Below, one piece after another: positions 1-36,247 of a DNA stretch of 36,247 nucleotides. The DNA comes from Candidatus Omnitrophota bacterium (GTDB lineage Bacteria > Omnitrophota > Gorgyraeia > 2-01-FULL-45-10). The position numbers and the translations under genes are program-made. The stretch's first letter is position 1, and the number at the start of each line of letters is the position of its first letter. The notes beneath the pieces are model-generated. The model saw nothing but the letters and a program-made list of their open reading frames with translations, had not been told where the DNA came from and ran no database searches. The DNA lies in contig JAFGRN010000023.1 in NCBI GenBank assembly GCA_016935115.1, positions 1-36,247 of the forward strand. Reading direction: 5' to 3'.

Positions 1-145
1 GATAAAAAGGGTTAAAAAGAACCGAGGATGTCGCAGTAGTATTACTGTAGGCGTCCTCCGAAGCCTCATACAATCTAAGCGTTGAAGGCGTAGGAGGATG
101 AGGCCACTTCCAAGTGGCCGAGTTCCACAGGTTCCCCTTTTTATC
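1..145. other. Structured intergenic region closed by an 11-bp inverted repeat (possible ncRNA or repeat element)
   Basis: GATAAAAAGGG at 1-11 is the exact reverse complement of CCCTTTTTATC at 135-145; GAACC 19-23 / GGTTC 130-134 extends the helix; internal stems GAGGATG 24-30 / CGTCCTC 52-58 (one G-U), CAGTA 34-38 / TACTG 43-47, GCCTCAT 63-69 / ATGAGGC 98-104 and GGCCACTT 102-109 / AAGTGGCC 112-119. No plausible CDS. Confidence 0.5.
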
Positions 146-161
146 CTGAACAAAAGACCGG

Positions 162-183
162 CCCTGTAGCTTTGAGTACAGGG
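162..183. repeat. Hairpin (7-bp perfect stem, 8-nt loop)
   Basis: CCCTGTA 162-168 / TACAGGG 177-183 flanking GCTTTGAG. Confidence 0.55.
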
Positions 184-250
184 GAGATATTTTCAGTGCT
201 CACATAACGAGGATTATGGCTTAGCTACTGGGCAGGCAGAACTTCCCTTG

Positions 251-294
251 GGGGACAGGTCTGAAGCTAAAAATGGGGACAGGTCTGAAGCTAA
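251..294. repeat. Two direct copies of a 20-bp unit, 24-bp period
   Basis: GGGGACAGGTCTGAAGCTAA at 251-270 and again at 275-294. Confidence 0.9.
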
Positions 295-368
295 TTTTGA
301 AAACGTCCCTGAGTCCACCCTCGGACAGGACCCGTAACTTCCCGGGAAGCGGGAGGATATTTTTGCCG

Positions 369-1931
369 CTACTTCTTGATTTCGATGCGGGGAAATAGAG
401 GTCCTGACTTACTGACTTTGGTGCCGGGGGTGAGTTTGCCCCAGGTTTTGGCGTCGGAGAACGGCACGGACTCCACGCTACCCTCCATACCCAGCTGCGC
501 CCATATCTTCTGCGCGGTCTCCGGCATGAAAGAGTAGATTCCTATAGCTATGGTACGCAGGGCCTCCAGAAGTGTGTAGATCACAAGCGCAAGCTCATCC
601 TGTTTATTTTCTTTGGCCAGCACCCATGGCTTTGAATCTTCAATGAATTTATTAGCGAGACTTATCACATTCCAGATTCCCGAAAGCGCCAGGGTAAAAT
701 TAAGATCCGGCATCGCCTCTTCCATCACGATAGCGGCTTTAGCCGCCTCGGCCGCTATCTCCTCCGCCTTCTTATTTCCGAAATCGTTTCGCGCTATGGC
801 CGGCGCTCTCCCCGCAAAATACTTCTCCGCCATGGTAAGCGTCCTGCTTAAGAGATTCCCGATATCATTGGCCAGGTCACTGTTAAATCTCGCTATGAAC
901 GCCTCTTCGCTGAAAGCGCCGTCCATCCCGAACTGCACCTCTTTGAGTAAAAAGTAGCGGTAAGGGTCCACTCCGTATTTACTAACCATTTCTGCCGGAT
1001 CGACGACATTACCTTTGGACTTCGACATCTTCTCGCCTTTGAATACCCACCACCCGTGGGCGAATATCGCCTTCGGAGGCTCTATCCCGAGAGCGTGGAG
1101 CATTATCACCCAGTAAATGGCGTGATGCCTTATTATATCCTTACCCATCACCTGCATGTCGGCGGGCCAGAGCGAAGCGAACCGCTTCATATCGTCGGGA
1201 TACCCTATTCCCGATGCGTAATTTATGAGCGCGTCGAACCAGACATAGGTCACGTACTCTTTATCGAAGGGAACCTCTATCCCCCAGCGCATCCTACTCT
1301 TGGGGCGGGTGATACAAAGATCCGTAAGCGTCTCGCTGTTCAGGAAACCGAGCACCTCATTCCTGCGAAAGTCCGGTTTTATAAAATCCGGATTGGAATT
1401 TATATAATCTATCAGCCACTTCTGGTATTCCGATGTCTTAAGGAAATAATTGGCCTCGTCAAGCTTTTCGAGCGGGCGCTTGCATTCCGGGCAGATGCCG
1501 TCGGCGGCCTGTGTCTGGGTCCAGAAAGTCTCGCAGGGAGTGCAGAACCATCCGCTGTAATTTTTCTTGTAGATCTTCTCTTCCCTGTAAAGTTTTTCCA
1601 GGAATGCCTGCACCGCTTTCACATGATACGCGTCGGTAGTGCGGATAAAATGATCATACTTTATATTAAGCTTCATCCATAGGGCTTTGAAATCCGGCAC
1701 TATAGAATCGACGAACTTCTGCTCTTCCCCGGCGCCGAGGCCCGCCGCTATCGCCGCCTGCTCGATCTTTTCGCCATGCTCATCCGTGCCGGTCATAAAA
1801 AAAACTTCCCTGCCCGCCTGGCGCATAAACCGCGCGACAGAATCACAGGCTATCTGGGTATAGGAATGGCCTATATGCGGCTTCGCGTTGACATAATAGA
1901 GAGGCGTCGTTATGTAGTATTTTTTGGCCAT
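369..1931 (-). CDS. metG: Methionyl-tRNA synthetase, class I
   Basis: HIGH motif (KPHIGHSYTQ), KMSKS motif (GEKMSKSKGNVV), zinc knuckle CTPC...CPEC. Confidence 0.96.
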   Translation of the reverse strand: MAKKYYITTPLYYVNAKPHIGHSYTQIACDSVARFMRQAGREVFFMTGTDEHGEKIEQAAIAAGLGAGEEQKFVDSIVPDFKALWMKLNIKYDHFIRTTDAYHVKAVQAFLEKLYREEKIYKKNYSGWFCTPCETFWTQTQAADGICPECKRPLEKLDEANYFLKTSEYQKWLIDYINSNPDFIKPDFRRNEVLGFLNSETLTDLCITRPKSRMRWGIEVPFDKEYVTYVWFDALINYASGIGYPDDMKRFASLWPADMQVMGKDIIRHHAIYWVIMLHALGIEPPKAIFAHGWWVFKGEKMSKSKGNVVDPAEMVSKYGVDPYRYFLLKEVQFGMDGAFSEEAFIARFNSDLANDIGNLLSRTLTMAEKYFAGRAPAIARNDFGNKKAEEIAAEAAKAAIVMEEAMPDLNFTLALSGIWNVISLANKFIEDSKPWVLAKENKQDELALVIYTLLEALRTIAIGIYSFMPETAQKIWAQLGMEGSVESVPFSDAKTWGKLTPGTKVSKSGPLFPRIEIKK

Positions 1932-1937
1932 GGCAGT

Positions 1938-2723
1938 CTACTTCGTGTGCGGCATTTCTATCTGGGTCCCGTCTTCAAGCTCTACGGTAACAGTGCGCCG
2001 CAATGCGTTCACGCTTATCACTTTGCCGCTGCCTTTGGGCGTCTTTATGGTATCGCCCTCGCGGGGAAGTCCCTTCATAAGATCTTTATATGTACCGTAT
2101 TCGTATCCGAGACAGCACATAAGCCGGCCGCAGAGGCCCGATATCTTGGTCGGGTTCAGCGGCAGGTTCTGTTCCTTCGCCATCTTTATTGTAACCGGTT
2201 CGAAATCTTTCAGGTGCGTGGCGCAGCAGAGCGCCCTGCCGCAAGGCCCGAGGCCTCCGAGCATCTTAGCCTCATCCCTTACGCCTATCTGCTTAAGCTC
2301 GATCCTCGTCTTAAAAGCGCTTGCCAGGTCCTTCACAAGGTCCCTGAAGTCCACGCGGCCTTCGGCAGTGAAATAAAAAACGATCTTGGAGCGGTCGAAA
2401 GAATATTCCGCGTCAATCAGCTTCATGGGAAGCTTGCGGTCCCTGATCTTCCTGGAACAAGCATCCATGACTTCGGAGATCTTCTTTTTATTTTTCTCGA
2501 TCTGGGTCATGTCCCACGGATTGGCCTTACGCATTACCTTCTTAAGCGGCTCCTCGAGATCGGCATCGAGTATGGCCTCCGTCTCGCTCAGTACCTGGCC
2601 GTAGTCAAGTCCCCTGTCCGCTTCGACTATGACATAATCTCCGGCCCTGAACTTCATCCCGCCCGTCGAAAAGTACGTGATCTTGCCCGCTTCCCTTAAT
2701 TTAACCTGTATAACTTCGTACAT
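1938..2723 (-). CDS. ricT: PSP1 domain protein, RicT/YaaT family
   Basis: PSP1-type core with GPCGRALCC and SGLCGRLMCCLGYEY cysteine motifs; located between holB and metG as in Firmicutes. Confidence 0.85.
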   Translation of the reverse strand: MYEVIQVKLREAGKITYFSTGGMKFRAGDYVIVEADRGLDYGQVLSETEAILDADLEEPLKKVMRKANPWDMTQIEKNKKKISEVMDACSRKIRDRKLPMKLIDAEYSFDRSKIVFYFTAEGRVDFRDLVKDLASAFKTRIELKQIGVRDEAKMLGGLGPCGRALCCATHLKDFEPVTIKMAKEQNLPLNPTKISGLCGRLMCCLGYEYGTYKDLMKGLPREGDTIKTPKGSGKVISVNALRRTVTVELEDGTQIEMPHTK

Positions 2724-2740
2724 ACTAACTCCATTCCACT

Positions 2741-2826
2741 GTCATTGCAAAACCATAGGCTGAAGCACTCTTGTCTTTAGATTGCTTTGTCGCCCTTAAC
2801 TAAGTCGAAGGGCTCCTCGCAATGAC
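2741..2826. repeat. Palindromic intergenic repeat (REP/MITE-like)
   Basis: Ends GTCATTGC 2741-2748 and GCAATGAC 2819-2826 are perfect inverted repeats; internal hairpin GCCCTT 2792-2797 / AAGGGC 2808-2813; contains AGATTGCTTTGTCGC and GGCTCCTCGCAATGAC, resembling the dispersed GTCATTGCGAGGAGC...GCGACAAAGCAATCT repeat type of many bacteria (from memory, not searched). Confidence 0.75.
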
Positions 2827-2827
2827 G

Positions 2828-3778
2828 CTATATCGAAAATTCCAGGGCCGCCATCGCCAGCTTGGGGTTCGCGTTGTTTTCCAGATATGCCTGCGTCGCT
2901 ACTATCCTGTTTATGGCATCATGTAATTTATCAAATCCTGTCTTCCCGGCGCGGCTGAAGACCGCGTCTTCCCTGTCAATATTCATAATACCGCTGCCGC
3001 CGGACTTTACTACGAGCAGATCCCTGTACCACGTCAGCATTATCTCCAGCTGGGCTTTAAGATCCGTTTTTGCCGTCCTGTCAAAATCCCAGTCAGATAG
3101 CGTGCCTAACTCCAGCGCGTCCAGAATACGGGCTCTCTTATCGAAGAACTTTTCGTCCCTGAATGCCAGGGCACCCTTCACGCTACCGCAGGCAAGGCTC
3201 GAAGCTATATGCGCCCTGAGGCCATTCATGCCGTAATCCTTCATCAATATACCCTTCACTACCACGCTACCGAGCGGAAAGAATTTCACGGCCTGGCAGC
3301 GTGAACGTATTGTCGGCAGAAGCGCGGCGGCGCTTTCGGCAATCAATATAAAGACGGTCTGCGGCGATGGTTCTTCAAGCGTCTTCAGGAGAGCGTTCGA
3401 GGCCTCTTCTGTAAGCTGATTGGCTTCGTCGATTATATAGGCTTTCTTCGCGGATTCGTAAGGCTTAAGGCCGCTGTCTTCTATAACAGGCCTGATATCG
3501 CCGATCCTGACAGAAGAGCCTTCCTTTTCCGGCGTAACCAGCCGCACATCGGGATGGCTGGCTGAATCTATCTTTCTGCACGACGGGCAGGTGTCGCAAC
3601 TCGTCCCGTGGTCCGGATTAGCGCAATTTAAAGACTTGGCAAAATTGAGCGCGGTGAGCTTCTTCCCGATACCCGAAAGCCCGTAAAAGAGATAGGCATT
3701 GGCCACGGTTCCGCCCGCAATGGAACTCCTCAGGAAGGCTATCGCATTATCCTGACCCCTGATATCATTAAATGACAC
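2828..3778 (-). CDS. holB: DNA polymerase III delta' subunit
   Basis: Clamp-loader AAA+ fold: degenerate P-loop GLSGIGKKLTA, CDTCPSC zinc cysteines, EEASNALLKTLEEP, TIRSRCQ. Confidence 0.9.
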   Translation of the reverse strand: MSFNDIRGQDNAIAFLRSSIAGGTVANAYLFYGLSGIGKKLTALNFAKSLNCANPDHGTSCDTCPSCRKIDSASHPDVRLVTPEKEGSSVRIGDIRPVIEDSGLKPYESAKKAYIIDEANQLTEEASNALLKTLEEPSPQTVFILIAESAAALLPTIRSRCQAVKFFPLGSVVVKGILMKDYGMNGLRAHIASSLACGSVKGALAFRDEKFFDKRARILDALELGTLSDWDFDRTAKTDLKAQLEIMLTWYRDLLVVKSGGSGIMNIDREDAVFSRAGKTGFDKLHDAINRIVATQAYLENNANPKLAMAALEFSI

Positions 3779-4400
3779 GGTCCACCTCGCGCCTTACCAT
3801 AGCCTGCGTTTTTTGGATCGTGCCGCCTGCTTTTATCACCTTTATCCTGCCATGGTAGCGTCGGGCGAGATCCAAATAACCGGAACGCACCCTCCTGTGA
3901 TACGTAACATCTTTCTTTTCCATCCTGTCGGAGCCTTTACGTTTTGCGCGGGAGAGCCCCGTAATCGTATCCACATCCAGGAGTATCGTAAGGCGCGGCT
4001 TCAGCCCTTTGGTCGACACGCGATCCAGCGCCCTGATCACTTCAAGCGGGACTTTTCCGCCGTATCCCTGGTAGCTGAAGGTAGCATCGCTGAACCGGTC
4101 GCAGATGACTATCTTTCCGGCCTCAAGCGCGGGCATTATAACCTCCACTACTATCTGCGAGCGCGCGGCCTCGAAAAGGAACAGCTCGCTGATGTCCGAT
4201 ATCTTAATTCCGTCCGAATGCAGTAGAAGTTCGCGTATCTTTTCACCAAGACTTGTGCCGCCCGGTTCGCGCGTATGAACGCAATCATATCCCCGAGATT
4301 TAAGATACTCACAAAGCATTGCCGAATGGGTACTTTTGCCGCACCCTTCCGGACCTTCGAAGGTTATGAATATTCCAGCCTTCAAGCTTTTTTTCGCCAT
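3768..4400 (-). CDS. tmk: Thymidylate kinase
   Basis: FITFEGPEGCGKST P-loop, TREPGGT, DRFSDATFSYQGYG. Confidence 0.96.
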   Translation of the reverse strand: MAKKSLKAGIFITFEGPEGCGKSTHSAMLCEYLKSRGYDCVHTREPGGTSLGEKIRELLLHSDGIKISDISELFLFEAARSQIVVEVIMPALEAGKIVICDRFSDATFSYQGYGGKVPLEVIRALDRVSTKGLKPRLTILLDVDTITGLSRAKRKGSDRMEKKDVTYHRRVRSGYLDLARRYHGRIKVIKAGGTIQKTQAMVRREVDRVI

Positions 4401-5824
4401 ACGGTCCCGTCTTTTGTATCGTCGAGGACCACTCCAAACTCTTCGGAGAGTTTCCTGCGGATATCGTCAGCGGCGGTAAAATCCTTCCTCTTCCTGGCCT
4501 CATTCCTTTTCTCTATCAACTTCAATACCGCCGCTTCATCAACGGCTTCTTTCGAACAGTCCTTCTCTATCTCGAGCGCGAATATATCCGCAAGGCGCGC
4601 GATAGCTCTCTTCGCAGAAGCCAGCTCATCTGTCCCCCCAGGGTTAAAACCATCCTTGCCTATCATGAGTTTATTGACGGCCGTCACAGCATCAAAGAGC
4701 GCCGCCAGGGCAAGCGGAGTGTTAAAATCGTCGTCCATAGCCTCCTCGAACGCCCTCTTCATCTCATCCTCGATCTTCGACGGAACGACGGCCGCTTTCG
4801 GAGACGCGCCCGTTTTTTTTACGATCCTGTCTATCTTGTCGAAAAGTATGGTAAATCTCTCCTTCTGCGCCTTCATCTCGCCGATCTTTTCTTCCGTATA
4901 ATCAACCGGATGGCGATAGTGGGTATTAAGAAACAGGAGCTTGAGGTAATCCGCGTCCCTATACCTCTTAATGAAGTCCTGGATCGATATAAAATTACCG
5001 AGGGATTTCGCCATCTTCTCTCCCGCTATGGTCAAAAGGCCGTTATGCATCCAGTGCCGGGCAAACTTCTTGCCGGCTCCTTCGGACTGCGCAACTTCGT
5101 TCTCATGATGCGGAAAAATGAGATCAATGCCGCCGCCGTGTATGTCAAACTCATCCCCGAGTATGTCCGAACTCATCACCGAACATTCTATATGCCATCC
5201 CGGACGCCCTTTTCCCCACGGGCTATCCCAGAAAGGCTCACCTTCCTTCGCGGACTTCCAGAGGGCAAAATCGAGGCCGTCTTTTTTCTTTTCATGCGAG
5301 GAGATGCGAGCGCCTATCTCCATCTTCTCCATATTCTGCTTCGAGAGCTTGCCGTAATCTCTGGCCGCTTTGATATTGAAATAAACATCCCCGTCAACGG
5401 CATATGCGGCGCCGCGGCGTATCAATTCCTCTATGAACTCTATCATCTTCGGGATATACTCGGTGGCCTTCGGCTCCCTGTCGGGACGGCCTATGCCAAG
5501 AAGTTTCATATCGCGGTTATAGGCGTCGAGATATTTTTTAGATACCTCTTTAGTTGACTCGATGAGATCGGGCTTCTCCCTGAAGAGGTCTTTGGCTTTA
5601 TTAATTATCTTGTCATCGACATCGGTAATATTGCGCACAAAAGTGACCTCATAGCCTTTGTGCTTCATGTAACGCCTTATGACATCGAATATGTAGGCGC
5701 TCCTGGCGTGGCCTATATGCGGCTCGTCATACACCGTAGGGCCGCATACATACATGCCGATCTTCTTCTCGGAGATCGGCACCAGGTCCTCTTTCTTTCT
5801 TGTAAGCGAATTATATATCTTCAT
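4382..5824 (-). CDS. cysS: Cysteinyl-tRNA synthetase
   Basis: MYVCGPTVYDEPHIGHAR, GWHIECSVMS, KMAKSLGNF. Confidence 0.97.
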   Translation of the reverse strand: MKIYNSLTRKKEDLVPISEKKIGMYVCGPTVYDEPHIGHARSAYIFDVIRRYMKHKGYEVTFVRNITDVDDKIINKAKDLFREKPDLIESTKEVSKKYLDAYNRDMKLLGIGRPDREPKATEYIPKMIEFIEELIRRGAAYAVDGDVYFNIKAARDYGKLSKQNMEKMEIGARISSHEKKKDGLDFALWKSAKEGEPFWDSPWGKGRPGWHIECSVMSSDILGDEFDIHGGGIDLIFPHHENEVAQSEGAGKKFARHWMHNGLLTIAGEKMAKSLGNFISIQDFIKRYRDADYLKLLFLNTHYRHPVDYTEEKIGEMKAQKERFTILFDKIDRIVKKTGASPKAAVVPSKIEDEMKRAFEEAMDDDFNTPLALAALFDAVTAVNKLMIGKDGFNPGGTDELASAKRAIARLADIFALEIEKDCSKEAVDEAAVLKLIEKRNEARKRKDFTAADDIRRKLSEEFGVVLDDTKDGTVWRKKA

Positions 5825-5830
5825 GCGGGA

Positions 5831-6508
5831 TCACTTCTTTTCCAGCCTATTGACTCTCTTCCTGAGTTCTTCCAGCTCCTGCAATATGGGATCCAGTACA
5901 TGTATATGGTCCAGGCTCAGGTCGAGTTTCTTCCCATCCTGTTTGGTCACACGGCCGGGTACGCCTACCACCGTGGAGTTGGGTGGCACATCCTTGATGA
6001 CGACCGCGTTCGCGCCGATATATGAATTGTCGCCGATACTGATATTGCCCAGCACTTTGGCTCCGGCGCCGACTACCACATTATTGCCGATGGTCGGGTG
6101 GCGCTTGCCCTTCTCCAGGCCGGTACCGCCAAGCGTCACGCCCTGGTAAAGCAGGACGTCATCGCCTATAATAGTGGTCTCGCCTATTACAACCCCCATG
6201 CCATGGTCTATAAAAAACCTATTTCCTATCTTCGCGCCCGGATGTATCTCTATGCCGGTAAAGAATTTTCCGAACTGAGAGATCCATCTTGGAAAGAACG
6301 GTATTCCAACCCGCAGGAGCGCGTTAGCTATCCTGTAGTATATTATCGCGTGCAACCCGGAATATGTAAGCAATACCTCCAGGAAGTTAACCGCCGCCGG
6401 GTCACGGGTAAAGACAACGTCGATCTCCCTGCGAAAAAACACCGCTATGAGCGCCCAGAAGATGACCAGGACCAGGATTATATTGAGTATTATATGCAGG
6501 CAGAGCAT
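5831..6508 (-). CDS. cysE: Serine O-acetyltransferase with N-terminal membrane segment
   Basis: Left-handed beta-helix hexapeptides [43 protein letters not shown]. Track start at 6517 is a GTG; ATG at 6508 is better spaced from AAGAGG. Confidence 0.92.
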
Positions 6509-6513
6509 CTTAA

Positions 6514-6993
6514 TCACCTCTTCTCGTCTATTGCAACGACAGCATAGGCAGCTATAGCTTCACCCTTGCCTATAGAGCCTACGCCTTCGCTTGTGGTAGC
6601 CTTTATGCTTATCCTGTCGCCGGCAATGCCCAGCACCCCGGCAAGCGCCTCCAGCATCCTGCCTCTGAATGGCCCTACCTTAGGCTCTTCGGCAAGTATC
6701 ATGGTATCGACATTGCCGACATCGAAACCTTTCTCCCTGATTATAGATACCACCTTTTTGACCAGTTCTCCGCTTGATATTCCTTTGTACTTCGGGTCTG
6801 TATCGGGGAAATGCTGTCCTATATCTCCCAGCGCGAGCGCGCCCAGCATTGCATCGGCAATGGCATGCATCACCACATCGCCGTCCGAATATCCCAACAG
6901 GCCCTTTACATACGGTATCTCTACGCCGCCGAGTACCAACTTCCTATTCTCGACCAGCCTGTGTATATCGTAACCTATCCCCACTTTCGTCAT
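6514..6993 (-). CDS. ispF: 2-C-methyl-D-erythritol 2,4-cyclodiphosphate synthase
   Basis: [40 protein letters not shown]. Confidence 0.96.
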
Positions 6994-7670
6994 AGGAATG
7001 CCTCTGCCGACTTTAAATCCTCTTTAGTCGTGATCTTTATATTGCGATATGACCCGGCCAGGATCTTGACTTTCTTCCCGAGACCCTCCACAAGGCCGGC
7101 ATCGTCGGTAATGCCGGTCCCGGACGCGCGTTCGTAAGCTTCTTTTATTATATCGCGCCTGAAAACCTGCGGCGTCTGGGCGCGGTATAACCTGCCCCTG
7201 TCCAGGGTCCTCTCGACAAAGAGGTCTCTGCCGGCCAGCTTAACGGTATCATTCTCCGCAACAGCCGAAATACAGCCTCCGAACTTTGCGGCCAGCTTTA
7301 TCGACTCTTCTATAATATTTTTCTCAACGAACGGCCTGGCTCCGTCGTGGATAACCACTATATCGAATGATGGATCTACGCATCCGAGGCAATTCCTGAC
7401 GGATTCAAATCTCGTCCTGCCTCCGGCGACTATATCAAGCACTTTCTTCAGGCGGTATCTTCGAACCAGCGTAAAAAGCCTCTTCATACAAGACGGTTCC
7501 GAGGCCACCACTATGGCCTCTATTATCCCGCAGGCCTCGAGGGCTTTCAGCGTACGTATAACAATCGGCATTCCTCTTAAAAGAACGAACGGCTTCTTCC
7601 TCTTAAGGGATAGCCGTCTGCCCGAACCTGCCGCCGGGACTATGGCTATTGTCCGGAATTTCGGCTTCAT
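6990..7670 (-). CDS. ispD: 2-C-methyl-D-erythritol 4-phosphate cytidylyltransferase
   Basis: IVPAAGSGRRL...KKPFVLLRGMPI, VIHDGARPFV, DDAGLVE. Confidence 0.95.
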   Translation of the reverse strand: MKPKFRTIAIVPAAGSGRRLSLKRKKPFVLLRGMPIVIRTLKALEACGIIEAIVVASEPSCMKRLFTLVRRYRLKKVLDIVAGGRTRFESVRNCLGCVDPSFDIVVIHDGARPFVEKNIIEESIKLAAKFGGCISAVAENDTVKLAGRDLFVERTLDRGRLYRAQTPQVFRRDIIKEAYERASGTGITDDAGLVEGLGKKVKILAGSYRNIKITTKEDLKSAEAFL

Positions 7671-8692
7671 CGGGGCTTTCCGGCACCTTGCCTCCCGCCG
7701 TCTTCCAACCTCGCGAAGATCATCCTTCCGGCGGAAGTCTGCAACACGCTCGTAACGACAACTGTCACCGACTGCCCTATCAGGTGCCTGGAATTATCTA
7801 TTACGACCATGGTTCCGTCGTCGAGGTATGCTATGCCCTGATTATGCTCTTTGCCTTCCTTGCTGATCCTGACATCCATAGCTTCTCCAGGCAGCACTAC
7901 GGGCCTCAGGGCATTGGCAAGTTCATTTATGTTAAGCACGGTAATCCCCTGGAGCTCCGCTATCTTGTTAAGATTAAAATCATTCGTAAATACCTTAGCA
8001 CCGAGAAGTTTCGCCATCTTTACAAGTTTCGCGTCGACTTCTTTGATATCCGGAAAATCATCTTCCTGAATACGGACATCGAATTCGGGCGACTTCTGGA
8101 GCTTGTTCAATATGTCCAGCCCCCTCCTGCCGCGGTTACGCTTAAGGGAATCCTGCGAATCAGCTATCTGCTGCAGCTCTTTCAGGACGAAACGCGGTAT
8201 CACGAGCCTGCCTTCAACAAATTTGGTATGTAACATGTCCGCGATGCGGCCGTCTATGATGACGCTGGTATCCAGAAGTATAATATCGTCCTTCTTGTCC
8301 TGCCTGACAAACTTGACATAAGGGATTATAAGATTGAACTCATCCTTCCCCCTCATGGCTATTATCATTCCCAGATAGCAGAATATGAGTATAAGTATTA
8401 TCTGTATCGAGGCAAAGAGCTCAATCGACATCGGAATAAGGCGAAGTACGCTCGTCACAATCCACGCCATGAAGAACCCGAATATGAGCCCAAAGACCGC
8501 GGCCGATAGGTTCCGTATGGAGAATCTTCTCATGCCAAGTTCCAGAAGCATCACAAGAAGCGAGCCTATAATCCCTATGGCCGCTCCGACATAGGCGCCC
8601 CCCACGCTGAAAGCGGTAAGAAGCGAGCCTACATAGTAACCCACCACACCGCTTAAAAACATGAAGAAGAGACGTAGAAAAGTTATGGTCAT
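7667..8692 (-). CDS. Membrane-anchored PIN/TRAM domain protein (YacL family)
   Basis: Four hydrophobic segments, then PIN domain (ILLDTSVIIDGRIADML...VFTNDFNLNKIAEL) and C-terminal TRAM-like region. ATG at 8692 follows AGGAGG; the track start at 8743 overlaps mlaD. Confidence 0.88.
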   Translation of the reverse strand: MTITFLRLFFMFLSGVVGYYVGSLLTAFSVGGAYVGAAIGIIGSLLVMLLELGMRRFSIRNLSAAVFGLIFGFFMAWIVTSVLRLIPMSIELFASIQIILILIFCYLGMIIAMRGKDEFNLIIPYVKFVRQDKKDDIILLDTSVIIDGRIADMLHTKFVEGRLVIPRFVLKELQQIADSQDSLKRNRGRRGLDILNKLQKSPEFDVRIQEDDFPDIKEVDAKLVKMAKLLGAKVFTNDFNLNKIAELQGITVLNINELANALRPVVLPGEAMDVRISKEGKEHNQGIAYLDDGTMVVIDNSRHLIGQSVTVVVTSVLQTSAGRMIFARLEDGGRQGAGKPR

Positions 8693-8709
8693 ATTTTTTC
8701 CTCCTGATA

Positions 8710-9381
8710 TCAATCTTCCCGCGGCCTGCTTAACAACTTCCACGGATGGCGCTTCAAATCCTCGCTGAAGTCTTTGAAATTAGTGCCGGTAGATTTAAGT
8801 TCCGCGCTGAAGTCCTTGAAGTTCCCTGTTATGGACTTTAAGTCATCGTACACCGCGTCTTCGGTCAAAAGTTTTCCTATCGTGCCCTCGCCCTTCTCGA
8901 GACGCTTCATAATAACACTTACGGAATCCGAAAGGCTGACCAGGTTCTCGGTAAGTTTTTCCATGATAACAGGATCCTTGCCGATGATGGTGGCTCCATC
9001 CTTAAGTATAGGGGCTCCGGGAGTCCCCGGGATTATCTCGAGATACTTTTCTCCCAGAAGACCCAGCGTATTGATCGTGACGGACGCATCCTCTTCGACT
9101 TTGGCATCGGACTCTATCCATGTGCGGACCTCGGCATGTGTTTTCTTATCCTCGTCACTATAAACAACTTTTACGCAGTCCACCCTTCCAACCTTGACAC
9201 CGGCAAGCCTTACGGGGGACGCCGCGGACAGGCCGCTCGCGAAATCAAACTTAACCGTTATGGTATATCCTGCTTTTGAAAGATTGATATCGCCTATAGA
9301 AAAGATTATAAGGAATCCGATCGCGATACCGACCAGTATAAATGTGCCTACCTTAAGCTCGAACGTCCTAGTGATCTCCAT
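8710..9381 (-). CDS. mlaD: MCE-family lipid-transport protein (MlaD-like)
   Basis: Single N-terminal TM, MCE domain (VKFDFASGLSAASPVRLAGVKVGRV, LGLLGEKYLEIIPG). Confidence 0.9.
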   Translation of the reverse strand: MEITRTFELKVGTFILVGIAIGFLIIFSIGDINLSKAGYTITVKFDFASGLSAASPVRLAGVKVGRVDCVKVVYSDEDKKTHAEVRTWIESDAKVEEDASVTINTLGLLGEKYLEIIPGTPGAPILKDGATIIGKDPVIMEKLTENLVSLSDSVSVIMKRLEKGEGTIGKLLTEDAVYDDLKSITGNFKDFSAELKSTGTNFKDFSEDLKRHPWKLLSRPRED

Positions 9382-9408
9382 TTTTCTCCTTTCGGATTTT
9401 TATTGTAT

Positions 9409-10185
9409 TTAGATCAGATGCTCGAAATCTATGCCTTCCGTTATAGGCCCTTTACTGGCGCCTGTAATGAACTGCCTGACGATCGGGTCCTTCGTATGCT
9501 TGATCTCTTCCGGAGTGCCCGATGCTATTATCTTCCCGTTATAAAGCATAGCCATCCTATCGCCTATCTTGTACGCGCTGGTCATGTCGTGCGTAACCGC
9601 GATCGATGTTACCTTTAACTTATTATGCAACTCTACGATAAGGTCATTGATTGAGTCGCCCATTATAGGATCGACGCCTGTCGTCGGTTCATCATAAAGT
9701 ATTATCTGCGGCCTAAGGGCTATCGCCCTGGCAAGCCCCACCCTCTTCCTCATTCCTCCCGACAATTCCGCCGGCTTCTTATCTTCTATATCGCGAAGCC
9801 CGACAAGCGACAGGCACTCTTTGACTCTCTTCTCTATTTCGTTGCTCGTGGCATTAGTATGTTCTATCATGCTGAACGCGACATTTTCTAGTACATTCAG
9901 CGAATCGAAGAGAGCCGCGCCCTGAAATAGCATACCGAACTTCATCCTGAGCGCGCTTAAGGCCTTCTCGTCCATGGCGGTGATATCCTTGCCATCGATC
10001 AGAATATGCCCCGAATCGGGCCTGAGCAGGCCTATTATATGCTTCAAAAGAACACTCTTACCGCATCCCGAACGGCCTATTATAACAGTGGTCTCCCCCG
10101 TATTTATAGTCAGGTTCACTCCGTCCAGCACACGGTGGCCGTTGAACGACTTCGTAACATTTTTTATCTCTATCATCTTGGGCAT
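9409..10185 (-). CDS. mlaF: ABC transporter ATPase of MCE/Mla system
   Basis: Walker A GRSGCGKS, signature LSGGMRKRVGLARA, Walker B IILYDEPTTGVDP. Confidence 0.93.
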   Translation of the reverse strand: MPKMIEIKNVTKSFNGHRVLDGVNLTINTGETTVIIGRSGCGKSVLLKHIIGLLRPDSGHILIDGKDITAMDEKALSALRMKFGMLFQGAALFDSLNVLENVAFSMIEHTNATSNEIEKRVKECLSLVGLRDIEDKKPAELSGGMRKRVGLARAIALRPQIILYDEPTTGVDPIMGDSINDLIVELHNKLKVTSIAVTHDMTSAYKIGDRMAMLYNGKIIASGTPEEIKHTKDPIVRQFITGASKGPITEGIDFEHLI

Positions 10186-10186
10186 C

Positions 10187-11017
10187 TTATCTTCCTATGA
10201 AGTAGAAGAGCGCTGTCAGGAAACAATCCGACGCTATTATCAATATAAAACTGGTAACTACGCTCGCCGTAGTAGACCGCCCCACGCCCTCGGCTCCCCC
10301 CTCGGTAGTCATGCCCTCATAACATGCCACTATGCAGACTATGACCGCAAAGACCACGCTCTTTATGAGCCCGGTCCAGATATCCTTGTACTTTAGGGGA
10401 TCCCACGTGTTTTTCATGTACATGGCATGTGAAATACCAAGTTTATAGACACCTATCAGATAACCTCCCATGATACCTATCAGGTCCGCATATAATGTAA
10501 GGATCGGCACCATGATAACTAGCGCCAGGAATCGCGGAACGACAAGATATTTCACCGGATTAGTCGCGAGCGTCTCGAGGGCATCGATCTGCTCGGTCAC
10601 CTTCATCGTGCCCAGTTCTGCCGTGATCGAGGCGCCTACCCTGCCCGCCACTATAAGCGCCGTAAGCACCGGGGCAAGCTCCCTTGTCATTGAAAACGCT
10701 ACAAGGGACGCTATATACATCTCCGCCGCGAAACGTTGCAGCTGGTAAGCGCTCTGAAGAGCCAGCACCATGCCGGTAAACATGCTTATCATCGAAACGA
10801 TGGGAAAGCTGTCAACGCCGATTTTAGACATCTGCTCAATCGTCTGCCTTGTCCTAAGCGGCGGTATCGGTATCCAGAAAAGCGTCTGCACCATCAATAT
10901 CGATACGCCCCCGGCATACCGGACGATATCGATAAACCTGTGCCCCAGGCCTCCCGCGATCCGCGCCAACGTAGATATTATCGCTCTCATATTTTTAGAA
11001 TTTATCCTTATGTTCAA
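10187..11017 (-). CDS. mlaE: MlaE-family ABC permease
   Basis: ELAPVLTALIVAGRVGASITAELGTMKVTEQIDALETLATNPVKYLVVPR. Start ambiguous (11017 or 10990). Confidence 0.93.
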   Translation of the reverse strand: MNIRINSKNMRAIISTLARIAGGLGHRFIDIVRYAGGVSILMVQTLFWIPIPPLRTRQTIEQMSKIGVDSFPIVSMISMFTGMVLALQSAYQLQRFAAEMYIASLVAFSMTRELAPVLTALIVAGRVGASITAELGTMKVTEQIDALETLATNPVKYLVVPRFLALVIMVPILTLYADLIGIMGGYLIGVYKLGISHAMYMKNTWDPLKYKDIWTGLIKSVVFAVIVCIVACYEGMTTEGGAEGVGRSTTASVVTSFILIIASDCFLTALFYFIGR

Positions 11018-12458
11018 ACCCGAAAAAATCTTTATCCTGGCCGACCATCAGCTTCAGGCTGTCGTTCTGGTAAAAATTGTAATCGAGGCGTATCTCATCC
11101 GTATCTTTAAGACTCTCGTCTATCGCGCCTTCTTTTACAAATGTCTTATAGACAAAACCGAAACCTCCGGCAAGATTCTTCTTCATCTCTATCTCTTTCG
11201 AATCTTTACCGCTGGTCAAACTCCATTCGTCCCATGCTATGGCGGAATCGTCGGTAATGAGCCTGATATGATCGAACATGCAGTCTTTTCCGGCCAGCCG
11301 GAGATCAAGCTCGCCGGCAAGGTCAAAATATCCGCTCTTCCGCGTCACCCTGGTGTCCTCTATCTTAAGGAAAGGGAGCTCGCCCTTGAGATTGGCCGTC
11401 AGATAATCAAAGTCCAGAGGCCCCATAGTCCCGGTCTTGATATCGAAACAGGAATCTATCCTGATCTTTTTCACCGGGCCTTTAAGTTCAAACTTGCCGT
11501 TCATCGTACCTGTAAGTATAGATATAGCCTCCTTCTTGCCTAATGCCAGCATGAGCCAGCTCAGGCTAAGATTATTGACCAGTATCGTCAAGTCAACGGA
11601 TTCGGGATATCTTAAGGATACCTTCCCGTAAGTTTTAAAAGTTTCGCCCAAAGTCAGGCTCGACAGCTCTACCAGCTCTTTCGTTGCCTTATATGATGCC
11701 TTTACGTCAAGAAACGGCTTAAAATTCAACATCAATTTGCTCGCTTCAAACTCCCCTTCCATGGAATCGGGCACTGCCGGATTGGAGCTCTTTACCAGCC
11801 TGTTCCTGAAAACAGCATCGCATGAGATATTTAATCCGTACAATTTGAGATTATCGACTTTAAGATTTACAATTAACGGTTTATCCGGCGCTATCGTTCC
11901 GAATGCCCTGATGGATCCCGTGCCGGCATATTCGCGCGTAATCTCCACATCGAACAGATCGCCTTTGATCGACCCCGCGAATTTTATCTTCTCCCCGCCG
12001 CGCAATACCAGGTAGCCGTCAATTTTAGAGTCTGCCAGACTGCCATACAATCCGGCAAAACCTTTTATATCGGCGTTATTCAGCGAAAAATTAACATACG
12101 TCCAAGAATCCCTGTTAAGAAGCGGCGGTAATCCTCCGCCTCCCGCCGCCCTGATAATATCTTTGATATAGTAGTTAGTGCGTATGTTATCGATCACCAG
12201 GCTTTGCGTAAGCCGCATGGCATTGGCTCTGCCTATCCGTATATCATTTATAACGATCGGATGAATAAGTCCGCCGTCGATCGAACCTATTGAGAACTTT
12301 ATGCCTCCACCCAGCGCTTCCTCGACCCTTGCCTCCGCCAGGCTCTTGAGCTGCGGAATCAGATCTTCGATCCTGCTCTCCACAAATGCCATAAAACACA
12401 CGATGCAGAGTAGTGCCAGTATTATCTTAAACCGTCTTCTGGTCCTGATGTGGCGCAT
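10995..12458 (-). CDS. AsmA/DUF748-like membrane-anchored protein of unknown function
   Basis: N-terminal TM followed by long beta-rich repetitive region; stop overlaps the mlaE start region. Family assignment from composition only. Confidence 0.6.
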   Translation of the reverse strand: MRHIRTRRRFKIILALLCIVCFMAFVESRIEDLIPQLKSLAEARVEEALGGGIKFSIGSIDGGLIHPIVINDIRIGRANAMRLTQSLVIDNIRTNYYIKDIIRAAGGGGLPPLLNRDSWTYVNFSLNNADIKGFAGLYGSLADSKIDGYLVLRGGEKIKFAGSIKGDLFDVEITREYAGTGSIRAFGTIAPDKPLIVNLKVDNLKLYGLNISCDAVFRNRLVKSSNPAVPDSMEGEFEASKLMLNFKPFLDVKASYKATKELVELSSLTLGETFKTYGKVSLRYPESVDLTILVNNLSLSWLMLALGKKEAISILTGTMNGKFELKGPVKKIRIDSCFDIKTGTMGPLDFDYLTANLKGELPFLKIEDTRVTRKSGYFDLAGELDLRLAGKDCMFDHIRLITDDSAIAWDEWSLTSGKDSKEIEMKKNLAGGFGFVYKTFVKEGAIDESLKDTDEIRLDYNFYQNDSLKLMVGQDKDFFGFEHKDKF

Positions 12459-12471
12459 ATCTTCCCGTAAG

Positions 12472-14901
12472 CTAAGCGGTATCGAATATCAGATGGTCCA
12501 CTTTTGCCGTTACCTTCGCAGTACCACCCTTCTTAAAAGTGCCTTTTATTATCTCTTCCGCCAGCGGATCTTCAAGAAAACGCTGTATCGTCCTCTTGAG
12601 CGGCCTCGCCCCCAGCTGTTTATCAAAACCTTTTTCGATAAGAAAATCTTTTGCCTCTTTCGTCAACTCTATTTTTATGTTCTGGTCCTTCAGGCGCGAT
12701 TCGACGTCTTTTATCTCAAGCTCAACGATATGTTCCAGATCCTCCTTTGTAAGAGACCTGAATACTATTATATCGTCAACCCTGTTCAAAAACTCCGGCT
12801 TGAAAGCCCTCTTGACCTCATCCAGAAGCCTCTCCTTCATGCCCTGGTATGTGACATCCTCGCTCTGTGACTTGAAGCCTATCGAACCCTGTTTCTTCAG
12901 CATCTCGGCGCCGATATTGGACGTCATGATGATTATAGTATTCTTAAAATCGACTTTCCTGCCAAAAGAATCAGTAAGGCGTCCTTCCTCGAACATCTGC
13001 AAAAGAAGGTTAAATACGTCGGCGTGCGCCTTTTCTATCTCATCTAGAAGTACCACTGAATACGGCCTGCGCCTGACCTTCTCGGTCAACTGCCCGCCTT
13101 CTTCATAGCCGACATACCCGGGAGGCGCTCCGACCAGCCTGGATACATTGAACTTCTCCATATATTCCGACATATCGATCTGTATGATAGCATCCTCATC
13201 GCCGAACATGAACTCTGCGAGAGCCTTCGCGATCAGGGTCTTCCCGACCCCGGTCGGCCCGAGAAATACGAACGAGCCTATAGGCCTCCTCGGGTCCTTT
13301 ATGCCTGCGCGCGAACGCCTGACCGCGTGCGCGATCGCGGATATGGCCTCGTCCTGGCCTATGACGCGCTTATGCAGGGCCTCTTCCATCTTTAAGAACT
13401 TATCCTGTTCTTTCTCCTCAAGTTTAACTATGGGTATGCCCGTTATCTTTGACACTATTACGGCGATATCATCCGCCACCACTTTGGGCTCGAACTTGCC
13501 CTTCGATTCTTTCCACTCCCGTTTTGTTTTATTCAATTCGTCCTTAAGTTTCCTCTCCTCGTCCCGGAATTTTGCCGCCTTTTCGAAGTCCTGGTTCTTT
13601 ACAGCCGCCTCTTTTTCCTGGCGTACAACTACTACCTTATCCTCGACGCTCTTGACATCCGGAGGAGCGGTCATCACTGAGAGACGCGAACGCGCGCCGG
13701 CCTCATCTATGAGATCTATAGCCTTATCCGGAAGATATCTGCCGCTTATATACCTGTCCGACAGCTTGGCCGCCGCCTCGAGCGCTTCGTCGGTAAACTT
13801 GACGCGATGATGAGCTTCATACTTGTCACGCAGGCCTTTTAATATCTCTATGGTTTCGTCAACGCTCGGCGGCTCGACCATGATGGTTTGAAACCGGCGT
13901 TCAAGAGCCGCGTCTTTTTCAATATGCTTCCTGTATTCATCCAGGGTGGTCGCTCCTATGCATTGGATCTCTCCCCTGGAGAGCGCCGGTTTCATTATAT
14001 TGGACGCATCAATAGCTCCCTCGGCGCCGCCGGCGCCTACCAGCGTATGGAGCTCGTCAATAAATATTATTATGTCCTCGGAACGCTTTATCTCATCCAT
14101 TACCGCCTTTATTCTCTCCTCAAACTGCCCCCTGTACTTCGTCCCTGCCACCATCAGGGCAAGATCGAGTATGATCATGCGTTTATTCTTCAGCACTTCC
14201 GGCACTTCCCCTGTAACGATCATCTCGGCGAGCCCTTCAACGATGGCGGTCTTACCAACACCGGCCTCACCGAGCAACACGGGATTGTTCTTAGTGCGCC
14301 TCGACAGTATCTGTATTACACGCTCTATCTCGTTTTTCCTTCCTATCACCGGGTCAAGCTTGTTCTCTTTGGCCAGTTTGGTAAGATCGCGGCCGAAAGC
14401 GTCGAGCGCCGGCGTCTTGGCAGGCGATACTTTCTGGCCCATTTCGTATCCCGGCACTTCGGAACCAAGAAGGTTCATGACCTCTTCTCTCACCTTATCA
14501 AGCTCCAGGCCCAGGTTCATAAGTACCTGGGAAGCGACACCTTCTCCTTCCCTTATGAGCCCGAGAAGAAGATGTTCGGTCCCGATATAATTATGGCCAA
14601 GGGTGCGCGCTTCGTCTATCGCGAGCTCTATGACTTTCTTGGCTTTTGGGGTAAAGGGAAGATCTCCGGAAACCACGGTCGCGGGCCCGGGCTGTACCAG
14701 TTTTTCAACTTCAATGCGTATCTTATCCGAACTTAAGCCAAAACTCGCCAAAACAGCGGCAGCAACGCCTTCGCCTTCACGAACTAATCCCAGCAGGATG
14801 TGCTCTGTCCCTATGTAGTCATGATTGAACCTTTTGGCTTCTTCTTTCGCCAGCAATATGACCTTACGCGCTCTTTCGGTAAAACGGTTAAACATCGGCA
14901 T
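12472..14901 (-). CDS. clpC: AAA+ unfoldase ClpC
   Basis: Two Clp N repeats, GEAGVGKT and GPTGVGKT Walker A motifs, UVR-like linker, adjacent to mcsB/mcsA. Confidence 0.96.
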
Positions 14902-14926
14902 TATTGATTATCCTCCGTCGACGTAT

Positions 14927-15973
14927 TTATTTTATATTCTTCCTGATAAGGCTTGCGCGCTTCACGTCACGCTCGTTAGAATTAAGCGGTTTCCCTTCAA
15001 GTTTCTGTAAATGCGCCGGCTGGGTCTGAATAAACAGTTCATTTACCATCCTGCGGTCGAGATTCTTTATAACTCCGAGATCCACCCCAAGCCTTATAGC
15101 GGAGAGAAGCGTTATCGTCTCATTGCTTGATATTATGTGGGCGCTCCTTAGCGTTCCGTATGCCCTCGAAACTCGGTCAATAAGAGCTTCCTTATTCTTT
15201 GCCACAAGCGATTCCCTCATAGCCTCTTCGCGCCGCACAGCCTGATTTATTATCCTGTCTATACTGTCAACTATGTCATTCTCCGTCATGCCCATAGAGG
15301 CCTGGTTCGAGACCTGGAAGATATTTCCAGTCGCTTCGGTTCCTTCGCCGTAAAACCCGCGTATATTCAGTCCCAGCTTCGCTATCGCCTGGAGTATCTT
15401 ATTGATCTGGCCCACAAATACCAAAGCCGGCAAGTGAAGCATAACCGATCCCCTCAGGCCGGTCCCCGCATTGGTCGGGCATGCCGTAAGATATCCCCAT
15501 TTGGCCGAATACGCATAAGGCAGTCTCTTTGAAAGATCCGTATCTATACTATCTATGATCCTCCAGCATTCTTTCAGATTCAGCCCCGACTGCAATACCT
15601 GGATCCTAAGATGGTCCTCCTCATTTATCATGACGCTTACGATCTCTTTCGGATCCACTATCAGGCCCTTGTAATCCGTATTCTTCGCATGTTCCGGGCT
15701 CATCAGGTGCCGTTCGACCAGAAAAAGCCTGTCGACCTCGCTCAAATCCTTCAGCCGAAAGAAGGTGGCGCCCCTAAGGAAATTTGTCGAAAGCGCGGCA
15801 TCCCTGACTTCATTGAGCACTGCTTCGAGCTGCCTGCTGTCTGACCTGTTCGAGAACGGCGCCTTATCCAGATTGCGCGCAAGGCGCATGCGGGACGACA
15901 TCACTATATCCGCATTGGGGCCCGTGCCCTTCAGCCATTCGCTGTCCTGTTTCATAAGATCGTCAATCGTCAT
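14927..15973 (-). CDS. mcsB: Protein-arginine kinase McsB
   Basis: Phosphagen-kinase fold: SSRMRLARNLDKAPF, INEEDHLRIQ, LTACPTNAGTGLRGSVMLHLPAL. Confidence 0.95.
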   Translation of the reverse strand: MTIDDLMKQDSEWLKGTGPNADIVMSSRMRLARNLDKAPFSNRSDSRQLEAVLNEVRDAALSTNFLRGATFFRLKDLSEVDRLFLVERHLMSPEHAKNTDYKGLIVDPKEIVSVMINEEDHLRIQVLQSGLNLKECWRIIDSIDTDLSKRLPYAYSAKWGYLTACPTNAGTGLRGSVMLHLPALVFVGQINKILQAIAKLGLNIRGFYGEGTEATGNIFQVSNQASMGMTENDIVDSIDRIINQAVRREEAMRESLVAKNKEALIDRVSRAYGTLRSAHIISSNETITLLSAIRLGVDLGVIKNLDRRMVNELFIQTQPAHLQKLEGKPLNSNERDVKRASLIRKNIK

Positions 15974-16482
15974 TATTTCCCGCCGTTTAACTTCATCTTC
16001 TCGTTTATAGCCCTTATCTTATCCCTGATCTTTGCCGCATCCTCGAACTCCTCGGCGCTTATCGCCTTCTCCAGCTTCGCTTTCAGATCCTGCAGCTCAA
16101 TATGCTCACTCGCTATCTCTCCTGACATAAGTGGGACCTTTCCTATGTGACGGTTCGCGCCATGTATCCTTTTAAGCAGAGGATCTAGCTGCTTCTTGAA
16201 AGCTTCATAACAATTACCGCACCCCAGACGGCCTACCTTCTTAAAATCCTGATATGTAAAACCGCAGGAAGGGCATTTTATCGCGTTCATAGCCGCAGGC
16301 TCTAAATTCGAGCCGAGATCCGCCAGGCCTGACATGAGGTCATTTAGGCCAAAGTGCTCCTCCATCTCAGCGCCTTTCTCCCTGGCGCAATTTTCGCAAA
16401 GGTGCAGCTTCGTCATTTTGTCATTCACTATTTCCGTAAGATGAACCGTCGCTTCAACTTTGCCGCAGATATCGCATAACAT
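15973..16482 (-). CDS. mcsA: McsA, zinc-finger activator of McsB
   Basis: Four CXXC motifs (CDIC, CENC, CPSC, CGNC) and C-terminal UVR motif. Confidence 0.92.
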   Translation of the reverse strand: MLCDICGKVEATVHLTEIVNDKMTKLHLCENCAREKGAEMEEHFGLNDLMSGLADLGSNLEPAAMNAIKCPSCGFTYQDFKKVGRLGCGNCYEAFKKQLDPLLKRIHGANRHIGKVPLMSGEIASEHIELQDLKAKLEKAISAEEFEDAAKIRDKIRAINEKMKLNGGK

Positions 16483-16512
16483 ACGAAAAGCGCTCCCCGG
16501 ATTAACGGCGCC

Positions 16513-17379
16513 CTAATACCTGACGCCGTCTACCTTTGTCAATTTTTTAAACTCTTCCATAAGCCTCAGCGTAATACTGCCCGGCTTCGACCCTTTAATG
16601 ACTTTATCGTCGATCATGATAACCGGGATTATCTCGGCTGCGGTGCCGGTAAGGAATACTTCATCGGCCGAATAGAGGTCATCCGGCCTGATCATCTTCT
16701 CGCTGAAAGTTATACCCGTTTTTCGGGCTATATCTATCACCACCGCGCGCGTAATTCCTTCAAGCGCCCCCACGCTGACCGGAGGAGTAAAAAGGTTTCC
16801 GGCCTTCACCATAAACACATTATCTCCCGTGCATTCAGCGACATAGCCGTCGCTGGTAAGCATCAATGCCTCTTCAACGCCATATTTTATCGCGTCGATC
16901 TTGGCAAGGATGTTATTGAGATAGTTCAGGCTCTTTATCCGCGGATCGAGCGCCTGAGGCAGATTACGCCGCGTAACGGCAGTTACTATCTTAAGCCCAT
17001 TCTGGTAAAACTCTTTCGGGTAAAGGGTGATCCTGTCGGTGATAATAAAGATCGTGGGCTTCTTGCATTTTCTCGGATCGAGGCCTAAATCACCGGGCCC
17101 TCTGGTAACTACAAGCCTGATATAGGCATCCTTCAGGTTATTTGCCCTGAGGGTTATGACTACCGCGTCGGCCATGTCCGACCTGGTAATCGGTATGTTC
17201 AATTGAATGGCACCCGCAGATTTGTAAAGCCTCTCTATGTGCTCCTTAAGCCTGAAGACAAGGCCATTATACGTACGAATCCCCTCGAAAACGCCGTCGC
17301 CGTATAGAAGGCCGTGGTCAAAAACCGAAATTACGGCCTTATCCTTCTCTACGAGGGCCCCATCCAAGTATATCTTCAT
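16513..17379 (-). CDS. ilvE: Class IV PLP aminotransferase, branched-chain type
   Basis: FDHGLLYGDGVFEGIRTYNG, PRIKSLNYLNNILAKIDA, GDNVFMV, FLTGTAAEIIPV. Confidence 0.88.
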   Translation of the reverse strand: MKIYLDGALVEKDKAVISVFDHGLLYGDGVFEGIRTYNGLVFRLKEHIERLYKSAGAIQLNIPITRSDMADAVVITLRANNLKDAYIRLVVTRGPGDLGLDPRKCKKPTIFIITDRITLYPKEFYQNGLKIVTAVTRRNLPQALDPRIKSLNYLNNILAKIDAIKYGVEEALMLTSDGYVAECTGDNVFMVKAGNLFTPPVSVGALEGITRAVVIDIARKTGITFSEKMIRPDDLYSADEVFLTGTAAEIIPVIMIDDKVIKGSKPGSITLRLMEEFKKLTKVDGVRY

Positions 17380-17408
17380 CTTTTATATTCCCCTAATATT
17401 GAGTAATT

Positions 17409-17437
17409 ATTATATATAACGGGCTCCGTCATGTCAA
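17409..17437 (-). promoter_or_regulatory. Consensus sigma70-type promoter upstream of ilvE-mcsA-mcsB-clpC
   Basis: On minus: TTGACA (17437-17432), 17-bp spacer, TATAAT (17414-17409). Confidence 0.85.
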
Positions 17438-17456
17438 TCGAATATAGAATTTTTAC

Positions 17457-17485
17457 TTGAAGAATGTGCCAAGATGAAATATAAT
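17457..17485 (+). promoter_or_regulatory. Sigma70-type promoter for the SurA_N-like gene
   Basis: TTGAAG 17457-17462, 17-bp spacer, TATAAT 17480-17485; AAGGAG RBS at 17493-17498 before ATG 17506. Confidence 0.8.
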
Positions 17486-17505
17486 CGTGCAAAAGGAGCT
17501 ATAAA

Positions 17506-18231
17506 ATGCTTGATATATTGAGGGGTAAAAACGTAAAGAAGCTGGTGCTGATCGGTATACTCATACTTATACTTCCCGCTTTTGTGCTATGGGGCACAGG
17601 CAATCTCGGCGGCTCTAAAACCAAGGGCCCGTCCTCCGTAGGCCTGATAGACGGTAAAAAGGTCGGATTCGATGATTTTGCGGACAGTCTAAGGGCCGCC
17701 AGATGCCAGATAATCATGGGTTATTATGACCAGCCCAAGCTTCTCGATTCGCTCCTGAATTCGAAAGAATTTCTGGGTAAATTCGCGTGGGACAGGCTGC
17801 TTATGGCAAATGAAGCGAAAAAAGCGGGGATCAGGATAACGGATGGAGATGTAGTCAGGTACATCCGCAACCATCCTATGTTCATGAGAAACGGTTCTTT
17901 CGATGAAAGGTTTTATATCTACGTTCTCAGGAATAATATGGGCCTCGAGCCAAGGGCCTTCGAAGAGATCGCCAGGCAGAATATCGCGATCCAGCAGTTG
18001 AATGATAGCCTGACCGTCTCCATCGCGGTGAACGATGAAGAAGTGACCAAAGCTTATAAAACGGCTAACGAGAAGTTCGACCAGAAGAAGTTTGAGGAGG
18101 AAAGGGGCGACTTCGCCAAGAAGACACTCGAAGCCAAGAAAGCCGGGCATCTCGAAAATTGGCTGCGCTCCCTCGAAAAGGCCAACAAGGCCAATATAGA
18201 TTTCAAGGATTATGAGAAGTACTACAGGTAG
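17506..18231 (+). CDS. SurA_N/PpiD-like membrane-anchored chaperone domain protein without a visible PPIase domain
   Basis: N-terminal TM; SurA_N-type pattern (VGLIDGKKVGFDDFADSL, LLMANEAKKAGIRITDGDVVRYIRNHPMFMRNGSFDERFYIYVLRNNMGLEPRAFEEIARQNI). Confidence 0.75.
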   Translation: MLDILRGKNVKKLVLIGILILILPAFVLWGTGNLGGSKTKGPSSVGLIDGKKVGFDDFADSLRAARCQIIMGYYDQPKLLDSLLNSKEFLGKFAWDRLLMANEAKKAGIRITDGDVVRYIRNHPMFMRNGSFDERFYIYVLRNNMGLEPRAFEEIARQNIAIQQLNDSLTVSIAVNDEEVTKAYKTANEKFDQKKFEEERGDFAKKTLEAKKAGHLENWLRSLEKANKANIDFKDYEKYYR

Positions 18232-18234
18232 GCG

Positions 18235-19086
18235 CTACACGTTCCCCAGATAGACATATTTGAGTTTCCTGCGGGCGATCTCCGCCGCGCGCTCCATGGT
18301 CTCCATCGGAGTGGGCGGCAGTTTTATCTTATAGCAGGGAAAATATCTCGACAGGTGCAGAGGCGTATCAGGGCCCATATTATCGCGGATCCAATCCGCT
18401 TCTTTTTCCATCTCTCCGGCGGAATCGTTCAGCGTGGGTATTATGAGAGTGGTCAATTCTATATGGCAGCGCCCGCGCGCGCGTTTTAAAGTCTCCAGGA
18501 CCGGTTCGAGAGCCCCCCTACATACCTTTCTGTAAAATTTGCCATTGAATGCTTTCAGGTCCACATTCATCGCGTCTATATACGGCAGGATCCCGTCCAG
18601 CGGAGCGCTATTGACATAACCATTCGTTACCAGCACGTTCTCCAGGCCGTTTTCTTTCGCGAGCTTCGCGGTTTCGAGGACAAATTCATACCAGATAAAA
18701 GGCTCATTGTAGGTATACGCTATGCCGAAAGAGACTTGCTTCCGTGCATCAGCCACTATCTCCGCTGATGTGACTTCTCTCGTAGGGGCATTGCAGTCCT
18801 GTGAGATCTGCCAGTTCTGGCAGAAGTCGCAGTGAAAATTACAGCCTTTTGTCCCTATTGATAATATGAATTCTCCGGGATGATAATGATAGAGGGGTTT
18901 CTTCTCTATGGGATCGAGATTTAATGATGTAATTCTGCCGTAGATCTCGGAATACAGGACTCCTTCTTTGTTAAGCCGGACACCGCAGGCGCCGCGCTTA
19001 CCTGACGGTATCACGCATTCTGTCGGACAGAGACGGCAATGGACACGGCCCGAATCGAGCTTATCATAGAAGAGCGCTTCCTTCAT
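18235..19086 (-). CDS. amrS: AmmeMemoRadiSam system radical SAM enzyme (AmrS family)
   Basis: CRLCPTECVIPSGKRGACGVR and radical SAM motif GCNFHCDFCQNWQIS. Confidence 0.9.
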   Translation of the reverse strand: MKEALFYDKLDSGRVHCRLCPTECVIPSGKRGACGVRLNKEGVLYSEIYGRITSLNLDPIEKKPLYHYHPGEFILSIGTKGCNFHCDFCQNWQISQDCNAPTREVTSAEIVADARKQVSFGIAYTYNEPFIWYEFVLETAKLAKENGLENVLVTNGYVNSAPLDGILPYIDAMNVDLKAFNGKFYRKVCRGALEPVLETLKRARGRCHIELTTLIIPTLNDSAGEMEKEADWIRDNMGPDTPLHLSRYFPCYKIKLPPTPMETMERAAEIARRKLKYVYLGNV

Positions 19087-19097
19087 GCCTCCCCCTC

Positions 19098-19547
19098 CTA
19101 TTTCAGGAACCGCTTCAGCTCCTTCATAAATTGGCCCACGTCCCTGAACTGCCTGTATACTGACGCAAACCGGACATACGCTATCTCATCAAGTTCATGG
19201 AGCTTGTGCATGACGAGCTCTCCGATCTCCCTCGAGGCAACTTCGCGGTCATGCCGGCGCCCGATATACTTCTCGATGTCGTCTACCAGCTTCTCTATGC
19301 GTTTCATGCTAACAGGCCGCTTCTCGCAGGCGACGAGTATACCCTTTATAAGTTTTTCACGCTCAAAACCTTCACGGCGGCCGTCCTTCTTTATGACCAT
19401 AAGAGGCACGCGCTCGACATATTCATAAGTCGTGAAGCGTTTCTTGCATCTCATGCATTCGCGGCGGCGGCGCACGCTCGAGCCGTTCTTCGCTACTCGC
19501 GATTCGATAACACTGTCATTCCTGTTTCCGCAATACGGGCAGCGCAT
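19098..19547 (-). CDS. nrdR: Transcriptional repressor NrdR
   Basis: MRCPYCGNRNDSVIESR, RRRRECMRCKKRFTTYEY, ATP-cone. Confidence 0.97.
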   Translation of the reverse strand: MRCPYCGNRNDSVIESRVAKNGSSVRRRRECMRCKKRFTTYEYVERVPLMVIKKDGRREGFEREKLIKGILVACEKRPVSMKRIEKLVDDIEKYIGRRHDREVASREIGELVMHKLHELDEIAYVRFASVYRQFRDVGQFMKELKRFLK

Positions 19548-19549
19548 TA

Positions 19550-20023
19550 TTATTTGGCCAATCTGACCCTGACGCCGGCTTCGCGCAGCAGGTCCTTCGA
19601 CATCTTATCCGGGTAATCGCCGCGTATTACAACTTCTTTTATGCCGGCATTGATTATCATCTTGGCGCAAATGATGCACGGCTGGATCGTGGAATAGATC
19701 GTGGCGTCTTTCACGCTTGTCCCGTGAAGCGCCGCCTGTAAAAAAGCGTTCTGCTCGGCGTGCAGCCCCCTGCAGAGCTCATGGCGTTCACCGGAAGGGA
19801 CCTTCAGCTTCTCGCGAATACAGCCGATTTCTGAACAATGGCGTATCTTAGACGGCACTCCATTGTAACCGGTGGCAAGTATCCTCTTGTCCCTGACCAG
19901 TACCGCGCCAACGCTGCGCCTTAAACAGCTCGAACGCCGCGATACAAGATCCGCGATACCCATGAAATATTCGTCCCATGCGGGCCTCTCCGGCGGGCGT
20001 TTTAATTTACGGGTTTTATTCAT
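19550..20023 (-). CDS. dCMP deaminase (ComEB-like)
   Basis: [14 protein letters not shown] and [17 protein letters not shown] zinc-site motifs. Confidence 0.92.
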
Positions 20024-21279
20024 CTGTCGATCCTCTTTATCAGGTCCTTATACAGGGGAAATCTGCCTACCAATCCATGCACCTCTTTGCGGACGCCCTC
20101 TATCACCTTCTCATCGGCCGGGCTCGAGAGGATTTTATCCATACAATGCGCTATCACTTTCATCTGGGCCTCTTTCATCCCTCGCGTAGTTACCGCCGGC
20201 GTGCCCACGCGTATGCCGCTGGCGACGAACGGCGACTTCTTGTCGTAAGGTATCAGATTTTTATTCACGGTTATGTTGGCCCTGTCGAGCGCTGTCGCCG
20301 CGTCTTTGCCGGTAATATTTTTGCTCGTAAGGTCGAGGAGGAAGAGGTGTGTATCCGTCCCGCCCGTTACCACCCTGTATCCGAGTTTTGCCATCTCCGT
20401 GGAGAGCGCATTTGAATTCTTCAGGATCTGCCGCTGATAAACCTTAAACTCCGGCTGGAGGGCTTCTTTAAAACATACCGCCTTGGCCGCTATGACATGC
20501 ATGAGCGGCCCTCCCTGTAGCCCGGGAAATACCTCTGAATCGATCTTCTTCGCGAATTCCTTCCTGCACATGACAAATCCGCCCCTGGGCCCGCGCATCG
20601 TCTTATGCGTCGTCGAAGTGACAAACTCGGCATAGTTAACGGGGCTCTCATGAAGCCCGGCCGCGATGAGGCCGGCTATGTGGGCGATATCGACGAAGAA
20701 AAATGCCCCCACGGAATCCGCGATCTGCCTGAATCTCTTGAAATCGATAGTCCTCGGGTAAGCGGAGGCGCCCGCAAGTATCATCTTGGGCCTGTGCTCT
20801 TTGGCTTTCGCGGCTATCTCGTCATAGTCGAGCATTTCGGTCTTGCGATTGACGCCGTAAGGCACCATCTTAAAGAGTTTGCCCGAGAAGTTATGAGGAT
20901 GCCCGTGGGATAGATGGCCTCCACAGGCAAGGTCCATAGCCAGGACCGTATCGCCGGGCTTCAGCATGGCGAAATATATCACCATATTGGCCTGCGTGCC
21001 CGAATGCGGCTGGACATTGACATGTTCGGCGCCGAATAATCTCTTCGCGCGCTCTATCGCGAGCTCCTCGACGACATCGGCATTATGGCATCCATTGTAC
21101 CATCTGGCATGCGGATAGCCTTCAGCGTACTTGTTGGTCAATGCCGAACCCTGGGCCTCGAGCACATCCTCGCTTACGAAGTTCTCGCTCGCTATCAGCT
21201 CCAGGTTCTCATTTTCGCGCTTGGTCTCGTCCAGGATCGCCCTGTATACTTCGGGGTCCCTCTTCTTTAATCCGTCCAT
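20020..21279 (-). CDS. glyA: Serine hydroxymethyltransferase
   Basis: [48 protein letters not shown]. Confidence 0.97.
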
Positions 21280-21280
21280 A

Positions 21281-21733
21281 TCAACGTCCTTTTATTTTTG
21301 ATTCAATATCTTTTATCTGTTTCACGCGCCTGGCGTGACGCTCGCCCGCGTGATCTGTGGCGATCCATGTCCTTAATATCTCTTTTGCCTTTTTACCTTC
21401 CGTATACGAAGCCGCCAGGACCAGCACGTTCGTATCATTATGCTCTCTGGCCGATTTCGCCATCTCAACATCATAGCAGGCAGCGGCCCTTACGCCGTGA
21501 ACCTTATTCGCGATGATAACCATGCCAACGCCGGTCTTGCAGATCAGCACTCCGCGCTCAGCTTTCCCCTCGCTTACCGTCCTGGCCACTTCGAAACCTA
21601 TTAGCGGATAGTCGCACGACTCTTTCGAATGGGTACCGAGATCCGCCACTTCGTACCCTTCCTCTTCCATAAACCGTACCAGCGCGGCTTTCAATTCATA
21701 TCCGCCGTGATCACTGCCTATCGCGATCTTCAC
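21281..21733 (-). CDS. rpiB: Ribose-5-phosphate isomerase B
   Basis: [52 protein letters not shown]. Confidence 0.96.
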
Positions 21734-21772
21734 TTTAAACTCCCTCTTTCTTTAGTTTGACGACGCCCAATA

Positions 21773-22234
21773 TTACAGTTTTTTTACAAACCTCTCTATC
21801 TCGCGCTTTATCTCATCTTTTATAGCCCTGTAAGTTTCTATGGAACCGCCGATCGGGTCCCTGATGCCCTGAGCCGCAGAACCACCCTCATCGGTGTTTT
21901 CGTATTTTTTAAGAACGTGCGTTTTGGCGACGGCCGGAAAGATTCTCAACACTTCATCTTTATGAGATTCTTCCATTGTAAGGATAAGACCCGCTTTTTT
22001 TATCATATCGGCCGTGAGGCTTCTGGACCTGTGGCCCGAGACATCGATACCCTCTTCTTTCATAACCATTATCGTACCGTCCGTCGGAGATAATCCGTCC
22101 AAAGTGCTCGTCCCGGCGGAGCTTATACTTATGTTCTCTTTGCCAAGCTCACGAAGGCGCTTCCGCATCAGGCCTTCAGCCATAACCGAACGGCACGAAT
22201 TCCCAGTACAGACGAACAATACTGAATTTATCAT
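21773..22234 (-). CDS. ywlE: Low-molecular-weight phosphatase, YwlE-like (putative protein-arginine phosphatase)
   Basis: P-loop VCTGNSCRS, C-terminal DPIGGSIETYRAIKDEI resembling YwlE DPFGGSIDIYKQTRDEL; between tsaC and rpiB as in Bacillus. Confidence 0.8.
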   Translation of the reverse strand: MINSVLFVCTGNSCRSVMAEGLMRKRLRELGKENISISSAGTSTLDGLSPTDGTIMVMKEEGIDVSGHRSRSLTADMIKKAGLILTMEESHKDEVLRIFPAVAKTHVLKKYENTDEGGSAAQGIRDPIGGSIETYRAIKDEIKREIERFVKKL

Positions 22235-22854
22235 CTCCGCCTGACCTCTTTCAATATCTTGCCGGCGGCGACCGCCGCTTCCCTAAGGATCACCGGAGGG
22301 TCCGAGCTTATATCCACGACGGTTGACTCCTTGCCGACCGCGGAGGGCCCGGCATCGAGCAGCATATCTATCCTGCCGTCCAGGTATTTCAGCACCTGGG
22401 ACGCGCGCGTCGCAGGTGCCCTGCCGCTTAAGTTGGCGCTCGGCGCGCCCACCGGGACTCCGGCCGCTTTTATAAGTTCCAGCGCCACCCTGTTGGCGGG
22501 CATCCTGAATCCGACCTTGCCGCCGCGCCTCGATGCCAATATTATGGTAAGAGGCCCGGGCCAGAACCTGCCAATAAGACGGTCTGCTCTCTTTGTAATG
22601 CGGCAACCCATTTTATTTATGCTTTCCTTATCGGCAATATGCACGGTAAGGGGCTTTCCGCGGATGCGTTTCTTGATGCCGTAAAGCCTCTCGACCGCCC
22701 TTTTGTCCGACAGGTTGACCGCAAGGCCGTATACGGTTTCCGTCGGGAAAGCTACTATTCCGCCTGACCTGACCGCCGTTGCCGCGTAGGAGATAATATC
22801 TTCATCCGGATCTTCGGGATCGACGCGGATCACAAGTGTCTTCGATACGGACAT
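22231..22854 (-). CDS. tsaC: L-threonylcarbamoyladenylate synthase (Sua5/YwlC/TsaC)
   Basis: AFPTETVYGLAVNLSD, KKRIRGKPLTVHIA, FWPGPLTIIL, GAPSANLSG. Confidence 0.95.
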   Translation of the reverse strand: MSVSKTLVIRVDPEDPDEDIISYAATAVRSGGIVAFPTETVYGLAVNLSDKRAVERLYGIKKRIRGKPLTVHIADKESINKMGCRITKRADRLIGRFWPGPLTIILASRRGGKVGFRMPANRVALELIKAAGVPVGAPSANLSGRAPATRASQVLKYLDGRIDMLLDAGPSAVGKESTVVDISSDPPVILREAAVAAGKILKEVRRR

Positions 22855-23351
22855 TACCGCCCCAGGTTCCGGTTCTTTTTACGGACGCCATCGGCCAGCG
22901 ACTTCTTGAGCGCTCCGAGCGCCTTTTCTATCCTCCTGTCGCCCAGGCTCAATATCTGTAAAGCAAGTATGGCGGCATTACGAGCTCCGGATTTACCGAT
23001 GCTGACGGTGGCAACCGGCACTCCCGCCGGCATCTGGACAGTCGAAAATAATGAATCTATACCCTTCAGTTCGGCCGTCTCCATCGGCACTCCTATTACC
23101 GGCAACGTGGTAAGGCTGGCCACTACACCCGCAAGATGCGCCGCGCCGCCTGCCCCGGCAATGATCACCCTGATACCGTTTCTTCGCGCGGATGCGGCAA
23201 ATCTCGCGGTATCCTCGGGAGAGCGGTGCGCCGATAGTATTCTGACCTCGTAAGGGACCTTATTCTCGTCTAAAACTTTCGTTGCCTGCTCCATAACCGG
23301 AAGGTCTGAATCACTGCCCATTATTATCGCGATAACCGGTTTTCTAGCCAT
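22854..23351 (-). CDS. purE: N5-carboxyaminoimidazole ribonucleotide mutase
   Basis: IIMGSDSDLPVM, VRILSAHRSPE, IAGAGGAAHLAGVVA. Confidence 0.97.
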   Translation of the reverse strand: MARKPVIAIIMGSDSDLPVMEQATKVLDENKVPYEVRILSAHRSPEDTARFAASARRNGIRVIIAGAGGAAHLAGVVASLTTLPVIGVPMETAELKGIDSLFSTVQMPAGVPVATVSIGKSGARNAAILALQILSLGDRRIEKALGALKKSLADGVRKKNRNLGR

Positions 23352-23362
23352 ATCGATCTCCC

Positions 23363-24652
23363 CTATCCCTTGATTGCCCTGTAAGCAATGTCCGTACGAT
23401 AGTGCATTTTATCAAAATTTATCAACCTTACCGCTTCGTAACAATTGTTGATCGCGGCCCTGTAATCGCCTCCGAGCGCCGTCACATTCAGGACGCGGCC
23501 GCCGCTGGTAACGAAGAGCCCCTGCGCGTCGACGTCGCGGCGCCCTGACCTGGTCCCGGCATGAAAGACGACCACATCCCTCATCCCGGAAGCGCGGTCC
23601 AGGCCGTTTATCTCCATGCCTTTTATGAAATTACCCGGATACCCGCCGGAGGCCACTACCACCGAAACGCACGGCCTTGGATCCCATTCGAGCGAATATC
23701 CTCCGAGAGCGCCGTCACAGGAGCGCTCCATCAGCTCAACCAGGTCAGACTTCATCCTGGGCAATATGGCCTGAGTCTCCGGATCGCCGAACCTGACATT
23801 GAATTCGAGGACATAAGGGCCTTTATCTGTCATCATAATACCTGCGTAGAGGGCTCCTGTATAAGGCTTCCCTTCGGCCGACATCCCTCTTATCACGGGA
23901 TCTATTACCCTCTCCATTATATCCCTGGCAACCGCTACCGTAACCACCGGCCCCGGCGAGTAGGCTCCCATGCCGCCTGTATTCGGCCCCTTATCGCCGT
24001 CGAAAGCCCTCTTATGGTCCTGGCTGGAAGCCAGAGGGACGACATTCTTGCCGTCCGAAACCACTATTATGGACGCCTCTTCTCCGTTAAGGCAGTCCTC
24101 TATTATAACCTTATCGCCCGAATTCCCGAAGGATCTGTCGATCATTATAGCCTGGAGCGCCGCGACCGCTTCGTCCATCGACTTACAGACCATAACGCCC
24201 TTGCCCGCCGCGAGCCCGTCGGCTTTTATGACGACCGGCACCCCTCTCGACTCCAGATACTTAAGCGCTTCCGAATGTTTATCGAAGATCTTAAAGTCTG
24301 CCGTCGGCACTCCGAGCCTCTTCATCAGCTCTTTGGAAAATGCTTTGCTGCCTTCGAGGCGCGCGCATTCTTTTGTCGGCCCGAATATCCTAAGCCCCTT
24401 ATCCCGGAAGAGATCGGCTATACCGGCTACGAGCGGCGCCTCCGGCCCCACAACCGTAAGGTCTATCTTCTTCGTCCTGGCGAATTCCAAAAGGCCGTCA
24501 ATATCGTCTGCCTTGATATTAACCGGCTCGGCTATCCTGGCCATGCCGTCGCTGCCTGGCGCTGCATACAGCTTCCCGCATTTGGGACTCTGCGCTATCT
24601 TCCACGCAAGCGCGTGTTCGCGGCCGCCCGATCCTATAAGTAATATACGCAC
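23363..24652 (-). CDS. purD: Phosphoribosylamine-glycine ligase
   Basis: MRILLIGSGGREHALAWK, GLAAGKGV, NTGGMGAYSP, EFNVRFGDPETQ. Confidence 0.97.
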   Translation of the reverse strand: MRILLIGSGGREHALAWKIAQSPKCGKLYAAPGSDGMARIAEPVNIKADDIDGLLEFARTKKIDLTVVGPEAPLVAGIADLFRDKGLRIFGPTKECARLEGSKAFSKELMKRLGVPTADFKIFDKHSEALKYLESRGVPVVIKADGLAAGKGVMVCKSMDEAVAALQAIMIDRSFGNSGDKVIIEDCLNGEEASIIVVSDGKNVVPLASSQDHKRAFDGDKGPNTGGMGAYSPGPVVTVAVARDIMERVIDPVIRGMSAEGKPYTGALYAGIMMTDKGPYVLEFNVRFGDPETQAILPRMKSDLVELMERSCDGALGGYSLEWDPRPCVSVVVASGGYPGNFIKGMEINGLDRASGMRDVVVFHAGTRSGRRDVDAQGLFVTSGGRVLNVTALGGDYRAAINNCYEAVRLINFDKMHYRTDIAYRAIKG

Positions 24653-24670
24653 ATTATCCCTTTAAACGTT

Positions 24671-25666
24671 TCAACGGACGATGACCTCTCCGCGGCCCTT
24701 CACGACACGCCCTATCACATGCGACCTCAGCCCCGTCGAGCGGAGAGTATCCCGGGCCTTATCGACCGACTTGCGATCCAGAGTTAACACCATGCCTATG
24801 CCCATATTGAGCGTACGGTACATCTCCCTGTCATCTATATCGCCGCGTTTTTTAATAAGCTCAAATATCTGCGGCGCTTTCCATGAATCTTTTTCTATCT
24901 CTATCGCCATTCCCTTCGGGATTATCCTGGGGATCTTGTCGTAAAACGCCCCTCCGGTAATATTGGCGATGCCTTTTATACTTACTTTCTTCTTAAGCGC
25001 CAGGATATGCCTTGCATAGAGGCGGGTCGGTTTTAACAGCTCTCTCGAATGCAGCCTGAGCTCCTTTTCGCTGAATACTTTCCGCACCAGGGAATATCCG
25101 TTCGAATGGAGGCCGCTCGATTCGAGGCCCAGCACGACGTCGCCGGCCTTTGTCCCGCTTCCGTCGATCACATCCCTCCTGTCGACTATGCCGACTCCGA
25201 ATCCCGCGAGATCGTATTCGCCGCGGGCATACATCCCCGGCATCTCGGCGGTCTCTCCCCCGACAAGCGCAAAGCCAGCCTCCCTGCACGCGGCCGATAT
25301 GCCTTTTACGACATCTTTCAGGACGCCGGCGCGGATCTTTCCCGTAGCTATATAATCCAGGAAAAATAACCCCTCGGCGCCGGAACAGAGGATGTCATTG
25401 GCGCTCATCGCGACAAGGTCGATCCCGACAGTATCGTGTTTATCCGCAAGGAAAGCTATCTTCAGTTTCGTTCCGACACCGTCGGTAGAAGAGACGAGCA
25501 GGGGATCGGCGAATTTCCTGAAATCCGGACGGAAGAGCGCGCCGAAACTGCCGACATCGCTTATCACGCCTCCGGTCTTCGTGGCGGCGGCGAACCGCCT
25601 GTAATGGCCCACCAGCAGATTCGCCTTATCGATATTCACGCCGGCGGATTTGTAGGTTATTTTCAT
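24671..25666 (-). CDS. purM: Phosphoribosylformylglycinamidine cyclo-ligase
   Basis: [53 protein letters not shown]. Confidence 0.97.
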
Positions 25667-26565
25667 CTTTCTATACCCAATGCCTTGCCGGAGATCATCT
25701 CAAGTGCCTGCAAATATTTCCGGCTTGTCTTCCGCGCTATTTCATCCGGAAGCTCCGGGCCGGGAGGCGTCTTGTCCCATGCAAGCGTCTCCAGATAATC
25801 CCTAACGAATTGCTTATCAAAACTCGGCTGCGGGCCGCCCGGTTTATAATCGTCCATGGGCCAGAAACGGGACGAGTCAGGGGTCAATATCTCGTCGATA
25901 AGCATTATCCTGTTCTCATATATACCGAACTCGAATTTTGTGTCGGCAATTATTATACCTTTCGATTCCGCGTACCGGCTCGCCTTAGCGTATAAAGCGA
26001 TGCTGGCCTCTTTGAGCTTACCGGTCACATCCTTGCCCAGATGCCTCTCGACATAATCCTGCGAGACATTGATATCATGCCCTTCGTCCTCTTTCGTGGA
26101 TGGAGTAAAAATAGGCTCCGGAAGCTTGTCGGATTCACGAAGCCCGGCCGGAAGCTTTATCCCGCAAATGGAGCGGCTCTTTTGATACTCTTTCAGGCCG
26201 GATCCCGAAAGATAGCCGCGCACGACACATTCTACAGGGACTGCCTTTGCCTTCTTTACCAGCATCGACCGGCCTTTCAGGATATCCGCGTACTTTTGCA
26301 ACTCTTCCGGGTATCTCGAAACGTCAGCCGAGATAAAATGATTGGCTATAATATCCCCTGTAAGATTAAACCAGAAGAGCGACAGTTGGGTCAGGACCTC
26401 GCCTTTGTGCGGGATACCTGTCGGCAGAACCACGTCGAAACAGGATATCCTGTCTGTTGAAACTACGAGAAGCTTGTCCTTCAGGTCATAGACATCCCTG
26501 ACTTTTCCCCTTTTAAACAGCCCTATATCCGTAAAGCTGGTTTTAAGCAGCGGCTTGCCTGTCAT
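25663..26565 (-). CDS. purC: Phosphoribosylaminoimidazole-succinocarboxamide synthase
   Basis: [43 protein letters not shown]. Track start 26613 overlaps purB; ATG 26565 follows AGGGAG. Confidence 0.95.
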
Positions 26566-26578
26566 GGTAGGCATCTCC

Positions 26579-27871
26579 CTATATTCCCACCTGCCTGAAT
26601 ATCCTGTCCACATTCTTCACATGATATTTAAAATCGAATATATCTTCTATGGTGCCTATCGATAATACCGAGCGTATACCGTCGTCATTAAGCAGTGCGT
26701 CCCTGAATCCGATATTATTACGCTTGGCGGTGAACGCGACGGCCTGTACCTTATCGTATGCCTCATTACGCGTAAGCCCTTTATCGATAAGCTCGAGCAG
26801 GAGCTTGCCGGAGAATACTATACCGCCGGATTTATTGAGGTTTTCCAGCATCCTCTCTTCATTCACTACAAGATGCGAGACTATATCCATGAACTTGTTG
26901 AGCATGTAATCCAGGAGTATGGTCGAATCCGGCAATATCACGCGCTCGACCGAAGAGTGGGATATGTCGCGTTCGTGCCACAGGACGATATCCTCCATGG
27001 CCGCCATCGAATTAGCCCTCAATACGCGCGCCAGGCCCGATATGCGTTCGCACATTATCGGGTTCTTCTTGTGGGGCATTGCGCTCGAGCCCTTCTGGGA
27101 CTTCGAAAAATACTCCTCTACCTCGCCTATCTCCGTATGCTGCAGGTTGCGGAACTCCGTGGAAAACTTCTCAAGCGAAGTCCCTGTAATCGCGACCGCT
27201 GTCAGGAGCTCGGCATGTCGGTCGCGCTGCAGTATCTGCGTGGAGATCCGCGCGCTCTTAAGGCCCATCTTCCTGCACGTGTAAGCCTCGACCGAAGGAT
27301 CTATGTTCGCGTAGGTTCCGACGGCGCCCGATATCTTCCCTACGCTTACCGTCTCGCGCGCCTTCTCGAGCCTCGCGAGATTACGGCCCATCTCATCGTA
27401 GTAAAGGGCGAGCTTCAATCCGAATGTCATGGGCTCGGCGTGGACCGAGTGGGTGCGCCCTATCATGAGCGTCTTCTTATGGCGCCTGGCTTTGCCCTTC
27501 AGTATCCTCATGAGTTTTTTCACGTCATCGATGAGGATGTCACAGGCCTCCCGCATCTGCGCCGAGAGCGCGGTATCCAGCACATCGCTCGAGGTAAGCC
27601 CCATATGGATGTACTTGGCATCGTCGCCGACATATTCCGAAACGCATTTTATGAAAGCTATGACATCGTGGTTTGTCTCGGCCTCGATCTCCCTGATCCT
27701 GTCGACGCTGAACCTGGCCCTCTTCTGTATCTGGAATAGGGACGATTTTGGTATCCGGCCCATCCTGGCGAGCGCTTCGCAGGCATATATCTCCACGTCA
27801 AGCATCCTGCGAAAGCGGTTCTCCTCGCTCCACACGGCAGCCATTCTGGGAAGTGAATATCTGGGTATCAT
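26579..27871 (-). CDS. purB: Adenylosuccinate lyase
   Basis: [12 protein letters not shown] signature, [22 protein letters not shown]. Genuine start is ATG at 27871 ([20 protein letters not shown]); the track's 48 extra codons run into the tRNA-associated repeat. Confidence 0.95.
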
Positions 27872-27891
27872 TATGCCCTCTTTATTTTGAA

Positions 27892-28059
27892 TGGTGCGGA
27901 AGAAGGGAGTCGGCGACTTTGCCTCGCAGTGCTCGGCTCCGTCGCCAGCTTCTTCGCTGTCGCGCATAGCGCTTTTCCTCGCTATTCGCTCGGCGCTCAT
28001 CCGCTTCGACTCCATCTTAAGCCGCTGACAATAACAACTGGTGCGGAAGAAGGGAGTCG
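27892..28059. repeat. 21-bp direct repeat of the tRNA-Leu 3' end flanking a 126-bp structured insert
   Basis: TGGTGCGGAAGAAGGGAGTCG occurs identically at 27892-27912 and at 28039-28059 (inside the tRNA). Insert has inverted repeats GGCGAC 27912-27917 / GTCGCC 27941-27946 and GCG.ATAGCG/CGCTAT.CGC (27962-27989). Confidence 0.9.
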
Positions 28060-28123
28060 AACCCTTAAGGTTTTACCCATACGGTCCTGAGCCGTACGCG
28101 TCTGCCAATTCCGCCACTTCCGC
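28039..28123 (-). tRNA. tRNA-Leu (anticodon CAG), CCA encoded
   Basis: Minus strand GCGGAAGTGGCGGAATTGGCAGACGCG...TACGGCTCAGGACCGTA...AAGGGTTCGACTCCCTTCTTCCGCACCA: class II variable arm, anticodon loop CTCAGGA, 7-bp acceptor stem. Confidence 0.97.
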
Positions 28124-28141
28124 TTAGAAACAAGCCCACTC

Positions 28142-28170
28142 AGTATACCTTAAACAATTTTACCTGTCAA
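28142..28170 (-). promoter_or_regulatory. Sigma70-type promoter of tRNA-Leu
   Basis: Minus: TTGACA (28170-28165), 17-bp spacer, TATACT (28147-28142), 18 bp before the tRNA 5' end. Confidence 0.85.
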
Positions 28171-28224
28171 TTACCCCTCCACAACGGGGAAAATCTGATT
28201 TTGGGAGGCTCTCTTTATGATATT

Positions 28225-29271
28225 TCACTCTGATAACGTGCGGTAACGGGAGATCCTGAGCTGGCCGCAGCCGGCGTCGATATCTTCGCCGCGTGGCTTG
28301 CGATGGTTGACATTGATACCATTGTCGCGAAGAGTTCTGACAAAAACCCTGATATCGGCGGAAGACGGCTCGGCATAACCTTTCATGCTTACCTTATTAC
28401 ATGCTATAGTATTTACCTTACAATTGATCCCCTTGAGAAGTTTAGCCAGTTTCAAGGCATCGCCGCGCGAGGCGTTCGCGCCCTTTATCAGTATGTATTC
28501 GAACGTTATCACGCGGCCTGTATTCCCTGTATACTCCCGGCAGGCCGGGATCAATTCTTTCAGCGGATACTTATTATTGATCGGGACCAGCTTCGAGCGC
28601 ACCTCTTCATCCGCGGAATGGAGCGAAACCGAAAGCTCAACCTGCAAAGCCTCCCTCTCCAGCTTCTTCATTCCGGGTATTATTCCGCAGGTCGATATCG
28701 TCATCCTGCGGGCGCCTATATTAAACGCGTCCGGGTCGTTCAATATCCGTATGGCCTTCAGCAGATTGTCATAATTATCGAGCGGCTCACCTATCCCCAT
28801 AAATACGAGGTTCGTTATGCGGGCCCGCGGATTATCGGCCCTGACAAAGAGGACCTCGTCGAGTATCTCGGAAGCCTTGAGGTTCCTGATAAACCCGAAG
28901 GGCGCGCTCGCGCAAAAAGCGCAGGCGAACCTGCATCCCACCTGCGTCGACAGGCATACGGAAGCCCTGTCTTCTTCAGGCAAAAATACGGCCTCTATGG
29001 CATTGGCGTCCTCGAGCTTCAGGAGATATTTGGTGGTGCCATCGGCCTTTGACTTCCTGGAGTCGAGCATCGTAAGGCGGGTAATATGGAAGATGCCTTT
29101 TAGCTTATGGCGCAACCCGTCGGGAAGGTCACTCATCCCGTCGAACGAACGCGCGCCGGAGGCATACAGCCACCTGAAGACCTGCTTTGCCCTGTAGGCT
29201 TCCGCGCCTGCAGACTTAAGCGCTGACACAAGCCCGTCCTTTGAGAGATTCTTTATGTCGGTCTTATCCAT
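28225..29271 (-). CDS. rlmN: 23S rRNA (adenine2503-C2)-methyltransferase RlmN
   Basis: Radical SAM motif CRFACAFCA, VFMGIGEPLDNYDN, SLHSADEEVRSKLVPINNKYPL, HRKPRGEDIDAGCGQL. Confidence 0.96.
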   Translation of the reverse strand: MDKTDIKNLSKDGLVSALKSAGAEAYRAKQVFRWLYASGARSFDGMSDLPDGLRHKLKGIFHITRLTMLDSRKSKADGTTKYLLKLEDANAIEAVFLPEEDRASVCLSTQVGCRFACAFCASAPFGFIRNLKASEILDEVLFVRADNPRARITNLVFMGIGEPLDNYDNLLKAIRILNDPDAFNIGARRMTISTCGIIPGMKKLEREALQVELSVSLHSADEEVRSKLVPINNKYPLKELIPACREYTGNTGRVITFEYILIKGANASRGDALKLAKLLKGINCKVNTIACNKVSMKGYAEPSSADIRVFVRTLRDNGINVNHRKPRGEDIDAGCGQLRISRYRTLSE

Positions 29272-29290
29272 TGTCTGGAAAGGCTGGAAG

Positions 29291-29395
29291 TCAGCCTATC
29301 TTCTTTCTGGTGAGCACTTTGATGAAGCAGAAGATCGTCAATGCCAATATGAATGTCCACGAAAGGAACATGAAGAGCCAGCCCGAGAGCCTCAT
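29291..29395 (-). CDS. 34-aa single-TM protein, putative symporter small accessory subunit (MetS-like)
   Basis: Read directly from minus strand: MRLSGWLFMFLSWTFILALTIFCFIKVLTRKKIG*; its ATG overlaps the NSS transporter TGA (ATGA); absent from the supplied ORF track. Confidence 0.8.
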   Translation of the reverse strand: MRLSGWLFMFLSWTFILALTIFCFIKVLTRKKIG

Positions 29396-30945
29396 GTTTT
29401 GGCCTTTCTCTTCCTCATCCAGGCTATCTTAACCAGGACTGCAAGCGTCACAAAAGCCGCCACAAGGCAGAATCTCGTGGCGAATACTATCTGCCTATCA
29501 GGCGCGGAAACGTTTTTCATCAATATCGTCGGAATGCCGTCCTGATACAGCCAGAACCCCAGGATCACAATAAGAAATGCCGGGGTAATGTATTTTATTA
29601 TGAATTTATATATGCCGGGTACGCGCATGTCCGCGCCATGGTGTATCTCCTCCCAGGCCTTCTCCATTCCGAATACCCATGCGAAGAGTATCACCTCAAC
29701 CGTGGCAAACAGCACAAGGCAGAATGTCCCGCCCCAGAAGTCGAGCTCGTCCACTACGCCCCTGCCGAGAAGGAATATCGGGGCCTGGCACAATACGAAA
29801 AGTACCACGCCGAATATAGATACCGCTTTTTTCCTCGTTATATTAAATTCGTCCTCGAGAAACGCGATCGCCGGCTGGGCAAGCGATACGGATGAAGTTA
29901 TGCCCGCGAGAAAGAGCAGCATAAACCAGAGGCAGCCGAAGAACTGCCCGAGCGCCATCTTACCGAATATGAGCGGCATCGTGACAAACCCCAGGTTAAA
30001 CGCGCCGCTATGCGCTATATCCCGCACCCCGCCCGGCCCGAAGAAGACGAAAGCCGCCGGGATTATTATGCTGCCTCCTATAATGACTTCGATCAGCTCA
30101 TTGGTACCTACCGCCGATAATCCCGACAGGACCACGTCGTCGCCCTTAGAAAGATAGCTGGCATACGTAAGGATCACGCCTATGCCGACGGACAGGGTAA
30201 AGAATATCTGCCCTGCGGCGGCGAGCCAGACCTTTGCGCTCTTCAGCGCAGTGAAATCCGGATTCCATAAAAATCCCAGGCCGTTAACAAGGTTCCAGCC
30301 GGGCCTTGACGGATCGGGCGTTCCCAGCATAAGCACGCGCACCATCATGATTATTCCGAACAGAAACAGAAGAGGCATCGCCACCTTGCAGAGCCTCTCG
30401 ATGCCGCCCCTGATCCCGTAATAGGTAACCGCCATATTCGCGATGAACGTCACCAGGAAGAACACGTATGCCGGGGCCATATTGCAGAAATATGAGTTTC
30501 TCTCGAGCCCCTGAAAGCCCCGAAGGAACGACTGCATCGCCGTTTCTGTCGCGGCGGATGAGTACCTGCCGGTCATAGCGAAGAAACTGTACGCGAGCGT
30601 CCATGATTCTATATAGGTATAATAGACCATTATAACGAGCGGGCCGAATATCCCTATCACGCCGAAGTACTTGATAAAACGGTTCTTGGCCCACATATTA
30701 TGGAATATGCCGGGAGCTGTGCCGTGCCCGAACCCGCCTCCGAACCGGCCGAGAGTCCACTCCACCCACATGAGCGGTATGCCAAGAAGGAGTAGCGACA
30801 CAAAATACGGTATCATGAATGCACCGCCGCCGTTGGACGCCGCCTGTACCGGGAAACGCAACAAGTTACCGAGGCCGATGGCGCTTCCGGCTACCGCCAT
30901 TATGATACCAAGCCTTGTGCCCCATGCCTGCCGCTTATTCGCCAT
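29392..30945 (-). CDS. Sodium:neurotransmitter symporter (NSS/SNF) family transporter
   Basis: WGTRLGIIMAVAGSAIGLGNLLRFPVQAASNGGGAFMIPYF; about 12 TM segments. Start at 30945 has AGGAG 5 nt upstream. Confidence 0.93.
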   Translation of the reverse strand: MANKRQAWGTRLGIIMAVAGSAIGLGNLLRFPVQAASNGGGAFMIPYFVSLLLLGIPLMWVEWTLGRFGGGFGHGTAPGIFHNMWAKNRFIKYFGVIGIFGPLVIMVYYTYIESWTLAYSFFAMTGRYSSAATETAMQSFLRGFQGLERNSYFCNMAPAYVFFLVTFIANMAVTYYGIRGGIERLCKVAMPLLFLFGIIMMVRVLMLGTPDPSRPGWNLVNGLGFLWNPDFTALKSAKVWLAAAGQIFFTLSVGIGVILTYASYLSKGDDVVLSGLSAVGTNELIEVIIGGSIIIPAAFVFFGPGGVRDIAHSGAFNLGFVTMPLIFGKMALGQFFGCLWFMLLFLAGITSSVSLAQPAIAFLEDEFNITRKKAVSIFGVVLFVLCQAPIFLLGRGVVDELDFWGGTFCLVLFATVEVILFAWVFGMEKAWEEIHHGADMRVPGIYKFIIKYITPAFLIVILGFWLYQDGIPTILMKNVSAPDRQIVFATRFCLVAAFVTLAVLVKIAWMRKRKAKT

Positions 30946-32269
30946 GGCACTCCTGTTTGACATACCGCCTGTCCACCAGCCGTAACAGCTTCCTTCCGGT
31001 ACGGACTTCTCCGGGCTTATGATATACGAACGATGTCTCGAATATGGCTATCTCCATGTTCTTCCACAGGTCCGGATAATGCGATTTGATATTGGAAAAT
31101 ATTTTTCTCTTCACATCTTCGGCCGAACGGCCTTCCTTGAGCTCAAGGTTAAATTCCATCACCTCTTTTATATCGTTCAATTTCAATACGATCTGCCATT
31201 CGCTGGTTATGCCGTCCACATCCTTCAATATCTCCTGGAACATGAGCGGATAGATATTGCCGCCGGAAGCCACCACAAGCTCATCAGACCTGCCGCGCAT
31301 TCTCGCCAGTTTCCTGTATGGCAGGCCGCACGGGCACCTCTCTTCTATGATCCTGCTGATATCCCTGTTCCTGTAACGTATGAGGGGCATTGTGCGGCGC
31401 GCTAGCGTGGTGAATGTGACTTCGCCGTATCCCTCGGCATCGGGATCCGTTATCTCCACTAAAAAATTATTCTCATCTATATGATACCCGCCGGCGCACT
31501 TTCTGAACGCCTCGAATGCCATGATCCCGGCGGACTCCACCGACGCGTAAACCATCCTCACCTCTACGCCCGGCCAGACCTTCTCCATCCATGGCCGCGC
31601 CGCGTCAGGCATCTCTTCGGCGCCGCCTATTATGAACTTCAGCGGGTACGAACCGCTCTTCTCCGCTATCTCGGTTAGCCGTATGAGCCATGTCGGCTCG
31701 CCCAGGACGACGTTAAAATTATACGTCGGTATCCTCTTATAAACTTCCATGGGATCGACCTTACCCGCCGCCATGCCGAGCATTCCCGAATGCTCGAGCG
31801 ATTTCTGCCCGATCATCCCCGGTATCCATATACAGAAGTCGAACGCGTTCACGATCCTGTCCGTTTTCCTGACGCCGCCGATAAGCATACCGGCCGCGTT
31901 GAATTTGCCTATATGCCCCAACTCATCCATCGAGACATAGATCCTCTTGTTCCTTCCCGTTGTGCCGGAGGATTCGAATACCATGTGCGGCTGCCTGCAG
32001 AGAAAATCCTCGGCATGCTCCACTATGTCCTGCGGGGTCGTATAAAATCCGCCAAGATCGGATGGCTTGCGGACTTTGTCAGGATTAATATTAAGGCTGT
32101 CGAATTTCTGCCTGTAGAATCTGGAATGCCTGTAAGCGTATCTGACAACCTCGCAAAAAGATTCGCGCGCCTTCCAATCGAGAAGCGCCCGGGGAGTCTT
32201 GTTGGAAATGGCTGCCAGCATCCCCGGAGACGCTTTAGATATGGCCAGATCGGCTATTTTAGATATCAT
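30935..32269 (-). CDS. Phenylacetate-CoA ligase-like (PaaK/CapK) adenylate-forming enzyme
   Basis: AMP-binding motif FESSGTTGRNKRIYVS, RYRNRDISRII, RMRGRSDELVVASGGNIYPLMFQEIL. Confidence 0.85.
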   Translation of the reverse strand: MISKIADLAISKASPGMLAAISNKTPRALLDWKARESFCEVVRYAYRHSRFYRQKFDSLNINPDKVRKPSDLGGFYTTPQDIVEHAEDFLCRQPHMVFESSGTTGRNKRIYVSMDELGHIGKFNAAGMLIGGVRKTDRIVNAFDFCIWIPGMIGQKSLEHSGMLGMAAGKVDPMEVYKRIPTYNFNVVLGEPTWLIRLTEIAEKSGSYPLKFIIGGAEEMPDAARPWMEKVWPGVEVRMVYASVESAGIMAFEAFRKCAGGYHIDENNFLVEITDPDAEGYGEVTFTTLARRTMPLIRYRNRDISRIIEERCPCGLPYRKLARMRGRSDELVVASGGNIYPLMFQEILKDVDGITSEWQIVLKLNDIKEVMEFNLELKEGRSAEDVKRKIFSNIKSHYPDLWKNMEIAIFETSFVYHKPGEVRTGRKLLRLVDRRYVKQECHGE

Positions 32270-32276
32270 GGGCGGC

Positions 32277-33698
32277 CTATGAGATCTCTTTTAAGGCTCT
32301 ATTCAGGGCCTCTTCGAAGAGATCGATGCCAAGGTCGATCTCCTTCTCGGTAATGTATAACGAAGGCGCCAGCGTGAAGGCATTCTTGTAATAACCGCCG
32401 ACATCAAGCACCAGCCCGCGCTTCTTCCCGCCTGCCGTGAGAGTGCCGCTTAAACCTATCTCCTCTATGCGGTCGGTCAGCGCCTTATTCGGGGTAAAGC
32501 CGTCCTTCTGGCAAAGCTCTATCCTGAGCGCAAGGCCCAATCCGTCGACATCGCCTATCTGCGAATATCTCTTCTGCAATGCCTTCAGCCTTGAGAGGAA
32601 ATATGCCCCCTTTTTCGGCACATCTACGGCAAAATTTGATTCCTCTATCAGCTTCATCACCTCAAGGCCCGCGGCCGTGCCCTGCGGATTCGAGGAGAAT
32701 GTCGAATGCGTGGATCCGGGGCCGAAGACCTTGGGATTTATCAGCTTCTCCCTCGCCCATATGCACGATATGGGGTTGAGCCCGTTGGTCAATGCCTTGC
32801 CGAATACGATAATGTCGGGCGATACCTCAAAATGCTCTATGGCCCAGAATTTTCCCGTCCTGAAGAAGCCCATCTGGATCTCATCGTCCACCATCATGAT
32901 ATTGTGCCTGTCCAGGATCTCTTTAAGGCCCGAAAAATATTCCCGCGGCGGTACGACATACCCGCCTGTCCCCTGTACGGGCTCTACGTAGAAGGCGGCG
33001 AATTCGCAATTGTTGGTCTTATTATTTATAACGCCGTAATATTCGGTCTCGAATAATTTCTCAAACTGTTTCAGGCAGTACATGCCGCAGGAGTCTTTTT
33101 TCTTCTCATAAGGGCACCTGAAGCAGTACGGATACGGCACGAAGAGCGCCCTGTCCCCGAAGTGGCCGAACTTCTCCCTGTAACGGTAACTCGATGTTAT
33201 GGCCGAAGCGCCGAGGGTCCTGCCATGATATCCGCCCATGAACGCGAAGACGAGGTTCTTCCCGGTATGATTGCGCACAAGCTTCATCGAATCCTCTATC
33301 GCGGAGGCGCCTCCGACATTGAAATGGACACGGCCCTTCTCTTCGAAAGTCCTCTCGGCCCTCTGCGCTATCCTGGCCGCGAGACGTATCTTCTCCTCAT
33401 GCAGGTACTGGCATGCCAGGTGCGGCAGGCGATCGATCTGACGCCTGAGAGCGTCGATAATGCGCTTATTGTTATATCCGAAATTCACCGCCGAATACAG
33501 CATCTGCAGGTCGAGAAACTCCGTCCCGTTCCTGTCATAAAGGAAAGATCCTTTACAATGTTCAAATATATTCGGTTTCGGGACATAGTGGACGGTATCC
33601 CCCCACGAACAATACTTCTCCTCGAGCTTCATCAGCTCATCCTGTGATGCCTCTCTCTCCTCCGGCTTTCTTACGAGGGTCTTCTGTTTTTGGGCCAC
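32277..33698 (-). CDS. Class III PLP-dependent aminotransferase
   Basis: GGYHGRTLGASAITSS, MMVDDEIQMGFFRTGKFWAIEHFEVSPDIIVFGKALTNG (catalytic Lys), STHSTFSSNPQGTAAGLEV. Confidence 0.92.
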   Translation of the reverse strand: MAQKQKTLVRKPEEREASQDELMKLEEKYCSWGDTVHYVPKPNIFEHCKGSFLYDRNGTEFLDLQMLYSAVNFGYNNKRIIDALRRQIDRLPHLACQYLHEEKIRLAARIAQRAERTFEEKGRVHFNVGGASAIEDSMKLVRNHTGKNLVFAFMGGYHGRTLGASAITSSYRYREKFGHFGDRALFVPYPYCFRCPYEKKKDSCGMYCLKQFEKLFETEYYGVINNKTNNCEFAAFYVEPVQGTGGYVVPPREYFSGLKEILDRHNIMMVDDEIQMGFFRTGKFWAIEHFEVSPDIIVFGKALTNGLNPISCIWAREKLINPKVFGPGSTHSTFSSNPQGTAAGLEVMKLIEESNFAVDVPKKGAYFLSRLKALQKRYSQIGDVDGLGLALRIELCQKDGFTPNKALTDRIEEIGLSGTLTAGGKKRGLVLDVGGYYKNAFTLAPSLYITEKEIDLGIDLFEEALNRALKEIS

Positions 33699-34348
33699 GA
33701 TTCGCTCCTTTTCAAATATTTATAAACATCCGACAAGTCATCAAACGGGACAAAAGGCACCTTTTCTGAACTAAGGCGCTCCCTGAGTGAACTCTTGGCA
33801 AATACGAGATCCGTTCTCTTCGATGGACACAGGTCGGACAGGCCGTCACCGACATAGATTGACCTCGTATTGCGGCCTATATTGGCCTTAAGATTCCCGG
33901 TCTTGCAATGTGCGCAGCGTTTGCGGCATCTGCCGCTGTACGGGAATCGCGGAATAAGCGACTCCTTCAATAATTTCAGCGAATTGCAGTAGACATCTAC
34001 TCCGCTGATACCGTTATTTTTAAGGATGCCTTTCAGTATATAATCGAAGTTGTCGCTCAATATCACCTTGCGCGTATTATTCCTGTCGCAGAGCCCCAAT
34101 ATTTTCTTAAAAGAAGGGTCGAGCTTTATTCCCGAAAGATAACTGTCGAGCCTGCCGCGGGTTATCTTTATGCCGCGTATCTGGGCGTCGAGGCACTCGA
34201 GGGATCCTATCTCGCCTCTTTTCCATTTCTCTTCGAGCGCCATCCAATTATCGTCTTTCGAAAAACGCTCCAGCATATCGTCAAGGATGTCAAATTTCGT
34301 TATGGTATTATCAAAATCGAAGAAGAAGACGCATTTTCCACGGCTCAT
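33671..34348 (-). CDS. HAD-superfamily phosphatase (IB, MtnX/PHOSPHO-like)
   Basis: CVFFFDFDNTITKFD, KVILSDNFDYI, YVGDGLSDLCPSKRTDLVFAK. Confidence 0.85.
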   Translation of the reverse strand: MSRGKCVFFFDFDNTITKFDILDDMLERFSKDDNWMALEEKWKRGEIGSLECLDAQIRGIKITRGRLDSYLSGIKLDPSFKKILGLCDRNNTRKVILSDNFDYILKGILKNNGISGVDVYCNSLKLLKESLIPRFPYSGRCRKRCAHCKTGNLKANIGRNTRSIYVGDGLSDLCPSKRTDLVFAKSSLRERLSSEKVPFVPFDDLSDVYKYLKRSESWPKNRRPS

Positions 34349-34349
34349 T

Positions 34350-36182
34350 TTAATTCACCGCCCTGCCGGAGGCCGCGACCATCGCCTTTATTTCGCCGCA
34401 AATTTCATCCTTAAGAAGTTCCTCTACAGGCATAGGCATGGTCATGGACCAGTTGGTCCTGGCGATGGTGCCGGGCCGGTTTATCCTCTCCCGGTACATA
34501 TCGCCTTTGAATGCGCCGGCAAGATAGAGATAATCTATAAATAGTTCTATGGAAAATATTGACCGTGACATAAGCGTTACTTTAAGCGCCGCTTTCATTA
34601 TTTCGGCGTCGCACTCTTCCCGCATCGGGCCCCTGATCTTAAACTGCCCCCAGAGCTTTTCTTTCTCCTTATACGTATTAAGGTACATGTCGAGGAAATC
34701 CGCCAGCTCTTCCTCCCGCTTTCCGAGTATCCCCGCATAGATCTCTTTAGTAGCCACGATATCCTGCCAACGCAGCCGCCCATGCCTCGACCGTTTCGCG
34801 TCGAAAAGAAGCTCCTTTACGCGCCCGAAATCTATCCCGCGCTCGCCGCACTTCCTTATAAATAATGCCTCGTCCACTGTGCCCGCCTCATTTTCCCACC
34901 AGGCGGCCCAGTTCGTGGTATCGTGCGTTGAGAGCATGGCTACGGATATTTCGCGATACTCCTTAGGCGCAAGAAAGTCGTGCTTCGTCTGCCAGTCTTT
35001 CACCCAGCGTTCCACCTCATTCCCCGGAATGCCCAGCTCCTTCAGTGTCTCGGGACATGCCCTGGGTATCATTCCCAGGTCCTCGGCGCAGAGCAGCATA
35101 TCCGAGCTTTTTATCATGACCGATAATATGGCCCGCCCATGGTCTCCCCACACATTCTCATCCGGCGGGTCAAAAGTCCCCTTGAGCCCTTCATTCTCCA
35201 GCGGATCGGTATAGGGGATGCTCCATATGCGGAACAGGCCGACCACATGGTCGACTCTAAGTATATCATAAAAATTACCGGCATATTTCAGTTTCTCTTT
35301 AAGGTATTTGAATTTATCATCGGCTATCCTGTCCCAGTCATATGTCGGCATCCCCCATCTCTGGCCCTTGGAACAGTACATATCCGGCGGCGCTCCGGCG
35401 GCAAAATCGAGCTTAAAATACTCGGGATGCGCCCAGACATCCGCGCTGTCCCGGGAAATAAGGATGGGTAGATCGCCTTTTATCAATATTTTCCTGGAGG
35501 CAGCATATTTTTTAGCCGCTGAAAATTGCCCGCACAGCACCCACTGCACCCATTTCTGGAACAGTATATCTTTTTTATGTTTCTCTTCAAACTGCGAAAG
35601 CGCGTCGGCGTCCCGATAGGCATACCCCTCGTTCCAGTCATACCACGGCTTTCCCTGATGGGCGCTCTTTAGGACTTTATAAAGAGCAAAATCATCAAGC
35701 CAGTATTTATTCGCGCGGATAAATTTATTGAACTCTGCCGGTTTTCCCGCGGCGAGGCCATTTTCAAATATATCCCACAGAACCTGGCGTTTCTCTTCCT
35801 TTATGGCGTAATCTACATATCCCGCGCCTGCTGGCAGCATCTTCTTTATCTTTTCTATCCTGGCTCTTATGGCCTTGTCCCTGCTCTCAGGCATTGAATT
35901 GAGCGATACATATGAAGGTTCGAGAGCGAATGAGCTTACGGCATCATATGGGCAGAAGGTGGCGCCTATCTCATTCATAGGAAGGAGCTGGATAATGGAT
36001 AAATCCGCCTTTTCGCAGAAATCCATAAGAAGTTTCAGGTCATCCAGGTCGCCTATTCCCGTAGTATTCTTCGAATATGCCGAGAAGAGCGGCACCAGGA
36101 GTCCCGCGCGCCTATGGGTGCCTATCCTGTTCCATTTATCAGATGAAGCGGTCTTCAAAAGATCGACCTTATCCTGGGGCAT
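34350..36182 (-). CDS. malQ: 4-alpha-glucanotransferase
   Basis: GH77-type: GLLVPLFSAYSKNTTGIGDLDDL, LPMNEIGATFCPYDAVSSFALEP, RVDHVVGLFRIWSIP, CAEDLGMIP; AAGGAGAGGT RBS. Confidence 0.93.
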   Translation of the reverse strand: MPQDKVDLLKTASSDKWNRIGTHRRAGLLVPLFSAYSKNTTGIGDLDDLKLLMDFCEKADLSIIQLLPMNEIGATFCPYDAVSSFALEPSYVSLNSMPESRDKAIRARIEKIKKMLPAGAGYVDYAIKEEKRQVLWDIFENGLAAGKPAEFNKFIRANKYWLDDFALYKVLKSAHQGKPWYDWNEGYAYRDADALSQFEEKHKKDILFQKWVQWVLCGQFSAAKKYAASRKILIKGDLPILISRDSADVWAHPEYFKLDFAAGAPPDMYCSKGQRWGMPTYDWDRIADDKFKYLKEKLKYAGNFYDILRVDHVVGLFRIWSIPYTDPLENEGLKGTFDPPDENVWGDHGRAILSVMIKSSDMLLCAEDLGMIPRACPETLKELGIPGNEVERWVKDWQTKHDFLAPKEYREISVAMLSTHDTTNWAAWWENEAGTVDEALFIRKCGERGIDFGRVKELLFDAKRSRHGRLRWQDIVATKEIYAGILGKREEELADFLDMYLNTYKEKEKLWGQFKIRGPMREECDAEIMKAALKVTLMSRSIFSIELFIDYLYLAGAFKGDMYRERINRPGTIARTNWSMTMPMPVEELLKDEICGEIKAMVAASGRAVN

Positions 36183-36208
36183 ACCTCTCCTTGGTAAAAG
36201 ATTATCTT

Positions 36209-36235
36209 ATTATACTATATAAGTACTCCTGTAAA
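36209..36235 (-). promoter_or_regulatory. Candidate promoter for the malQ-led gene string
   Basis: Minus: TTTACA (36235-36230), 15-bp spacer (short), TATAAT (36214-36209). Confidence 0.5.
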
Positions 36236-36247
36236 ATCAATAGAAAA

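What the first reader, a model, noticed from the sequence alone, without database searches (positions are those of the whole stretch)
27892..28059. 126-bp structured insert bounded by a perfect 21-bp copy of the tRNA-Leu 3' end (att-like duplication)
Sequence: TGGTGCGGAAGAAGGGAGTCG is present at 28039-28059, covering the tRNA from mid T-loop to CCA, and again identically at 27892-27912. The segment between is rich in inverted repeats (GGCGAC/GTCGCC; GCG-A-ATAGCG-N8-CGCTAT-G-CGC; GGAGTCG near 28012-28006 pairing with CGACTCC of the copy) and separates the tRNA from purB. Knowledge: tyrosine recombinases commonly use the T-loop-to-3' end of tRNAs as att sites and rebuild it on insertion. Inference: a very small non-autonomous element using tRNA 3' ends, or the scar of a collapsed island.
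Basis: partly seen in the sequence, partly recalled or inferred. Interest (0 to 1): 0.72.

Follow-up and report, generated by a model that had tools for sequence, protein, structure and literature searches.

The report
tRNA-tail-copying hairpin repeats
The 126-bp insert is one copy of a structured repeat family, found across a bacterial phylum, that sits just behind tRNA and tmRNA genes and ends in an exact copy of the last 20 bases of whichever gene it sits behind, a design that no known mobile element or RNA family tested here explains.

Summary
It belongs to a structured repeat family: 7 copies in this genome, matches in 30 of 57 relatives and 40 of 286 genomes across the phylum. Copies sit on the same strand directly 3' of at least 30 tRNA isoacceptor types, and of tmRNA. 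Each full unit is spacer, left arm, ~96-nt folded body, tail. The tail copies positions 57-76 (T-loop to CCA) of the local gene, with boundaries sharp to the base. The left arm is the reverse complement of the same gene's 57-62. Of 139 distinct copies, 98 have TTC plus the first 16 tail bases upstream (1.3 expected from shuffled tails); none has it downstream. Bodies cluster by genome while ends stay local. Units occur in tandem, are absent from some orthologous tRNAs, and can collapse to bare hairpins. In one genus a tRNA base change is mirrored in both tail and arm. No Cas1 or TnpB was found in 57 relatives, the 13-copy genome lacks Y1 and RVT_1 matches, and its only tyrosine recombinases are XerC and XerD. 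Best reading: a non-autonomous tRNA-end element spread by unknown, probably host-encoded, machinery. A selected RNA domain is the main rival.

The parts
28039..28123 (-). tRNA-Leu(CAG), intact, the host gene of the unit
   Evidence: ARAGORN
28039..28059 (-). tRNA positions 56-76, the original of the tail
   Evidence: sequence
28014..28038 (-). 25-bp spacer between the tRNA CCA and the left arm
   Evidence: sequence; spacers elsewhere mostly 10-60 bp
28005..28013 (-). left arm GGAGTCGAA: reverse complement of tRNA 54-62; its first 6 nt pair with the tail (P1)
   Evidence: perfect P1 complement in 57 of 65 copies against 8.3 with shuffled arms
27912..28007 (-). conserved folded body (stems P2, P3, P4)
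   Evidence: covariation 0.328 against 0.100 shuffled, 11 pairs with changes on both sides; no Rfam match
27972..27994 (-). most conserved motif, CGCCGAGCGAATAGCGAGGAAAAG region, a hairpin with possible tandem G.A pairs
   Evidence: alignments; G.A pairing is inferred
27962..27972 (-). P3 triloop hairpin GCGC-TAT-GCGC, covarying (GGCC-TCT-GGCC and others)
27912..27946 (-). P4 hairpin GGCGAC...GTCGCC, covarying
27892..27911 (-). tail: exact copy of tRNA positions 57-76
26579..27874 (-). purB (adenylosuccinate lyase), 17 bp beyond the unit
   Evidence: TIGR00928, 531 bits

Best explanation
It is one unit of a family of non-coding, non-autonomous elements specialised on the 3' ends of tRNA and tmRNA genes. 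Shown: each unit (spacer, left arm, body, tail) lies behind the gene on the same strand; the tail duplicates positions 57-76; the left arm is the inverted complement of 57-62; the body folds with covarying stems; bodies are shared within a genome while ends are local; units are polymorphic, tandem or collapsed. Inferred: units arise by insertion at the tRNA 3' end with a ~20-bp target duplication that leaves the tRNA intact. The element is recognised as a folded single strand through P1, and any T-arm is an acceptable target because TTCRANTCC is nearly universal. Mismatches between arm and tail are then repaired by hairpin-templated correction or gene conversion, so the ends track the host tRNA. 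Tandem gain and clean loss come from unequal exchange between the 20-bp repeats. The machinery acts in trans and is unidentified. Host XerC/XerD or ordinary replication and recombination enzymes are the only candidates tested that are present in all carriers (weak inference, about 0.2).
For: Other copies in the own genome and relatives. Tail equals the local tRNA 3' end: 63 of 80, 27 of 29 in a second set, 98 of 139 against 1.3 shuffled and 0 downstream. Boundaries at 56|57 and at 76. P1 matches the local tRNA and its complementarity runs past position 62 (1.42 against 0.57 extra bases). Also behind tmRNA. Body tree: genome labels need 55 changes against 75.6 shuffled (minimum 70); tRNA labels 61 against 67.1. 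Presence/absence at orthologous tRNA-Val(TAC) and tRNA-Gln(CTG), with tandem and collapsed copies. One copy (L005) keeps the local arm but a different base at tail position 57, as in its near-identical sister copies, suggesting body exchange.
Against: No transposition event, circular form or autonomous parent was seen. No enzyme family correlates: Y1 and RVT_1 absent from the 13-copy genome, Cas1 and TnpB absent from all 57, IS110 in 7 of 57 and absent from G015. Some units look vertically inherited: the tRNA-Lys unit in three species of one genus keeps spacer and body while tRNA, tail and arm change together, which also fits selection. An ordinary staggered-cut transposase does not produce the inverted left arm.
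Confidence: 0.55

Rival explanations
1. A cis-acting structured RNA (or DNA) domain of the tRNA transcript, kept by selection. The tail offers an alternative 3' half for the tRNA and the left arm can pair either with the tail or with the tRNA's own T-arm, so the unit could control folding, 3' processing or supply of the tRNA. Spread is old and ends are kept in step by selection and gene conversion.
For: Covarying stems. Arm, tail and tRNA change together at tRNA-Lys. The predicted fold of tRNA plus unit pairs the 5' acceptor strand with the distal tail and the arm with the T-arm. The invariant GAA extends the arm's complementarity to tRNA 54-56, which the tail lacks.
Against: Patchy presence between species of one genus and across tRNAs; tandem, truncated and collapsed copies; bodies cluster by genome; no preference for one isoacceptor class; no expression data.
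Confidence: 0.25
2. No dedicated enzyme: template switching or homoeologous recombination between tRNA loci copies the block from a donor's CCA to its T-arm-like junction into another tRNA gene, and the return jump lands in the recipient T-arm, duplicating 57-76.
For: All tRNAs share CCA and TTCRANTCC, so both jumps have microhomology. The body-exchange signature in L005. Carriers share no tested integrase or transposase beyond Xer.
Against: Predicts many tails with donor bases at 57-62; L005 is the only clear one seen. The 56|57 junction is sharper than 6-7 nt of microhomology would give.
Confidence: 0.12
3. A tyrosine-integrase element or the scar of a collapsed genomic island.
For: The T stem-loop and the 3' end are classic integrase targets in tRNA genes (PMC8371274).
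Against: The core changes with every host tRNA while the body stays; G015 has only XerC and XerD, and so has G003; units are mostly uniform in size; no cargo.
Confidence: 0.06
4. A guide-like RNA: body as scaffold, 20-nt tail as guide, TTC (tRNA 54-56) as the adjacent motif, in the manner of TnpB omega-RNA; or a group I intron-like internal guide (GGANTYGAA pairing with TTC|RANTCC).
For: Geometry only: a structured RNA followed by 20 nt matching a target preceded by TTC.
Against: The TnpB/Cas12f1-like family is absent from 57 genomes. No Rfam group I match to the body, although group I introns are found elsewhere in these loci. The arm would mask the guide seed.
Confidence: 0.02

Closest known systems
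Tyrosine-integrase elements in tRNA genes (T-loop sublocation)
   Same: Repeat runs from the T-loop to CCA and the tRNA stays intact
   Different: Here one body family has a different core at every host gene, an inverted left arm, about 150 bp, no integrase
Casposons
   Same: Insert at tRNA 3' ends with a long target duplication
   Different: Casposon duplications are 14-15 bp and in M. mazei overlap only the last 4 bp of tRNA-Leu (PMC6977970); Cas1 is absent here
REPINs and RAYT
   Same: Short non-coding structured repeats moved in trans
   Different: No target copy at the ends and not confined to tRNA genes (general knowledge); Y1 transposase missing from the most copy-rich genome
Integron attC cassettes
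   Same: Folded single-strand site whose last bases come from the recipient; tandem arrays (general knowledge)
   Different: No integron integrase in the two carriers whose recombinases were named (G015, G003), no cassette genes, target is a T-arm
IS200/IS605 and TnpB omega-RNA
   Same: Target sequence and element pair by base complementarity (general knowledge)
   Different: No TnpB found; no target duplication in that family (general knowledge)

Membership tests
Tyrosine-integrase tRNA element | Repeat of the tRNA 3' part restores the gene | tested here: met
Tyrosine-integrase tRNA element | Fixed attP core specific to one tRNA | tested here: not met
   30 isoacceptor types, each with its own tail
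Tyrosine-integrase tRNA element | Dedicated integrase in the element or genome | tested here: not met
   G015 and G003 have only XerC and XerD; the single hit in G000 is XerC
Casposon | Cas1 homologue available | tested here: not met
   0 of 57 genomes; controls ring
Casposon | 14-15 bp duplication | tested here: not met
   duplicated block 57-76, 20 bp
REPIN | Y1/RAYT transposase in the genome | tested here: not met
   none in G015 (13 copies), G014, G017
Retroelement or group II intron | Reverse transcriptase | tested here: not met
   RVT_1 in 14 of 57; none in G015, G016, G012, G035
TnpB omega-RNA | TnpB nuclease | tested here: not met
   0 of 57
IS110 bridge RNA element | DEDD recombinase in carriers | tested here: not met
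   7 of 57, none in G015, G016, G035
Known structured RNA | Match to an Rfam 15 family | tested here: not met
   matches up to E = 5 fall on tRNAs or elsewhere; the element is not hit
Mobile element in general | Presence/absence at orthologous sites | tested here: met
   tRNA-Val(TAC) and tRNA-Gln(CTG) within one genus
Mobile element in general | Observed transposition or excised form | not testable with these tools
   no reads or experiments

The most novel reading that the evidence does not exclude
A previously undescribed class of minimal mobile element that copies both of its ends from the gene it lands behind: a direct 20-bp copy on one side and an inverted 6-12-bp copy on the other. A single sequence family can therefore colonise any tRNA or tmRNA gene without damage, using host recombination enzymes.
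Probability: 0.4. Interest if true: 0.9.

Novelty: categorically new. Interest (0 to 1): 0.8.

Why it matters
Known elements that use tRNA genes carry one fixed core and so are tied to one tRNA. A family whose ends are rewritten to match any T-arm would be a different solution to the problem of landing safely in an essential gene. It would also point to a way of targeting any tRNA 3' end. If it is instead a selected RNA domain, it is a new kind of tRNA-linked regulatory or processing element in a phylum of small-genome bacteria. Either way the question is testable with about 150 bp of DNA.

Tried and rejected
Chance or artefact: rejected by the recurrence at other tRNAs, the second set and shuffles. 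Known RNA family: none. Phage or plasmid origin: no match to the body in phages or plasmids; viral contigs were not searched because that machine did not complete, and the single genome-contig scan was lost the same way, so the organism could not be named. Other repeat families ending in tails: most candidates were unit variants or insertions into units; two copies in L088 remain unclear. A 940-bp insert with an ORF between tRNA-Ser and a unit in L085 looked integron-cassette-like, but no convincing attC site was found. Empty site for the window's own locus: seven relatives do not have tRNA-Leu next to purB, so none could be read. Open-access papers searched gave no description; subscription papers and preprints were not searchable.

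Full report
Observation. The 21-bp repeat and its coordinates are exact. It is C56 to CCA76 of tRNA-Leu(CAG) on the minus strand. All positions below are on that strand.

What it is. A search of the window's own genome gave similar sequence on five other contigs, and the covariance model added one more. A search of 57 relatives gave matches in 19 by DNA and in 30 by the covariance model, with up to 13 copies per genome. Reading the flanks showed that the copies sit behind other tRNA genes and that the ends change with the tRNA. The unit is: spacer, left arm GGANTY, body of about 96 nt, then positions 57-76 of the tRNA again.

Strength. In the first set 80 of 97 copies had an annotated tRNA upstream on the same strand, and 63 of these carried its last 20 bases with at most one mismatch. 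Several copies without an annotated tRNA lie behind tRNA-like genes that the tRNA finder missed: loci L091, L092, L033 and L109 have a group I intron there, and L013 lies behind tmRNA, as does L184 in another class. A phylum-wide search gave 40 of 286 genomes, and in that second set 27 of 29 tails matched the local tRNA. Over 139 distinct copies, TTC plus the first 16 tail bases occurs upstream in 98; 1.3 are expected with shuffled tails and none was found downstream. Positions 63-76 were not part of the search model, so this is an independent test. P1 was part of the model as a pairing, but its identity with the local tRNA was not.

Boundaries. Among 88 measurable copies the repeated block starts at position 57 (C56 shared in 72, nothing shared in 12). 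In CCA-encoding genes it ends at 76 in 34 and one base later in 17, about what a chance match would add. In seven genes without encoded CCA the end is at 73 in two and further in five, so the 3' limit there is unsettled.

Ends follow the gene. P1 is perfect in 57 of 65 copies against 8.3 with shuffled arms, over 30 isoacceptor types. Complementarity continues past 62 more than expected, up to 12 bp. In three species of one genus the tRNA-Lys unit keeps its spacer and body, yet a C/T difference at tRNA position 60 is mirrored in the tail and, complemented, in the arm.

Dynamics. Bodies group by genome and only weakly by tRNA. The tree rests on about 95 columns, so deep branches are unresolved. 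The window's copy, the copy behind tRNA-Gln(CTG) and two copies at contig ends of the same genome are nearly identical in body but carry different tails. At tRNA-Val(TAC) and tRNA-Gln(CTG) one species of the genus has a unit and another has none, and the gene that follows the tail in one follows CCA in the other. Some tRNAs keep only a collapsed hairpin (tRNA-Arg(TCG) in G002, tRNA-Val(GAC) in G003), others have tandem units.

Structure. All six modelled helices of the minus-strand element, P1 included, contain pairs with changes on both sides, and the score exceeds shuffled and slid controls. The body was not recognised by Rfam. Purine-rich G.A mismatches inside the stems suggest that the tRNA-sense strand is the folded one; whether as RNA or single-stranded DNA is not known.

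Mechanism. Enzyme families were tested by presence: Cas1 and TnpB are absent from all 57 genomes; Y1, RVT_1 and IS110 are absent from the most copy-rich genome; its only tyrosine recombinases are XerC and XerD. Absence from incomplete metagenome assemblies is not proof. Insertion with a 20-bp target duplication followed by hairpin correction of the arm accounts for the tail, the arm, the polymorphism and the concerted change; the enzyme remains unknown. A selected RNA domain explains the concerted change equally well and the patchiness less well.

Limits. Genomes are draft assemblies without names here; there are no reads, expression data or experiments; the literature search covers open-access papers only, so the novelty rating is provisional.

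Noticed in passing
26579-28015: The purB reading frame stays open through the unit (ORF starting in the left arm), so a gene caller may add about 47 false N-terminal codons to purB.
   Followed up: partly
L091, L092, L033, L109: Group I introns lie just upstream of a tRNA-like 3' half (tRNA-Asn by its tail) in several relatives; repeats follow.
   Followed up: partly
L085 1270-2220 (reverse strand): 940-bp insert between tRNA-Ser(CGA) and a unit, with a small predicted membrane or secreted protein and a hairpin resembling half of an attC site.
   Followed up: partly
G001, G003, G015, G016 tRNA flanks: At least two other palindromic repeat families (TTCTGCTTCGC... and ...CGATTTGGCCTTCGCC...) start directly after CCA of many tRNAs.
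   Followed up: no
L083 around 2030: The tail behind tRNA-Val(CAC) is split after position 62 by a short palindromic insert; L106 shows a similar split.
   Followed up: no
L004, L031, L073 spacers: One spacer class has CCATAT...ATATGG or a near match, which could pair with the tRNA's own CCA end.
   Followed up: no
L093, L096, L208: Another structured repeat (AAAAAGAGGTTTTAGG...) lies between tRNA and tail, apparently nested in units.
   Followed up: partly
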